Shown here: piece by piece, positions 1 to 56,500 of the stretch | Position numbering within the stretch: the first letter of the stretch is position 1 | Layout of the letters: each line of letters starts with the position of its first letter | DNA from: an uncultured Spirochaetota bacterium | GTDB lineage: Bacteria; Spirochaetota; UBA4802; UBA5550 | Assembly: GCA_937872225.1 (NCBI GenBank) | Contig: CALMRZ010000086.1 | Coordinates: 1-56,500 of the forward strand | Direction: 5' to 3' | Length of the DNA: 56,500 nucleotides | The notes under the pieces: generated by a model | The model's database searches: none | Told to the model about the DNA's origin: nothing | The model's input: the letters and a program-made list of their open reading frames with translations, nothing else | Translations under genes and position numbers: made by a program

Positions 1-455
1 TGTCGCGCTTCCCCGGGAAGGTACGTATCGATTATTACAGTTTTCCCCTTGACACGGTGTGCAACAGCCATATACCGAAAACGGTATATTCCAATTCATG
101 CGTGGCGGCCCGGGCCTTCAGCGCCGCGGCCGGCCGGGGAATATTCAGAGAGCTCGTTGCCCATCATTACGGGCGCTACCGGGCAAATATTTCCCGGATA
201 AAATCCGGCGATGTCATGGCCGGTTTCAGGGAATATTTCCAAGAGCGCGCGGACCTTAATGAGTTCACGAATTTTGTAAAAGAAACCATGTCGGAGAACG
301 CGCGTTCGTCGGTCCTTGATGCTGTCGAGCTGGGGGGCGCCATGAAGGTCCGGGCGGTTCCGACGATTTTTATTAATGGCAGGCGTCTGGAAGGAGTGCC
401 TGACGCAAGGCTCCTTGAACAGGTGCTGGCGCGGGAAATAAATCATGACCAGTAA
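1..455 (+). CDS. DsbA-like (thioredoxin-fold) oxidoreductase, 5' truncated by window edge
   Basis: The frame is open from base 3 with no stop, so the gene starts to the left of the window; a GTG at 57 is internal. What remains is the later half of a DsbA/Thioredoxin_4 fold: a strand near the left edge, a helical insertion with SC-x-AA spacing, and the cis-proline segment VPTIFINGR near the C-terminus. The CXXC active site would lie off the left edge and cannot be checked. Proteins of this family oxidise or isomerise cysteines of exported proteins, and some are fused to a VKOR membrane domain, so such a fusion is possible here. The next gene starts 13 bases downstream on the same strand, so they may be co-transcribed. 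Confidence 0.75.
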   Translation, partial: SRFPGKVRIDYYSFPLDTVCNSHIPKTVYSNSCVAARAFSAAAGRGIFRELVAHHYGRYRANISRIKSGDVMAGFREYFQERADLNEFTNFVKETMSENARSSVLDAVELGGAMKVRAVPTIFINGRRLEGVPDARLLEQVLAREINHDQ

Positions 456-467
456 ACATGGCTCTAT

Positions 468-1559
468 ATGAAGATCATGAGCACTATACGAATACATATC
501 ATCCTGTCCTGCGCGCTTATGGCCATCGCTGTTTTTTCCGCGGAATCCGTCCACGGTGAAGACAAACAATCCCCCCTGGGCGACATCATCATCGGCGCGA
601 AGGCCGGCTATTCAATGATCGAGGGTCATTATAAGAGCCGGTTCAAGGGCTCGTATACAGTGGGCGGCACCCTGTCGTTCGGCAACCGGGGCATCGTGCC
701 GTATCTGACGGGCGAGCTGGACCTTTTTTATTCCCGCTATCCCATGAGGGAGAGCGGCAGGTCCTATCTTGAGACGGTCTCGCTGGCCGGGGGACCCCTG
801 TTCTACTACCCGATAGTGACGCACTTCCAGGCGTACCTCGGGGCATCGGCCATGGGCTCCTACGTGCACCTTTTCGCGAGCAGGTCCCGGCAAAATGTGA
901 AGTCCCTGAAGCCGGGGCTCCTGGCCAAGGCGGGGTTCTTTTTCCCGATCAAGTCCGGTTTCAGGATACGGGCCGGCGCCGAGTATTCCCTGCAGTATCT
1001 TTCGGGAAAGCCCCTTCACGGCATCAATGTTATAGGCGGAGTTTCCTATAACTTCAATGCCGAGGAGGCGGAATCCGGCGTCGTGCCGGCCGGTGATACC
1101 GCCGCCCGGATTGACTGGTACCTGACCCTTGCCGGCAATGCCCTGCGGAAGGGCAAAACCGATGAAGCAAAGGAAAACTACGGGAAAGTGCTCGCCCTGG
1201 ACGGCACGAACAGGGACGCGAGGGACCAGCTTGCGGGCATCAGGAAGGCCGAGGGGGACTATGAAACGGGGATGAAACTGGCACGGGATAAGCGCTATTA
1301 TGAGGCCCTGCCGGTCCTGGACAGCGCCGGCAAGTACCTGCCGGCCGCGCGGGAGGAGCAGGAAAAAATACGGAAGCGTCTTTCGGCGGACACCGCCCTT
1401 CTTGAAAAGCAGGGCATCGAACTGTATGAAAAAGGAGATTATCGGGGCTGCATCAACGTCATGAACCGCCTCCTCCTCATCGATCCGAAAAACAGGGTCG
1501 GGCTGATATACCTCCCCCGGGCCGTCAAGCGGCAGGGCGCCCTGGAGCGGTTGAGATGA
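468..1559 (+). CDS. Predicted outer-membrane beta-barrel protein with C-terminal TPR repeats
   Basis: A 363-residue exported protein. An N-terminal hydrophobic stretch ending near VFSAESVHG looks like a signal peptide. Residues about 40-195 have the alternating aromatic/glycine pattern of a small barrel, ending in a strand (VIGGVSYNF) like the last strand of eight-stranded barrels. From about residue 215 to the end there are three or so helix-turn-helix TPR-like units (GNALRKGKTDEAKENYGKV and similar). A barrel followed by a periplasmic TPR tail suggests a surface or envelope scaffold; no enzyme motif is visible. A second ATG at 477 is an alternative start, and neither has a strong ribosome-binding site. 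It follows the DsbA-like gene closely. Confidence 0.6.
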   Translation: MKIMSTIRIHIILSCALMAIAVFSAESVHGEDKQSPLGDIIIGAKAGYSMIEGHYKSRFKGSYTVGGTLSFGNRGIVPYLTGELDLFYSRYPMRESGRSYLETVSLAGGPLFYYPIVTHFQAYLGASAMGSYVHLFASRSRQNVKSLKPGLLAKAGFFFPIKSGFRIRAGAEYSLQYLSGKPLHGINVIGGVSYNFNAEEAESGVVPAGDTAARIDWYLTLAGNALRKGKTDEAKENYGKVLALDGTNRDARDQLAGIRKAEGDYETGMKLARDKRYYEALPVLDSAGKYLPAAREEQEKIRKRLSADTALLEKQGIELYEKGDYRGCINVMNRLLLIDPKNRVGLIYLPRAVKRQGALERLR

Positions 1560-1611
1560 TGCCGGGGCTGTCGTTGCGTCATATCGCACATCATGATGGT
1601 AGAGGACGAGG

Positions 1612-2388
1612 GTGATACTCGGTTTTGACATAGGAAACACCAGCACAACCGCAGCCCTGTATCCTGAGGAGCGGACACTTCCGGAATACACCTTTCGCTT
1701 CCCCACGGTGAAGGATACGGGTCCGGCTGAGCTGTACCGGCAGGTGCAGGACGGGATGTTCCGCTGCGGCATGGGCACGGACACCTACTTTATCAAGGGC
1801 CTTGCCTTTTCGAGCGTGGTGCCGGAGATAAACCATGCCTATCATGCCATGGCGGAGAAAAACCTCGCCCTGTCCGCCCACGAAATATCCTGCGCAAGCC
1901 GGCTGAATTTCACCATACGGTACGACGATCCGCGTCAGCTCGGCGTGGACCGCATCGTGAACGCAGCCGCCGTGTTCAGTGAATACGGGGGCGGGGCCAT
2001 CGTCGTGGACATCGGTACGGCCGTTACCTTCTGCGTGCTCCTGGAGGAAGACATATTTGACGGCGGCATCATCGCGCCGGGAATTGACACGGCCATTACG
2101 TCCCTGTCATTGCGCGCTTCGCGGCTCCCGGAGGTGCCCTTTGAGAAGCCAGGACGCGTGGTGGCGAAGAACACGGTTGACGCCCTCAAGTCAGGCTTTT
2201 TTCACGGATGGGTTTCCCTTGCCGAAGGCATCATCGCAAAAATAGAGAAGGAATACGGGCGGGGATTTTCAGTCATCCTGACCGGCGGGTTTGCCGGGAA
2301 AGTGGCGGAACACCTGGATCATGCCAATATCGTCGATCTTCTCCTCCCCATGAAAGGGATCAAGATACTCTATGACCTGAATACGTGA
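1612..2388 (+). CDS. coaX: Type III pantothenate kinase
   Basis: A 258-residue ASKHA-fold kinase that phosphorylates pantothenate, the first step of coenzyme A synthesis, in the cytoplasm. The N-terminus ILGFDIGNTST is the phosphate-1 loop of CoaX, DDPRQLGVDRIVNA is the conserved pantothenate-binding segment, and VVDIGTAVTFCVL is the phosphate-2 loop; GGIIAPG and ILTGGFAG are also typical. Length matches the family. The start is GTG, supported by an upstream AGAGGACGAGG. CoA supply fits the many acyl-CoA enzymes nearby. Its regulation is not evident; it lies 52 bases after the barrel-TPR gene and could be read with it. Confidence 0.93.
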   Translation: MILGFDIGNTSTTAALYPEERTLPEYTFRFPTVKDTGPAELYRQVQDGMFRCGMGTDTYFIKGLAFSSVVPEINHAYHAMAEKNLALSAHEISCASRLNFTIRYDDPRQLGVDRIVNAAAVFSEYGGGAIVVDIGTAVTFCVLLEEDIFDGGIIAPGIDTAITSLSLRASRLPEVPFEKPGRVVAKNTVDALKSGFFHGWVSLAEGIIAKIEKEYGRGFSVILTGGFAGKVAEHLDHANIVDLLLPMKGIKILYDLNT

Positions 2389-2399
2389 TCAGGCGGGAT

Positions 2400-2699
2400 T
2401 CACTCCCCGTCATGTACTATCTCGGTCACTTCAAGTTCCGGCAATAACATGAAGCCTTTTCCCTCTTTCACGATGGATCCTTTTACCGTGACGCGCCTGC
2501 CCTGAAAATGTTCCCTGAGTTTATTCGCAAGAGGCCCGGTTATCTTCATGTCGCCGCTATCAGTCACCAGGACCAGATAGGTGAAGGGTTCATTGCCTTT
2601 GACGGCGATCTTTCCTGTAAACGTGTTGCTGCATCCCAGTATGATCGCAATTCCCAGCATAAAAGCAGGCAGTGCAAATACCATTTTCCCCGGTTTCAT
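2400..2699 (-). CDS. Small predicted lipoprotein, OB-like
   Basis: A 99-residue protein starting MKPGKMVFALP. A longer in-frame start exists at 2756, but this ATG precedes a signal peptide ending in the lipobox IILGC, and GGGG lies just upstream. After the cysteine, the mature part alternates strands with the phrase GRRVTVKGSIVKEGKGFMLL, which recalls small OB-fold proteins that describe a modified substrate or bind a ligand. I do not recognise the family. It ends 11 bases from the convergent coaX stop. An imperfect inverted repeat (ATCCCCT...AGGGGAT, 2727-2751) lies in its upstream region. Confidence 0.6.
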   Translation of the reverse strand: MKPGKMVFALPAFMLGIAIILGCSNTFTGKIAVKGNEPFTYLVLVTDSGDMKITGPLANKLREHFQGRRVTVKGSIVKEGKGFMLLPELEVTEIVHDGE

Positions 2700-2902
2700 C
2701 TGGCACCCCGATAGTAACAGGTAGTATCCCCTGCTTGTAGCAGAGGGGATTATCAATCCAAGTAATAAGGCCCATGGTGCATGTTATTGTTACAGCCGAT
2801 GAACGTTATCAGGGTTTGATTCCTATTCCACCATAAAATATTCAATTCCAAAAAATATTCATATGCGGGGTTTACATTTCAATTATGAGTTGACTTTTTC
2901 AC

Positions 2903-2920
2903 TGATTGAATATTCACTCA
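2903..2920. promoter_or_regulatory. Predicted operator of the TetR regulator (FadR-like palindrome)
   Basis: An 18-bp palindrome with one mismatched pair, TGATTGAATATTCACTCA, 39 bases upstream of the TetR start. It resembles the TGAATGA-N4-TCATTCA operators of fatty-acid-responsive TetR regulators such as Bacillus FadR. A TTGACT (2890-2895) just upstream could be a -35, so binding here would block transcription of the regulator itself. Two AATATTCA half-sites occur near 2835-2860. Autoregulation and acyl-CoA response are inference. Confidence 0.55.
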
Positions 2921-2958
2921 TTATGCTGGTTTTAATCGGTGCCAGAGGTGCACAGAAC

Positions 2959-3612
2959 ATGACAAAATTCCATAAAGAATCATTTGAAAAAATCTCCGAG
3001 GATAAGCGTCAGAGGATTCTCAATGTTGCCATAAACGAATTTGCCGGCAAAGGCTTCGTGGCGGCCAACATCAATGATATAGCAAAAAAAGCGGGCATAA
3101 GCATTGGGTCGCTCTACAATTACTTCGCGTCCAAGGACGACCTGTATATGGCCATTGCCGACGAGGGGTTCCGTATCCTGGAGAAGCTCATTTCCTCAAT
3201 AGACCTTTCATCCGGAACCGTGTTCGACAAGATTGAAAAACTGGTCCGGGCGACCCAGGAGTATTCGAGGAAATATCCTGAACTGACCCAGATATACCAT
3301 GACCTCACGTCCCAGAGCCTCTCCCATATGTCGGCGCGGCTGTCGAAAAAAATGGAGGAAATCACGGCCCGATACTACCGGCACATTATTGCCGATGCCA
3401 AAAAAGAAGGCCTCGTGGGAGACGATGTCAATGAGTGGATCGCGTCCTTCTGTCTCGATAACCTCCTCCTGGTCCTGCAGTACTCGTACACATCGAGATA
3501 TTTTATAGAACGGATGAAGATTTTCGCGGGTCACGATGCCCTTGACAATGACGAACGGATCGTCAAGGGCGTCATGAGATTTATACGCGGCGCGCTGTCG
3601 CCTATGAAGTAA
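2959..3612 (+). CDS. TetR/AcrR family transcriptional regulator
   Basis: A 217-residue repressor. Residues about 15-60 form the TetR DNA-binding domain: RILNVAINEFAGKGF, INDIAKKAGISIGSLYNYF and the SKDDLY cap. The rest is the helical ligand-binding and dimerisation domain. An upstream in-frame start at 2863 would add 32 residues that do not look like the family and would run through the predicted operator. The ATG at 2959 has AGAGGTG eight bases before it and gives the usual length. The FadR-type palindrome at 2903-2920 and the lipid genes around it suggest a sensor of acyl-CoA or another lipid. Confidence 0.9.
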   Translation: MTKFHKESFEKISEDKRQRILNVAINEFAGKGFVAANINDIAKKAGISIGSLYNYFASKDDLYMAIADEGFRILEKLISSIDLSSGTVFDKIEKLVRATQEYSRKYPELTQIYHDLTSQSLSHMSARLSKKMEEITARYYRHIIADAKKEGLVGDDVNEWIASFCLDNLLLVLQYSYTSRYFIERMKIFAGHDALDNDERIVKGVMRFIRGALSPMK

Positions 3613-3642
3613 TACCACTATTCTATTCCGATGGAGGAAGGT

Positions 3643-4437
3643 ATGAGAAACAACCGTGTCATATGCCTCATCGCAGCCCTGATGCTCCTGGCCGCCTCGG
3701 CCAATCAGGCCTTTGCCCAGAAGAAACCCCAGCCGGGGCCGACGGGCCTTTCGGACGCGCAGGTAACGGAACGGCTCAGCTATATCGAGAACGCCCTGTA
3801 CAGCGCCCAGCCCCATGCCCAGGGATGGTGGTACAGCTGGATGGCGGTCTACGCCTCCGCAACAATCGTCCAGGGGACCCTGGCGGGATACCACTGGAAC
3901 GACTGGCGCCATGACCACCACCCGCTCTATACCAGGAAAATCAGGAACCGGGCCTTTGCCGAGGACATGCTGATCGGGGGGTGCACGACGGCCCTCGGAG
4001 TCGGCGGCCTCCTGATAACGCCCTTCAAATCGGCCTATCTGCCTGACAGGCTCCGGTCCATGCCGGCGAATACGGCGGCCGAGCGCCAGGCCAAACTACT
4101 GCAGGCTGAGGATATTTTACGCCAGTGCGCCGAAGTGGAAGCGGACGGATGGGGATGGATGCCCCATGTCCTGAACCTCGTCGTTAATATCGGCGCGGGC
4201 CTCACGACCGTCCTCGCCTTCAACCGTCCCTGGACCGACGGTCTGATAACCTTCGGCGAGAGCGAGGCGGTATCGCTGCTCAATATCTTCACGCAGCCCC
4301 GGAAGAATCTCAAGGCCCTGAAAAACTATGAGGCGAAATATAAAGGCGGCGACAAGACCGGCCACGGCGACGGGTATGACAACGAGATATTTTTTACCCT
4401 CGTCCCCGGCGGGGTCGGCATAGGCATGAAATTTTGA
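3643..4437 (+). CDS. Exported protein of unknown function
   Basis: A 264-residue protein with a clear signal peptide (cleavage near ANQAFAQ). The upstream ATG at 3631 is part of the ribosome-binding site GGAGGAAGGT, so 3643 is preferred. The mature part has three hydrophobic segments (around WWYSWMAVYASATIVQG, LGVGGLLITPF and LNLVVNIGAGLTTVLAF) with an acidic helix between. It may sit in or on a membrane. The histidine-rich stretch WNDWRHDHHPLY and a GDKTGHGDGYDNE loop are conspicuous but match no motif I know. It follows the TetR gene by 30 bases and ends at a strong terminator, so it may be the regulator's co-transcribed target. Confidence 0.65.
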   Translation: MRNNRVICLIAALMLLAASANQAFAQKKPQPGPTGLSDAQVTERLSYIENALYSAQPHAQGWWYSWMAVYASATIVQGTLAGYHWNDWRHDHHPLYTRKIRNRAFAEDMLIGGCTTALGVGGLLITPFKSAYLPDRLRSMPANTAAERQAKLLQAEDILRQCAEVEADGWGWMPHVLNLVVNIGAGLTTVLAFNRPWTDGLITFGESEAVSLLNIFTQPRKNLKALKNYEAKYKGGDKTGHGDGYDNEIFFTLVPGGVGIGMKF

Positions 4438-4465
4438 CGCCATAGATTGCCCGGAAGCGGTAAAA

Positions 4466-4498
4466 CAAAAAGAGCATCCCGGAGGATGCTCTTTTTTA
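4466..4498. terminator. Bidirectional rho-independent terminator
   Basis: A perfect 9-bp stem, AGAGCATCC (4471-4479) with GGATGCTCT (4484-4492), four-base loop, A-run on the left and T-run on the right. It separates the convergent exported-protein gene (+) and the DUF2147 gene (-) and can serve both. Confidence 0.9.
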
Positions 4499-4519
4499 TT
4501 GCATTTTGATTCTGTTGCG

Positions 4520-4981
4520 CTATTTTACCCGGTACCATCTCTGCGTTCTATAGAAGGGCCCCAGGTATCCACGGACAACGAGAGTGTCGCCCTTGATCCA
4601 GATCTTACAGGTATAGAATTTTCCATTGTCCGGGTCCATGATCTGGCCGCCGGCATACTCTTCGCCGAAATCCGAGTCGACTTTCCCGGTTTTTTTCATG
4701 TTTGAGAAGATATTCATGCCGACCACCGGCTTGTTGTAGAGCGCGCCCTTGCACTTGTCGCAGAGGGTGTCCTGGGGCTTGAGCAGCAGCTTGACGACTT
4801 TTGCGTTGTATACGCCGTTAGCTTCGTAGATCTGCAGATGGGATTTGGCCTTTCCCTTGTCAGGACCTTCATCAGCCACGGTTTTCCATATCCCCGTGAG
4901 ATTTTCAGCGGCCGCTACCTTGACGCCGGAAACTACCACGGTGACCAGTAAAACCATGAGCAGAGCAAGAACTTTTTTCAT
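4520..4981 (-). CDS. DUF2147 family exported protein (copy A)
   Basis: A 153-residue protein with a signal peptide ending near VKVAAAE. The mature domain begins with LTGIWKTVADEGPDKGKAKS and ends with TLVVRGYLGPFYRTQRWYRV, the beginning and end of the lipocalin-like DUF2147 domain. The DPDNGKFYTCKI phrase is the family's most conserved segment. A CDKC pair may form a disulfide. Function is unknown; several members lie beside lipid or envelope genes. It is a paralogue of the next gene and 157 bases from it. An upstream TTGACA on the minus strand could drive it. AATCAAACGGGAGG precedes the start. Confidence 0.85.
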   Translation of the reverse strand: MKKVLALLMVLLVTVVVSGVKVAAAENLTGIWKTVADEGPDKGKAKSHLQIYEANGVYNAKVVKLLLKPQDTLCDKCKGALYNKPVVGMNIFSNMKKTGKVDSDFGEEYAGGQIMDPDNGKFYTCKIWIKGDTLVVRGYLGPFYRTQRWYRVK

Positions 4982-5138
4982 AGATAATCCTCCCGTTTGA
5001 TTTTTTCTGATTAGACCTGAATTGCAGTGCTATTGTTCCATAATTCCCGTCACCTGCGGCACGGAAAGAGGACATTGCTCACCAGGTCGTGTAACTATCT
5101 TGGACGATACGCTAGCAAAAACTGACAGAATGTCAAGT

Positions 5139-5567
5139 TTATTTGACCCTGGTCCAAATTTCCGATCTTCCAAAGAGGGGCACGCCGACGTAGCCCCTGA
5201 CATTCAGCTTGTCGTCGCTCTTGAGGTACATTTTGCATTTGTAGGTGTCCCCTGAATCAGGATCGTAGATCTGGCCGCCGACCCATTCGCCTTTTTCAAA
5301 ATGAAATCCCCAGAGCATGTCCATGCCAAGGATCTTGTTTTTCCGCTTGGCCGGGTCAGGGTTCTTGGTGTCGAGATCCTCCGGTGTCTTGAGCCATGAT
5401 ACCTTGCCGCAGAATTTTTCTCCGCACTTGTAAATGGCAACCTTGGCGTCTCCCTTGGGCACCAGCCACGTTCCAATAACCGAATCAGCAGTAACCGCGG
5501 CCAGCAGGGTGACCGTCAGCATGAAACAAAATGAAACCATGAATAATGTGACCATCGTTTTTTTCAT
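5139..5567 (-). CDS. DUF2147 family exported protein (copy B)
   Basis: A 142-residue paralogue of copy A. The signal peptide ends around TLLAAVTA; then come VIGTWLVPKGDAKVAIYKC, GQIYDPDSGDTYKCKM and NVRGYVGVPLFGRSEIWTRV, the full DUF2147 domain. Cysteines in YKCGEKFCG suggest a periplasmic disulfide. The two copies differ considerably, so the duplication is old. It lies downstream of thiolase but behind that gene's terminator, so it has its own promoter; TTGACA upstream of the start is a -35 candidate. Role unknown; a small envelope lipid- or ligand-binding protein is the best guess from its lipocalin-like build. Confidence 0.87.
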   Translation of the reverse strand: MKKTMVTLFMVSFCFMLTVTLLAAVTADSVIGTWLVPKGDAKVAIYKCGEKFCGKVSWLKTPEDLDTKNPDPAKRKNKILGMDMLWGFHFEKGEWVGGQIYDPDSGDTYKCKMYLKSDDKLNVRGYVGVPLFGRSEIWTRVK

Positions 5568-5630
5568 AGAAATCTCCTGGATGAGTCATGGCTCACTTTG
5601 CATAAAAAATATTTTGTTGTCAACAAATAA

Positions 5631-5659
5631 AAAGGGCCATCCATAGAAGATGGCCCTTT
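5631..5659 (-). terminator. Rho-independent terminator of the thiolase gene
   Basis: An 11-bp perfect stem AAAGGGCCATC / GATGGCCCTTT with a 7-base loop, followed on the minus strand by TTTTTATTTG. It lies 20 bases past the thiolase stop and upstream of DUF2147 copy B. Confidence 0.88.
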
Positions 5660-5678
5660 GCGTAAGTGAATTTCCCTG

Positions 5679-6968
5679 CTACACTTTTTCAACTATCATG
5701 GCAAATCCCATGCCGCCGCCGATGCACATGGTGAGGAGGCAGTTGGCGATATTGTTGCGTTTCATATGATGCATGGCGGTGACCATCATCCGGGCGCCGG
5801 TGCAGCCTATCGGGTGGCCCAGGGAAATGCCGCTGCCCAGCTGGTTCGGCTTATCGTTGTCCAGTCCGAGCTCGCGGAAGCAGCCGATGGCCTGGGCCGC
5901 GAAGGCTTCGTTCAGCTCTATCATTTCAATGTCCTTGATGGACATCTTGGTCTGCTTCAGGATCTTCCTGACGGCAGGTACCGGGCCGAGGCCCATGTAC
6001 GCCGGGTCAACGCCGCCGCCCGCGAAGGCCTTGATCTTTACCATGGGCTTCAGGCCCAGCTCCTTGGCCTTGTCCGCGCTCATCATGAGGACCGCGGCCG
6101 CCGCGTCGTTGATGCCCGATGCGTTGCCGGCGGTAACGGTGCCGTCCTTCACGAAGGCAGGTTTCATCTCGGCCATTTTTTCATAGGTGGTGTCCATGGG
6201 ACGCTCGTCCTCGGAGAAGATGTCGTCGCCCTTGCGTCCCTTCTGGACCACCGGCACGATCTCCTCTTTGAAGAGGCCCTCCGTGATGGCCTTGCGGGCG
6301 CGGGTGTGGGAGAGGAGTCCAAGCTCGTCCTGCTCCTTCCGGGTTATGCCGTACAGCTTGGCGATGTTTTCCGCGGTGAGGCCCATGTGGTAGCCGTAGA
6401 ATATTTCGTACAGGCCGTCGAAGACCATCAGGTCGTGGACCTCCCCGACGCCGGAGATGGCCATTCGGTATCCCCAGCGGGCGTCTTTCAGCGCCATGGG
6501 GGCCAGGGTCATGTTTTCCTGTCCGCCGGCGATGATAACGTCAGCCTGGCCTGACATGATGGCCTGGGCGCCTTCGGCGATCGCCTTGAGGCCGGATCCG
6601 CAGATCTTGTTGATGGTGAAGCCGGGGGTCTCCTTGGGTATGCCGGCCTTGATCATGGCCTGGCGGCCCGTGTTCTGGCCCTGGGCAGCCTGAAGGACGT
6701 TGCCCATGATGACCTCGTCCACGGTAATCGGGGCAAGGGAGCTGTCCCAGGTGTAGGACTTCTTCTCAAGATCTATCAGACCAACATTCTTATGCTTGTC
6801 AGGGGTGAATTCCTTCATTGCGTCGCTGACCACGGGACGGAGCCCCGCTTTTTTCAATACTTCTTTTATTACCAGTGCGCCGAGATCCACCACGGGGACA
6901 GACTTGAGGGCCCCGCCGAATTTCGCGATCGCAGTCCGTGAACCGCTGACGATTACCACATCTTCCAT
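5679..6968 (-). CDS. Acetyl-CoA C-acyltransferase (thiolase)
   Basis: A 429-residue thiolase that either joins two acetyl-CoA or cleaves 3-ketoacyl-CoA. The acylated cysteine is in INKICGSGLKA (about residue 123), the NEAF motif is present, the catalytic histidine is in SLGHPIGCTGARM, and the second catalytic cysteine is in MCIGGGMG. The start is the ATG at 6968 behind GGAGGATAGG; an upstream TTG is the ribosome-binding region itself. The chain is about 35 residues longer than usual, with the extra stretch between the first helix and the AAQGQN segment. No hydroxyacyl-CoA dehydrogenase is adjacent, so beta-oxidation versus ketone-body or storage-polymer metabolism cannot be decided. Confidence 0.93.
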   Translation of the reverse strand: MEDVVIVSGSRTAIAKFGGALKSVPVVDLGALVIKEVLKKAGLRPVVSDAMKEFTPDKHKNVGLIDLEKKSYTWDSSLAPITVDEVIMGNVLQAAQGQNTGRQAMIKAGIPKETPGFTINKICGSGLKAIAEGAQAIMSGQADVIIAGGQENMTLAPMALKDARWGYRMAISGVGEVHDLMVFDGLYEIFYGYHMGLTAENIAKLYGITRKEQDELGLLSHTRARKAITEGLFKEEIVPVVQKGRKGDDIFSEDERPMDTTYEKMAEMKPAFVKDGTVTAGNASGINDAAAAVLMMSADKAKELGLKPMVKIKAFAGGGVDPAYMGLGPVPAVRKILKQTKMSIKDIEMIELNEAFAAQAIGCFRELGLDNDKPNQLGSGISLGHPIGCTGARMMVTAMHHMKRNNIANCLLTMCIGGGMGFAMIVEKV

Positions 6969-7101
6969 GAACCTATCCTCCAAAAATTATTAATCTGGGT
7001 GCCTATCGGTGAGGGATGAGGGCCTTTCATATCTTCCCGCATGCCCCGCTGATACGCGTATTCTGATTTTTTCAGCGCGCTGATATTTGTAAAGGAAATT
7101 A

Positions 7102-7130
7102 ATTATAGCCGGTCAATTAATTTCCGGTCA
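7102..7130 (-). promoter_or_regulatory. Candidate thiolase promoter with direct repeats
   Basis: On the minus strand a perfect -10 TATAAT (7102-7107) follows two copies of TGACCGG (7124-7130 and 7109-7115) spaced 15 bp apart. No good -35 sits at the normal distance, so the repeats may bind an activator or repressor. The leader to the start is about 130 bases. This is part of a 500-base stretch (6969-7468) that otherwise holds only the PrsW promoter and a doubtful 25-codon frame. Confidence 0.35.
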
Positions 7131-7322
7131 GTTATCCAAATAACTGGGTCGCGTTCAATTTCTTGATGGTCGCAGGGTCAATGATGGAATGCGCTATGTA
7201 TCAGGACGGCGTGAATCATGCAGGGTGTCAGTTTTTATGGAGCAGTATCGCAATAAACGGGATCGGAGATAACAACCGGGATGCGATACGCCTGAATATG
7301 ATGCAGGCATGGGTGCCGCTTC

Positions 7323-7351
7323 TTGACAATATATAAAAAATGCTTGATAAA
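7323..7351 (+). promoter_or_regulatory. Sigma-70-type promoter of the PrsW-fusion gene
   Basis: A perfect -35 TTGACA (7323-7328), 17-base spacer and -10 GATAAA (7346-7351). The -10 lies inside the left arm of a 9-bp inverted repeat TTGATAAAA (7344-7352) / TTTTATCAA (7367-7375), which could be an operator or an RNA hairpin. Confidence 0.55.
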
Positions 7352-7374
7352 ATTTTATTAAAGAGGTTTTATCA

Positions 7375-7452
7375 ATGAAGCAAATCGAGTATGCAGCCGG
7401 GCGGCTTTGTTATACGAGACAACCATGGATCTTAACCGTGGCAATGTCATGA
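7375..7452 (+). CDS. Possible 25-codon leader peptide (doubtful)
   Basis: An ATG-TGA frame directly after AAAGAGG and the inverted repeat, encoding a 25-residue peptide with no recognisable family. It ends 16-25 bases before the possible starts of the PrsW fusion. It could be a leader ORF or chance; nothing but its position and ribosome-binding site supports it. Confidence 0.2.
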   Translation: MKQIEYAAGRLCYTRQPWILTVAMS

Positions 7453-7468
7453 TACAAGCGGTGATACA

Positions 7469-9442
7469 GTGCCATCGATGACACTCTTACTTCTCTTTCT
7501 GGCCATCCTTCCGATCCCGGTCATATATTTCTTTTATTACCGGTATTTCCTGGTCAAGCCCAGCTCACTCTATCACCTGGAAAATTTTCTGTACGGCTCC
7601 ATCCTCGCGCTCCTGCTGCTGCTGGCTGGTTCTTTTTCCGTGAACCATCTCGTGTTTCAGAGCGCCATAGCCCGGGGATTCCTGAGCGCCGCCCTGGTCG
7701 AGAAGGCCGGGGCCTTTCTCTTCATCCTGGCCCTGACCTATCGTACGCCGCCGATGCTCATGGTCCTGAACATGACGATTTCCGCCATGCTCCTGGGCCT
7801 CGGCTTTGCAACGGTGGAAAACATTGTCTATGCCCTGGCGGTACGGGAACCGGTGATCGTGGTGCGGCTCTTCAGCTCGGTGCCGCTCCATGTCCTCACC
7901 TGCGGCCTCATGGGATACTGCCTTGCCCTCATGCGCTTCAGCGGGTCCCCCGGCAACCGGCTCCGCTATGCCCTGGGGGCGTTCGCCGTGCCGCTCCTGT
8001 TTCACGGCCTGTATGACACGATGCTCATGAGAGGCGGCGACGGGACCTACTGGATCGCGCCGCTCCTGGTCATGCTCATCATGGGGATGGAATACATCAT
8101 CGCCCGGTCGCAGACGCTTCCCCTTCTGGACGGCCTGAGGAAACACCGCATGTCCATCGAGGAGTGGCGGACCATCCAGCGAGAACCGCAGCACGCCCGG
8201 TGGATCCTCCGCTCCATGGGGTCGAAGAACCGCGAATATGTGCCCTTCTTCAGGTTGAGCATCGGGAAGATGAGGGGGGCCGTCATCGTCGCCATGATCG
8301 CCGCTGCCGCAGCCTGCTTCGTCAACAGGGAGGCGCTCATGGAACTGATGCGCTACCGGCTGGCGGCCGAAGAGACCGTCACGCTCTTCACCCTGCTCCC
8401 CGCCCTGTATTGCCTCAACCTTTTCATCGTGGGCGTGGTGAACCCGAAGTATTTTCAAAACAGCATGATACGGATCCCAATCATCATCGATGTCGATATG
8501 GCGAAAGACGATTCAGTCATCAAGACCATAACCTATCATGTCACGGCCGGGAACTGCTACCTCAAGACCGTGGACCCGATCAGTGTCGGCACGCGGTGCC
8601 TGCTGGTTTTCACCTGCTCGAACTTTTCGTCGCCGCAGGTCCCGTGCGAGGTTATATGGGACAGCCGCGACGACCGGAAGCAGCTTTCCGGCACCCTGGT
8701 GCGTCTCACGGAACGGCCGTGGGGCTACCGCGCGTTTTTAATGAAGTACTACCTGTACCGGGTGACGCGGGGGCTCTTTTTCAACCTGCGACTGCCCGGG
8801 TTTAAAAGCGTCCGGCAGCTCTTTGTCAGGCCCGTGTCTGTGATGCAGAAGGAGTGGCGCTTCGGCGAGGGCCATGTTCTCTTCGAGCAGGGCGAGGAGG
8901 GGAAGGTCTTTTACCTCATCAGGAAGGGGAAAGTGGACATTGTCAAGACCCTCGAAACCGGGGAGAAGGTGCGCATGGTCACCCTGTCGGAAGGGGACAT
9001 TTTCGGCGAGATGGCCATCGTGGGCAACCAGCCCCGGCTGGCGACGGCAGTGTGCCGGACCGAATGCCTCCTGGCCGTTGCCGAGGCGGACAACCTGGAT
9101 GTCCTTATCGAGAACAACCCGGTGTTTGCCCAGCGCCTCATCAAGATTTTCGCCAACAGGCTCCACGCGTCGGAGCAGACCATGCTGAAAAGCATGGCTG
9201 ACGCGGAATCCATCACGAAGAAAAGGGAAGATATGCTAATGGCGGTTTGCAAGCTGCTCTATGTCGCAGCGGGTTTGGATGGTGGCGGCATACAAGAACT
9301 CGACGGGAATGATGCGGCTCTGCTGTCATCGCAGCTCGGTTTGAATAAAGATACAATTGTCACTATCTATAACAGGGTTACCGCTGCCGGTGGCCTGTCC
9401 CGGCTGGATGAGATAATAAGGTCTATCATTGACGAATCGTGA
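7469..9442 (+). CDS. PrsW-family intramembrane protease fused to PilZ-like and cyclic-nucleotide-binding domains
   Basis: A 657-residue inner-membrane protein. Residues 1-215 hold about seven helices with PrsW signatures: LVEKAGAF, GFATVEN (Glu117), PLHVLTCGLMGY (His141) and FHGLYD (His179). PrsW enzymes are glutamic-type membrane proteases, for example in anti-sigma factor cleavage. Residues 220-250 are a soluble linker and 268-325 hold two more helices. Residues 335-425 look like a degenerate PilZ barrel lacking the clear RxxxR motif. Residues 462-570 are a cNMP-binding domain (GDIFGEMAIVGNQPRLATA). Residues 585-657 resemble a Crp-like winged helix (SSQLGLNKDTIVTIYNRV). The start is GTG 7469 or ATG 7478, neither with a convincing ribosome-binding site. 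A membrane protease gated by nucleotide second messengers is an inference. Confidence 0.75.
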   Translation: MPSMTLLLLFLAILPIPVIYFFYYRYFLVKPSSLYHLENFLYGSILALLLLLAGSFSVNHLVFQSAIARGFLSAALVEKAGAFLFILALTYRTPPMLMVLNMTISAMLLGLGFATVENIVYALAVREPVIVVRLFSSVPLHVLTCGLMGYCLALMRFSGSPGNRLRYALGAFAVPLLFHGLYDTMLMRGGDGTYWIAPLLVMLIMGMEYIIARSQTLPLLDGLRKHRMSIEEWRTIQREPQHARWILRSMGSKNREYVPFFRLSIGKMRGAVIVAMIAAAAACFVNREALMELMRYRLAAEETVTLFTLLPALYCLNLFIVGVVNPKYFQNSMIRIPIIIDVDMAKDDSVIKTITYHVTAGNCYLKTVDPISVGTRCLLVFTCSNFSSPQVPCEVIWDSRDDRKQLSGTLVRLTERPWGYRAFLMKYYLYRVTRGLFFNLRLPGFKSVRQLFVRPVSVMQKEWRFGEGHVLFEQGEEGKVFYLIRKGKVDIVKTLETGEKVRMVTLSEGDIFGEMAIVGNQPRLATAVCRTECLLAVAEADNLDVLIENNPVFAQRLIKIFANRLHASEQTMLKSMADAESITKKREDMLMAVCKLLYVAAGLDGGGIQELDGNDAALLSSQLGLNKDTIVTIYNRVTAAGGLSRLDEIIRSIIDES

Positions 9443-9448
9443 CAATGC

Positions 9449-9477
9449 TTGACGCATTATTTTTGCAGGATTATTCT
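9449..9477 (+). promoter_or_regulatory. Sigma-70-type promoter of the DsrE-like gene
   Basis: TTGACG (9449-9454), 17-base spacer and TATTCT (9472-9477), starting just after the PrsW-fusion stop. It would give the DsrE-like gene independent transcription with a leader of about 33 bases. Confidence 0.5.
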
Positions 9478-9516
9478 ACATAAGCTATCGCAAATTAATG
9501 AAAGGAAGGATTTACA

Positions 9517-9885
9517 ATGAGTGATGAAAGAAAAATCGTCTACATCGTGACCCATGGCGAAGAAGACCCGGAAATTGCGACCATCCCCTTTATACTGGCC
9601 AATAGCGCCATGGCCATGGACGTAACGCCGGTGATTATACTGCAAAGCAACGGCGTCATGCTCGGCGTGAAGGGATACGCGGACAAGGTCCACTTCAAGG
9701 AAGGGATTTCGCTGAAACAGCTGATAGAGAATTATGTTGACGGCGGAAACCAGCTCCTCCTCTGTTCGCCCTGCGTTGAAAAACGGAAGCTCTCGGAAAA
9801 GGATTTCGTAAACGGCGCCATCATCGTCGGTGCGGCGCGGGTCAACGAGGAAGCCCTTACCGGCATTAACGTGCTCACCTACTGA
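9517..9885 (+). CDS. DsrE/DsrF-like family protein
   Basis: A 122-residue cytoplasmic protein of the DsrE fold. It begins KIVYIVTHGEEDPEIATIPFILANSAMAMD, the first strand and helix of the family, and has VTPVIILQSNGVML in the centre. LLLCSPCVEKR carries two cysteines at the place where DsrE/TusD-type proteins hold their sulfur-carrier cysteine. Roles could be sulfur relay or redox sensing; the partner genes of a Tus or Dsr operon are absent here. The ribosome-binding site is GAAAGGAAGG. Its last 11 bases overlap the end of the convergent SDR gene, so no terminator fits between them. Confidence 0.82.
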   Translation: MSDERKIVYIVTHGEEDPEIATIPFILANSAMAMDVTPVIILQSNGVMLGVKGYADKVHFKEGISLKQLIENYVDGGNQLLLCSPCVEKRKLSEKDFVNGAIIVGAARVNEEALTGINVLTY

Positions 9886-10729
9886 CCGGGGGCTGTTTCC
9901 CGAAGGTTTCCAGGCCGAGGCGCTTCCGCGCCGCGATGGCCATGCTGCGCGCAATGGAAAGACGCTTCCCCGGGATGTTGGCCACCCAGGAGCCGAGGCC
10001 GGTGAGTGCGCTTGAATAGACCAGGGGCTTCGGCTTCCGCACCAGGTTGATAAGCTGCCGGGCCACGTCGTCGGGCGTTTTGGGCCTGGTGAAGAATTTC
10101 GTGATGAAGTTCTGGTCGGGATCGATGATGGTGTCCTGCTCCACCGGGCCGTAGCCCGATTCCGCCGGCGAGTCGGTCTTGATGTAGCCGGGAAAGTACT
10201 CGCTCACCCGTATTTCCGTATCGGCCCACTCGGCCTGAATAGTGCGGGTCCATCCGCACATGGCGGCCTTCGAGCAGACATAGGGCGTGTACAGGGGGAC
10301 GCCGATCATGAAGCCCGGGGACCCGACATTGATGATGTGGCCGTACCCCTGTCGGCGCATGTGACCGACGGCGCAGTTTGTGGCCGCCACGGGGCCGACG
10401 ACATTCGTCCTGAAGGAGCGGAGGAGGTCCTCGGATCTAACCTCGTCCGCCCGGGAAACGATGATGGCGGCGGCGTTGTTGATGAGGACGTCTATTCTCC
10501 CGAAATGCTTCACCGTTTTTTCCACCATGGCCACGGCCTGCCGTTCATCCGACATGTCGGTGGGAAGTACCAGGGCGCTCTTCATGCGCGCGGCGTTTTC
10601 CGCCAGGTTTTCTTTGCGCCGCGCCGCCATGGCAACCTTCGCTCCGACCCGGTCAAAGGCCAGGGCCGCGGTCCTGCCGATGCCGCTTGAAGCCCCGGTG
10701 ATGAGAATCACAGCCCCTTGAATATCCAT
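9875..10729 (-). CDS. Short-chain dehydrogenase/reductase
   Basis: A 284-residue SDR. The NAD(P) motif TGASSGIG begins near residue 11, NNAAAI follows the fourth strand, the active-site serine is in INVGSPGF, and YVCSK supplies the Tyr-x3-Lys pair. The C-terminal 60 residues extend beyond the classical fold with a basic helix, as in membrane-associated SDRs acting on lipids. The second ATG of the ATG-CAC-ATG start is chosen because GAGGT abuts the first. Substrate unknown. A 12-base motif about 100 bases upstream (10831-10842) is repeated in front of the acetoacetate-decarboxylase-like gene. Confidence 0.88.
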   Translation of the reverse strand: MDIQGAVILITGASSGIGRTAALAFDRVGAKVAMAARRKENLAENAARMKSALVLPTDMSDERQAVAMVEKTVKHFGRIDVLINNAAAIIVSRADEVRSEDLLRSFRTNVVGPVAATNCAVGHMRRQGYGHIINVGSPGFMIGVPLYTPYVCSKAAMCGWTRTIQAEWADTEIRVSEYFPGYIKTDSPAESGYGPVEQDTIIDPDQNFITKFFTRPKTPDDVARQLINLVRKPKPLVYSSALTGLGSWVANIPGKRLSIARSMAIAARKRLGLETFGKQPPVSR

Positions 10730-10858
10730 GTGCATACCTCGCTCATTGATAGGGAGAATCCTTCCGCAGCCAGTCAGGTAAAATCAAGACATTTTTACGT
10801 CTTCGCCCCTTGTTGAAAAATTAAAAATCATGTCAGTCAGAAAAAAATTCCATTTACA

Positions 10859-10999
10859 TTCGGCGCCCTTATTCCCAGCAGTGAACTGAACTTTTCACCT
10901 GACGGGAGCTATATCTGTGAGTTCGGGTCTGAAGGGATCAACTGGTCCTTGGTCAACACGGGCTTTGCAACCGAAGTCTGTTGTTCGCAGAATTCGTGA
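10859..10999 (+). pseudogene. Possible coding remnant without a start codon
   Basis: In the 350-base gap 10736-11082, one plus-strand frame from 10859 to the stop at 10997-10999 reads like protein (FGALIPSSELNFSPDGSYIC and on) but has no ATG, GTG or TTG at its upstream end before a stop near 10815. It may be the tail of a decayed gene or chance. Nothing else is visible in this gap. Confidence 0.2.
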
Positions 11000-11082
11000 A
11001 GATTAAATGATATACGGTCAAACCATGCAGTAATTTATTTCTGCAGTGCCGGATCGGTCGTGTGTTGTTCACCCGGCGGCGT

Positions 11083-11769
11083 TTAATCAGCCGGTAATGT
11101 AATCTTTGCCTCCGGAAAAACAGCGGTAAAATTTCCCAGGTACCCGCCCATCATGATTGTTCCCCGGGAAACGTCAGGGAAAAATTTGTCATTGAATGCC
11201 ATGGCGCGGACCCGCGCAAGCCGTGATACGCAGCGCAATCGCGGCGTCACCGTATAGAGTTTCCCTTCCCGGTAATGAGCCAGGGTCCGTATGAAGGAAG
11301 GCAGAAGGGAACTGGTCACGGGGAAGGACGGCCCGTACGGAGCGAACTCCATGTTTGCAAACACGCTGTTCCCCGAGCTTGCCCGAACCCGTTCAATGCC
11401 GCTGCTGTCGACAAAGGAGTCAAAGTCGGCCATTTCCTTCGGGATGCCCCAGTTCTCCCGGCCGTTGACAAGGGTTTCCATGCCGGACACGTAAATCTTG
11501 CTGATCGTCCATCGTTTGCTTCCGCTGAATTCGTGCCGCGCGGGAAGGAACAGGAGCTCGTGATAGGCCCCCGCATTGGAACTGCTGTAATTCACGTACA
11601 TGAAAATGCTGAAGCGCCCGGCCCTTCTCCCGGCTAATTCAGGAGCGACAAAACACCTGCTGTCCAGAACGTCCTCCGGCATTTTTACCAGAAAGGCGAA
11701 GGCATGGCCGCGGAGCGTCCAGGGGGCCGGCAGGCGGGGAACCGAGCCATTGGTTTTTTTCATGGGCAT
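11083..11769 (-). CDS. Acetoacetate decarboxylase-like protein
   Basis: A 228-residue member of the acetoacetate decarboxylase superfamily (PF06314-like). The core is ISKIYVSGMETLVNGRENWGIPKE, matching the family's G-x-x-x-WG-[FI]-PK active-site region. Classical ADC has two adjacent lysines after the proline; here the second is glutamate. The nearby lysine would have its pKa less perturbed, so decarboxylation of acetoacetate is doubtful and a related hydratase, lyase or unknown activity is possible. The ATG at 11769 follows GGAG; an upstream TTG is less likely. It lies near a thiolase, an SDR and an acyl-CoA ligase, which suggests ketoacid or lipid chemistry. Confidence 0.8.
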   Translation of the reverse strand: MPMKKTNGSVPRLPAPWTLRGHAFAFLVKMPEDVLDSRCFVAPELAGRRAGRFSIFMYVNYSSSNAGAYHELLFLPARHEFSGSKRWTISKIYVSGMETLVNGRENWGIPKEMADFDSFVDSSGIERVRASSGNSVFANMEFAPYGPSFPVTSSLLPSFIRTLAHYREGKLYTVTPRLRCVSRLARVRAMAFNDKFFPDVSRGTIMMGGYLGNFTAVFPEAKITLPAD

Positions 11770-11798
11770 AAACAATGTCTCCGTGCGGGATGAAAAGC

Positions 11799-11838
11799 AT
11801 TATACATACAATGGTATCGTTTCAACTGTCAGTCAGAA
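11799..11838 (-). promoter_or_regulatory. Promoter of the ADC-like gene with adjoining repeated motif
   Basis: On the minus strand TTGAAA (11820-11825) and TATAAT (11799-11804) lie 15 bases apart. Directly upstream is TTCTGACTGACA (11827-11838), the same 12 bases found at 10831-10842 upstream of the SDR gene. Confidence 0.45.
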
Positions 11839-11864
11839 GCCGTGATGCTGGGAACGGGGGCCCC

Positions 11865-12383
11865 TCATCTCAATTTTGATTTCAGAACCCTTCTCAGCTC
11901 CTCCAGCAGGTCCTTGAACTCCTTTCTGTTCCGCTCGCTGAGCCGGCTCAGGGCCTGGTGGGCCTCGAACATAAGTTCGATGTTTTTCCGGGAATCGTAG
12001 GTGGTGGGATCGTTGACCAGCCTGAACACCGGTATGTCGCCCAGATCGGGATTCTCGACAACGACAATTTCATCGATGCCGACAAGCTTCCGCATGGACA
12101 GCGTGGCCTTGTCAGAGGGGTTCACGATCCTGATGCTGTCGCACGCCCTTGTCCTGCACCGTTTGGTAAGGGCGACAATGACGCCGATGAAGGTGGAATC
12201 CATATAATCGCAGCGGCTGAGATCAATGTATATTTTCTTCGGCTCGCCGACATGGTCCAGGTACGGAAGGAGGTATTCATTCATGGCAAAGCAGTCCGGC
12301 GCCCGCATTTCCCCCACCGCAACTATCAGCACCACATCGCCCTTGATGCCGACGCTTATCGATTTATTCAGGTTACTCCCCAC
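11865..12383 (-). CDS. STAS-domain protein (anti-sigma-factor-antagonist type)
   Basis: A 172-residue cytoplasmic protein. Residues about 8-110 are a STAS domain: VVLIVAVGEMRAPD, then IDLSRCDYMDSTFIGVIVAL, where the serine of DST is the usual phosphorylation site of SpoIIAA/RsbV-like proteins. Residues 125-172 form a charged helix absent from minimal family members. STAS proteins switch partner kinases or sigma regulators by reversible serine phosphorylation; no matching RsbW-like kinase is in the window. The start is GTG behind CTAGGAGC. A 14-bp palindrome (12426-12439) lies in its probable promoter. Confidence 0.88.
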   Translation of the reverse strand: MGSNLNKSISVGIKGDVVLIVAVGEMRAPDCFAMNEYLLPYLDHVGEPKKIYIDLSRCDYMDSTFIGVIVALTKRCRTRACDSIRIVNPSDKATLSMRKLVGIDEIVVVENPDLGDIPVFRLVNDPTTYDSRKNIELMFEAHQALSRLSERNRKEFKDLLEELRRVLKSKLR

Positions 12384-12425
12384 GTCCCCAGCTCCTAGAA
12401 ATCTTAGCGGTTGATAACCTTAACT

Positions 12426-12447
12426 CCACGGTGCCGTGGTATGTCAA
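12426..12447 (-). promoter_or_regulatory. Candidate promoter/operator of the STAS gene
   Basis: A -35 TTGACA on the minus strand (12442-12447) is followed by the palindrome CCACGG-TG-CCGTGG (12426-12439) in the spacer, a typical repressor position. The -10 is poor (GTTAAG, 12419-12424). Confidence 0.3.
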
Positions 12448-12526
12448 CACTATTGCAGGGTTGGAACCGCCGGTCTCGGAATTCCCGTTGCCCCGGAGAA
12501 GCGGATACGTTCGCCCACAGCGGCCT

Positions 12527-13417
12527 TCAGGGAATGCGCCGCTCCACGAAGTCCCCGATTTCCCGAATGGCCTGGCGTGCCTGGGGCAGCAGAAAGGCCA
12601 TGGCATGGAACACGTGGATCATCCGGGGCCAGATTTTCAGCTCCGCTTCGGTGCCGGCCTGCCGCGCCTTTTCGGCAACGCGCCGGGAATCGTCCAGCAG
12701 TATCTCGTCGGTGCCGACATGGATCAGGATCGGCGGCAGTTTCGCGAAGTCGCCGAAGAGGGGGGACACCGCGGGATCCGACAGGTCCCCCTGGGGCGCG
12801 TAGAGACGCGCGAAGCCCGGCAGGGCCGACGCCGGCAGGACGGGATCTATCCCTATGTTCGTCCGGTGCGTTTCGCCGGAGCAGGTCAGGTCAGCCCAGG
12901 GCGACATGCACACGGCGCAGGCGGGAAGGGGGATCTTCCGCCTGCGCAGGGCCTGGAGCAGCACCAGGGCCAGGCCGCCGCCGGCGGAATCTCCCATGAC
13001 GGCGATCCGCTTCGGATCGGTGCCGCCCTTCAACAGCCACCGGTAAGCGGCGACGGCGTCCTCCACCGCTGCCGGGTGGGGGTGCTCGGGACCCCGGCGG
13101 TATTCGATGGAAAGGGCCCGGGCCCCGCTGGCGCGGGCAATGCGGCAGATGAGATCACGGTGCGTCCGCGGCGAGCAGAGGACATATCCGCCGCCGTGAA
13201 GGTAGAGAATGACCCTGCCGGCGTCCGCACCCCTCCATGCAACCCACTCGGCCGGAAGGCTGCCGATGGCGACCGGGGTAATCAGGCATTTTTCCGGCAG
13301 CCTGATATACTTTGCCGCGGCCCCTTCCTCCCATTTTCTCATTCCCCGGTATTTTGTGCAGTCACAACGCCGGCTGTAGCGGCGGATCATCAGTCTGGCG
13401 ATTCGATAGCGGATCAT
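12527..13417 (-). CDS. Alpha/beta-hydrolase of the hormone-sensitive-lipase type
   Basis: A 296-residue esterase. LYLHGGGYVLCS supplies the HGGG oxyanion hole, GDSAGGG contains the nucleophilic serine, VGTDEILLDD the acid and HVFHAM the histidine, all in the order and spacing of the HSL/bacterial family IV. About 60 N-terminal residues form the cap and include three cysteines or basic patches but no signal peptide, so it is likely cytoplasmic. It probably hydrolyses short or medium acyl esters; the true substrate is unknown. The 143-base gap to the STAS gene suggests separate transcription. Confidence 0.92.
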   Translation of the reverse strand: MIRYRIARLMIRRYSRRCDCTKYRGMRKWEEGAAAKYIRLPEKCLITPVAIGSLPAEWVAWRGADAGRVILYLHGGGYVLCSPRTHRDLICRIARASGARALSIEYRRGPEHPHPAAVEDAVAAYRWLLKGGTDPKRIAVMGDSAGGGLALVLLQALRRRKIPLPACAVCMSPWADLTCSGETHRTNIGIDPVLPASALPGFARLYAPQGDLSDPAVSPLFGDFAKLPPILIHVGTDEILLDDSRRVAEKARQAGTEAELKIWPRMIHVFHAMAFLLPQARQAIREIGDFVERRIP

Positions 13418-13488
13418 CTGATAAAAAACCTCTGAACTGGATTAATAGGATATATGGAAAGGGGCACGCCGGAGCTCGCCCCCCGGCG

Positions 13489-13824
13489 CTATTGCTGCTT
13501 TGTGTACGTGATGCCGTCGAGGACCAGGACCTTCTTTCCTCCAACCTCTTTCGGCTTTTCGGTAATCTTCATGGTCTTCTTGATGGGACCCATGCCGATG
13601 GTCAGGGAGTCAGCGGTTATGGTCGTGTTCCCGCCGGTGATGCTCGTGTTGGAGCCCTTCAGGTCTCCGCCGCCGTCAAGGTAAATGGTGACGAAGGTTC
13701 CGTCATCGGCGACCCATTTTCCCGCGAAGGCCTTCTGGTCATCGGGGAGGGGCACTTTTTTCCCGCACCCGGCAAGGGCGGCGGTTAAAAAGAAGGTAAG
13801 GATAAGCACCAGTGTTTTTTTCAT
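13489..13824 (-). CDS. Small predicted lipoprotein
   Basis: A 111-residue protein with a classical lipoprotein signal: MKKTLVLILTFFLTAALAGC. The mature region GKWVADDGTFVTIYLDGGGDL begins like a lipocalin-type domain and continues with short repeated strands (SNTSITGGNTTITADSLTI). It probably lies in the inner leaflet of the outer membrane. I do not recognise a named family. The start follows GGAGGCTG. It has its own promoter at 13871-13898 and faces the M23 peptidase gene divergently. Confidence 0.8.
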   Translation of the reverse strand: MKKTLVLILTFFLTAALAGCGKKVPLPDDQKAFAGKWVADDGTFVTIYLDGGGDLKGSNTSITGGNTTITADSLTIGMGPIKKTMKITEKPKEVGGKKVLVLDGITYTKQQ

Positions 13825-13870
13825 GACAGCCTCCTTGTTCTTGATGTTCCGGCACCCCGGAGAGATTTGA

Positions 13871-13898
13871 AATCTAACCTTCCGTTTTATCCTGTCAA
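13871..13898 (-). promoter_or_regulatory. Sigma-70-type promoter of the small lipoprotein gene
   Basis: Minus-strand TTGACA (13893-13898), 16-base spacer, TAGATT (13871-13876). The -10 overlaps a palindrome AGATTT-G-AAATCT (13864-13876). Confidence 0.55.
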
Positions 13899-13949
13899 TG
13901 AGAAATTATTCTTGATCGAATAGCGGCGTTTCAGCTCCCATGGGTGATT

Positions 13950-15653
13950 ATGAACCTGATACGCACCATATCCATAGTAATTGTCGTCATGATCGGCGCC
14001 GCGGCCGGCACGGCGGCCGATCCCGCGTTTCTCTGGCCCATAGACAGGCCGGCGATGATAACCGGCACCTTCGGCGAATACCGGGGCCCCCACTTCCATC
14101 ACGGCATTGATGTCAGCACCGGCGGCAAGACCGGGTACGCGGTGTTCGCGGCCGATGACGGCTACGTGAGCAGCGTCATGTATCAGCAGTGGGGCATCGG
14201 CTACGCCGTGATAATCACCCATGGCAACGGCTGGAGCACCCTGTACGGCCACATGGAGCGGTTTGACGATGCCATCCTGAATAATCAAAAAATCAAGGGC
14301 TATGCTTCCCGGATTGAAAACAGGAAGGATTTCAGGGTGGACCTGGGCAGGTCCGTCATCCCGGTGAAAAAGGGTGCCGTCATCGGCTATTCGGGAGAAA
14401 GCGGCATCGGCCTGGAGCATTTTCATTTCGAGGTGCGGAGGGAGGACGGCGAGCCGGTGAACCCCCTCACGAGCGGGATCATCGTTGACGATACAAACCC
14501 GCCGGTGATCACGGCCGTGTCCCTCGTGCCCCTGAACGGTCATTCCCGTGTTGACGGCTCGTCCCGTGCAACCAGGTTCCCGGTCATAGCCAACGGTAAA
14601 AACAGCTGCACGATAAAGGCACAATCAATTCCCCTGGTGTCGGGTACCATAGGCCTCACCGTCAATGCCTATGACCGGATCGGCACAAAAAACGGCGTTG
14701 CCCCCTACGGGTTCGACTGCTATGCCGACGGCCGGCTCCTGTACCAGATCCGGTATCGGCGCATCCAGAGGAGCCTGAGTCACCGAATAGGCCTTTACTA
14801 TGATTCCGACACGTCCGACCTGAGCAGTTACACCATGTTCCTCTTTGACCGGATCAGCGGCAACGGGACGGTGAAACCGGGAAAGGAAGGCAAGATCATC
14901 GACATCACAATCGTCTGCTTTGACGCCGCGAATAACTCTACGACCCTCGCCTTTCAGGTGAGGGCTGACCGGCAACCGGAAGATTCCCCTCTCCCGGCGG
15001 CGAACCTCTCCAGGGGGACTTCCCTTGAAATGGCGAGCGAGGATAAAAAATGTTCCATAACGTTTCCCCGGGGATCGGCCCTCTACGATGAGACGCTGAA
15101 GCTTGAAGTTGAGGGACAGCCCCGGGTGCGCATGCCGGGAATAACCTCCCTGAGTGCGGTCTATTCGTTTTCACCGACGAACCTCTGCATTGACAGGGCC
15201 GCTGAACTGTCGATTGCCTATGACGGCGGCGATTTCCGGAAGGTCGCCGTGTACCGTTTTTCCCGAAACGGCAGGTACTTCTCCTGCGTCGGCGCCTCCT
15301 ATGACGCGGCGAAGAAGGCCTTCCGGATACCGGTCATGAGGATGGGAAAATATTTTCTCGCCAGGGACGATGCTCCGCCCCGGATACGGTTCAGGAACGG
15401 GATGAAGGTGAATGCCGGGGAAAAACTCCGTCTCTATGTCGGCGATGCCGGAGCCGGAATCGATCTGGATACGGCGCAGGTGAAGGTCGACGGCCGCGCT
15501 GTGGTCTGGGACTATGACCCGGACCGGCACTGCATCGAAATCCTCCGCCACAACCCTGTCTGGTCAAAGGGAAAGCATGAAATCGCCGCGACCATTGCCG
15601 ACCGTGCCGGGAACCAGTCAGCCCGGGAAACCTTCATATATTCAATCAGATAA
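13950..15653 (+). CDS. M23-family metallopeptidase with C-terminal Ig-like region
   Basis: A 567-residue exported protein. After a signal peptide (to about GTAAD), the LytM/M23 domain spans residues 25-170: FHHGIDV gives the HxxxD ligands and LEHFHFEVR the HxH ligands, so zinc binding looks intact. The remaining 390 residues are beta-rich with no motif I know, but resemble tandem Ig-like or surface-binding modules (VKVDGRAVVWDYD). M23 enzymes cut peptidoglycan cross-links or activate amidases. ATG 13950 is preferred over GTG 13944, with only a weak GGGTG ahead. It is followed by an intergenic region holding the next gene's promoter. Confidence 0.88.
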   Translation: MNLIRTISIVIVVMIGAAAGTAADPAFLWPIDRPAMITGTFGEYRGPHFHHGIDVSTGGKTGYAVFAADDGYVSSVMYQQWGIGYAVIITHGNGWSTLYGHMERFDDAILNNQKIKGYASRIENRKDFRVDLGRSVIPVKKGAVIGYSGESGIGLEHFHFEVRREDGEPVNPLTSGIIVDDTNPPVITAVSLVPLNGHSRVDGSSRATRFPVIANGKNSCTIKAQSIPLVSGTIGLTVNAYDRIGTKNGVAPYGFDCYADGRLLYQIRYRRIQRSLSHRIGLYYDSDTSDLSSYTMFLFDRISGNGTVKPGKEGKIIDITIVCFDAANNSTTLAFQVRADRQPEDSPLPAANLSRGTSLEMASEDKKCSITFPRGSALYDETLKLEVEGQPRVRMPGITSLSAVYSFSPTNLCIDRAAELSIAYDGGDFRKVAVYRFSRNGRYFSCVGASYDAAKKAFRIPVMRMGKYFLARDDAPPRIRFRNGMKVNAGEKLRLYVGDAGAGIDLDTAQVKVDGRAVVWDYDPDRHCIEILRHNPVWSKGKHEIAATIADRAGNQSARETFIYSIR

Positions 15654-15689
15654 CATCCCTATATTCACGCCATAATTGTACCCGGAATC

Positions 15690-15742
15690 ATTATTGTATG
15701 ACAATAATATTGATTGACAATTGTCCGGCGGTGGGCCATAAT
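15690..15742 (+). promoter_or_regulatory. Promoter of the acyl-CoA ligase with two palindromes
   Basis: TTGACA (15714-15719), 17-base spacer and CATAAT (15737-15742), a strong sigma-70 promoter. ATTATTGT-atg-ACAATAAT (15690-15708) lies just upstream, and the 10-bp palindrome GACAATTGTC (15716-15725) overlaps the -35; both look like operator sites. Confidence 0.6.
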
Positions 15743-15805
15743 CATTGATCATTACAATTCTTACCGTATGCGTGCCCTTAAAAACCATTGCAGGAGGTTT
15801 CGTGT

Positions 15806-17473
15806 ATGGATAAACCATGGCTGAAATCATATGCTCCAGGGGTAAGTTCCAGTCTGCAGTATGAACCCATCACCTTATCGGAAGTTCTCGCGAGAACTTC
15901 CGCCAAGTATCCGGACAAGACAGCGCTCATTTTTCTTGATGCTAAAATAACCTACCGGCAGCTGAATGACATGGTGAACAGTTTCGCCAACGCCCTTATC
16001 GACATGGGCGTGAAGCCGGGCGACAAGGTGGCCATGCTGATGCCCAATATGCCGCAGATCGTGATCGCGAGCTACGGCGCGTGGCGGGCCGGCGCGGTCG
16101 TGGTCATGAACAATCCCCTCTACACGGACACCGAGCTTGAACACCAGCTCAGCAACTCCGAATCAACGGTCCTGGTGACCCTTGACCTCCTCGGACCGCG
16201 GATGATAGCGCTGAAGCCGAAAACCCCGGTGAAGAAGATCGTTATCGCCCATATTCGGGACCACCTGAAATTCCCGAAAAAGCAGCTCCTTCCCATCGTG
16301 GCCAAGGACAAGCACCGGGACATCCCTGCCACACCGGACGTGTTTGAATGGATGGACGTAATAAAGAAATACCCCGCCACGGATCCTAAGATTTCGGTCG
16401 ATTTCGAGAGCCTTGCAAGCCTGCAGTACACCGGCGGCACCACCGGCGTGAGCAAGGGAGTCATGCTTTCTCACAAAAATCTCTCCTCTAACGTTCAGCA
16501 GATCAGCGCCTGGTTCCCCGGTTTTGAAGAAGGCGAGCAGATCATGCTCGGCGTGCTTCCCTTCTTCCATTCTTTCGGCCTGACCGCCGTAATGAATTTT
16601 ACTATCTGGAAGGCCGGCACCGACGTGCTGATACCGCGGCCCGAACCGAAGGTGATTCTCGAGGCGGTACATAAGCACAAGGTCAACTTCTACCCGGCGG
16701 TGCCGACCATATACGTGGGGCTCCTCAACCATCCCGACCTTGCCAAGTACGACATCTCGTCCATCAAAGGGTGCTTCTCCGGCGCGGCCCCGCTCCCCGT
16801 GGAGGTCATAAAGGAATTCGAGGCGAAGACCGGGTCCCAGATCTGCGAGGGATACGGCCTCTCCGAAACGAGCCCGGTGGTGACGATCAACCCATGGGGG
16901 GGCAAGACCAAGGTCGGCTCCATCGGCCTGCCGATCGCCGACACGGAGATCCGCATCGTCGACCTGGAAGAGGGTACGAAGGACATGCCCCAGGGACAGC
17001 CGGGGGAAGTCATTATCCGCGGGCCGCAGGTGACGAGCGGCTATTACAAGATGCCCGAGGAGACCGCCAAGACCGTGAAGGACGGGTGGCTCTTCACCGG
17101 GGACATAGGCACCATGGACGAAGAGGGATACTTCTACATCGTCGACCGCAAGAAGGACATGATCATCGCCGGGGGCTACAATATCTATCCGCGCGACATC
17201 GACGAGGTTCTCTTCGAACACCCGAAGATTCTCGAGGCCTGCGCCATCGGGGTCCCCGACTCCTACCGCGGGGAGACCGTGAAGGCCTTCGTGGTGCTGA
17301 AGCCGGGCGAGACCATGACCGCCGAAGAGGTCATTGAGTACTGCAAGGAAAAGCTCGCGAAGTATAAGGTGCCCACCATGGTCGAGTTCATCGATTCGCT
17401 GCCGAAGAGCGGAGTGGGGAAGATTTTAAGGAAGGAACTGCGGGCCATGGAGCTGGCAAAAATGAAGAAGTAA
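15806..17473 (+). CDS. fadD: Long-chain-fatty-acid--CoA ligase
   Basis: A 555-residue ANL-superfamily adenylating enzyme that activates fatty acids to acyl-CoA with ATP. The P-loop-like motif YTGGTTGVSKG, the adenine-binding GYGLSETSP, the hinge-region GWLFTGDIG and DRKKDMIIAGGYNIYP, and the catalytic lysine in PKSGVGKILRKEL are all present. Length is normal for FadD. ATG 15806 has AGGAGGTTT in front; an upstream ATG at 15788 contains that site and is rejected. It is the activating enzyme for the neighbouring lipid genes; specificity for chain length cannot be read. The symbol denotes the family, not proven orthology. Confidence 0.92.
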   Translation: MDKPWLKSYAPGVSSSLQYEPITLSEVLARTSAKYPDKTALIFLDAKITYRQLNDMVNSFANALIDMGVKPGDKVAMLMPNMPQIVIASYGAWRAGAVVVMNNPLYTDTELEHQLSNSESTVLVTLDLLGPRMIALKPKTPVKKIVIAHIRDHLKFPKKQLLPIVAKDKHRDIPATPDVFEWMDVIKKYPATDPKISVDFESLASLQYTGGTTGVSKGVMLSHKNLSSNVQQISAWFPGFEEGEQIMLGVLPFFHSFGLTAVMNFTIWKAGTDVLIPRPEPKVILEAVHKHKVNFYPAVPTIYVGLLNHPDLAKYDISSIKGCFSGAAPLPVEVIKEFEAKTGSQICEGYGLSETSPVVTINPWGGKTKVGSIGLPIADTEIRIVDLEEGTKDMPQGQPGEVIIRGPQVTSGYYKMPEETAKTVKDGWLFTGDIGTMDEEGYFYIVDRKKDMIIAGGYNIYPRDIDEVLFEHPKILEACAIGVPDSYRGETVKAFVVLKPGETMTAEEVIEYCKEKLAKYKVPTMVEFIDSLPKSGVGKILRKELRAMELAKMKK

Positions 17474-17509
17474 AACCGGCGATCGTCAGGTTTCCGCAGG
17501 GAGGGACGG

Positions 17510-18130
17510 ATGTCAACCCGTGATATCCTGATTGTCACAGACGTGCAGAATGACTTCTGCCCCGGGGGCGCCCTCGCGGTACGCGAGGGCGACCTGATTG
17601 TCCCCGTCATTAACGGCATCATGGACCGCTTCCACCGCGTCGCGGCCACCCAGGACTGGCACCCGAAGCACCACGCGTCCTTCGCGTCAAACCATCCCGG
17701 CAAAAGACCCTTCGAGCAGATGAATCTGGGCGGCATCGACCAGACGCTATGGCCGGACCACTGCGTGGCCGGCACCGGCGGCGCCGGTTTTCATCCCGGT
17801 CTGCACCACGACCGCTTTGACATCATTGTGAGAAAGGGGACCAATCCCGCCGTGGATTCATACTCGGCTTTCCGGGAGAACGATAAGAAGACGAAGACCG
17901 GCCTTGACGGGTACCTCGCGTCGATCGGGGCGGAGCGGGTCTTCTTCTGCGGCCTGGCCACGGATTACTGCGTCTTTTACAGCGTCATGGATGCCGTCTC
18001 CTTCGGGTTCACGGCGCTGGTCATTATCGACGCCTGCCGCGGGATCGACGTGCCCGGCGGATCCATCGAACGGTCGATCAGGGACATGAAACGGAAGGGG
18101 GTCCGGATCATCGAATCAAAGGACCTGTAG
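17510..18130 (+). CDS. pncA: Nicotinamidase
   Basis: A 206-residue isochorismatase-fold amidase converting nicotinamide to nicotinate for NAD salvage. VTDVQNDFCPGGAL gives the catalytic aspartate and the family start, TQDWHPKHHASF holds the metal-binding histidines, VRKGTNP the catalytic lysine, and GLATDYCVFYS the nucleophilic cysteine. The ribosome-binding site is GGGAGGGACGG. It is 36 bases after fadD and 8 bases before pncB, so the NAD-salvage pair may be co-transcribed with fadD. Confidence 0.95.
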   Translation: MSTRDILIVTDVQNDFCPGGALAVREGDLIVPVINGIMDRFHRVAATQDWHPKHHASFASNHPGKRPFEQMNLGGIDQTLWPDHCVAGTGGAGFHPGLHHDRFDIIVRKGTNPAVDSYSAFRENDKKTKTGLDGYLASIGAERVFFCGLATDYCVFYSVMDAVSFGFTALVIIDACRGIDVPGGSIERSIRDMKRKGVRIIESKDL

Positions 18131-18138
18131 CGGCGCCC

Positions 18139-19587
18139 ATGAACCTATCCCTCCTGACAGATTTCTACGAGCTCACCATGATGCAGGGATATTTCTTCAA
18201 CTGTCCCCAGGACCGGGGCGTGTTCGAAATGTTTTTCCGCAGGCAGCCCTTCCAGGGCGGATACACGGTCTTTGCCGGCCTGGGGCCGCTCCTTGAGGCC
18301 CTCGAGGGTCTGCGCTTCACCGGCGAGGAGATCGCCTACCTTGACTCCCGCGGCATCTTCAAGAAAGAGTTTCTCGATTACCTGGTGGGCTTCAGGTTCA
18401 GGGGGGACGTGTTCAGCGTCCCGGAAGGGACCGCGGTGTACCCCAATGAGCCCCTTGTCCGCGTCAGGGGGAACCTCATGGAGGCCCAGATGGTCGAGAG
18501 CATGCTCCTCAACTTCATCAACTTTCAGTCCCTCATAGCCACCAAGACGGCCCGCATCGTCTCCATTGCCGGGAACGGGCCGGTCATGGAATTCGGCCTC
18601 CGCCGGGCCCAGGGGACCGACGGCGCCCTGTCGGCGGCACGGGCCGCTTTCATCGGCGGCGCGTCGTCCACGTCAAATACCCTGGCCGGGAAAGAGTACG
18701 GCATCCCGGTGAGCGGCACCATGGCCCACAGCTGGGTGATGAAGTTCGACTCGGAGCTCGAGGCCTTCCGTAAATACGCCGCCATGTACCCGGACCGGTG
18801 CGTGCTCCTGGTGGACACCTTCGACACCCTGAAATCGGGCATACCCAACGCGATTGCGGTATTCAGGGAACTCCGGGAGAAAAGGCCCTCCCTCATGGCG
18901 GTGCGCATCGACAGCGGAGACCTGGAATACCTGAGCAAGAAGGCCCGGGCGATGCTGGACGACGGCGGGCTCCCGGAGGTGAAGATCTTCGTTTCCAGCG
19001 ACCTCGACGAATGGATCATGCGGCAGCTCATCGACAGCGGCGCCCCCATCGGGGGCTGGGGCGTGGGGACCCGCCTGGTGACCGGGTGGAACGACCCGGC
19101 CCTGACCGGCGTGTACAAGATCGTGGCAACGAACCGGGGGGAGACCTTCGATCCGCGCATCAAGATATCGAACCAGGCGGAAAAAATAACCAACCCGGGC
19201 GTGAAGAACATCATGCGTTTCTACAATGACAGGGGCCAGGCGCTGGCGGACCTGATCTATCTTGAAGAGGAGGAGGGGGACCTGGAAGCCCTGATAGCGC
19301 GCAGGGCGCCGGTGCGGTTCAACCATCCGGCGACCGACTACTCGCATTTCACCCTGTCCGATTACGCTTCGGTGAAAAAGCTCCTGGTGCCGGTCATGGA
19401 GGAAGGCAGGGCCATAGGCGCAGGCCCTTCGTTGAAGGAAATACAGGAGTATCGCCGGCAGGAGGTCGATACCCTTGACAAGACCTACCGGAGGCTCCTG
19501 AATCCGCATATATACAAAATAAGCCTGTCAGACCGGCTGAAGAAACTCAAGACCGATATGATCAGGCTTATCAGGGATAATTATTAG
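18139..19587 (+). CDS. pncB: Nicotinate phosphoribosyltransferase
   Basis: A 482-residue enzyme that joins nicotinate and PRPP to nicotinate mononucleotide, the step after pncA. The N-terminus LLTDFYELTMMQGYF, the segment EFGLRRAQGTDGALSAARAA, FIGGASSTSNTLAG and the PRPP-binding region around GWGVGTRLVTG are diagnostic. Length matches the bacterial long form. There is no strong ribosome-binding site in the 8-base spacer, so translational coupling to pncA is likely. The gene ends 17 bases from the convergent glyA. Confidence 0.95.
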   Translation: MNLSLLTDFYELTMMQGYFFNCPQDRGVFEMFFRRQPFQGGYTVFAGLGPLLEALEGLRFTGEEIAYLDSRGIFKKEFLDYLVGFRFRGDVFSVPEGTAVYPNEPLVRVRGNLMEAQMVESMLLNFINFQSLIATKTARIVSIAGNGPVMEFGLRRAQGTDGALSAARAAFIGGASSTSNTLAGKEYGIPVSGTMAHSWVMKFDSELEAFRKYAAMYPDRCVLLVDTFDTLKSGIPNAIAVFRELREKRPSLMAVRIDSGDLEYLSKKARAMLDDGGLPEVKIFVSSDLDEWIMRQLIDSGAPIGGWGVGTRLVTGWNDPALTGVYKIVATNRGETFDPRIKISNQAEKITNPGVKNIMRFYNDRGQALADLIYLEEEEGDLEALIARRAPVRFNHPATDYSHFTLSDYASVKKLLVPVMEEGRAIGAGPSLKEIQEYRRQEVDTLDKTYRRLLNPHIYKISLSDRLKKLKTDMIRLIRDNY

Positions 19588-19604
19588 ATGCCCCGGCGGT
19601 CCGT

Positions 19605-21134
19605 TTACACCGCCGCCGTCTTGCCGTTGTTGACAAAGGAACCCAGCAGAAAATCAAGGTCGATCTCGGGATACACGGGATAGCGGGTCAGGAGGTTTTT
19701 TACCCTCGCCAGGGCCTCTTCTTTCGCCCTGCTCGCGATATCGTATTTTGCCAGGCTCTTCGTGCCGGTCTTCTGGTCGGTCTGCGCCTTCGTGCCGGCG
19801 AGGACGCCGTGCATGATCTGCGCGATTTCCTTCATTTCAGGAATGCCCATGCCGAGGGTCGTCACCGCCGGGGTGCCGACGCGGATGCCGCTGGTGTACC
19901 AGGGCCCGTTCACGTCGAAGGGGAGCGAGTTCCTGTTCAGGGTGATTCCGCAATCGCGGAGGGCGCTTTCCGCCTGGCGGCCCGTGAGGCCGAAGTTCCT
20001 GACGTCCACCAGGAGGAGGTGGTTGTCGGTGCCGCCCGTGGCAACGTCCATGCCGGCTTCCATGCAGAAGCGGGCAAGGGCCTGGGAGTTCTTCACGATG
20101 TCCGCCGCGTAGGCCTTGAATTCGGGCCTGTTGGCTTCCCGGAAGGCGACCGCCTTGGAGGCCATGACATGGGGAAGGGGGCCGCCGATCACCAGAGGGC
20201 ATCCCTTGTTTACGGCGTCGGCGAACTCGTTGGTGCAGAGGATCATGCCGCCCCGGGGGCCGCGCAGGGTCTTGTGCGTCGTGGTGGTCACCACGTCGGC
20301 ATAGGCGACGGGGTTCATCTCGCCGGTAAAGACGCCGCCGGCAACGAGTCCTGCGAAGTGCGCCATGTCGACCATGAGGACGGCGCCGACGCGATCGGCT
20401 ATCCCGCGCATTTTCTTGAAGTTTATGGCGCGGGGATAGGCGCTGTATCCGGCCAGGAGGATGAGGGGCTTCAGATCCCGGGCCTTCGATTCTATCATGT
20501 CGTAGTCGATGAGGCCGGTCTCGCGGCTTACCGTGTAGGAATGGGCGTCGAACATGCGGGAAGAGACGTTCATGCGGTAGCCGTGGGTCAGGTGGCCGCC
20601 GGAATAATAGTCAAGGCCGAGGAGCCTCTGGTTCCCCATGTCGCGGCGGAGCGAGGCCCAGTCGGCGTCGCTCAGTTCATTGGGGTTTTTCGCCCGCAGT
20701 GAGTTCAGGCGGGGCGTCTCGATGCGGGTCGAGAGTATCGCCCAGTAGGCGACCAGGTTGGCGTCGGCGCCGCTGTGCGGCTGCACATAGGCGTGGTCGC
20801 AGCCGAAGAGCTTCTTCGCCTCTTCGACGGCCACGTCCTCGACGGCGTCGACGTTGTCGCAGCCGGCGTAGAACCGGTGATAGGCGTACCCTTCGGCGTA
20901 CTTGTCGGTCAGGAGGTTGCCCATGGCCAGCTGGGATGCCAGCGATGAATAGTTTTCGCTCGCGATCAGCTTCAGGTTGGACCGCTGGTCGGCCAGCTCC
21001 TGCACGATGCTCCGAGAGACTTCGGGGGCGACCCGGGCTATGGTTTCGAGGCTGGAAACAAATGCGAGAAAGGCGCTGCTGATGTTGCTTGTGCCGTTTT
21101 GCTCAAGGTACGATGCGATAATTGATTGTTCCAT
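19605..21134 (-). CDS. glyA: Serine hydroxymethyltransferase (long form)
   Basis: A 509-residue PLP enzyme interconverting serine and glycine with tetrahydrofolate, source of one-carbon units. LKLIASENYSS, the PLP-lysine motif TTTTHKTLRGPRGGMI and MVDMAHFAGLVAGG are present. It is about 80 residues longer than the common form; I recall this longer form from Chlamydia and some spirochaetes, which fits the proposed taxon. The ATG at 21134 follows CAGGAG; an earlier in-frame start at 21179 has none. The upstream minus-strand TTGACA near 21267 may be a -35, but its -10 is weak. Confidence 0.95.
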   Translation of the reverse strand: MEQSIIASYLEQNGTSNISSAFLAFVSSLETIARVAPEVSRSIVQELADQRSNLKLIASENYSSLASQLAMGNLLTDKYAEGYAYHRFYAGCDNVDAVEDVAVEEAKKLFGCDHAYVQPHSGADANLVAYWAILSTRIETPRLNSLRAKNPNELSDADWASLRRDMGNQRLLGLDYYSGGHLTHGYRMNVSSRMFDAHSYTVSRETGLIDYDMIESKARDLKPLILLAGYSAYPRAINFKKMRGIADRVGAVLMVDMAHFAGLVAGGVFTGEMNPVAYADVVTTTTHKTLRGPRGGMILCTNEFADAVNKGCPLVIGGPLPHVMASKAVAFREANRPEFKAYAADIVKNSQALARFCMEAGMDVATGGTDNHLLLVDVRNFGLTGRQAESALRDCGITLNRNSLPFDVNGPWYTSGIRVGTPAVTTLGMGIPEMKEIAQIMHGVLAGTKAQTDQKTGTKSLAKYDIASRAKEEALARVKNLLTRYPVYPEIDLDFLLGSFVNNGKTAAV

Positions 21135-21304
21135 GGTGCACTCCTGCAGCAGAGTAAAACATGCCCAGGCGCGCGACATGTTGATACTGCGAGAATTCCC
21201 TGATGGTCAATTCCATCTGAAAACGCCGGTCATTCAGTTGACCTTCTCTAACAGGAAGGGGTTTTTGTCAAGAATTTATGTCCCGTGCCCCTGCCAGGAT
21301 TATG

Positions 21305-21703
21305 TCATGTGCGATAGATCGCGGCGGTGATCATGCCGGCGATGACCATCTCGATCATGCCGTAGGCGAGCCATATGGCGGCCAGTCCGAAGGGGATCGG
21401 GTACATCGCGTACTGGCCGAGGACGCCGGATACATTAATCAGGAGCCCGATGAAAAGGCCGTACCGCGCGCCCTCCACCACGCCGCGCGCCTCGTACCCC
21501 TTGGTGAAAATAAAGACGAACATGAAGGAAAAGAAAAGCGATCCCAGCACCATGACCCACATCAGGTCCATCATCTCCGTCCGCCACAGACCCTTGATGT
21601 CCTGGTACCATTTTGCCAGGAGCAGGCCATGGACGAGCCAGTCTATCGCCTCTATCATGATAAAAACAGCAATGCTGGCGATGATAAAACGCTTTATGTT
21701 CAT
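21305..21703 (-). CDS. Small four-helix membrane protein, unknown
   Basis: A 132-residue inner-membrane protein with four predicted helices (ASIAVFIMIEAIDWLVHG, MWVMVLGSLFFSFMFVFIF, GARYGLFIGLLINVSGVLG and IWLAYGMIEMVIAGMITAA). No catalytic or transport motif stands out, though a histidine in the first helix and two glycine-rich helices are notable. I do not recognise the family. GGGGGGACA precedes the ATG. It lies between glyA and the divergent histidine kinase, 170 bases from the glyA start on the same strand. Confidence 0.75.
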   Translation of the reverse strand: MNIKRFIIASIAVFIMIEAIDWLVHGLLLAKWYQDIKGLWRTEMMDLMWVMVLGSLFFSFMFVFIFTKGYEARGVVEGARYGLFIGLLINVSGVLGQYAMYPIPFGLAAIWLAYGMIEMVIAGMITAAIYRT

Positions 21704-21926
21704 TGTGTCCCCCCTTGATCAGTTCGATGATAGGGCACAATAATCCGCTTTTTTTACGCGGTCAAGAAGAAAGTTCGGTGAGCGGGGATAAAATGGCCCG
21801 GTCAATGCGGACAATGCCTGCTGGGCGGTGATTTTTTTTATTATTATTGACAGATGGTTTCGCCTGATGTAGTGACTTATTTATCATCCCCCCATCTTCT
21901 GTAAACAAATCAATGAAGGAACAGGT

Positions 21927-24584
21927 ATGCCCGCAAGAAAGAGTGAGGATTTGAAAAAGAGCGGTTCCCTCCATTCCGGTGAAGATGACGGCATGGGCGA
22001 AATGCGGTACCGCCGCCTGGTTGAAAACATGAATGAGGTCATATACGAAACGGACATGGCCGGGAAGATCGTATACCTGACTTCAAACATTGAAAAGGTC
22101 CTCGGCTATACTCCGGGGGAAATGATGAACAGGCCCTTCACGGATTTCTTGTATCCTCCCGATGTTGGCCGTGCGAATAAGCTGTTCCACAAGGGCGTTC
22201 CGGCGTCCTATGAAGAGGACGACTACCGCGTGTTTCATAAAAACGGTGAGCTCCGGTGGGTGCGGGCATCCAGGAGCCCGATCCACGAGAACGGCACGAC
22301 CACCGGCATCCAGGGAATACTAGTAGATGTGACGGAACGGAAAAAAATGGACCAGAGGCTCCTTGAAAGCGAGGAGCGCTATCGCAGTCTTGTGGAGCTC
22401 TCCCCCGAGGGTATCGTGCTCCACAAGAACGGCATCATCCAGTACGCAAACAGGGCCATCGCGGACCTGATCGGGACAAACAGCGCGGAGGATCTGATCG
22501 GCAAGCCGGTGATCCAGTTCGTCCATCCCGATTACCGGGCCGAAGCGGCCGGCCGGATAAAGGCCATCATTGACGGCGAGACGCTGGCACCCTGGGTGGT
22601 GGAACGGTTTGTTTTGCCTGACGGCCGCGAGTTTGACGTGGAGGTCGCCGCGATCCCGCTGTATATGAACGATGAGCTGTATATCCAGACGGTAATACGG
22701 GACATCAGCGAGCGCAAAAAGGGGGAAAAGACTATCAGGGATTCCGAGGAGCGGTTCAGGGCCATCTTCGACAACTCCCTCGACGGCATCCTCCTGGCGG
22801 ATATCGAAACCATGAAGTTCTACTCGGGGAACCGGGCGATCTGTTCCATGCTCGGTTACGAACCTGATGAAATCCCCTCCCTGGGCGTGAGGGACATCCA
22901 TCCCGACTGGGGCCTTCCCCTCGTCATCGAGCATTTTAAGAAACAGGGGACAGTGGGCGGATACACCGCCCGGGAGCTGCCGGTTAAAAGGAAAGACGGG
23001 AGCGTGTTTTACGCCGACATCAACGCGTCGATCGTGACCATCAACTGCAGACAGTACCAGCTGGGGATGTTCCACGACGTCACGGAGCTGAAAAAAACGA
23101 CTGACGAGCTCAGGGAAAGCGAGGAGCGCTTCCGCATGCTCACGGAAACGGCGCCGATCGGCATTTTCCTCACCGGGTCGTCAGGCGGCATCGTGTACGC
23201 CAACCCGCACCTCCTCAGGCTGACGGGGGTTTCCCTGGACGAGGTCGCCCGGAGCGGATGGGCCTGCATCGTCCACCAGGATGACCTGGCCTCCGTGCTG
23301 GAAACGTGGTCGGAGGCGGTGCGGGGAAGGGCCCGCTGGTCGAAGGAGCACCGCATGCTTTCGGAGAGCGGCGAAGACGTGTGGGCCCGGGCGATGGGCA
23401 CGCCGGTGCTCTCGGATGAGGGGGCCGTCCTGGGCTATGTCGGGGTGGTTGAAGACATCACCGAGCAGAAAAAGCTTGAATCAGAGCAGACCAAGTCGCA
23501 GAAGCTCGAGTCGATAGGCGTCCTTGCCGGTGGCATCGCCCATGACTTCAACAACATTCTCACGTCCATCCTGGGAAACATTTCCCTCTCGAAAATGATG
23601 GGACCGAAGGATCCGGAAATCATCGAACACCTGGGCCTGGCGGAAAAGGCCGCGCTGAGGGCGAAGGACCTGACGCAGCAGCTCCTCACCTTCGCCAGGG
23701 GCGGCGCGCCGGTGAAAAAGACCATAACCCTCCCGGGCGTCATCAGGGACTCGGCGGAATTCGTCTGCCATGGCACCAGGGTCAATTGCTCCTTCGAGCT
23801 TCCTGACGGCCTGCTGACGGTGGAGGCTGACGAGGGACAGTTTAGCCAGGTGATCCAGAACCTCGCGATCAACGCGATCCAGGCCATGCCGGAAGGCGGG
23901 ACGATCGCGATAAAAGCCCGCAATGTATCGGTCAGCCAGGGGAAGTTCATCAAGATAACCGTTTCGGACACCGGTACCGGCATCCCCCCGGAAAACCTGA
24001 ACCGGATCTTCGACCCTTACTTTACAACGAAAAAAAACGGCAGCGGCCTCGGCCTCGCCACCGCCTATTCAATCATAAAGCACCATGGCGGCTCGATATC
24101 GGTGGATTCAAAGCAGGGCAGGGGCACGACCTTCCAGATACTCATGCCGGCTTCTGACCGGGAGCCAGGCGTTGACCGAGAGGTGGAGAGGTCCCCGGGA
24201 CGGGGCGTCGGGAAGGTCCTCGTAATGGACGACGAACAGTCGATCAGGGAGACGGCATGCGCGATACTCAGGGCCCTGGGCTACGAGGCGGAAAGCGCCG
24301 GCGACGGCACCGCCGCGGTGGACCGGTACCGCGCCGCCGCGGCGCGGGGCAGGCCCTTTGACGCCGTCATCATTGACCTGACCGTGGTGGGCGGCATGGG
24401 CGGCGAGGAAACCATAAAGGCCCTTCTCGGCTTTGACCCCCATGTCAGGGCCATTGTGTCCAGCGGGTACTCATCCGACCCGGTGATGTCGCGGTTCGCG
24501 GATTTCGGGTTCTGCGACGTCCTGGTGAAGCCGTACCGCATAGAAGATGTCGCGGCCGTCCTTCGCCGCGTCCTGCAAGGCTGA
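21927..24584 (+). CDS. Multi-PAS hybrid histidine kinase with receiver domain
   Basis: An 885-residue soluble sensor kinase with no membrane helix. Four PAS domains occupy roughly residues 25-140, 145-262, 270-388 and 395-512. The HisKA box is GGIAHDFNNILTSILGN with His539. The ATPase domain has NLAINAIQAMP (N box), DTGTGIPPENLNRIFDPYFT (G1/F) and GSGLGLATAY (G2). The C-terminal receiver has Asp817 in VIIDLT and Lys868 in VLVKPY. An HDFNN-type kinase with its own receiver normally passes the phosphate on to a partner, and none is adjacent. Minus-strand SDR and plus-strand kinase converge on a terminator. Signal unknown; PAS domains could sense redox or small ligands. Confidence 0.93.
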   Translation: MPARKSEDLKKSGSLHSGEDDGMGEMRYRRLVENMNEVIYETDMAGKIVYLTSNIEKVLGYTPGEMMNRPFTDFLYPPDVGRANKLFHKGVPASYEEDDYRVFHKNGELRWVRASRSPIHENGTTTGIQGILVDVTERKKMDQRLLESEERYRSLVELSPEGIVLHKNGIIQYANRAIADLIGTNSAEDLIGKPVIQFVHPDYRAEAAGRIKAIIDGETLAPWVVERFVLPDGREFDVEVAAIPLYMNDELYIQTVIRDISERKKGEKTIRDSEERFRAIFDNSLDGILLADIETMKFYSGNRAICSMLGYEPDEIPSLGVRDIHPDWGLPLVIEHFKKQGTVGGYTARELPVKRKDGSVFYADINASIVTINCRQYQLGMFHDVTELKKTTDELRESEERFRMLTETAPIGIFLTGSSGGIVYANPHLLRLTGVSLDEVARSGWACIVHQDDLASVLETWSEAVRGRARWSKEHRMLSESGEDVWARAMGTPVLSDEGAVLGYVGVVEDITEQKKLESEQTKSQKLESIGVLAGGIAHDFNNILTSILGNISLSKMMGPKDPEIIEHLGLAEKAALRAKDLTQQLLTFARGGAPVKKTITLPGVIRDSAEFVCHGTRVNCSFELPDGLLTVEADEGQFSQVIQNLAINAIQAMPEGGTIAIKARNVSVSQGKFIKITVSDTGTGIPPENLNRIFDPYFTTKKNGSGLGLATAYSIIKHHGGSISVDSKQGRGTTFQILMPASDREPGVDREVERSPGRGVGKVLVMDDEQSIRETACAILRALGYEAESAGDGTAAVDRYRAAAARGRPFDAVIIDLTVVGGMGGEETIKALLGFDPHVRAIVSSGYSSDPVMSRFADFGFCDVLVKPYRIEDVAAVLRRVLQG

Positions 24585-24610
24585 CGGCGTCATAATTCAT
24601 GCAAATAAAA

Positions 24611-24633
24611 AAACCCGGCCTGACGCCGGGTTT
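24611..24633. terminator. Bidirectional rho-independent terminator
   Basis: AAACCCGGC (24611-24619) pairs with GCCGGGTTT (24625-24633), with an A-run before and T-run after. It sits between the histidine kinase (+) and the SDR (-). Confidence 0.88.
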
Positions 24634-24663
24634 TTTCTGTTTATTCCGCTTGCGGAAAAATCG

Positions 24664-25449
24664 TTATTTCGCTCCGAGTCCGCCGTCGACCGGAATTACG
24701 GCGCCGGTGACGTAATCCGAAGCCTTGGAAGCGAGGAAGAGAGCGAGGCCTTTTATCTCGTTCTCTTCGCCGACCTTCATGAGGGGGATCTGGCCGACCA
24801 TCGCGTCAAGGATGGGCTTCATCTCCGGCTTGAAAATGTATTCCATCATGTCGGTGTGGAAGAACCCCGGGGCGATGGCGTTGACGTATATCTTGTACTG
24901 GGCCAGCTTGACAGCCAGGTTTTTGGTGAGTATCTCGACCGCGGCTTTTGAAGAGTTGTAGGGCACGGCAGGGTGGGCTATTTCGAGGGAGCCGCGCGAT
25001 CCGAATATGGAGGAGATGTTTATGATCTTCCCCCCGCCTTTTTCTTTCATGATTTTGGCGACCTGCTGGGTGAGGATCCACAGTCCCCTGACGTTGATAT
25101 TGAAGACCTTGTCCCACTTCTCCAGGGGGAAGTCAAGGGTCGGCGCGCCCCAGGTTATGCCGGCGTTGTTAACCAGGATGTCTACCGTTCCGAATTCCTG
25201 GACCGCCGTCTTTACCAGGTTATCGATGTCTTCCTTGGATTCAATGTCGCATTTGACCGGGATGACCTTCACGCCGAGCGACTGAAGTTCTTTTGCCTCT
25301 TTTTCGAGGTTCTGGATTTTACGCGACGCGATTATCAGGTCCGCGCCTGCCTCTGCGAGTCCGGTGGCTATGAAGCTTCCGATGCCCCGGCCTCCCCCGG
25401 TAACGATCGCCTTCTTTCCCTTGAGATCAAACAGTTCTTTGACGTTCAT
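24664..25449 (-). CDS. SDR-family oxidoreductase
   Basis: A 261-residue classical SDR. TGGGRGIG (about residues 17-24) binds the coenzyme, NNAGITWG follows, the catalytic serine is in INISSIFGSRG, and Tyr-x3-Lys is in VPYNSSKAAV. The C-terminus ASDYVTGAVIPVDGGLGAK is typical of gluconate 5-dehydrogenase and FabG-like enzymes. Substrate is unknown; a sugar acid or 3-oxoacyl group are both possible. AGAAGGAG precedes the ATG. It is transcribed alone, divergently from the sigma-54 activator. Confidence 0.92.
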   Translation of the reverse strand: MNVKELFDLKGKKAIVTGGGRGIGSFIATGLAEAGADLIIASRKIQNLEKEAKELQSLGVKVIPVKCDIESKEDIDNLVKTAVQEFGTVDILVNNAGITWGAPTLDFPLEKWDKVFNINVRGLWILTQQVAKIMKEKGGGKIINISSIFGSRGSLEIAHPAVPYNSSKAAVEILTKNLAVKLAQYKIYVNAIAPGFFHTDMMEYIFKPEMKPILDAMVGQIPLMKVGEENEIKGLALFLASKASDYVTGAVIPVDGGLGAK

Positions 25450-25700
25450 ATGCGACTCCTTCTGAGTGGTGTTTGGTGTAGTCTACGGATATCTAAAACC
25501 GGTTATTAGTTTCGAGCCATATGGGATAATTATTAGACCGGACCGATTATATACAAGAAAAATTTTTTATTTATATTGAAGAGGGGGCCGCGCGTTTGTA
25601 ATAGGCGGGGCCACGTGACCCTGACTGCAGCATGGAAATATAATTCATCACATTCTAAAAAACATTTGAAAAAAAACCGACGGATACTACCTTCATTGTC

Positions 25701-27827
25701 ATGGCACCCAAGGAACGCCTGAATTTGATCGAGGAAATTTTCGAAGACAAACAGAGGAGCGGCGAGCTCCTAGTGGCCCGTTTCAGGCTGGTCATTCTCC
25801 TTGCCTTCATCCCCCTCATTTTCGCGCTCCGTTTTCTCCTGGGGTATCTCCTTCCCTCCTACTGGCTCCTGAGCATCGGCAAATGGATCATCATGTCCGC
25901 CATTGCCGCGGGCATATACCTGTTTTTGCAGAAGGGCCATTACCGGTCCTGGATCGGCTTCGTGACGCTTTTTCTCGATACCGCCTTCGTGACGACCAGC
26001 ATCATCACCCTTTCCTTTTACACGATGAACCGCACCGGCGTCATGCAGGACCCCCTCGTCATCATCTATTACCTGATCGGCTTCAGCGGCGGCATCAGGT
26101 ACCGCACCCGCTACACGGTCTTCAGCGTCGCCCTGTGCGTGCCGGTCATCATCATGCTCTCATGGTTCGACCGCGCCTATCACGAGGTGCCCGTGGATTA
26201 CATACTGGTGATTGACCGCCTGGCGTTTTTGCTCCTCATTTCGGTCATGGGCCTTGTCTTTTCCAGGATGCTGGGAGACTACATCATGGCCTGGTACCAG
26301 ATGGGAGAGAAGCACGTGAAGGAAATCGCGTCCCTGATGGAGATAGGGCGCAAGATATCCTCCCCTGAAGAGCTGGCAAAGACGCTCGGCAACATAGCAC
26401 AGGAGACGAACAAGCTCCTCCAGGCAGACCGCTGCTTTATGGTCATCAGGAACGGACGGACCGGTTCGATGGAGGTCATCACCGAAACGAAAAGTTTTTC
26501 CTGCACTACCGGCGGGGACATGGAATGCATGATAGGCGGGAAGATCATGGACACGGCCGCGGCCCTTGCGGTGCCTTCGAAAGGCGGTGCCGGTGATACC
26601 GGCATCGCCGCGGCCCTGAAGGGCTCCTCCATCAGGAGCCTGTACGGGCTGCCGGTAACCGTTGACGGCGCCGTCGCGGGGGCACTGGTCATTGCCTGCG
26701 GAACCGGGAGGGTCTTCTCGGAATATGACCGCACCCTTCTCGGGGTCCTGTCCGAGCAGGCGGCCATTTCAATAAAAAACTCGAGGCTGCTGGAGCAGTT
26801 GAAGAGCGAGAGCGTGTACCTTCACGAGGAGCTCGACTATTCCTCCAGCTTCCAGAATATCATCGGCCAGAGCCGGAAGATGAAGGATATCTTCAGCCTG
26901 ATTGAAAAGGCGGCGAAGTCAAACATCCCGGTCATCATCAGGGGGGAAAGCGGCACCGGCAAGGAGCTCGTCGCCGACGCCCTCTATGCACTGGGGCCCC
27001 GGCGGGACAAGCCCTTCATCAAGCTGAACTGTTCGGCCATTCCCTCGGAGCTCCTGGAAAGCGAGCTCTTCGGCCACGAGAAGGGCGCCTTTACCGGGGC
27101 TGACCGCCAGCGGAAGGGGAAGTTCGAACTGGCGGGCGGCGGGACCATCTTCCTTGACGAGATCGGCGACATGAGCCCGAAGCTCCAGACCAAGCTCCTC
27201 CGCGTGCTCCAGGAGGGCGTGTTCGAGCGCATCGGCGGCGAGTCGACCATCAGGGTCGATGTCCGGATCATCACGGCCACGAACCAGAACCTTGAAGAAA
27301 AGATACGGAAGGGCGATTTCCGGGAAGACCTCTTCTACCGGATCAACGGCCTTCCGGTCTACCTGCCGCCTCTCCGGGAACGGCGGGAGGATATCCCCCT
27401 CCTGGTCGATCATTTTATACGGAAGTATGATTACACCGGCGCCAGGAGCATCGAATTCACCGTATCGGCCATGCGTTTTCTCACGTCCCGGGAATGGCGG
27501 GGCAACGTGAGGGAACTGGAGAACCTGGTCCACCGCATGCTCGTGATGACCGACAAGAACAAGATTTCCGAAAAGGACCTGGAGGCGATCGGCGCGATCT
27601 CGGACACGGCGCGGATGATGGATTTTTACGCCACGATGAAGACCTATATCGAGGACGCGGTCCGCAACGGCTGCGATGTCGCCGCTGAGATCGAGCGCAT
27701 CGAACGGGAATTTCTTGCCGAGGCGTACCGGCAGTCAAAGGGCAATGTACGGAAAGCGGCTGAAATCACCGGCCTGCCCAAGTCGACCCTCTTTAACAAG
27801 CTGCAGAAGTACGGGATTACCGACTGA
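25701..27827 (+). CDS. Membrane-anchored sigma-54-dependent transcriptional activator
   Basis: A 708-residue enhancer-binding protein. Residues about 27-198 contain six membrane helices with no known sensor name, and residues 205-360 a GAF domain (ADRCFMVIRNGRTG). The AAA+ domain spans 385-610: Walker A GESGTGKE (415-422), the sigma-54-contacting GAFTGA (462-467), Walker B TIFLDEIGD and the arginine finger region GNVRELENLVHR. The C-terminal Fis-type helix-turn-helix is about residues 670-705 (NVRKAAEITGLPKSTLFNKL). The membrane part and GAF domain probably sense a signal. A near-consensus sigma-54 promoter lies 354 bases downstream, and another at 41.7 kb has the same -12 variant. No partner kinase is adjacent and there is no receiver domain. 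Confidence 0.95.
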   Translation: MAPKERLNLIEEIFEDKQRSGELLVARFRLVILLAFIPLIFALRFLLGYLLPSYWLLSIGKWIIMSAIAAGIYLFLQKGHYRSWIGFVTLFLDTAFVTTSIITLSFYTMNRTGVMQDPLVIIYYLIGFSGGIRYRTRYTVFSVALCVPVIIMLSWFDRAYHEVPVDYILVIDRLAFLLLISVMGLVFSRMLGDYIMAWYQMGEKHVKEIASLMEIGRKISSPEELAKTLGNIAQETNKLLQADRCFMVIRNGRTGSMEVITETKSFSCTTGGDMECMIGGKIMDTAAALAVPSKGGAGDTGIAAALKGSSIRSLYGLPVTVDGAVAGALVIACGTGRVFSEYDRTLLGVLSEQAAISIKNSRLLEQLKSESVYLHEELDYSSSFQNIIGQSRKMKDIFSLIEKAAKSNIPVIIRGESGTGKELVADALYALGPRRDKPFIKLNCSAIPSELLESELFGHEKGAFTGADRQRKGKFELAGGGTIFLDEIGDMSPKLQTKLLRVLQEGVFERIGGESTIRVDVRIITATNQNLEEKIRKGDFREDLFYRINGLPVYLPPLRERREDIPLLVDHFIRKYDYTGARSIEFTVSAMRFLTSREWRGNVRELENLVHRMLVMTDKNKISEKDLEAIGAISDTARMMDFYATMKTYIEDAVRNGCDVAAEIERIEREFLAEAYRQSKGNVRKAAEITGLPKSTLFNKLQKYGITD

Positions 27828-27868
27828 TTATTTTCTCTCACCGTATCTTTTGACCATATCAGGTGTTA

Positions 27869-27908
27869 TCTGTCCGAAAAACGGGACAGACGGCTATGAT
27901 CTGGGACA
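27869..27908. promoter_or_regulatory. Candidate upstream activating sites
   Basis: TCTGTCC (27869-27875) and GGACAGA (27884-27890) form a perfect 7-bp inverted repeat with an 8-base spacer. A third half-site GGGACA lies at 27903-27908, exactly 20 bases from the one at 27883. About 300 bases upstream of the sigma-54 promoter, this is a plausible binding region for the adjacent activator. It lacks a T-run, so it is less likely a terminator. Confidence 0.4.
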
Positions 27909-28002
27909 AAAACATTGAATATAGGATGCATTCAATCAATAGCCAGCATTAGCCCCACGTAATATATCCCCCCACGACCCGCGTTCTCAGGATGAGGTTG
28001 AT

Positions 28003-28049
28003 GCCAACGCAGGTACAGGATGTACCGATTGCGTTGGCCCCGGAGGGGC
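28003..28049. repeat. Double hairpin in the gene-free stretch 27828-28180
   Basis: GCCAACGCA-GGTAC (28003-28016) pairs with GTACC-gat-TGCGTTGGC (28022-28038), and GCCCC-gga-GGGGC (28037-28049) follows. A G-rich run near 28090-28115 resembles the one at 31747-31850. It may be an intergenic repeat family member; no gene is seen in this stretch. Confidence 0.45.
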
Positions 28050-28180
28050 GTGCAGAAAAAGACCTGATGACTATTTTAATGTACTAATCCATGTCCCCTC
28101 GGGGGGCAGGGGGGTCATTAAATTCATTTATTATGCAAAATATCAAATTTATATGAGAGGACAGGCAGGTAGATTTTTAT

Positions 28181-28196
28181 TGGCACGCTTCATGCA
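28181..28196 (+). promoter_or_regulatory. Sigma-54 promoter of the START-protein gene
   Basis: TGGCACG-N4-ATGCA with the -24 GG (28182-28183) and -12 GC (28194-28195) exactly 10 bases apart; it differs from TGGCACG-N4-TTGCA at one position. Transcription would begin near 28207 and give a leader of about 54 bases. The sigma-54 activator gene is immediately upstream. Confidence 0.75.
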
Positions 28197-28260
28197 TTAA
28201 TAAAAGACTAGCTGGACGGTTTGTAAGAAAAATATAATACTATGGAGGTGTTTGATCATT

Positions 28261-29259
28261 ATGAAGAGGCTATTAATTATTCTCACGGCAATTGTATCCT
28301 TAACCATCATCTATGATGCCTATGCCGGTGCCGACGGATCATGGTCACTGGTAAAGAACAGCGGCGGGATAAAGGTCTATGAGCGGTCGGTCCCGGGCAC
28401 GGACCTGATGGAGTACATGGCGGTCACCGCCATTGATGAAAAGATGGAGGTCCTCGGCGAAGTGCTCCGTGACGTCCCTGCCTACCGTAACTGGATCGCC
28501 GACTGCTACGGAGCGCAGGTGGAAAAGCAGTATGACCGGAACACCATGGCCATCTACCTGGTGCTGAAGCCGCCCATCATCCAGGAGCGGGACGTGGCGC
28601 TGAAGGATAAAACCGTGTATGACTGGGACAAGGCCCGGGCGGCCATTTCCTTCGGGGCGACAGAAGAGATCAAAATACCTTTGGAAAAGAACAGGGTGCG
28701 GGTCACCATGATGAACGGCGTCTTCGACATGGAATTCCTCGGGCGCAACAGGACCAAGTTCATATACAGGCTCCTGGTGGATCCGGCGGGGGACATCCCG
28801 AAACGGGTGGCCTATGCCGTCATGAAGAGTTATCCCTACGAGACGCTGAAAAAGCTCAGGACCATGGTGCCGAACAGGAAATACAGTGACGCGGCGCGGG
28901 GCTCGGAAGAGGAGCGGGCCATCGATACCAGGACGAAGAACGAGGCCTACATACGGAACCTCCTGTACAACAGGCTGGCAAAGTTCGTCAGGGACCGGGC
29001 GGCCCTGCAGTCTATAATACAGAAAGACCGGAATTCAATAAAGAATATAGTCCAGTCAGGCGCCACCTATGACAGCGTTGAAAAGGCCTCGATGCAGTTT
29101 TATTTCGCATACCTGGATTCGATTGTTCCCGACAAGGAGGCTGCCCGGAAGCTGAAGGGCAACAGGAAGATGATAGGGGAAATAATCGATATGATCGTGA
29201 CCGACTGCGGCGCTTCGGATGTGTCGGTGGAGAGCATCATTGCAAAATACAGGGATTAG
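28261..29259 (+). CDS. Exported START-domain lipid-binding-like protein
   Basis: A 332-residue protein with a signal peptide (to about DAYAGA). Residues 25-215 resemble the START/SRPBCC fold that holds a lipid in a hydrophobic cavity: GGIKVYERSVPGTDLMEYMAV at the start, VPAYRNWIADCYGAQ, and LVDPAGDIPKRVAYAVMKSYP at the closing helix. Residues 220-332 are a helical tail of unknown fold. ATG 28261 follows GGAGGTG by ten bases; the TTG at 28252 is too close. It would carry lipid in the periplasm. It is expressed from the sigma-54 promoter and its stop is followed at once by a 42-bp palindrome. Confidence 0.8.
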   Translation: MKRLLIILTAIVSLTIIYDAYAGADGSWSLVKNSGGIKVYERSVPGTDLMEYMAVTAIDEKMEVLGEVLRDVPAYRNWIADCYGAQVEKQYDRNTMAIYLVLKPPIIQERDVALKDKTVYDWDKARAAISFGATEEIKIPLEKNRVRVTMMNGVFDMEFLGRNRTKFIYRLLVDPAGDIPKRVAYAVMKSYPYETLKKLRTMVPNRKYSDAARGSEEERAIDTRTKNEAYIRNLLYNRLAKFVRDRAALQSIIQKDRNSIKNIVQSGATYDSVEKASMQFYFAYLDSIVPDKEAARKLKGNRKMIGEIIDMIVTDCGASDVSVESIIAKYRD

Positions 29260-29262
29260 TTA

Positions 29263-29304
29263 GTGAGGTGTAGGGGCACGGCATGCCGTGCCCCTACACC
29301 TCAC
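29263..29304. repeat. 42-bp perfect palindrome
   Basis: GTGAGGTGTAGGGGCACGGCA (29263-29283, two 10- and 11-base blocks) is followed directly by its exact reverse complement (29284-29304). It begins three bases after the START-gene stop. No T-run follows, so it is not a classical terminator. Similar TAGGGGCACGGCATGCCGTGCCCCTA-type sequences are known as dispersed intergenic repeats in unrelated bacteria. Confidence 0.85.
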
Positions 29305-29423
29305 CCCGGCAGGCGGGGTTCGTAATGACACGTGCGGAAAACAACACATCTGTTTTTAAAATGATGAAAGGAATACCGGCGCTGAAGATGCCGGTTCCTG
29401 ATATAACAGTATGGAGGTCTTAC

Positions 29424-30266
29424 ATGGTACAGGTTGATATCGTCTGGTCGTACGCCTTCGGCGCGACCTTTGCGGCCGCGGCGGCACGGCAGCTTGAAAA
29501 GGAGGAAAAGCCGTTTAACAACAAGTGGTATATATTCATCCTTCTGTTTCTTTCGATTTTTTTCGCGCCCTCGGGGCTATATCTTCTCTGGGAGCACACG
29601 CAGTGGGAAACAATGCAGGTGGCCACCACGTTCAGCGACATCCCGGCATGGCTGGTGACCATCTTCGCGGTGACCAACATCACCCAGGGTATCGCGGGCT
29701 ACTGGACCACGTGGTGGCTGATAAAAAAGAAGAACTATTACGGGGCCCACGCCAACTGGATGGTGGCATGGATCATTTTCTGGTTCATCCTGGTGTGCGG
29801 GTGGGACTGCACCGGCTACCAGCGCTTCCTCTATGACATGAGCGTGAACAACGGCGCCCTGTGGGAGCCGGGCAAAATGATGGGGATATCTTTCTTCTAC
29901 GCCAGCAGGGTATGGTGGACGCTGGTGGTCATGGCCCTGTTTTTCGCTCCCATGCTCATCTACGGCTTTGTCAATTTCACCCGGGAAGGGGCAAAGATGG
30001 ACAGGACAATCCCGTCCGACAGGGTTCCCGGCGTGCCGCGGATCCTTGTCGTGTATTTCGCGACCCAGTGGGTCCTGTGTCTCGGCCTTGCGATCCTTGC
30101 AGCTCTTACGGTCATGGGGATCAGGGAAGCGACCGGGAGCCTCCTGGCTGCTTACTTCATCGGCATACCGGTCTTTTCCCTTGTAGCGTACTTTCTTCTT
30201 TTCAGGAGAAAGATGCCGATGCACCGGATAGCCAGGCAGCTCTACGTGAAAGAGCCGGGAGAGTGA
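29424..30266 (+). CDS. Seven-helix integral membrane protein, unknown
   Basis: A 280-residue protein starting MVQVDIVWSYAFG, chosen because GGAGGT precedes this ATG; a longer frame from 29283 runs through the palindrome and is rejected. About seven hydrophobic helices (for example IFILLFLSIFFAPSGLYLLW and WLVTIFAVTNITQGIAGYW) alternate with conserved-looking aromatic loops (WDCTGYQRFLYDMSVNNG). No known transporter or enzyme motif was found. It is likely co-transcribed with the START-domain gene, which suggests a membrane partner for lipid handling; that link is inference. Its stop is 171 bases from the convergent OYE gene. Confidence 0.75.
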   Translation: MVQVDIVWSYAFGATFAAAAARQLEKEEKPFNNKWYIFILLFLSIFFAPSGLYLLWEHTQWETMQVATTFSDIPAWLVTIFAVTNITQGIAGYWTTWWLIKKKNYYGAHANWMVAWIIFWFILVCGWDCTGYQRFLYDMSVNNGALWEPGKMMGISFFYASRVWWTLVVMALFFAPMLIYGFVNFTREGAKMDRTIPSDRVPGVPRILVVYFATQWVLCLGLAILAALTVMGIREATGSLLAAYFIGIPVFSLVAYFLLFRRKMPMHRIARQLYVKEPGE

Positions 30267-30437
30267 TGCAGTTTCCCTGCCCTGCTGCCCTGCGGGGATG
30301 TTAGAGCAGTGCCGCCTTTCAGCGAACAGGCAGCCAGGATGGCTGCCGGAGCCGCTAGGACAGGATGTTCTATTTGCGGCGGAGTGAGCGAAAGGCACGC
30401 CGCTCATACTAGATGTTCCATCTTGCTCTCTCGCGCC

Positions 30438-31616
30438 TCAACTCTCGAAGGTGCAGCGCATCTCGCCCATGTACATGGTGGCCACGCAGCTGTTGCAGGG
30501 ACCGCAGCGGAGGCATTTTGAAACATGGGCGGGATCTTCCCTGATCCTGTTCACGAACCCGGCGTCCGCCACCAGGGCCCGCGCGATGGCCACGAAGTCG
30601 AAGCCTTTGCCGAGGACCTCGTCTATTTTTTTCCGGGAAACGAGTCCTCCCACGTAGACCAGGGGGAGTTTCACCGCTTCGCGGACTTTCAGAGCGTCTT
30701 CAAGGAAAAAGGCCTCGCGGTAGGGATAGTCCCTGATCATGATGCGGGAAAAGCCCATCATTCCCAGTTTGATCAGCGGGTCCTTCTGGTAGCTGATCAG
30801 CTCCCGGTGCGGCGTGAGGCCGCGCAACATGTAAAAGGGGGTCTTGCTCGTGAAGCCCCCGGAGAGGACCAGGGCGTCGGCGCCCTCATTTTCAAGGATT
30901 CTGGCTACTTCGATCCCCTCGTTTTTATCCATGCCGCCGGAGAACCCGTCCTCCAGGTTCGTTTTCACCAGGACAGCCGTTTTCTTTCCCGCGGCCTTTT
31001 TTGCTTCCGCCATGACCATCCTGAGAAAGCGGGCGCGGTTCTCCAGGGAGCCGCCGAAGCGGTCCGTGCGCCGGTTGGTGAAGGGGGACAGGAACTGGCT
31101 GATAAGGTAGCCGTGGCCGGCGTGTATCTCCACCGCGTCAAAGCCCGCTTCCCGGGCCATAGCTACGGCCCTGCCGTGGGCCCGGGCCATCTCCTCGATA
31201 TCCGGCTCCGACATCTTCCGGGGAAGGGTGAGGCCGAACAGGCAGAATTTTCCTGACGGCGAAACGGCGCGCTGGCCGGAGACCTTGCTGTCCCCCATGT
31301 TGCCGGCGTGACCGAGCTGCACCGAAACGGCGGCCCCCTCGCGGTGCACCGCATCGGTGAGCTTTCTGAAATGGGGTATGGCCTCGGGCCGCATCCATGC
31401 CTGGTGGCTGAAGGTGCGGCCGCCGTTGGTCACCGAAACATAGGCCACGGTGGTCATCCCGATGCCGCCGGCGGCCACGGACCGGTGATAGTTGATGAGT
31501 GAATCCGAGGGGAAGCCGCCGGGGCACATCCCCTCGAAACCGGCGGACCGTATGGTCCTGTTTCTGATTTTCAGGGGGCCGATGGTCCCCGGTGTGAAGA
31601 GCTTTTCTTTTGCCAT
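30438..31616 (-). CDS. NADH:flavin oxidoreductase, old-yellow-enzyme family
   Basis: A 392-residue TIM-barrel FMN enzyme. IRSAGFEGM opens the FMN site, VSVQLGHAG and EIHAGHGYLISQFLSP carry the usual substrate and FMN residues, and NRRTDRFGGSLENRARF is the signature. The C-terminus CLRCGPCNSC is a four-cysteine cluster like that of 2,4-dienoyl-CoA reductase-type enzymes, which hold an iron-sulfur cluster, but the usual following domain is missing. The role could be reduction of an enoyl or dienoyl compound. Its start is near a divergent region with a palindrome (31677-31707). No clear ribosome-binding site; AAAAGGAATG is weak. Confidence 0.9.
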   Translation of the reverse strand: MAKEKLFTPGTIGPLKIRNRTIRSAGFEGMCPGGFPSDSLINYHRSVAAGGIGMTTVAYVSVTNGGRTFSHQAWMRPEAIPHFRKLTDAVHREGAAVSVQLGHAGNMGDSKVSGQRAVSPSGKFCLFGLTLPRKMSEPDIEEMARAHGRAVAMAREAGFDAVEIHAGHGYLISQFLSPFTNRRTDRFGGSLENRARFLRMVMAEAKKAAGKKTAVLVKTNLEDGFSGGMDKNEGIEVARILENEGADALVLSGGFTSKTPFYMLRGLTPHRELISYQKDPLIKLGMMGFSRIMIRDYPYREAFFLEDALKVREAVKLPLVYVGGLVSRKKIDEVLGKGFDFVAIARALVADAGFVNRIREDPAHVSKCLRCGPCNSCVATMYMGEMRCTFES

Positions 31617-31676
31617 TTTTACATTCCTTTTTTTTAAGGTAATACGTTGTGTAAGAGTGGGTTGGCCTTAAAGCAG

Positions 31677-31707
31677 TGTCAACTTCTTATGATCATAAAG
31701 CTTGACT
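31677..31707. promoter_or_regulatory. Divergent regulatory region between OYE and SDR genes
   Basis: A minus-strand TTGACA (31677-31682) and a plus-strand TTGACT (31702-31707) face outward around the palindrome TTATGATCATAA (31687-31698). The flanking GTCAA and TTGAC extend the symmetry. The -10 boxes are weak, so regulated promoters are likely. Confidence 0.4.
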
Positions 31708-31746
31708 TTTTATCATTGATTTGAACATTCTCTATTTACTGTTGTG

Positions 31747-31850
31747 CCCCCCGACCTCCCCCCTAAGGGGGGGCTGGCGGAAATAAGCATGCGATGATTG
31801 GGGATTGATCTATTATTATGTAAGTCACCCTTCGGGGGATTGAGGGGGCT
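31747..31850. repeat. G/C-rich intergenic repeat-like element
   Basis: Runs of C and G pair as CCCCCC(TAA)GGGGGG (about 31757-31777) and CACCC-TTC-GGGGG (about 31826-31840). A similar G-run occurs near 28090-28115. It ends ten bases before the SDR start and may include that gene's ribosome-binding site. Confidence 0.4.
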
Positions 31851-31859
31851 GGAATTAAC

Positions 31860-32678
31860 ATGAAAAATCCATATAAAGGCAAAACCGCCATCGTGACCGG
31901 AGGGGCCTCCGGCATGGGCCGGTCCCTTTGCCGCGGCCTTGCGGCACGGGGGGCCAGGGTCGTGGTGGCGGACATCAACGGTGAGGAGGCCCGGCGCGCG
32001 GTCGACGAGATCAATGCCATGGGTTGCAGCGCGCGCGCCATAACGCTCGATGTGGGCGATGAAAGCGCCGTGTTCAGGGCCGTGGAAGAGGCCGCCGCCG
32101 AATTAGGCTCCCTCGATTATTACGTTAATAACGCGGGCATCGGTATTTCGGCGGACGCCCGGGACCTGACGATCGGACAGTGGCGCAAGATTTTCGACGT
32201 GAACCTCTTCGGCGTCCTCTACGGCACCATGGCCGCCTACGCGGTCATGGCCCGGCAGGGGAGCGGCCACATCGTCAACGTCGCCTCCATGGCCGGGTTC
32301 GCGCCCTTTTCCATCAACGCGCCCTATACGGCGGCCAAGTACGGGGTGGTGGGGCTCTCTCAAGCCCTGCGCCATGAGATGGAAGGACTGGGCGTGCGCA
32401 TGACCCTGGTGTGTCCCGGGATCGTGAGGACCTCCTTTTACGACGCCATAGAGATCGTCGGAACGGACCGGGAGACCTACATGGAATTCATGCCCCGGCG
32501 GCTCATAACGCCGGACCGGGCCGCGGAGATCATCCTCGACGGCGTTGCCAGGGAAAAGACGATGATAATATTTCCGTTCCACGCGAAGGTGCTCTGGTGG
32601 ATCAGCAGGTTCGCCCCCTCCGTGATGACCTTTATCAACAGAAAGATGGTGCGCGAGTACCGTTCCCTCAGGAAGTGA
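31860..32678 (+). CDS. Short-chain dehydrogenase/reductase
   Basis: A 272-residue SDR. TGGASGMG binds the coenzyme, NNAGIGI follows, the serine is in VNVASMAGF and Tyr-x3-Lys in APYTAAKYGV. The C-terminus WWISRFAPSVMTFINRKMVREY is an amphipathic helix as in membrane-associated SDRs. The aspartate after the second strand (VVADINGEEA) suggests NAD rather than NADP preference. No typical ribosome-binding site precedes the start; GGGGGCTGG from the adjacent repeat is the only candidate. Substrate unknown, perhaps lipid-linked given the OYE homologue divergently upstream. Confidence 0.9.
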   Translation: MKNPYKGKTAIVTGGASGMGRSLCRGLAARGARVVVADINGEEARRAVDEINAMGCSARAITLDVGDESAVFRAVEEAAAELGSLDYYVNNAGIGISADARDLTIGQWRKIFDVNLFGVLYGTMAAYAVMARQGSGHIVNVASMAGFAPFSINAPYTAAKYGVVGLSQALRHEMEGLGVRMTLVCPGIVRTSFYDAIEIVGTDRETYMEFMPRRLITPDRAAEIILDGVAREKTMIIFPFHAKVLWWISRFAPSVMTFINRKMVREYRSLRK

Positions 32679-32698
32679 CCGCGGCATGCCCCGGTGCG

Positions 32699-33064
32699 TT
32701 ACCGGAACATATCCTCAATCCATTCTATCGCATCATCCCGCACTGAAATGAGATCGAAGCGGAAGGTGGTCCCGGGCCGGTCATGCTCGGGGCTGGAGGC
32801 AAGAAAGGCCCGGGCCGTTGTTTTCAGGCTTTTCTTTTTCCGCGCGCTTATTGAATAGAGGGCGCCGCCGTAGCGTTCGGTACCGCGGTTCTTCACTTCG
32901 GCAAAGATGACGAGGTCCTCCCTCCGGGCGATGATGTCGATCTCGCCGTATCTGCCGAAGCGGTAATTGCGCTCCAGGATGCTGAACCGGTTTTTCTCAA
33001 GAAAATCAGCGGCGCGGTCTTCGCCGTCGGTGCCGAAGTCCCGGTTGTGGCAGCCGTCTGACAC
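32699..33064 (-). CDS. yraN: YraN/UPF0102 family protein
   Basis: A 121-residue protein of the UPF0102 family, which has an endonuclease-like fold related to archaeal Holliday-junction resolvases. The G-x-x-GEDRAADFLEK helix, RNYRFGRYGEIDIIARR (GEID) and the FAEVKNR motif (E-x-K) are all conserved. The biochemical role is not settled; involvement in recombination is assumed from the fold. It is the last gene of the minus-strand ribosome-maturation operon, 6 bases after the HD-GYP gene, the same position it often holds after rnhB in other bacteria. Confidence 0.93.
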   Translation of the reverse strand: MSDGCHNRDFGTDGEDRAADFLEKNRFSILERNYRFGRYGEIDIIARREDLVIFAEVKNRGTERYGGALYSISARKKKSLKTTARAFLASSPEHDRPGTTFRFDLISVRDDAIEWIEDMFR

Positions 33065-33070
33065 CGGGCC

Positions 33071-34300
33071 CTACAGCACGTCAAAGATGTTGATGCCCAC
33101 CTCCGCCTCGTCGAGGGCCCTGACGATATAGAGGGACGATTCCGAGAGGAGGCTTATGATGGTGGTGTTCTCGATGCGCTTGCGGTCCTTGTCGAAGATG
33201 ACCTTGATGATGGGACGGAGGGGCTTTTCCGGGACCGACCCGATGATGATGCCGATGGCGCCGTCGTTCAGCTCGACAATGGAGCCGATGGGATAGACCG
33301 ACATGCGGGACAGGAATACGCGGAGGATGACCGGGTCGAACTTGTTCACGCCGCTTGACAGGAGGTTGCGCATCGCGTGGTAGAAGTAGACCTTCTTGCG
33401 GTAGCTCCGGTTCGATATCTGCGCCTCGTAGCTGTCTGCGATGGCGGCGATGCGCGCGAACTCGTCGATGTCGTTGCCCCGGAGGCCCCGGGGATATCCC
33501 TTGCCGTCAAACTGCTCGTGGTGCTGGAGCGATATGATGGCGGAGCTTTCCTTTATCTTGCCCAGTTCCTTCAGGGCCTTGTAGCCGAGGAGAGGGTGCG
33601 TTTTGATCTGGTTGAATTCCTGGTCGGTCAGGTTCGACTGCTTGTGGATGATGTACACCGGCAGCTTTATCATGCCCGCGTCGATGAGGAGCGTCCCCAG
33701 GCCGAGGTCGTTCAGCTTGACCGGGTTGTACTTCAGCGCGATGCCGATGATAAGGGAATAGAAGGTCACGTTCACCGAATGGGTCAGGGTGTAGTCCTTC
33801 CCTTCGTCGAGCCCGTAGAGAAATAGGAATATGTTGCTGTTGTCTTTCAGGAGCTTCACGATGCTCTGGACCGCGTCCTCGAGGTCGCGGGTCTCAAAGG
33901 GGGCGTTATTGCGTATCGCCCGATAGGCGGCATCAACGGCGTTCCTGGCGCGGTTGTGCACCTCGATGAGGCCCTTCCTTTTTTTTAACAGCTCGTTGTA
34001 ATCATTGACGATCTTCTTTTCGCTGTCGATGTCGATTTCTTTGGGGGGAGAAGCCGCTTCGGCGGAACTGCCGGTTTCAGCTGCTTCGGAGGGTTTTTCT
34101 TCTCCCATCTCCATCCGTTTGATCAGGATGCCGGAAGTCTCGACCTCGGTGATACCCCAGGTCATCAGTTTTTTGATGTCCGATTCCTTGATGGGTGAGT
34201 TGGCGGTGATGAGCATGTTGTTGCTGTCTACGTAGATGGGCTTGTCGTACACCATCCCGGGCCTCAACTCCTCGACGGAAATCTTTCTCATCTTGGCCAT
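33071..34300 (-). CDS. HD-GYP-domain protein with altered HD motif
   Basis: A 409-residue protein. Residues 5-60 resemble the DUF3391 leader found before HD-GYP domains. Residues 160-330 are the HD-GYP domain: TLTHSVNV (His174), QHHEQFDGKGYP (260-270). HD-GYP enzymes hydrolyse cyclic di-GMP. The central HD dyad should read HD-x-GK, but here it is LIDAGMIK: the histidine is isoleucine 206 and only Asp207 remains, so metal binding and catalysis are uncertain. The ATG shares its A with the preceding TAA (TAATG), a coupled arrangement. Residues 70-90 are a low-complexity acidic linker. Confidence 0.88.
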   Translation of the reverse strand: MAKMRKISVEELRPGMVYDKPIYVDSNNMLITANSPIKESDIKKLMTWGITEVETSGILIKRMEMGEEKPSEAAETGSSAEAASPPKEIDIDSEKKIVNDYNELLKKRKGLIEVHNRARNAVDAAYRAIRNNAPFETRDLEDAVQSIVKLLKDNSNIFLFLYGLDEGKDYTLTHSVNVTFYSLIIGIALKYNPVKLNDLGLGTLLIDAGMIKLPVYIIHKQSNLTDQEFNQIKTHPLLGYKALKELGKIKESSAIISLQHHEQFDGKGYPRGLRGNDIDEFARIAAIADSYEAQISNRSYRKKVYFYHAMRNLLSSGVNKFDPVILRVFLSRMSVYPIGSIVELNDGAIGIIIGSVPEKPLRPIIKVIFDKDRKRIENTTIISLLSESSLYIVRALDEAEVGINIFDVL

Positions 34301-34605
34301 TATACAATTCCCATGCTGTCCAGTTTGGCTTTAAAGTCTGAATTGATCCGGTAGCAGTACGCAAGCACCTCCGATACGGCCCTGAACAGGGTCTCCGGTA
34401 TTTCGCTTCCCGCCGGCAGCTGCGCAAGCACCTGGGCCAGATCCGAATCCTGATATATGGTGATGTTGTGCTCCCTGGCGATCCGGATCAGCCTTTCAAA
34501 TAACATCCCCCTGGCGACGGCCAGGATTTTCGGGACCTCCCCGGAATATTCCAGGGCGACCCCCGTCCTCTCGTCTTTCATTTTAAACCCGTATGTCAAA
34601 TACAC
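34300..34605 (-). CDS. FlhB C-terminal-domain-like protein
   Basis: A 101-residue protein matching the soluble C-terminal part of the flagellar export switch FlhB (FlhB-like YlqH/FhlX family). VALEYSGEVPKILAVARGM and GLPIYQDSDLAQVLAQLP-like EHNITIYQDSDLAQVLAQL recall the region after the NPTH cleavage site, but no NPTH motif or membrane helices remain. Such proteins may substitute for or modulate FlhB in export-substrate switching. Its start overlaps the preceding gene by 23 bases and its stop overlaps the HD-GYP start by one base, so it is tightly coupled to both. Confidence 0.82.
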   Translation of the reverse strand: MYLTYGFKMKDERTGVALEYSGEVPKILAVARGMLFERLIRIAREHNITIYQDSDLAQVLAQLPAGSEIPETLFRAVSEVLAYCYRINSDFKAKLDSMGIV

Positions 34606-35647
34606 TATTTAGTGGAAAATATGAATAAATTTCAACTATTTTATTTATGGCCTTTGCCGTATTAGAGAAATTTATATGTATATCGGGGTCTATGTTTTTC
34701 ATATTGTTCTCAAGCGCCTCCGCATTCTGTCTGAGAAGATCAAGGGTCTCGTCCCTGCCGCAGAACAGGGAGAGGAGATATCCTTCCCGCGTCCTGCGCG
34801 CAAGAACCTCGATGCGGCCGATTGCCGAGAAGTCGACCCTGAAAACCCAGGCGTCGTCCTTTCCCAGATAATGGACCGGACGGGTTTCGTCTTCATCGGC
34901 GAAGGGCAGCTCCCCGGAAACATATCCCGACGGCGTTTCCACGGAATCCCGGAGCAGGGCGATGAGCTGCCGCAGCGCGGTTTCCTTCGTCGCGGGGTCA
35001 TTGATGCCGTTGATCCCGTTGATGATGGCATCGATAACGGCTTCCATGCTTCCCGGTTTTCCCGATGACCATTGTTTAAACCTGTCCCGGTCGAATCCGA
35101 TGATTACCATGAGCGATTGGAGCGCCCGGGCGTCAATGCGGGCTCCCGCGAGGAGGAGGGACAGGTCCGAGACGACGTTTTTATCGACTCCCAGTTTCGC
35201 CAGGAGGCTCAGAAGCCCGGTCAATCCCCCTTCCTTTCTGTCGTGCCTGGCCTGGAGGCCGAGAAGAAGGGCGTTCAATTCAAATATTCCCGCCGGGTGT
35301 TTCGCCATGGCGCTGGCTATGTTGGCCTGGATCCGTCCCGGGTCAGCGATGGTCATCTCCGCCAGGCGACGCGCAAAGGCCTCCCTCCCTCCCGGGTCAA
35401 CCAGCTTAAAAAAAAGCGAGTTGTCCCTGACCTCGTCGAGCCTCAGGGTTATCGTCATGCCGGCCGGAACCCCCTTCTGAAACTCGGCATGGATCCGCTT
35501 GCCTCCTATCTCGAGGACCGCTTCGCGGACGCTGATTCGGCTGACGATCTTCGCGGGAAGCTCCGTTCCCTTCTGTATCTCCCGGAGCTGGTCGAAAACG
35601 CCGCTTTTCCCCGAAACCCTGATGATGCCTGTCGGTTCAATCCTCAT
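34583..35647 (-). CDS. FliK-like protein, hook-length-control type
   Basis: A 354-residue protein. The N-terminal 90 residues contain a beta-rich stretch (VLEIGGKRIHAEFQKGVPAGMTI) and the centre is helical. Residues about 260-345 resemble the FliK C-terminal domain: VFRVDFSAIGRIEVLARRTREGYLLSLFCGRDETLDLLRQNAEALENN. FliK interacts with FlhB to switch flagellar export from hook to filament, and this gene adjoins an FlhB-like gene, a known pairing in spirochaetes and others. Identity to FliK is weak and inferred from pattern. The start overlaps the rnhB stop as ATGA. Confidence 0.6.
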   Translation of the reverse strand: MRIEPTGIIRVSGKSGVFDQLREIQKGTELPAKIVSRISVREAVLEIGGKRIHAEFQKGVPAGMTITLRLDEVRDNSLFFKLVDPGGREAFARRLAEMTIADPGRIQANIASAMAKHPAGIFELNALLLGLQARHDRKEGGLTGLLSLLAKLGVDKNVVSDLSLLLAGARIDARALQSLMVIIGFDRDRFKQWSSGKPGSMEAVIDAIINGINGINDPATKETALRQLIALLRDSVETPSGYVSGELPFADEDETRPVHYLGKDDAWVFRVDFSAIGRIEVLARRTREGYLLSLFCGRDETLDLLRQNAEALENNMKNIDPDIHINFSNTAKAINKIVEIYSYFPLNSVFDIRV

Positions 35648-36357
35648 TGCGGATCACCGCCGGTCGTGATCATGCTCCGCGCCGGCTCGTAGCTCCTCCG
35701 GTGTATCGGTGAAAGCCCCCGGGCGGCGAGCGCAGCCAGGTGGTTCCCCGTGCCGTAGCCCTTGTTGCTGGCGAAATGATAACCGGGGTATATCCCGTCG
35801 AACCGCTCCATGATCGCGTCGCGGTGCACCTTCGCCACGATTGAGGCCGATGCGATCGAAATCGATTTGGCGTCCCCTTTCAATATTGAACGAACGGGAA
35901 CCGGCAATTGAAAAGAAAAATTCCCGTCCAGGATGATTATATCCGGCTTAAGAGGTATACCTCCGATGAGACGATTTAGTGCAAATTCCGTGGCGCCATT
36001 TATATTGAGGCGGTCGACGGTGCGGTGCGACACCAGGATGGATGACGCGTGGAGGGCGGCGGCCCGGATCAGGTCGAGGCTTGATTTCCGCTTCCGGGGG
36101 GTCAGCTTTTTCGAGTCGTTGATGCCGGGGATGGGACCTGCGGTGGAGGCGATCAGGGACGCCTCGTATATGACGAGGCCGACGCAGAGAGGACCGGCCA
36201 GGGCGCCTCGGCCGACCTCGTCGACGCCCGCGATGAGGGAAACGCCTTCCTCCAGCAGTTGCTGTTCAATGGCAAAGGTGGGATAACGCAAAAAGGCGGA
36301 CTCATCGCCCGCCTTGTGTGTTTCAGTGATGCCGCCGGTAGTGTCTGCTGGTTCCAA
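35644..36357 (-). CDS. rnhB: Ribonuclease HII
   Basis: A 237-residue enzyme that removes ribonucleotides from DNA. GVDEVGRGALAGP has the first catalytic aspartate-glutamate pair, INDSKKLTPRKR is the conserved substrate-binding loop, ILDGNF holds the next aspartate and SIVAKVHRD the last. The N-terminal 40 residues exceed the minimal family and may be disordered. It lies 21 bases after rplS and overlaps the FliK-like gene. The placement in a trmD-rplS-rnhB run is common among bacteria. Confidence 0.96.
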   Translation of the reverse strand: MEPADTTGGITETHKAGDESAFLRYPTFAIEQQLLEEGVSLIAGVDEVGRGALAGPLCVGLVIYEASLIASTAGPIPGINDSKKLTPRKRKSSLDLIRAAALHASSILVSHRTVDRLNINGATEFALNRLIGGIPLKPDIIILDGNFSFQLPVPVRSILKGDAKSISIASASIVAKVHRDAIMERFDGIYPGYHFASNKGYGTGNHLAALAARGLSPIHRRSYEPARSMITTGGDPQ

Positions 36358-36378
36358 GGAATGACCGGTACCGGGTTA

Positions 36379-36825
36379 TCAGGATTCCCGCGGGGCCGTT
36401 CCTTCGGCGGGGGCCGCTTCATCGGCAGCATGGGTCCCCGGCACGTCGGCCGCGGCTGCTGAATGCTTTTTGCCGCCCTTCCCGGTTTTCTCGCGCAGCT
36501 TGGCGGACTTGCCGGTCCGTTCCCGGAGATAATAGAGCTTGGCGCGGCGGGCCTTGCCCTTCCGCACGACGTCAATCTTCGCGATCCTCGTCGAGTAGAC
36601 GGGGAATATCCGTTCGACGCCGACGTCAAATGAGAGCTTCCGGACGGTAAAGGTCTTGCTGACGCCCTTGTTGTCTATGGCTATCACGATCCCTTCATAT
36701 ACCTGGATTCGCTCGCGGTTTCCCTCGACGATGCGGTAGTGCACGCGGACCGTGTCGCCGATTTCGAAATTTATCTTCCGGTCGACCGGCATTATTTTCT
36801 TTTCAATTTCCTTCATGATGTCCAT
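36379..36825 (-). CDS. rplS: 50S ribosomal protein L19 with C-terminal extension
   Basis: A 148-residue L19 located at the 30S-50S interface. The core spans about residues 5-115: [33 protein letters not shown] and [22 protein letters not shown]. The last 33 residues form an alanine/glutamate-rich, low-complexity tail beyond the normal 115-residue length. It starts 3 bases after trmD, in the usual order. A strong GAGAATGAGAC precedes the ATG. Confidence 0.97.
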
Positions 36826-36828
36826 GTC

Positions 36829-37527
36829 TCATTCTCCTGATATTTTTCTAATAAGATGTTTTCTGTACAAATCGGGCCTGGTCCGTTTGGTCTTGTTCAG
36901 GCTTTCCCCGCGCCGCCAGTCCTGTATCATTTTATGGTTGCCGCTCAGCAGCACCCCGGGGACCTTCATCCCGAATATATCCTCAGGACGCGTGTAATGA
37001 GGATATTCCAGCAGGTCCCGCTCAAAGCTCTCCTCGGTCAGGGACTCGCTGTTCGACATGAACCCCGGCGCGTACCGGGAAACCGCGTCGATGATCGCCA
37101 GGGCGGCGTACTCTCCGCCGGAGAGCACGTAATCGCCGATGGAAATCTCGTAATCGACATGGCGGTCGATCACCCGCTGGTCCACGCCTTCGTAATGCCC
37201 GCACACGATACAGAGGTCATCGTGCGCCGCAAGCTCCTTGACCAAGTCCTGGTTAAGGAGCTTGCCCGATGCCGAGGTGAGCACCACCCTGGTGCCCTGT
37301 TCCTTCACGCTTTCGATCGCCCCGTCCAGGGGCCCCGCCATGAGAACCATCCCGGACCCGCCGCCGTAGGGATAATCGTCGCAGCTGCGGTACCGGTCCG
37401 TCGCAAAATTCCGGATATCGGCGATCGCGACATCGATGATCCCCCTTTCCACCGCCTTTCCGAGCAGGCCGCTGCGGAGGGGCGAGGAGAAAAAATCGGG
37501 GAACAGTGTCACGATCTTAAACTTCAA
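36829..37527 (-). CDS. trmD: tRNA (guanine-N1)-methyltransferase
   Basis: A 232-residue SPOUT enzyme that methylates G37 of tRNAs with S-adenosylmethionine. FKIVTLFPDFF begins the family, DYPYGGGSGMVL and CGHYEGVDQRVIDRHVD form the trefoil knot, and SIGDYVLSGGEYAA is the signature. The start is taken as TTG at 37527, overlapping the rimM stop by 11 bases; a longer frame to 37626 would lie inside rimM and lacks TrmD resemblance. Overlap implies translational coupling to rimM. Confidence 0.95.
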   Translation of the reverse strand: MKFKIVTLFPDFFSSPLRSGLLGKAVERGIIDVAIADIRNFATDRYRSCDDYPYGGGSGMVLMAGPLDGAIESVKEQGTRVVLTSASGKLLNQDLVKELAAHDDLCIVCGHYEGVDQRVIDRHVDYEISIGDYVLSGGEYAALAIIDAVSRYAPGFMSNSESLTEESFERDLLEYPHYTRPEDIFGMKVPGVLLSGNHKMIQDWRRGESLNKTKRTRPDLYRKHLIRKISGE

Positions 37528-38044
37528 ACAGGCCCTCAACGGGATTGATGTCCAGTCTTCTGTTCCGTATGTCCTTCGTATCCACCATCGATTCGACGAA
37601 GGGAACCATGAACTGCCTCCTTTCATCGTTCGATATGATCAGTATCTCCCCGGAGCCCGCCTCAAGGATGTCTGTCACGGTGCCGAGCAGGCGGTCCCCG
37701 CAGTAGGCGGCGCACCCGATAACGTCAAAGTAATAGTAACTGCCCTCGTCCAGGGCGCCCCTGGTCCGTTCAGCTTCCGCCCGTTCAATGCAGATGTCGG
37801 AGCCTTTCAATGAGAGGGCTGCATCCCGGTCGCCTATGCCTTCGAGCTGCAGGAGTCCGCTCCTCCCTTTCTGCTCGATGAAATTCAGTATTGTAAATTC
37901 GCGGAAGCCGGTTTTGGTCTTTATAAAAACTGATTTACCTTGGTCGAATCGTTCCCTGATATCAGAGATCACCAGAACCTTCAGTCGGCCGGTCAGGCCG
38001 TGGGCCCCGGCGGCAACAGCTATGCGGATATAGTCATCTGTCAT
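37517..38044 (-). CDS. rimM: Ribosome maturation factor RimM
   Basis: A 175-residue 16S-processing factor. Residues 1-85 are the beta-barrel domain (IAVAAGAHGLTGRLKVLVIS; VFIKTKTGFREFTI) and 95-170 the PRC-barrel (YYYFDVIGCAAYCGDRLLGTVTDILEAGSGEILII; VPFVESMVDTKDIRNRRLDIN). The ATG overlaps the khpA stop as TAATG. It binds S19 during 30S assembly in known systems. The gene order is the classical rpsP-khpA-rimM-trmD-rplS set. Confidence 0.96.
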   Translation of the reverse strand: MTDDYIRIAVAAGAHGLTGRLKVLVISDIRERFDQGKSVFIKTKTGFREFTILNFIEQKGRSGLLQLEGIGDRDAALSLKGSDICIERAEAERTRGALDEGSYYYFDVIGCAAYCGDRLLGTVTDILEAGSGEILIISNDERRQFMVPFVESMVDTKDIRNRRLDINPVEGLFEV

Positions 38045-38280
38045 TAATCGAGTATTTCCAGCACCACCCGTTTTCCAGATTTTGTAGCGGAAGCGTTTAT
38101 GATGGTCCGTATCGCCCGGGCTATTCTGCCGTGTTTGCCGATAACCTTTCCGATATCTTCTTTCGTTACCCGCAGCTCGAGGATTGTCGATTTTTCTCCT
38201 TCAACCTCTTGTATTTCCACCTGGTCCGGATGGTCAACAAGGGATTTGACCATGTACTCAACGAGTTCTTTATAGTTCAT
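38044..38280 (-). CDS. khpA: KH-domain RNA-binding protein KhpA
   Basis: A 78-residue KH protein (formerly YlqC). [26 protein letters not shown] contains the GxxG loop GKHG. It binds RNA and, in Gram-positives, works with KhpB on cell-envelope mRNAs; here it lies in the usual rpsP operon between rpsP and rimM. GGAGTCGG precedes the ATG. Confidence 0.95.
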
Positions 38281-38297
38281 TTCCGACTCCTGTGGAA

Positions 38298-38561
38298 TTA
38301 TTTGGCGGTTTTAAATTTCTGCCACAACCCCTTTTTCTTTAATAGTTGCATGATGGTATGAGTCGGTACCGCTCCTTTTCCGAGCCAGTGGAACAACTTC
38401 GTCTCGTCAACGACCAGCTGTTCGCCGTCAACTATCGGCTGGTAGCGTCCCAGCTGATCAATGAACTTGCCGTCCCTTTTTTCCCTTTCGTCAACGGCGA
38501 TAATCCGGTAAAATGGCTTCTTTTTCGTCCCCACTCTCTGTAAGCGTATCTTGACAGCCAC
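38298..38561 (-). CDS. rpsP: 30S ribosomal protein S16
   Basis: An 87-residue S16. [22 protein letters not shown] is the conserved start and [34 protein letters not shown] the middle. It is the first gene of the ten-gene operon and is preceded by GGAGGACTG and a sigma-70 promoter. Length is normal. Confidence 0.97.
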
Positions 38562-38590
38562 AACAGTCCTCCTGTAATGATTAGGAATTT

Positions 38591-38619
38591 ATTTATTTTT
38601 ACCCCTATTTTTTTGTCAA
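38591..38619 (-). promoter_or_regulatory. Promoter of the rpsP operon
   Basis: Minus-strand TTGACA (38614-38619), 17-base spacer and ATAAAT (38591-38596), 30 bases before rpsP. The AT-rich surroundings support a strong promoter. Confidence 0.6.
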
Positions 38620-38746
38620 TAGAAAATAGCCAAAAAGATCAAATTAATCAGTTTATTCCCCCCTTTTTATACCCAATTGCCCCTCGGTGGGGACACAGTG
38701 GACCATACTGCTTTATTTATAGATACAATTTTTTCTGGACGGAATA

Positions 38747-38802
38747 AACAGGTGAAGCTTATATACATAATTTATTATTATCCATGGTTTTACTCACCTG
38801 TT
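38747..38802. repeat. Inverted repeat in the gene-free stretch 38620-39611
   Basis: AACAGGTGA (38747-38755) and TCACCTGTT (38794-38802) are exact 9-bp arms, with partial matches (CTGGAC / GTCCGG) continuing outward. A C/G-rich hairpin CCCTCTCCCG...CGGGAGAGGG lies near 38992-39013. I see no convincing gene, tRNA or known RNA in the other 900 bases. Confidence 0.4.
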
Positions 38803-39611
38803 GGGTCCGGTCAAGGTATCAGATCAGCGAGGCATGCGACATCCTCCTGATCCGGCCTTAGATGACCGTCAGTTTGGAGGTGGGATTTTCCAGAGTAGAT
38901 CACCACATTTATCGAATAGCGAAGTGTATCGAGACAAGGATGGTCCGGGGGGTGAGGGCTTTTCCGACCCGTAACGCCCCGGTAGAATTCCCCCTCTCCC
39001 GCCGGGAGAGGGGGTGTGCGCCCGGGGACGGCTCCATCCCGGATTTTCCCGTGTGCGATATGCACCCTATTGCCGATAGCTCCGGAGATCGTTGAGATAA
39101 TTCATGTTGGCGCTTGAATCGAAGCCTCTTACCCCGAAAAGTCAGAGGTTGCCGGAAGAGTCTATCCAACTCACCGAACCGTCCCTCGCTCCGAGGATGC
39201 TGACGGCATCTGCCATGCCCAACGGAACGAATTAACCCTCCTGATTTATTGTATCCGACTCTGAAACCTGGGTTCAGATATTGCTCCTTCCCTCCAGGAG
39301 AGGCAGGAGCCCGAGATTGTCCTTTTGTTATACAGGAATCTGCCGTCTCTCCGGCGCCGTCCCGGTGAAGCAATGTCTCCTGTCTGAAATTACCATATCG
39401 CACACCGGGACGAACATGGCAGGCAAAAGGTTAGGGACCGGCATGTTAATATTCCCTCGCAGACACGTGCAATGGGAACGAACGGGGAATGGCGATAATG
39501 AAAACGATTTGTCGAGTTATAGGCGTCACCGCCGGGGTATGGCGGGTATGGTCATCGGGAAGTATCCGCATTATGGGAATAAGAAAAAAAGAGCGGTGAA
39601 GAGAAATTACA

Positions 39612-40289
39612 TCACACGCCGGCCCTGGCGCGGAGCTCCCGAACGTTCTTATTGACATCGCCCCCCTTGAAGGCGGCGTTGCCGGCGACGATAATGTCGG
39701 CGCCCGCTTCCACGACGCGGGCTATATTGTCCGGTCCGATGCCTCCGTCAACCTGGATCCTGACGCTGAGTCCGGGGACCGACCTGATGTGGGCCGCGAG
39801 TTTCCGTATCCTGCCGATGGCCGGCTCCATGAAGGCCTGGCCGTAAAAGCCCGGGTCCACTGACATGACCAGGGCCATGTCCGCATAGGGTAAAAGATCA
39901 AAGATGGATTCCACCGGGGTTGCCGGGTTTATGGCAATTCCCGCTCCCACGCCGGCTTTCCGGATCTGCTGGAGTATCCTCGCGGGGAAGCGCGTGCTTT
40001 CATAGTGTATGGTGACAACCCAGGGTTTGATTTCCAGGTACTCACCGATTGACCGCTCCGGTTTTTCAATCATCAGGTGCACGTCGAGGGGGATGGCGGT
40101 GTGTTTTTTTAGAGAGCCGATGAAGCCGGGACCGAAGGTAAGGTTGGGGACGAAGTTTCCGTCCATGACGTCCAGGTGGAGCAGGCTCACGATGCCGGCG
40201 TCGAAGGTCCGCGCCTGCTCCCCGATCGTCGTCAGGTCCGCCGCGATGATGGAGGGAGAAATCAGGATGTTGTTTTCTTTAGTCGACAT
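39612..40289 (-). CDS. rpe: Ribulose-phosphate 3-epimerase
   Basis: A 225-residue TIM-barrel enzyme that interconverts ribulose 5-phosphate and xylulose 5-phosphate. LISPSIIAADL, HLDVMDGNFVPNLTFGP, PLDVHLMIEKPE, VMSVDPGFYGQAF and IQVDGGIGPDN are all diagnostic, including the two histidines and aspartates of the metal site. It overlaps the end of the PASTA gene by 11 bases, a pairing known in spirochaetes. A long gene-free region follows. Confidence 0.96.
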   Translation of the reverse strand: MSTKENNILISPSIIAADLTTIGEQARTFDAGIVSLLHLDVMDGNFVPNLTFGPGFIGSLKKHTAIPLDVHLMIEKPERSIGEYLEIKPWVVTIHYESTRFPARILQQIRKAGVGAGIAINPATPVESIFDLLPYADMALVMSVDPGFYGQAFMEPAIGRIRKLAAHIRSVPGLSVRIQVDGGIGPDNIARVVEAGADIIVAGNAAFKGGDVNKNVRELRARAGV

Positions 40290-41292
40290 TAAAAGTCATG
40301 TCATCTATCCGTTTTTTGTCGCGGCGGAACGTGACCGTCGCGTTGCCCTCGCGCCTGAAGACAAACACCATCTTCTGGCCGGGGCCCGCCTTTTTCGAGA
40401 ACCTGATCCTCTTTGAATGGCTGTCTTCAATATAAGCTTCATAAAGCCCCTGAGGCGCATCATTCGGTATCTGGAACTCAATTTTTTCATATGCCGCGTA
40501 GGGGTGCTTGTCAAGCCGATTATAGCTTACCTGGAGGGTGCAGGTATCGCCCTTCTGCACCAGGGCCCCCCTGGCGGGGGTCTGTGACACGACGATGCCG
40601 CTCTTGGCGGGATCATCGGTGGCAACGATTTCCTCGTTTACCGTGAGTCCCTTTGCCCGGAGCAGGTCAAAGCAGAGCTCTATGGACTGGCCCCTCACGT
40701 CGGGCATGACGGCGTCAGGGGCGCTTTTGCCCGTCGAAACCAGGAGGTTGATTTTGCGGTCCGGCCTGACCTTTTCGCCGGCGCGGGGGCTCTGGTCAAT
40801 GACGGTATTGTCGGCGACCTTCTCGGACGGGATGTAGGATATGACGCCGGTCCCGAGGGAAAGGGTCCGGTCATGGCGGTGGATGTTCCTCAGGTTGTTG
40901 AGCGCCAGGGGAAGCTCCTTGCCGACGAGGTTCGGGACATCGATATAGTACTCGGAGCGGCTCACCACCAGCTTGATCCTGCTGTTCTCGGGAACGACCT
41001 TTCCTTTTTTCGGGTACTGGGAAAGAACGGTGCCGTCATCGATATCGGCGATGTCCTTGAACTTGATCTCGGGCTTGATCCCTTTGCGGACCAGGCTGTT
41101 GTAGACTTCCATGAATTGCTTCCCTTCCACATCGGGAACCACGACCTCGCGCTCGGGCTTGGTCAGGAAGATCAGCATGATGGTCGATACGACGAGAAAG
41201 AGGGAGAATCCCAGGAATAAAATAACCGCTATCCGGCCGATATGGCCGAAATACTTGAATTTCTCTTCACCGGATTTGACTTTGTCGGTCAT
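40279..41292 (-). CDS. Membrane-anchored PASTA-domain protein without a kinase
   Basis: A 337-residue protein. A cytoplasmic leader is followed by one membrane helix (residues about 18-45), then three PASTA domains (VVVPDVEGKQFMEVYNSLVRKG; IDVPNLVGKELPLALNNL; AVMPDVRGQSIELCFDLLRAKG) reaching about residue 255, and an 80-residue C-terminal beta-domain. PASTA repeats bind peptidoglycan fragments or beta-lactams in kinases and penicillin-binding proteins; here there is no catalytic domain. It may sense or anchor to the cell wall. It starts within the divergent region shared with the 41.7-kb module. Confidence 0.9.
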   Translation of the reverse strand: MTDKVKSGEEKFKYFGHIGRIAVILFLGFSLFLVVSTIMLIFLTKPEREVVVPDVEGKQFMEVYNSLVRKGIKPEIKFKDIADIDDGTVLSQYPKKGKVVPENSRIKLVVSRSEYYIDVPNLVGKELPLALNNLRNIHRHDRTLSLGTGVISYIPSEKVADNTVIDQSPRAGEKVRPDRKINLLVSTGKSAPDAVMPDVRGQSIELCFDLLRAKGLTVNEEIVATDDPAKSGIVVSQTPARGALVQKGDTCTLQVSYNRLDKHPYAAYEKIEFQIPNDAPQGLYEAYIEDSHSKRIRFSKKAGPGQKMVFVFRREGNATVTFRRDKKRIDDMTFNVD

Positions 41293-41488
41293 GTTGTATC
41301 TCTCATAATCTAGTTTGCCGTCATCCGCCGGCGGCGGGGCATGACGAGTTATGTCATATCAGGGTCACGGGTGGCTTCGAACCTGACGGGCGTACCGTTG
41401 AGTCTTTTTGACGTTGAATGGGTATTTGTCAATTAAAAAAATGAAATAATAATTTCCTCAAGAAAATTGAAGAGCACGTATGATCTGT

Positions 41489-41592
41489 GGTTCCTATAGC
41501 CATCCTGTTCGTCCGCCGCGTATGACATTTTGTTGACTCGGCGGAATCGGCCACATCCCTGTCGCCTGCTCGCCAGGGTGTCTATAGGGACC
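41489..41592. repeat. 104-bp element with 11-bp inverted ends
   Basis: GGTTCCTATAG (41489-41499) and CTATAGGGACC (41582-41592) are inverted with one mismatch. Inside are CCGCCG (41513-41518) with CGGCGG (41539-41544) and CCCTG...CAGGG. It lies in the 460-base divergent gap 41293-41755, upstream of the sigma-54 site. Confidence 0.35.
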
Positions 41593-41709
41593 GAAAAATA
41601 ATCTGAAAATATCCTGTTTTGACAACAATGCCTTTTCACCTTGATCCGTGGGGATTTTTAAAGGTACAGAAAAACTTTAGAATTGCATTGTTTTAAACGA
41701 CAATATAGA

Positions 41710-41725
41710 TGGCACGTCTGATGCT
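41710..41725 (+). promoter_or_regulatory. Sigma-54-type promoter of the phosphoesterase/ATPase/TPR operon
   Basis: TGGCACG-N4-ATGCT with GG (41711-41712) and GC (41723-41724) ten bases apart, then a T-rich tract. It matches the site at 28181 in its first seven bases and in the ATGC variant of the -12. Transcription near 41736 would give a 20-base leader. Confidence 0.65.
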
Positions 41726-41755
41726 TATTTTTCCACCATTTGATGGTATGTTGGT

Positions 41756-42883
41756 ATGGATAGAGAAATCAAGATTTTATTCATGTCGGATATTCACCTG
41801 GGGATCAGGCCCAATGATACCCATATCCCCGATTACGCCAGGATCAACACCTTCAAGCGCATTGCCGCCATCGCCCGGGGACACGATCTTTTCCTCATCG
41901 GGGGTGACCTCATAGACAACGCTTCCGTCGGCAGCGACATCATCGATATAATCAAGACGGAATTCCGCGCCCTACGGAACGCCGGCACTGAAATCGCGTA
42001 TACGCCGGGAAAAGGCGAGCTTACCGGCAGGAACGTCATTGCCCCCGCGGTTCTTGACCTCAACGCGTCATGCCTTTTTTCGAGCAGCATGACCGCGACG
42101 CCTTACCTGTACATGAAGAACGGCCAGAAGGTCTATGTCTACGGCCTGTCGGGCAGTCTGGGATACGATCTGTCGAAGGTGAAAAAAATATCCGAAGAGG
42201 GCTTTCACATCGGGCTGTTTCACGCTGATTTCGATTTTGACAACGAGAAAAACGATTACCTGGTGTACCGTCTCCAGAAGAACGACATCAAGACCCTGGG
42301 GTTGGACTTTTACGCCTTCGGCTATTGCCACAGCTTCAAGATGTTCAAAATCATGGACCGCATCATCGGGGTGTGCCCCGGGAGCCCCGAGGCAACGACC
42401 TTTGATGAAACGGGGGACCGCTATATCATCTCCATTGTCATCAAGGAGAACAGGCTGTACCAGATCAAGCGGCTCACCGTCAATTCCATGAAGCTGTGCC
42501 GGAACCAGGTGGATTGCTCCAGCCTGGTGACCATGGGCCCCATCAAGGAGCTGCTGGAGAACAACAGGTCAAAGAAGGCCATCCAGCAGGTCGTCCTGAC
42601 GGGGGAGCGTGACTTTGTCCTTCGCCAGTATGAAATCCAGAATTACAGGAACGAGTTCTTCAGGCTGGACTTCGTCGACCGGAGCGTGCCGACGATCGGT
42701 TCCCTCATAGAGGAATTCCAGTACGAGAATTCGCTGCGCGGGGAATTCTATAAGATCATAAAAGAACAGATTGAACAGGGAGGCCTGCCCCATGATGTTG
42801 ACAAGGCCGATTTCGCGATGTCCCTGAATAAAATCACCCGTGAGGGGTTTACGAACCTGGAGGACTGGCTGTGCAGTATATAA
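41756..42883 (+). CDS. Mre11/SbcD/YhaO-like metallophosphoesterase with degenerate active site
   Basis: A 375-residue protein with the calcineurin-like fold. Motif I SDIHLG (Asp12, His14) and motif II IGGDLID (Asp51) are intact. Motif III, normally GNH(D/E), reads PGKGE (84-88), so the asparagine and histidine are missing. Motif IV has H156 (GLFHADF) and motif V reads FGYCHS (His192) instead of GHxH, with the first histidine tyrosine. At least one metal site is probably lost. The C-terminal 170 residues have no motif seen. Its stop overlaps the ATPase start by 13 bases, the arrangement of sbcD-sbcC and yhaO-yhaN pairs. The start has only a weak ribosome-binding site. Confidence 0.85.
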   Translation: MDREIKILFMSDIHLGIRPNDTHIPDYARINTFKRIAAIARGHDLFLIGGDLIDNASVGSDIIDIIKTEFRALRNAGTEIAYTPGKGELTGRNVIAPAVLDLNASCLFSSSMTATPYLYMKNGQKVYVYGLSGSLGYDLSKVKKISEEGFHIGLFHADFDFDNEKNDYLVYRLQKNDIKTLGLDFYAFGYCHSFKMFKIMDRIIGVCPGSPEATTFDETGDRYIISIVIKENRLYQIKRLTVNSMKLCRNQVDCSSLVTMGPIKELLENNRSKKAIQQVVLTGERDFVLRQYEIQNYRNEFFRLDFVDRSVPTIGSLIEEFQYENSLRGEFYKIIKEQIEQGGLPHDVDKADFAMSLNKITREGFTNLEDWLCSI

Positions 42884-45018
42884 AGTGCATGGTGTACAGG
42901 CACGGGCTCTTCGACAACCGTGTCATTGATTTCAGCGACCGGCTCACCATCGTGTACGGCAAGAACGGGTCGGGCAAGAGCCTCCTGGCGCGGAGCATGG
43001 TCGATGTCCTGTGGGGCAAATTCTCCGATCGGAAGCTCCTGGGCGACGACGTGTGGAACTCCCTGTATCTGGACCTCTTCTTTTCCCTGTCCGACAGCGG
43101 TTATTACCGCATCTGCAACACCAGTGATAAGAATTACCGTATACAGTACATCCAGAACAACACGGAGAAGATCATCTATTCCGAGTCAAAGTCGGAAGGG
43201 CAGGACAGCAGGGTCCAGGACCACTTTAACAACGATTTCGAAAGCAGGATGCTCCGGGAATTCCTGGGGCGGATCGATTGCGCTTCCTTCATCAACTCTT
43301 CCTTCATTCCGGCGTCCTCCGATATCGCCAGGGAATCTTTCATGGACCTTCCGGTGCTCAAGCGGATCATACTCGATGAGAACACCGGTTTTTATAACCA
43401 GTACCTGATCATGCGGAAGGTTTTCGACACGGGCATGGCGGATGACGGCGGTCTGCCCCCGGAAGTCTTGCGGTTCGAGGATAAGAAGCGGGACCTTGAA
43501 AAGAAGATCCAGATAATGGACATCAGGGATTCCCGGCACGACAAACTCAGGAGGGAAAAAAACACGATCCAGTGCGAAGTTGACGAATTAAACAGTTCCC
43601 TTAATTCGCTTAACAGCCAGAAGCTGATCCTGAGCAAGATAATAGAGAACCTGCACAAGGTGGAAGAGCTGAAACAGGAGTTCGAGGGAATCAAGGACGA
43701 GATACAGGACGAGCAGCAGAAGATCAAGTCAATGGCCGACATGAAGACCGAGCTGGACACCATGTTTCCCCAGTTCAGCGAGCTCGACATCACCGACAGC
43801 ACCAACCTTGACCGCCTCCAGGAGGTTTTCAACGATATCAGGAACCTCAACGAAAGGATCGACGATTTTTATTTCAGGAGGGAGCTGAAGGCCAGGAGGC
43901 TGAAAAGGGCGGCCATCGCGGTTTCCGCCAGTGCCCTTGCCGCGCTTGCGGCCGTCCTGATTCGGAACGGGTTCAACGTGTTCAAGGACCTGTACCTGCT
44001 GATCGGCATACTGGGCCTTGCCTGCATCGCCTATGCCGCCATCGGCGCCGGCATGCTGGTGATCAGGCGTGAAAAAGACCTTCAGAAGCTGGAAGAGGAA
44101 AAGAAGCGGTTCAAAGAGCGGATCATGGCCCTGATGGAAAAGAGCAAGGTGGTGTTGGAAGACTACAAGCTGACCGAGATCTACGAGCTCCTCCTCCAGT
44201 ATTTCGAGGACTACGTCAATTACACCGAGCGGAAGAAGGACCTGGCCATGATCAAGAGCTCCCTGAAAGAAGAAGAATACATGGTGCGGATACAGAAAAA
44301 GCTGGATGAATTGAAGAAGGAAGAGGAGATCATAAAAGACGAAATCCACACCAGCATCGACACCCTAAACATCGTGGACGACATAGAAAACGAAACGAGC
44401 AAGATCGAGGACCTGATCAGGAATATCGGCACCGAAGTGGGGCTCATAAAAGAGAAGATCGAGACCAAGGAGCGCATCCTGCAGCAGATCGACAACGAGT
44501 TTCTCCAGGCGTCCGGCAACAGCGGCGCCATGAACGCCCTCATCGAGGAGAGGAACAACGTTGACCGGGTACTGAAAAAATGGAAGGTCAACCGGAATTC
44601 GATGGATTTCATCACCCGCATGATGACCCGCGCCGTCGAGCGCAGCGAGGAAAAGCAGCTGCGGAAGCTCCTGGACGGCACCCTGGAGAAGTTCAACCAC
44701 CTCACGGGGAACCAGTACGTCACCAGGATCGACGACGCCGCGCTGCTGAAGATGATAACGGAAAACAGGCTGTCCGATGAGATGACGCCCCCCATCCTCC
44801 ACGCGCTGCTCCTCTCGCTTAAATTCACTTTGTCCGATTTCATCATCAACGGGAGTACCACGATCCCATTATTGATTGACGAACCGTTCCAGTTTATGGA
44901 TGATGAACGCTGTAACCGGTTCCGGGACCTGGTGTCGTATGTTTCCAACAAGCGGCAGGTGATAATCTTCACGCACCAGAGCGACAAGCGGAACTGGGGC
45001 AATTTCGTAGAGCTTTAA
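42871..45018 (+). CDS. Rad50/SbcC/YhaN-like ATPase with central membrane helices
   Basis: A 715-residue ABC-type ATPase. Walker A GKNGSGKS (30-37) opens the N-terminal half-domain. Residues 200-340 and 400-560 are coiled coils, broken by two membrane helices (about 349-366 and 375-399). The C-terminal half has the signature-like region LSDEMTPPILHALLLSLKFT, Walker B IPLLIDEP (666-673) and the switch histidine in IIFTHQSD. Rad50 proteins have a zinc hook between coils; here membrane helices take that place, as in Bacillus YhaN. It should form a membrane-tethered complex with the overlapping phosphoesterase. Substrate is presumably DNA ends but this is inferred. Confidence 0.88.
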   Translation: MQYIKCMVYRHGLFDNRVIDFSDRLTIVYGKNGSGKSLLARSMVDVLWGKFSDRKLLGDDVWNSLYLDLFFSLSDSGYYRICNTSDKNYRIQYIQNNTEKIIYSESKSEGQDSRVQDHFNNDFESRMLREFLGRIDCASFINSSFIPASSDIARESFMDLPVLKRIILDENTGFYNQYLIMRKVFDTGMADDGGLPPEVLRFEDKKRDLEKKIQIMDIRDSRHDKLRREKNTIQCEVDELNSSLNSLNSQKLILSKIIENLHKVEELKQEFEGIKDEIQDEQQKIKSMADMKTELDTMFPQFSELDITDSTNLDRLQEVFNDIRNLNERIDDFYFRRELKARRLKRAAIAVSASALAALAAVLIRNGFNVFKDLYLLIGILGLACIAYAAIGAGMLVIRREKDLQKLEEEKKRFKERIMALMEKSKVVLEDYKLTEIYELLLQYFEDYVNYTERKKDLAMIKSSLKEEEYMVRIQKKLDELKKEEEIIKDEIHTSIDTLNIVDDIENETSKIEDLIRNIGTEVGLIKEKIETKERILQQIDNEFLQASGNSGAMNALIEERNNVDRVLKKWKVNRNSMDFITRMMTRAVERSEEKQLRKLLDGTLEKFNHLTGNQYVTRIDDAALLKMITENRLSDEMTPPILHALLLSLKFTLSDFIINGSTTIPLLIDEPFQFMDDERCNRFRDLVSYVSNKRQVIIFTHQSDKRNWGNFVEL

Positions 45019-45024
45019 AAGGCG

Positions 45025-46005
45025 ATGGACAAGAACGGGCAACTGACATTTTCCGATGATCCGATCCTGAACGGCATCAACGAGGTGTACCAGCTCATCG
45101 AGAAGGGCGAGTTCGCGGCCGCGGTCGCCCGGATAGACGAGCTGATGGACATCGATGCCGACTATCCCGGCCTCATAGAATCGTACCGGGTGGCTAAATT
45201 CTGGAACAACCGGGAGAAGGAAATGAAGACCCTCGACGAGGGCAAGGACACCGCCGAGTACCTCATGAAACAGTGGGAGGTCTTCAACGAGTACGCCGAG
45301 GGCAAGAACATGGTCTCCTCGTCGGCATTCAAATACGCGATGCGGTATATCTTCATCAAGGCTGCGGACAACTACAAGTTCGCCTTCCGGGAGCAGCAGG
45401 ACACGTCGAACAATTTCCAGTTTCTCCTGAACCTGGGTGACTGCTTTCTGCGGCTCGAGGAGTACAAGCTGGCGATCGACACCCTCGAGTACGCCCGGGG
45501 CTCCTACAAGAGCAGCGCCCGACTCATGGCGATCCTCGGTGAGGCCTACTTCCATTCCGGCGACGTGTCGAAGAGCCTCCTTTCATTCCGCGAGGCCTTT
45601 TTCATCGACCCGGCCGAGATCGACCTGAGTCTGCTGAAGGCGAAGCCGGTCCAGGAACTGGTGGAGATCGTGAAAAAGGAGCGGGCCGATTTCAAGGACA
45701 TTGCCGAGTGGATCCCCATCTACGGTTACATCCATGATATTTTTTACGTGAAGCGCAACCTGAGCGCGCACCAGGTCGAAGGGATCCAGAAGGATATCTA
45801 CAACCTGGAGCTGACCTACCAGAAGATGAACAAGAGCCAGGTGGAGGCCTCAAACATCATGCCCCGCCTTATCAATAAATACCTCTGGCTCCTTGACTAC
45901 TATAGCCTCCAGAGCTATAATTTTGAAAACATGACCCAGATCCGGGACCGCCTGCTGAACATCAACCGGGAGCTCTTCCAGGAATATTTCACCAGGAAGA
46001 AGTAG
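45025..46005 (+). CDS. TPR-like helical protein, third gene of the module
   Basis: A 326-residue cytoplasmic protein starting 6 bases after the ATPase. Residues about 8-60 and 125-225 are TPR-like helical pairs (VYQLIEKGEFAAAVARIDEL; NLGDCFLRLEEYKLAIDTLE; ILGEAYFHSGDVSKSLLSFREAF). The C-terminal 90 residues are a long helical region (NLELTYQKMNKSQVEASN). It has no signal peptide or catalytic motif. The close packing suggests a subunit or adaptor of the phosphoesterase/ATPase complex. I know of no such third gene in sbcDC or yhaON operons. Confidence 0.75.
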   Translation: MDKNGQLTFSDDPILNGINEVYQLIEKGEFAAAVARIDELMDIDADYPGLIESYRVAKFWNNREKEMKTLDEGKDTAEYLMKQWEVFNEYAEGKNMVSSSAFKYAMRYIFIKAADNYKFAFREQQDTSNNFQFLLNLGDCFLRLEEYKLAIDTLEYARGSYKSSARLMAILGEAYFHSGDVSKSLLSFREAFFIDPAEIDLSLLKAKPVQELVEIVKKERADFKDIAEWIPIYGYIHDIFYVKRNLSAHQVEGIQKDIYNLELTYQKMNKSQVEASNIMPRLINKYLWLLDYYSLQSYNFENMTQIRDRLLNINRELFQEYFTRKK

Positions 46006-46042
46006 GCGTGACGTAACGCGATTTCTTTCAGCGTATTGCGTT

Positions 46043-46393
46043 TTACCGGTGAGGTCCCCGGGACAGAGTCACCGCATGGTCATGTGTGTTCCCGCAGATA
46101 CGGGCCCTTCTCCCCCGTGCTTCTATGATCAAAGTCGTGCAATCGAAATGATGGCACCGGAGATGCCCGTACAATTCCACAACGAAAAGGTCGGCCTTAA
46201 GCCGCTCTATCACCCGGCCCGTAAAGGGCTGATAGCCGTCCGCAGTCAGGCACGGTACCCCGCCCCACAGGCAAAAAATGGCGGCAAAACGGCCATGAAC
46301 GGCATCACCATGAAATTCCAGTTCAATGCGGGCCAATTCGCAGTACTGCTGGTGGGTATCCGTTATGACTGGGCCCTGGAAGACTATCATCAT
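46043..46393 (-). CDS. Small Cys/His-rich protein, unknown
   Basis: A 116-residue protein. Its ATG overlaps the HEAT-gene stop as TAATG, so it would be translated from the same message. The sequence IELEFHGDAVHGRFAAIFCLWGG, then VIERLKADLFVVELYGHLRCHHFDC and ICGNTHDHAV, is rich in cysteine and histidine and could bind metal. Codon use looks like its neighbours (third-position G/C). A plus-strand frame also crosses here but has no ribosome-binding site or operon context. I do not recognise the family. Confidence 0.5.
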   Translation of the reverse strand: MMIVFQGPVITDTHQQYCELARIELEFHGDAVHGRFAAIFCLWGGVPCLTADGYQPFTGRVIERLKADLFVVELYGHLRCHHFDCTTLIIEARGRRARICGNTHDHAVTLSRGPHR

Positions 46394-47070
46394 TATTTCT
46401 TCATCATCCTCCGTATAATCTCCACAGCCCTGCGGAATCCTTCACGGTCGGCGCTGTCAGGGGTTCCGTCAGTCGCGTGTTTTCCGCAGATATAACCGAA
46501 GAGATCCCGGTGATCAGACAGATCGGTCCTGTCGCCCGCCGCCTTCAGCAGGGCCTCAGCGGCGTGGTAGCGCACCAGGTAGTCATTGTCGGTAACGGCG
46601 TCGAAAATGACCGTTTCGAACTCGGGCGTGATGAAATCCGTGATCGGCCGCGCACTGCCGGAGGCGTCGATGGCGATCTTCAGGTTCACCAGGGCGTCTA
46701 TACGTTCCCCCCATCCGAGTGAGCGGTTCTCCACGATGGCCCGCAGGGCGGCGACGGCGTCATCGCTTTTACCCATGGTCAGGATGTTCCGGGCGATAGT
46801 TCCGGTGCCGTACGGCCCCGGCCTTTTTGCCAGCACCTCGTCCAGGGCTTTACGGCACTCCTCCGTGCCGAGTAACTCCGCGGCCCTGCCGAGATAGGGA
46901 TCATAGCCCTTCCTGATGCGCTCCGCCACGATGCGGGACGCCGCGGCGCGTTCTTCCGGGTCAAGGTCCGCCATGGCAGCGTCGACCTCCGGGAGGCTCG
47001 GGCCGTCGTGCCATTCCATGTAGGGGTCGCGCTTGGCCTCAAAGACAGTGATGAGCTGTTCAATGGACAT
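46393..47070 (-). CDS. HEAT-repeat-like protein
   Basis: A 225-residue helical protein with about three HEAT-type pairs (AVAALRAIVENRSLGWGERIDALVNLKIAI; VIFDAVTDNDYLVRYHAAEALLKAAGD). Such repeats make protein contacts and are found in lyases and scaffolds; no catalytic residues are visible. No signal peptide, so probably cytoplasmic. It starts 25 bases after the kimA-like stop on the same strand, so it may be co-transcribed, and overlaps the small Cys/His protein. GAGTACCACC gives only a weak ribosome-binding site. Confidence 0.7.
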   Translation of the reverse strand: MSIEQLITVFEAKRDPYMEWHDGPSLPEVDAAMADLDPEERAAASRIVAERIRKGYDPYLGRAAELLGTEECRKALDEVLAKRPGPYGTGTIARNILTMGKSDDAVAALRAIVENRSLGWGERIDALVNLKIAIDASGSARPITDFITPEFETVIFDAVTDNDYLVRYHAAEALLKAAGDRTDLSDHRDLFGYICGKHATDGTPDSADREGFRRAVEIIRRMMKK

Positions 47071-47095
47071 TGGTGGTACTCTTCTGGCGGCGGCC

Positions 47096-49099
47096 TTACA
47101 GCCGTATCGGGAGTATGAGGATGGGGATGCCCCGGGTGTAGAACTGCCGCTGTATCGCGAAGGCGGAGTAGTTGTGGAGCCACCGGGTGAAAAAAGTGTC
47201 TTCCGGGAACACCAACTGCCCGGCGAAGAATATGGACCGGGGGTAGGCCTTGACGAGTTCCGTCGCGATGCGCACCGACTCGTCGACCACGTCCACGCCG
47301 ATCGCGGTGCGGCATTCTGCGTTGAACCCGTGGGCCCGCATGTAACTGACGTACCGGTTCGCCTCCTTCTCGATATGGGCCCTGTGCAGGGATATCTCTT
47401 CGGCCCCCTTGAAGAGGCCTGAATCGATGAGCCCGATCTGAATGAAGATGAAGTTCTTATAGATCCTGGGAAAGATGCGTAATATGGTGAAAAGGGTGTG
47501 CAGCCCCGTGCCGCTGAAACCGTTCACAAAAAGGACCGCGGTCCGTGCCCTCGGATCGACCTCCTGTTTTCTTTTCCGCGGGCGCCGCTTGGCTTCATAC
47601 CGGCCCATATCCATCTCGGCTATTTCTACCAGCCCTTTCAGCCTGCCGAGGAGCCTGCCGGTGCGGTTGTAATGGCGCTTGATCACGATGGATACGGCCA
47701 CCAGGGAGCCGGTGATGAAAACAGTAAGCCATCCTCCTTCATTGAACTTGAGGATCGCCACCGAGACCAGGATGAAGGACGTCAGAACGAGGCCGACGCC
47801 GTTGATGAAGAGCTTTTTCTTCCAGTGGTCCTCGGTTTTTCTCGCGATCCACCAGTGCCGCACCATGCCCAGCTGGGAGAGGGAGAAGGTGATGAATACG
47901 TTGATGCTGTAGAAGATGACCAGGAGCTTAACCGAACCGCCCGAATAGACCATGAGGGCGATTGACGCGATGCCCATGATGAGTATGCCGTTCTGCGTCA
48001 CCAGGCGGTCGTTCAGGGAGGCGAACCGGGTCGGCGCCCACCGGTCGAGGGCCATGTTCGAAAGCACCCGGGGACCGTCAAGGAAACCGGTCTGGGCGGC
48101 CACAAAAAGAAGGACCGCCTCGGAAAACAGCGTGATCAGGATGAAGGCCTGGGCGAGACCGGGGGCCCAGTCCCTGGAAAGATTGGCAAAGAGGATCGCG
48201 TTGAGTGTTTTCCCCGGTACATGCTCGACATGAAAGAGCAGGTACGCGATCATGAGGCCGGCAACCGTTACGGCAAGGGAGGCCGCCATGTAGTTCATGG
48301 TATGGGTGGCGGTCTTCACCTTCGGCTCGCGCAGGATCGGTATGCCGTTGGATACGGCCTCGATGCCGGTGAAGGTGCCGGCCCCCATGCTGTATGCCCT
48401 GAGGACGAGGAATAGCATACCGATGGTTCCCATTTCCGCGCTGGTGCTCCGGACATCGGCAATGGTTGAGCTGACCACACCCGGCATGCTCCCTGCGTGG
48501 GTCACGAAGGTGTAAATGATGGCAAAGCCATGGGTCACCAGAAAAACCAGGAAAATGGGGACCAGGGGCATCACCGATTCCTTGACCCCGCGAAGGTTGA
48601 GCCAGATCAGGAGCATGACGCCGAGTACGGCCACGGGCATCTTGTAATGGATCCATTCCGCCGGCATGAAGCTGAAAAGGGCGTCGGCGCCGCTGGCGAC
48701 TGAAAGCGTGATGGTCAGAAGATAGTCAATGAGAAGGGCGCTCCCTGACACCATGCCTATGGACGGCGACAGGAGCTTGCTTGCCACCAGGTAGCCGCCG
48801 CCGCCGGCCGGGAACAGCTTGATGATTTGATGATAGCTGGCGCTGATGACAAAGATGGTTACCACGGTGCCGAGGGCGACGAAAACGCCCAGGTAATGGT
48901 GTTTTCCCAGGGCCAGAAAGGCTTCCTCCGGGCCATAGCAGGATGATGAAAGTCCGTCTGCGCCCAGCCCGACCCAGGCGAAAAATGCTATCAGGGAGAG
49001 CTTGTGGAATATGGACGGGTCCGAGACGCTGCGCGACTTGCCGATCAGCAGCGCTTTCAGCCGTTTAAAGAGCGGCTCTTTGTTTTCATTGTTATTCAT
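47096..49099 (-). CDS. kimA: APC-superfamily permease, KimA-like potassium transporter
   Basis: A 667-residue inner-membrane transporter. Residues about 30-475 form twelve helices; LGADGLSSSCYGPEEAF in the first helix and FPAGGGGYLVASKLLSPSIGMVSGSALLIDYLLT in the second and third are typical of KimA/amino-acid-permease APC members. Residues 510-667 form a cytoplasmic domain like the USP-type domain of KimA (RTAVLFVNGFSGTG). KimA imports potassium with protons and is shut down by c-di-AMP. The ydaO/yuaA riboswitch directly upstream supports this. GGAGG lies 7 bases before the ATG. The symbol rests on resemblance plus riboswitch, not on a phylogeny. Confidence 0.85.
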   Translation of the reverse strand: MNNNENKEPLFKRLKALLIGKSRSVSDPSIFHKLSLIAFFAWVGLGADGLSSSCYGPEEAFLALGKHHYLGVFVALGTVVTIFVISASYHQIIKLFPAGGGGYLVASKLLSPSIGMVSGSALLIDYLLTITLSVASGADALFSFMPAEWIHYKMPVAVLGVMLLIWLNLRGVKESVMPLVPIFLVFLVTHGFAIIYTFVTHAGSMPGVVSSTIADVRSTSAEMGTIGMLFLVLRAYSMGAGTFTGIEAVSNGIPILREPKVKTATHTMNYMAASLAVTVAGLMIAYLLFHVEHVPGKTLNAILFANLSRDWAPGLAQAFILITLFSEAVLLFVAAQTGFLDGPRVLSNMALDRWAPTRFASLNDRLVTQNGILIMGIASIALMVYSGGSVKLLVIFYSINVFITFSLSQLGMVRHWWIARKTEDHWKKKLFINGVGLVLTSFILVSVAILKFNEGGWLTVFITGSLVAVSIVIKRHYNRTGRLLGRLKGLVEIAEMDMGRYEAKRRPRKRKQEVDPRARTAVLFVNGFSGTGLHTLFTILRIFPRIYKNFIFIQIGLIDSGLFKGAEEISLHRAHIEKEANRYVSYMRAHGFNAECRTAIGVDVVDESVRIATELVKAYPRSIFFAGQLVFPEDTFFTRWLHNYSAFAIQRQFYTRGIPILILPIRL

Positions 49100-49102
49100 G
49101 GG

Positions 49103-49132
49103 GCCTCCGGTACTGGGAATATCTCTGGAGGC
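49103..49132 (-). promoter_or_regulatory. Candidate ribosome-binding-site-sequestering hairpin of kimA
   Basis: On the RNA, GCCUCC (49127-49132) can pair with GGAGGC (49103-49108), which contains the kimA ribosome-binding site. The same GCCUCC could instead pair with GGAGGC at the 3' end of the aptamer (49162-49167), giving two exclusive states. Confidence 0.5.
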
Positions 49133-49139
49133 TTAAACT

Positions 49140-49287
49140 GACATGAGGGCAGCTTCACGGGGCCTCCCAATCGCCTACGAGGTTAGCTGACGGGCTCGGG
49201 CTTGGAAGTGCCCTATCCAGAAACGTGGAATACGCCCCAACAAAACGGGTCCCCCGCATCCGGGGCCCTGCCCGGATCTCGGCGCAA
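49140..49287 (-). promoter_or_regulatory. ydaO/yuaA c-di-AMP riboswitch aptamer
   Basis: The minus-strand leader contains the highly conserved blocks of this riboswitch in order: CGCCGA, GGGGGACCC, TTGGGGCG, GGATAGGGCAC, CCGAGCCCGTCAGCTAACC and TCGTAGGCG followed by GGGAGGCC. These are diagnostic of the c-di-AMP ydaO/yuaA class, which controls potassium and osmolyte transporters and cell-wall genes. High c-di-AMP normally turns expression off. The downstream gene is a KimA-like transporter. Confidence 0.95.
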
Positions 49288-49298
49288 TAATAGAAAAT

Positions 49299-49327
49299 AA
49301 AATATGTACCTGACGGGATAAAGTCAA
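49299..49327 (-). promoter_or_regulatory. Promoter of the riboswitch-kimA transcript
   Basis: Minus-strand TTGACT (49322-49327), 17-base spacer, TATTTT (49299-49304), about 12 bases before the aptamer. Confidence 0.5.
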
Positions 49328-49370
49328 GCAGATGGAGGATTTTATTGTTTTTTATTCGGGTAAGCTGTTC

Positions 49371-49823
49371 TTATTGCTGGTGAACCTTGGCCCATCCGGG
49401 CCAGGGTAATTTAACATCCATTTCCTTGGCTTCGGGGCCGCAGGGGGGCAATACCATGATGCCGGAGCATTTTACCGTGGAATACCGTGATATCAGGGCT
49501 TCGAATTCCTCAGCCCTGGCGGCGGGAATCCTGATCCGTCCGAGTTCAAATCCCCAGGGGTTGGAAGCTTTGCCCACGTTGTAGCCTATGACATAGAGCT
49601 TTTCCTTTGCACCGCAATCGCCGCAGGGCATCTCCCTCATGCCGCTCAGGTAGCAATCGCTCCCTTCCGGGACCTCGTATTCCCTGCACCTCTTCGTATC
49701 CTGCTGTATCTCGCTCTTTGATGCCGATGATGAACTATCGGGAGCGGCAGAATTCCCTTTATGGACGGCCGCTGTGCTGCATGATAACAGCAAAACCAGG
49801 ATCGAGATCATTCCGTTTTTCAT
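49371..49823 (-). CDS. Small lipoprotein-like protein with disulfide cysteines
   Basis: A 150-residue protein starting MKNGMISILVLLLSCSTAAV; ATG 49823 follows GAGGTG, whereas the longer frame from 49856 has none. LLLSC is a lipobox, so the mature N-terminus is probably lipidated. Six further cysteines (CREYEVPEGSDCYL; MPCGDCGAKEKL; VKCSGIMVLPPCGPE) suggest disulfides in the periplasm or outer membrane. No family is recognised. Its promoter is TTGACA (49879-49884), 18-base spacer, TTATTT (49855-49860). No terminator is seen between it and the kimA promoter. Confidence 0.65.
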   Translation of the reverse strand: MKNGMISILVLLLSCSTAAVHKGNSAAPDSSSSASKSEIQQDTKRCREYEVPEGSDCYLSGMREMPCGDCGAKEKLYVIGYNVGKASNPWGFELGRIRIPAARAEEFEALISRYSTVKCSGIMVLPPCGPEAKEMDVKLPWPGWAKVHQQ

Positions 49824-49854
49824 TGCGACACCTCGCACCAGACATGGTTGTTGC

Positions 49855-49884
49855 AAATAACGATTGATCGTGGCGCTCTGTCAA
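49855..49884 (-). promoter_or_regulatory. Promoter of the small lipoprotein gene
   Basis: Minus-strand TTGACA (49879-49884), 18-base spacer and TTATTT (49855-49860), upstream of the ATG at 49823. Confidence 0.45.
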
Positions 49885-49950
49885 GTTTTTAATTTTGCCC
49901 GGGGCCGCGGGCCAGGGCGGGAGCGGGGTCTTTACCGGCATGGAAAGGCA

Positions 49951-49983
49951 AAAAAAAACGGCGATTCGCATCGCCGCTTTTTT
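49951..49983 (-). terminator. Rho-independent terminator of acs
   Basis: CGGCGAT (49959-49965) pairs with ATCGCCG (49970-49976) around a TCGC loop; on the minus strand the stem is followed by a run of eight T. It lies 20 bases past the acs stop. Confidence 0.85.
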
Positions 49984-50003
49984 GGGATTCAGTTGCTATA
50001 GAC

Positions 50004-51986
50004 TTACTTGCCCTGCACTTCTTTTGCGCCCGCGATCAGCGTGTCAACTACAGACGGGTCGGCGAGGGTCGAGGTGTCGCCCATGCCGCTCTTGTCGAAG
50101 TCGCTGGCGGCGATCTTCTTGAGGATCCGGCGCATGATCTTGCCTGACCGGGTCTTGGGAAGAACGTCCGCCCACTGGATGATTTCCGGTGTCGCGATGG
50201 GGCCGATCTCCTTGCGGACGGTGGCGATGAGCTCTTTCTTGAGTTCATCGGACTTCTGCACGCCGGACTTCAGCGTTACGAAGGCGTAGATCGACTGCCC
50301 CTTGATCGGGTGCGGATAGCCGACAACGGCGGACTCGGCCACGTTCTTGTTGGATACGAGGGCCGATTCGACCTCGGCGGTGCCCATCCGGTGTCCGGAA
50401 ACATTGATGACGTCGTCGACGCGGCCGGTGATCTGATAGTAACCGTCCTTGTCGCGCTTGCAGCCGTCACCGGTGAAGTATTTGCCCGGAAACTGCGCGA
50501 AATAGGTGTCGAACATCCGCTTGGGATCTCCGTACACGCCCATCATCTGACCGGGCCATGACCGCTTGATGCAGAGGTTGCCTTGGCATACGCCGTCGAG
50601 TTCTTTGCCTTCATCGTCAACGATGCAAGGCTCAACACCGAAGAAGGGGACCGTCGCCATGGCGGGTTTGATGTCGATGGCGCCGGGGAGCGGGGTTATG
50701 AGGATACCGCCGGTCTCGGTTTGCCACCAGGTGTCAACGATCGGGCACTCGCCGCGGCCTATCTTCATGTAGTACCAGTTCCACGCTTCGGGGTTCAGGG
50801 GCTCGCCCACGGATCCGAGAAGCTGGATGGTTTTGATGTTGTGCTTGTCGACCCAGCTGTCGCCTTCTTTGGCGATCGCGCGGATGGCGGTCGGAGCGGT
50901 GTAAAAAATATTGACTTTGTGCTTTTCGACGACTTGCCAGAACCGGCCCGGATCCGGGTAGTTGGGAACGCCTTCGAACATGACGGTGGTCGCGCCGTTG
51001 CAGAGCGGACCGTAACAGATGTAGGAGTGTCCGGTTACCCAGCCGATGTCGGCCGTACACCAGTAGATGTCGCCATCATGGTAGTCGAAGATTATTTTGT
51101 GGGTGAAGGCCACGTAGGTCAGGTAGCCGCCGGTGCCGTGCATGGCGCCTTTCGGCTTTCCGGTCGATCCGGAGGTGTAGAGGATGAACAGGGGATCCGT
51201 CGCGTCCATGTGTTCCGGTTCGCATTTGGCGTCGACTTTCGCCATTTCCTCATGCCACCACTTGTCGGTCTTGTCGTTCCAGGTGCACTTGATCTGGTCG
51301 CCGACCCGTTTTACCACGATGTGGCAGCGTACGCCCGGGCACTCCTTGAGGGCCTTGTCGGCGTTGTCTTTCTGGGGAACGGCCTTGGCGCCGCGGAAGG
51401 TACCATCGCAGGAAACGAGCACCTGACTGTCGCAGTCGTTGACGCGGTCGCGGAGCGCTTCAGCGGAGAAGCCGCCGAATACGACGGAGTGGATCGCGCC
51501 GATCCGGGTACAGGCAAGGATGCCTATTGCCAGTTCGGGGATCATCGGCAGATAGAAGGTAACCCGATCGCCCTTCTTGACGTTGTTTTTCTTGAGGACA
51601 TTGGCGAACTTGCAGACTTCCTCATGGAGCTGCTTGTAGGTGAACTTTTTGTCTTCGCTGGGATCGTTTCCTTCCCAGATGAGCGCTACCTGGTTTCCTC
51701 TCTTCTCCAGGTGCCTGTCCAGGCAGTTGTAGGACACATTCAGCTTGCCGCCCTTGAACCACTCGATTTTAAAATCTTTCATGTCCTTGGCATAGTTGCT
51801 GGTGTTGACCGTGTCCCATTTCTTGAACCAGGTCACATACTCCTCGGCAATCTTTGCCCAGAATGCGTCTGAATCGGCAAGGGACTCTTTCCACATTTTT
51901 TCGTAGTCAGCGCGGCTTTTGATGTATGCCTTTTTCTTGAAACTTTCGGGCACTGGATAAATCTCTTTAAGAGTAACTTCAGCCAT
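50004..51986 (-). CDS. acs: Acetyl-CoA synthetase
   Basis: A 660-residue AMP-forming enzyme that activates acetate for entry to central metabolism. [19 protein letters not shown] is the P-loop motif, [19 protein letters not shown] the active-site A5, [38 protein letters not shown] the hinge region, and [17 protein letters not shown] carries the lysine acetylated in many species to switch off the enzyme. Length is normal. GGAGGTAGTAC precedes the ATG. The upstream region has TATAAT but no clear -35, so activator control is possible. It shares this strand with the purH-like gene 80 bases upstream. Confidence 0.97.
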
Positions 51987-52065
51987 GTACTACCTCCGAT
52001 TAAATTGTTGTTATTATATTTGTTATTGGTCTTCGCCGGTTTTCCTGCAATGCCGGAACTGATAA

Positions 52066-52701
52066 TTACCGGGGAATCTCAATATATTTTTTTTCTGAAA
52101 AGCCGACTAACGCCTTCTGCCTCAAGTAATCAGATATCAGGTGGTCATATCTGGATGTCGTCTCAAAGACCTTGATAGCGAGCTGCAAATTCATTTCAGG
52201 AGACACGGCCCCGTTATTGTTCCGCATCTCGCTGATCACCGCGTCGTAATCTCCGGAGTCCGTGACTGCCGTGACGCTTTTAAAATTCTTCGCGGCGGAC
52301 CAGAGAAGGGCGATGCCGCCGATATCTATCCTGTTCATCGCGTCCTCGAGGGCAAGGCCCCGGCTGAACATCTCCTCTTCAACCGGCTTGACATTGACCA
52401 CGATCATGTCAATACCCTCGATGTTGTACTCATTCATGTCATGGAGGTGTTCCGGATTGGAACGTATACCCAGCAGCCCCCCATGAATTTTCGGGTGCAG
52501 GGTCTTGACCCTGCCGTCCATCATTTCGGGATAGCCGGTGTAATCGGCCACATCCATTATTTCCAGCCCGTTTGACCGGAGTATTCTGGCCGTCCCTCCC
52601 GTTGAAATAAACTGGATATTATATGTTTCTAACTCCCTGGCAAATTCAACAATTCCGGTTTTATCGGACACGCTGAGAAGAGCCTTCTTGATTTTTGCCA
52701 T
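52066..52701 (-). CDS. purH: Stand-alone IMP cyclohydrolase (N-terminal domain of PurH)
   Basis: A 211-residue protein covering only the IMP cyclohydrolase half of the usual bifunctional PurH: ALLSVSDKTGIVEFARELE, STGGTARIL, VADYTGYPEMMDGRVKTLHPKIHGGLL and NRIDIGGIALLWSAAKN, the complete MGS-like fold. The AICAR formyltransferase domain (about 300 more residues) is absent, and the frame ends cleanly at a stop with no second domain downstream. It closes the final ring of IMP. The formylation step must be done by another gene. No strong ribosome-binding site. Confidence 0.92.
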   Translation of the reverse strand: MAKIKKALLSVSDKTGIVEFARELETYNIQFISTGGTARILRSNGLEIMDVADYTGYPEMMDGRVKTLHPKIHGGLLGIRSNPEHLHDMNEYNIEGIDMIVVNVKPVEEEMFSRGLALEDAMNRIDIGGIALLWSAAKNFKSVTAVTDSGDYDAVISEMRNNNGAVSPEMNLQLAIKVFETTSRYDHLISDYLRQKALVGFSEKKYIEIPR

Positions 52702-52909
52702 AAGGATTGATCAAACTTGACAGAATTGAGCACGGGCATGGCCATGCTCTATGCAAAGTTCGACTTAATACCAATTACCAAAGGGTATAATAAAAAAACA
52801 AGTATTTTTTGAACCGATTTTTTATTAATGGCCCATTAATACGGTAAAAACATTTCTCTGTGGCACTGCGGTCATCTGCCGGAACGTGCCGGTATCATCC
52901 ACATAATGG

Positions 52910-53557
52910 CTACCCCGCATTATTCTTTTTTTGATTTCCGCGTTTTTTTGCCAGATTATATATGATAAAACCAGCCAAGGCCAGGGCGATAATGACGGCC
53001 ATGACGATATTGTATCTTCCGATAAGGATTCCCGCTTTTTGCCTTACCACCTGCCAGTTGTTTCCGAGGACAAAGCCGATCTGGATCCATATCAGGTTCC
53101 ATAGGGAAGCGCTTGCAAGGGCCAGCAGCAGCACTTTCGGCAGGTTTAAGCGCGTGATCCCCGACACCAGGGATATGACTGACCTGACGCCGGGAAGAAA
53201 CCGGTTTGCCAGCACCACGAAATAGCCGTATCGTTCAAACCACCGTTCCGTGGCCACGATGCTCTCCGCTGAAAAGAAACGGTAGTTTCTATTCATGAAA
53301 AATTCCCGCTCGAGGACGCGCCCCACCGATACCAGGAGCATGAAACCGGTCACGCTGCCCAGCGTGGTGGCGGCGTATACCAGCAGATACGAAAGCCTTC
53401 CGGTGCCCACCAGGAAGGCGCCGAAAATCGTTATGGTGTCTCCGGGGATCGGCGGAAATAAGTTTTCAATAATGGCGCTGATAAACAGGAATACATAAAC
53501 AAACAGGTCGTTTTGGGGGAGTAAAAAGGTGATTATGTCGTTTACAATCTGTTCCAT
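52910..53557 (-). CDS. DedA-family membrane protein
   Basis: A 215-residue inner-membrane protein of the DedA/SNARE-associated family, some of which are undecaprenyl-phosphate or lipid flippases. FISAIIENLFPPIPGDTITIFGAFL is the first re-entrant motif, GRFLPGVRSVISLVSGITRLNL-like ANRFLPGVRSVISLVSGITRLNL the signature, and WNLIWIQIGFVLG follows. Five or so helices. Its upstream leader contains a hairpin TCAGGCAT-N6-ATGCCTGA (53572-53593), also resembling sequence upstream of the LolA-like gene. Substrate unknown; lipid recycling fits the neighbours. Confidence 0.92.
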   Translation of the reverse strand: MEQIVNDIITFLLPQNDLFVYVFLFISAIIENLFPPIPGDTITIFGAFLVGTGRLSYLLVYAATTLGSVTGFMLLVSVGRVLEREFFMNRNYRFFSAESIVATERWFERYGYFVVLANRFLPGVRSVISLVSGITRLNLPKVLLLALASASLWNLIWIQIGFVLGNNWQVVRQKAGILIGRYNIVMAVIIALALAGFIIYNLAKKRGNQKKNNAG

Positions 53558-53641
53558 GTCGGCCGTCTATATCAGGCATTGAGCGATGCCTGAATTTAGC
53601 AAGAATAATTTTCTGCCCCATGTTGTTTTGATGTAATAAAA

Positions 53642-53666
53642 AAAGACAGCCCCGGGGGCTGTCTTT
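53642..53666 (-). terminator. Rho-independent terminator of the outer-membrane protein gene
   Basis: AAAGACAGCCCC (53642-53653) and GGGGCTGTCTTT (53655-53666) are exact 12-bp arms; on the minus strand seven T follow. It lies 39 bases after the stop at 53705. Confidence 0.9.
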
Positions 53667-53704
53667 ATCAGTGACATTCCAGCTAAATCTTCACTGAAGA
53701 GTTT

Positions 53705-55228
53705 TCAGAAGGAGTATCGGGTCTCGGAAATGATCATGTTCCTGCTGTCTCCCAGCCGGTTCGCGATGACAAAACCGAGAGAAGTGCTGACGCCATTGGT
53801 GAATTTATACATCAGGTAGGGGTAAATGACATAATCCCATTTTTTTAACTTCGGGTCAGTGTACAGGGCGAAACGGATCTGGAAATCGAGGGCATCGTTT
53901 TCACCGAAGCTTCGCTGTATGTTGCTGGAGAGCATCCATTTGTACGGATACTGCTGGCCGTAACCCTCGATGATCTGCTCGTTGGGGAGCTTGTTTGATT
54001 GCGGCAGCATGACCAGCTCAAGCGTGTCCAGCATGGTGCCCGGTTTGGTGTAGTTGATGACCCATTGCTGGCCCAGGTATAACCCGACATAGATCTTCCA
54101 GAAGAGGTTCGTCGATTCGGGACCGGTCAGATAGGTGACCGTCGAGTTCTTGATCAGGTCCCTCTTGCCGTAGAAGTCCTTGGTGAAATTGGCGTTTGCC
54201 GACACCTTCCAGGAGAGCACTTCGCCGATGCCGATATTCAGGTCAAGGGTGGGGACCATGACGCGGTTATAGTACATGTCGGTAAACAGGACATTCGGCA
54301 GATACAGGTTGAAGCCGAGAATGGAGGCGGGGCTTTTCAGCATCCGCACCCTGGTGTCGGGCATGTCGTCGAAGCCGTAGAGGAACCCGAGGCCGTAGCG
54401 GAACTGGTCGCCGATCTGGCCTGAAAGCCGCGCCGCGTATTCCCCGTTGCGCGCTTCAAAGGCCGGCCGCTTGATGCTGGTGACGCCCCTCTTGTAGAGG
54501 GATTCTTCCGGCAGCTTCGCGGGCTGGAACAGCGGCATCCAGATGAACTGGATCTGCTGCTTGGCGAAATGGAAGGTGAGGTTGGCCGCGACCACGCCGA
54601 TGCGGGAATATTCAAAGTAGTTGCTCATGGTGGTGAAGTCCCACGGGATAACCACGTCCGAGGGAGCTTCGATCCCCTCTATTTCCCCCCAGGAAATGAT
54701 CTGCTGGCCCGCCCGGAACGTCACGTGTTTCCCGTACAGGTCGACATAGGTCTCCCTGATATTGATCGTCGGCGCCTTGCTGATTTCGTCCCTTTTAAAG
54801 TCGGCTATGGACTGGTAGTAGACATACTGCAGCATGGTGTTCGGGTAATAGAACTTCGGGAAATTGGTCTTTTCCCCTGCCGCGTTGTATTCAATTTGAA
54901 CCGCTGAAAAAAAGTGAGCAACATCGTAGGCGTTGCCTTCCAGTTCGAGCTGGAGGGTCGCGCCCACCCGGGGGAATTGATATTTGGAATTGATCCACCG
55001 GTTGCCCCCCACTCCCATGTCATTTCTTGACACGACGAAATTGGCCTGGGCGTAGCCGTGCAGGGCGAAGGTGACTTCCTTGCCGCCGCCGCTTTCTCCT
55101 TCCGCCTTTTCTGTCTTCTTGGCGGCCTGTTTCTCCTTGCCGTCTGAAAGCTCCTCGATCTGGCTGTGGGATACGCCGGTGCACAGGAAAAACAGGGCGA
55201 TGATCAACGCCGTTTGTAATGTTTTCAT
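53705..55228 (-). CDS. Predicted outer-membrane beta-barrel protein (DUF1302-like)
   Basis: A 507-residue exported protein. The signal peptide ends near GVSHSQ; a lysine/glutamate-rich stretch (residues about 28-52) follows, then a barrel with alternating aromatic strands (FALHGYAQANFVVSRND; TINIRETYVDLYGKHVTFRAGQQIISWGEIEGIE). The last residue is phenylalanine (ISETRYSF), as required for barrel assembly. It resembles DUF1302-type proteins, which pair with LolA-like proteins and RND exporters. ATG 55228 follows GGAGGATC; the TTG upstream is that site. It is 58 bases after the LolA-like gene. Confidence 0.78.
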   Translation of the reverse strand: MKTLQTALIIALFFLCTGVSHSQIEELSDGKEKQAAKKTEKAEGESGGGKEVTFALHGYAQANFVVSRNDMGVGGNRWINSKYQFPRVGATLQLELEGNAYDVAHFFSAVQIEYNAAGEKTNFPKFYYPNTMLQYVYYQSIADFKRDEISKAPTINIRETYVDLYGKHVTFRAGQQIISWGEIEGIEAPSDVVIPWDFTTMSNYFEYSRIGVVAANLTFHFAKQQIQFIWMPLFQPAKLPEESLYKRGVTSIKRPAFEARNGEYAARLSGQIGDQFRYGLGFLYGFDDMPDTRVRMLKSPASILGFNLYLPNVLFTDMYYNRVMVPTLDLNIGIGEVLSWKVSANANFTKDFYGKRDLIKNSTVTYLTGPESTNLFWKIYVGLYLGQQWVINYTKPGTMLDTLELVMLPQSNKLPNEQIIEGYGQQYPYKWMLSSNIQRSFGENDALDFQIRFALYTDPKLKKWDYVIYPYLMYKFTNGVSTSLGFVIANRLGDSRNMIISETRYSF

Positions 55229-55286
55229 CTGATCCTCCAATTAATAATGCTTCGGGCCGGTCCGCGGCGCAGGCCGCATGACAATC

Positions 55287-56132
55287 CTACCACCATTTCT
55301 GCGTCAGGTACTGCTCGGTGAAAATGTCCGTCCGCAGATTTGAATCTCCCTCGGTCTGCAGATCCGAGAAAATCAGGGTGCTTCGTGAACCGGTTTTGAC
55401 ATTCTTCATCTCCAATCCGGTTTCGTAATTAACTTTTTGTCCCTGGACGTTGTTTTTTGTCGTAAAGGACAGGAGCCGGAGTTCCTTGACCTTGATCATG
55501 TTTTCGTCATAGAAATCGAGGCGCAGGGTGAGGTGCGATTTTTTTTCAAAGAAAGAGACCCTCCGGCCGCACCCCTGGTCACTCATGATGGCCTTTGTTT
55601 TGGGGGTCGATTCGACCATGTAGCAGTCAAAGACCTTGCCTTTGAATTCAACTTTTTCATCGCCGAGATATTTGTAGTTCCACTCGAGAAAGTTCGGTTT
55701 GCTCGCTTCGGCATTGGTAAAGTCGCTGCCGAAGAAGCTCAGCTTTTTGTCCGCGCCGGTGACCTTTTTGGCCTTGCGGATGCCTTTCAGGTACACCCAC
55801 TTCACGTCGTCCCGGGTCTTGTAATGGTACATGAGATAGGAGTTTCCCTGGTCGTCCGCAGGCGACATCATGTAGGCGAGGTATTTCTCGGCAAAGGTCT
55901 CCGGCGATCCCATGCCGGTCGTGTAGGTCCCCATGATGAGGGATTTCGTGAACTTGACCTTGCCGCTGCTGTCATAGATCGTCAGGGTTCCCTTGGCCTT
56001 GACTTTTTCAAAGACCGGGCGGTCGTTGTTAATCTTCATCAAACGGGTTCCCATTTCCACCGGCGATTCGGAAAAAGCGACCGAACAGCTGAACAGAAAA
56101 ACAAGAGATGCAAAGAATCTGGCTGGTTTCAT
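55287..56132 (-). CDS. Outer-membrane lipoprotein-sorting-like protein (TP0789/LolA-like)
   Basis: A 281-residue exported protein. The signal peptide ends near VAFSES. The mature part matches the LolA-like family PF17131: MGTYTTGMGSPETFAEKYLAYMMSPADDQGNSYLMYHYKTRDD in the first half, and FLEWNYKYLGDEKVEFKGKVFDCYMVESTPK in the second. LolA-type folds have a half-barrel with a hydrophobic cavity for lipid or lipoprotein. Together with the DUF1302-like barrel just downstream, it probably handles lipid export; an MMPL/RND transporter is expected beyond the right edge. The start follows GGAGGAAAC; the GTG at 56144 is that site. Confidence 0.85.
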   Translation of the reverse strand: MKPARFFASLVFLFSCSVAFSESPVEMGTRLMKINNDRPVFEKVKAKGTLTIYDSSGKVKFTKSLIMGTYTTGMGSPETFAEKYLAYMMSPADDQGNSYLMYHYKTRDDVKWVYLKGIRKAKKVTGADKKLSFFGSDFTNAEASKPNFLEWNYKYLGDEKVEFKGKVFDCYMVESTPKTKAIMSDQGCGRRVSFFEKKSHLTLRLDFYDENMIKVKELRLLSFTTKNNVQGQKVNYETGLEMKNVKTGSRSTLIFSDLQTEGDSNLRTDIFTEQYLTQKWW

Positions 56133-56230
56133 TGTTTCCTCCACTAATTGATTGTTGATACAAATATATCAGGCATCGTATTCCCGCACAACAGGCATCG
56201 GGGGCGGAAATAGAGCTGTTTCCATAATGC

Positions 56231-56258
56231 AATTTCATTGTTTGACGGTAATGAAATT
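56231..56258. promoter_or_regulatory. Candidate operator upstream of the LolA-like/DUF1302 operon
   Basis: AATTTCATT (56231-56239) and AATGAAATT (56250-56258) are exact 9-bp inverted arms 10 bases apart, about 100 bases upstream of the start. The rest of 56133-56500 shows no gene; AT-rich tracts lie at the right edge. Confidence 0.4.
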
Positions 56259-56500
56259 ACGCGCAGTCATATGCCGTCGGTCATGACGAAAGCATCCTGC
56301 CGGCCGGCACGACATAGGGATCTGTTACCTGTTCGGGGATTAGTGCTGTCGGGCTTTGATGGTATTCATTGGTAAGCCTCCGATTATGTATGTCTCTATA
56401 TGTTTAATCACGGTTGCCACGCTAGTATGGCGGATTTTAAAAATCAATAGACTTGTTGCATAACTAAAAAAGTGCTATTAATTTTTTCGATTAATTTGAT

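Follow-up and report, generated by a model that had tools for sequence, protein, structure and literature searches.

The three adjacent genes at positions 41756–46005 of the window (the whole stretch analyzed here, 56,500 nucleotides, from a Spirochaetota MAG of 4.69 Mb on 95 contigs) constitute a real and old module, which encodes a metallophosphoesterase homologue (PE), an SMC-like ATPase, and a TPR protein. On sequence grounds, the PE–ATPase pair is of the YhaO/YhaN (SbcEF) line, and we assign a probability of roughly 0.58 to the reading that the module is a membrane-tethered, non-nucleolytic Mre11–Rad50-type scaffold with a TPR adaptor. What would be new here is a third subunit in the YhaO/YhaN line, together with the retirement of its chemistry; a literature search that fell short of many subscription papers returned no description of the module or of a pseudo-enzyme YhaON. 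Mre11–Rad50 complexes are usually studied as nucleases; here, the enzymatic parts appear to have decayed stepwise with the complex still under purifying selection, an order-wide natural experiment that makes a non-catalytic (architectural, membrane) role directly testable. The module also points to an uncharacterized TPR protein, near-universal in spirochaetes, that gene order connects with a long form of GreA specific to spirochaetes. Its features are as follows.

41756–42883 (+): YhaO/Mre11-type metallophosphoesterase homologue (PE), 375 aa (Pfam Metallophos, profile versus PDB, motif counts)
42871–45018 (+): YhaN/Rad50-type SMC-like ATPase homologue, 715 aa, GTG start (Pfam AAA_23, profile versus PDB, AF2)
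43909–44064 (+): predicted TM hairpin at the apex of the ATPase coiled coil, residues about 347–398 (hydropathy)
45025–46005 (+): TPR protein, putative adaptor, 326 aa, about 15 helices (Pfam TPR_16, AF2)

Identity and conservation of the three-gene module

An earlier note on this DNA had described three open reading frames with a 13-base overlap and a 6-base gap, and the coordinates agree exactly, with the PE and ATPase genes overlapping at 42871–42883 and the ATPase and TPR genes separated by 45019–45024. Pfam recognizes Metallophos in the PE (E-value 4.2e-5), AAA_23 in the ATPase (6.4e-8), and TPR_16 in the TPR protein (2.1e-8). When profiles built from relatives were compared with the PDB, the nearest structures were those of Mre11 for the PE (3auz/4tug, 2.6e-11) and of Rad50 for the ATPase (3qkt, 2.1e-17); the PE scores below the NCBIfam cut-off for the SbcD family (TIGR00619, 15.9 bits versus 77.65). 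The AF2 model of the ATPase (pLDDT 80) has Rad50, SMC, and Lamassu LmuB among its best Foldseek folds, and that of the TPR protein (pLDDT 90) matches only generic TPR superhelices.

Among 46 genomes of the window's Spirochaetota order (G000–G045), the PE, ATPase, and TPR genes are adjacent and in unchanged order in 41, and contig ends interrupt the module in two (G044 and G045); the only true exceptions, G002, G011, and G036, lack all three genes. This neighborhood check upholds the proposal that the TPR gene is a co-inherited third member. The PE and ATPase genes overlap by 4 to 22 bases in nearly all of these loci and the ATPase–TPR spacing is mostly 1 to 14 bases, short distances suggesting translational coupling. 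Of the three subunits, the TPR protein is best conserved, at 44–90% identity; the ATPase is the most divergent, with identity falling to about 20%. Flanking genes vary between families: the module genes recur in 25 to 26 of 28 extended loci, the next commonest neighbor, valS downstream, in 11, and an upstream PASTA/RPE neighbor in 8. A fixed fourth operon gene was considered and rejected, the downstream position being held by valS in those 11 loci, by a GlmU-like gene in 6, and by others elsewhere.

Degradation of the phosphoesterase and the ATPase

The motif III Asn and His are essential in Mre11 nucleases, and we take the residue matches to Pyrococcus furiosus Mre11 from the profile alignment and established Mre11 biochemistry. 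The degeneracy reported for the PE in the window is confirmed: GNHD reads GKGE (motif III, residues 85–88, nt 42008–42019) and GHxH reads GYCH, and the site-1 metal ligands D12, H14, D51, and H192 are retained, as is H156. Over the 41 PE proteins of the order, which are joined by a node of weak support (0.42), none retains a counterpart of Mre11 Asn84, only two retain that of His85 (lost in 39), and 21 have lost that of His206; site-1 ligand equivalents are kept at D8 in 41, H10 in 38, D49 in 38, and H208 in 40. None of the 41 harbors the full eight-residue set or the intact GNHD plus GHxH that marks YhaO of YhaO/YhaN, and three f3 members have lost further PE metal ligands and retain the operon. 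Because the site-1 ligands are kept in about 38 of the 41, the PE may still have an activity that needs a single metal, or may bind a ligand.

The ATPase in the window conserves a Walker A (GKNGSGKS) and a Walker B (LLIDEP) motif and has lost the Q-loop and the ABC signature, both of which are found in 0 of 40 ATPases of the order. Walker A is recognizable in 33 of the 40; in seven f1 genomes (L106–L112) it is gone, along with Walker B in most, and the TM hairpin and operon are kept. Since the Walker A/B motifs survive in 33 of the 40 ATPases, ATP binding may still be of importance. The ATPase contains no CxxC zinc hook. Hydropathy places a mid-coil TM hairpin in 40 of 40 ATPase homologues of the order, as well as in the two-gene spirochaete pairs described below and in Listeria and Monoglobus YhaN; the feature is thus shared with both the Firmicute and the two-gene spirochaete pairs, which supports the YhaO/YhaN-like identity and the membrane tethering that had been suggested from the window alone.

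Nei–Gojobori dN/dS values, for which sites are partly saturated in more distant pairs, are 0.11 for the PE, 0.11 for the ATPase, and 0.06 for the TPR protein between the window and its nearest relative, G004. In the Walker-less pair L106/L112 (dS about 0.2), the corresponding values are 0.11 for the PE, 0.17 for the ATPase, and 0.01 for the TPR protein. Values of 0.1 to 0.2 for the PE–ATPase pair mean that the degraded proteins are maintained, and the PE and ATPase of this order would therefore appear to be maintained pseudo-enzymes rather than dying genes.

Relation to known systems

Two-gene spirochaete PE–ATPase pairs without an adjacent TPR gene are found in families f18 (L076) and f27 (L169 and L170), and YhaO–YhaN pairs are also found in a Listeria record and on a Monoglobus plasmid. 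The Listeria record (NZ_CP030101.1, L198; 2.9 Mb) is filed as a plasmid in PLSDB and appears chromosomal. GNHD and GHxH are intact in the f18 and f27 pairs and in Listeria and Monoglobus YhaO, and the f18 and f27 pairs also retain the Q-loop and an ABC signature, which reads LSCGAEEQ. Where LSxG would be expected, Listeria YhaN reads LSQATKEQ, and therefore some members of the family have already departed from a strict ABC signature.

The module shares with YhaO/YhaN (SbcE/SbcF) of Bacillus and Listeria a PE-first gene order, close packing, Mre11/Rad50 kinship, and an ATPase of 700 to 900 aa whose coiled coil carries a TM hairpin. It differs in that Firmicute YhaO retains GNHD and GHxH, which the PE of this order has lost, and in that the Firmicute third gene is YhaM-like (HD/OB fold), whereas that of the module encodes a TPR protein. 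The earlier description of known operons as having two core genes is incomplete in this respect, as Bacillus has a yhaONM cluster that is LexA/SOS-linked (PMC3896406) and the Listeria record has a similar third ORF; the role of YhaO/YhaN in double-strand break repair and its damage induction come from the Bacillus literature only (PMC3896406). SbcCD and Mre11–Rad50 have the same fold and two-subunit layout but carry a zinc hook at the coiled-coil apex, where the module has a TM hairpin, and the module lacks their motif III catalytic residues, Q-loop, and signature and has a shorter ATPase. Finally, Lamassu LmuABC (ABC-3C) resembles the module in that its ATPase is of the Rad50/SMC type and its ATP cycle is altered; Lamassu also has an LmuA effector and LmuC, both of which the vertically inherited module lacks, having a PE and a TPR protein instead. 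PADLOC returned no match to LmuA or LmuC in the PE or the TPR protein.

The TPR protein and a long GreA

Full-length TPR orthologues are nearly phylum-wide, Borrelia-like 1-Mb genomes included; TPR matches at E ≤ 1e-3 occur in 282 of 296 genomes, most of them far stronger than this threshold and some generic TPR matches only. At the loci sampled from other Spirochaetota families (L065–L075, L153–L172), the TPR gene lies directly upstream of, and on the same strand as, a gene for an ~900-aa spirochaetal GreA in 27 of 28 (long GreA, NF011309/PRK14720, was called by direct scanning of five genes and by clustering for the rest). The TPR protein of these pairs is orthologous to that of the module, with a full-length match, but greA adjoins the TPR gene there, whereas in the window's order the TPR gene stands behind the PE–ATPase pair and long greA is unlinked, on another contig (G000:C23). 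Families without the TPR gene still have long GreA, and thus the TPR–GreA pair is not obligate. Gene order in these other families would suggest a link of the TPR protein to transcription via GreA. No paper on the TPR–greA pair or on the N-terminal region of long GreA turned up in the literature search, which did not extend to many subscription papers. One of the long-GreA homologues counted among the 27 (L074:6999–9263, 755 aa) matches over the N-terminal 700 residues and has lost the C-terminal GreA domains.

We also considered a strict link between the TPR protein and flagella. The TPR gene is absent in 12 of 12 genomes of the flagellin-less family f49 (within G224–G280), which we take, as a guess, to be Sphaerochaetaceae, but it is kept in the flagellin-less family f45 (G171, G237, and G265), and several flagellated lineages are without it; such a link was thus rejected.

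Proposed mechanism and alternative explanations

In the mechanism we favor, the three genes would form one operon, and their products would assemble into a membrane-tethered complex of YhaO/YhaN descent. The PE has lost the residues for two-metal nuclease catalysis, and the ATPase no longer has a Q-loop or an ABC signature or, in some genera, Walker motifs. Because these elements are lost, the complex should neither cut DNA nor run a normal Rad50 ATP cycle. We infer a structural role instead: the ATPase heads and the PE would make up the base of the scaffold, the coiled coils would end in the TM hairpin, which would hold the assembly in the cell membrane, and the adaptor would be the TPR protein, either taken over from, or also serving, the transcription-elongation context upstream of the ~900-aa GreA. 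A more specific version, in which the retired complex is a scaffold that tethers this GreA-associated TPR factor to the membrane and with it either the nucleoid or RNA polymerase engaged in elongation, is a doubtful extension that we offer tentatively.

The earlier note raised DNA-end processing and defence as possible functions, and neither fares well. An active but divergent end-processing complex, with SbcEF/YhaON function, altered chemistry, and a regulatory TPR protein, would be in keeping with the homology of the PE to Mre11 and of the ATPase to Rad50 and with the four conserved Mn-site ligands; furthermore, canonical SbcD scores above cut-off in no more than 10 of the order's 46 genomes, G000 not among them, so that without such a complex a nuclease for repair might be lacking. 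We nonetheless judge it unlikely: all or almost all homologues have unrelated residues at the motif III Asn/His positions, not one of the 40 ATPases keeps the Q-loop or the signature, and the operon persists where three f3 members have lost more PE ligands and seven f1 members Walker A. A Lamassu/ABC-3C-related complex directed against phages or plasmids, in which the TPR protein would be sensor or effector, draws on a PADLOC match of the ATPase to LmuB (1.7e-14), on the Foldseek LmuB matches, and on the view that LmuB is itself defective in ATP hydrolysis (PMC10586767). It is highly improbable, and was rejected, given single-copy, vertical inheritance across the order in fixed synteny and at low dN/dS, the lack of LmuA and LmuC, a phosphoesterase that is no part of Lamassu, a TPR gene that is near phylum-wide, and searches in which the ATPase had no homologue in phages and the TPR protein none on plasmids.

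The arrangement might also be inherited gene order only, a TPR gene with its own function having landed behind a decaying pair, and the occurrence of the TPR gene without an adjacent pair in most families and of the pair without the TPR gene in f27 fits this. Such a coincidence seems improbable, however, since the tight spacing is kept across seven families in which the flanks have changed, absence in three genomes is all-or-none, and all three genes are under purifying selection.

Promoter region and other features of the window

Two elements lie immediately upstream of the PE gene.

41676–41704 (+): promoter-like element TTTAG-N17-CGACAAT (five-species alignment)
41710–41725 (+): sigma-54-like string TGGCACGTCTGATGCT, not conserved, probably not functional

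The earlier note proposed a sigma-54 promoter for the module, and the string TGGCACGTCTGATGCT, its GG-N10-GC spacing, and its position 30 bases before the PE ATG are as described; its conservation does not back a role as a promoter. The genome has rpoN (PF04552, 1.5e-56), and the window holds two exact matches (41710 and 28181) where base composition predicts about 0.03, but sites with up to two mismatches number 12 versus 14 expected by shuffling. In G004, whose TPR protein is 90% identical, the string reads TAGCACG, which breaks the GG, and in a five-species alignment no site lies upstream of the module in the congeners G001, G003, and G005; sigma-54 control of the module was therefore rejected. 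What does not vary among the five species is a block at 41696–41712, AACGACAAT..AGAT.G, with TWWAG ahead of it at 17-base spacing. The arrangement TAAAG-N17-CGAYAA matches at 11 of 11 positions upstream of the PE gene in seven relatives and is found again ahead of the operon in further f1 genera, a recurrence that made sigma-28 (flagellar) control attractive; a genome scan, however, gave 9 sites versus 6 for the reversed control, no clear enrichment. By its sequence, the conserved element resembles both a FliA-type (sigma-28) promoter and a weak sigma-70 one.

The second exact site, a perfect TTGGCACG-N4-ATGCAT at 28181–28196, lies upstream of a START-like gene (28261–29259) and follows a gene for a GAF-AAA-HTH sigma-54 activator within 25701–28260 (+); a sigma-54 circuit is credible here from the sequence context and more convincing than at 41710. 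Finally, the gene at 7469–9442 (+) encodes a PrsW-type intramembrane protease fused to a C-terminal cyclic-nucleotide-binding domain.
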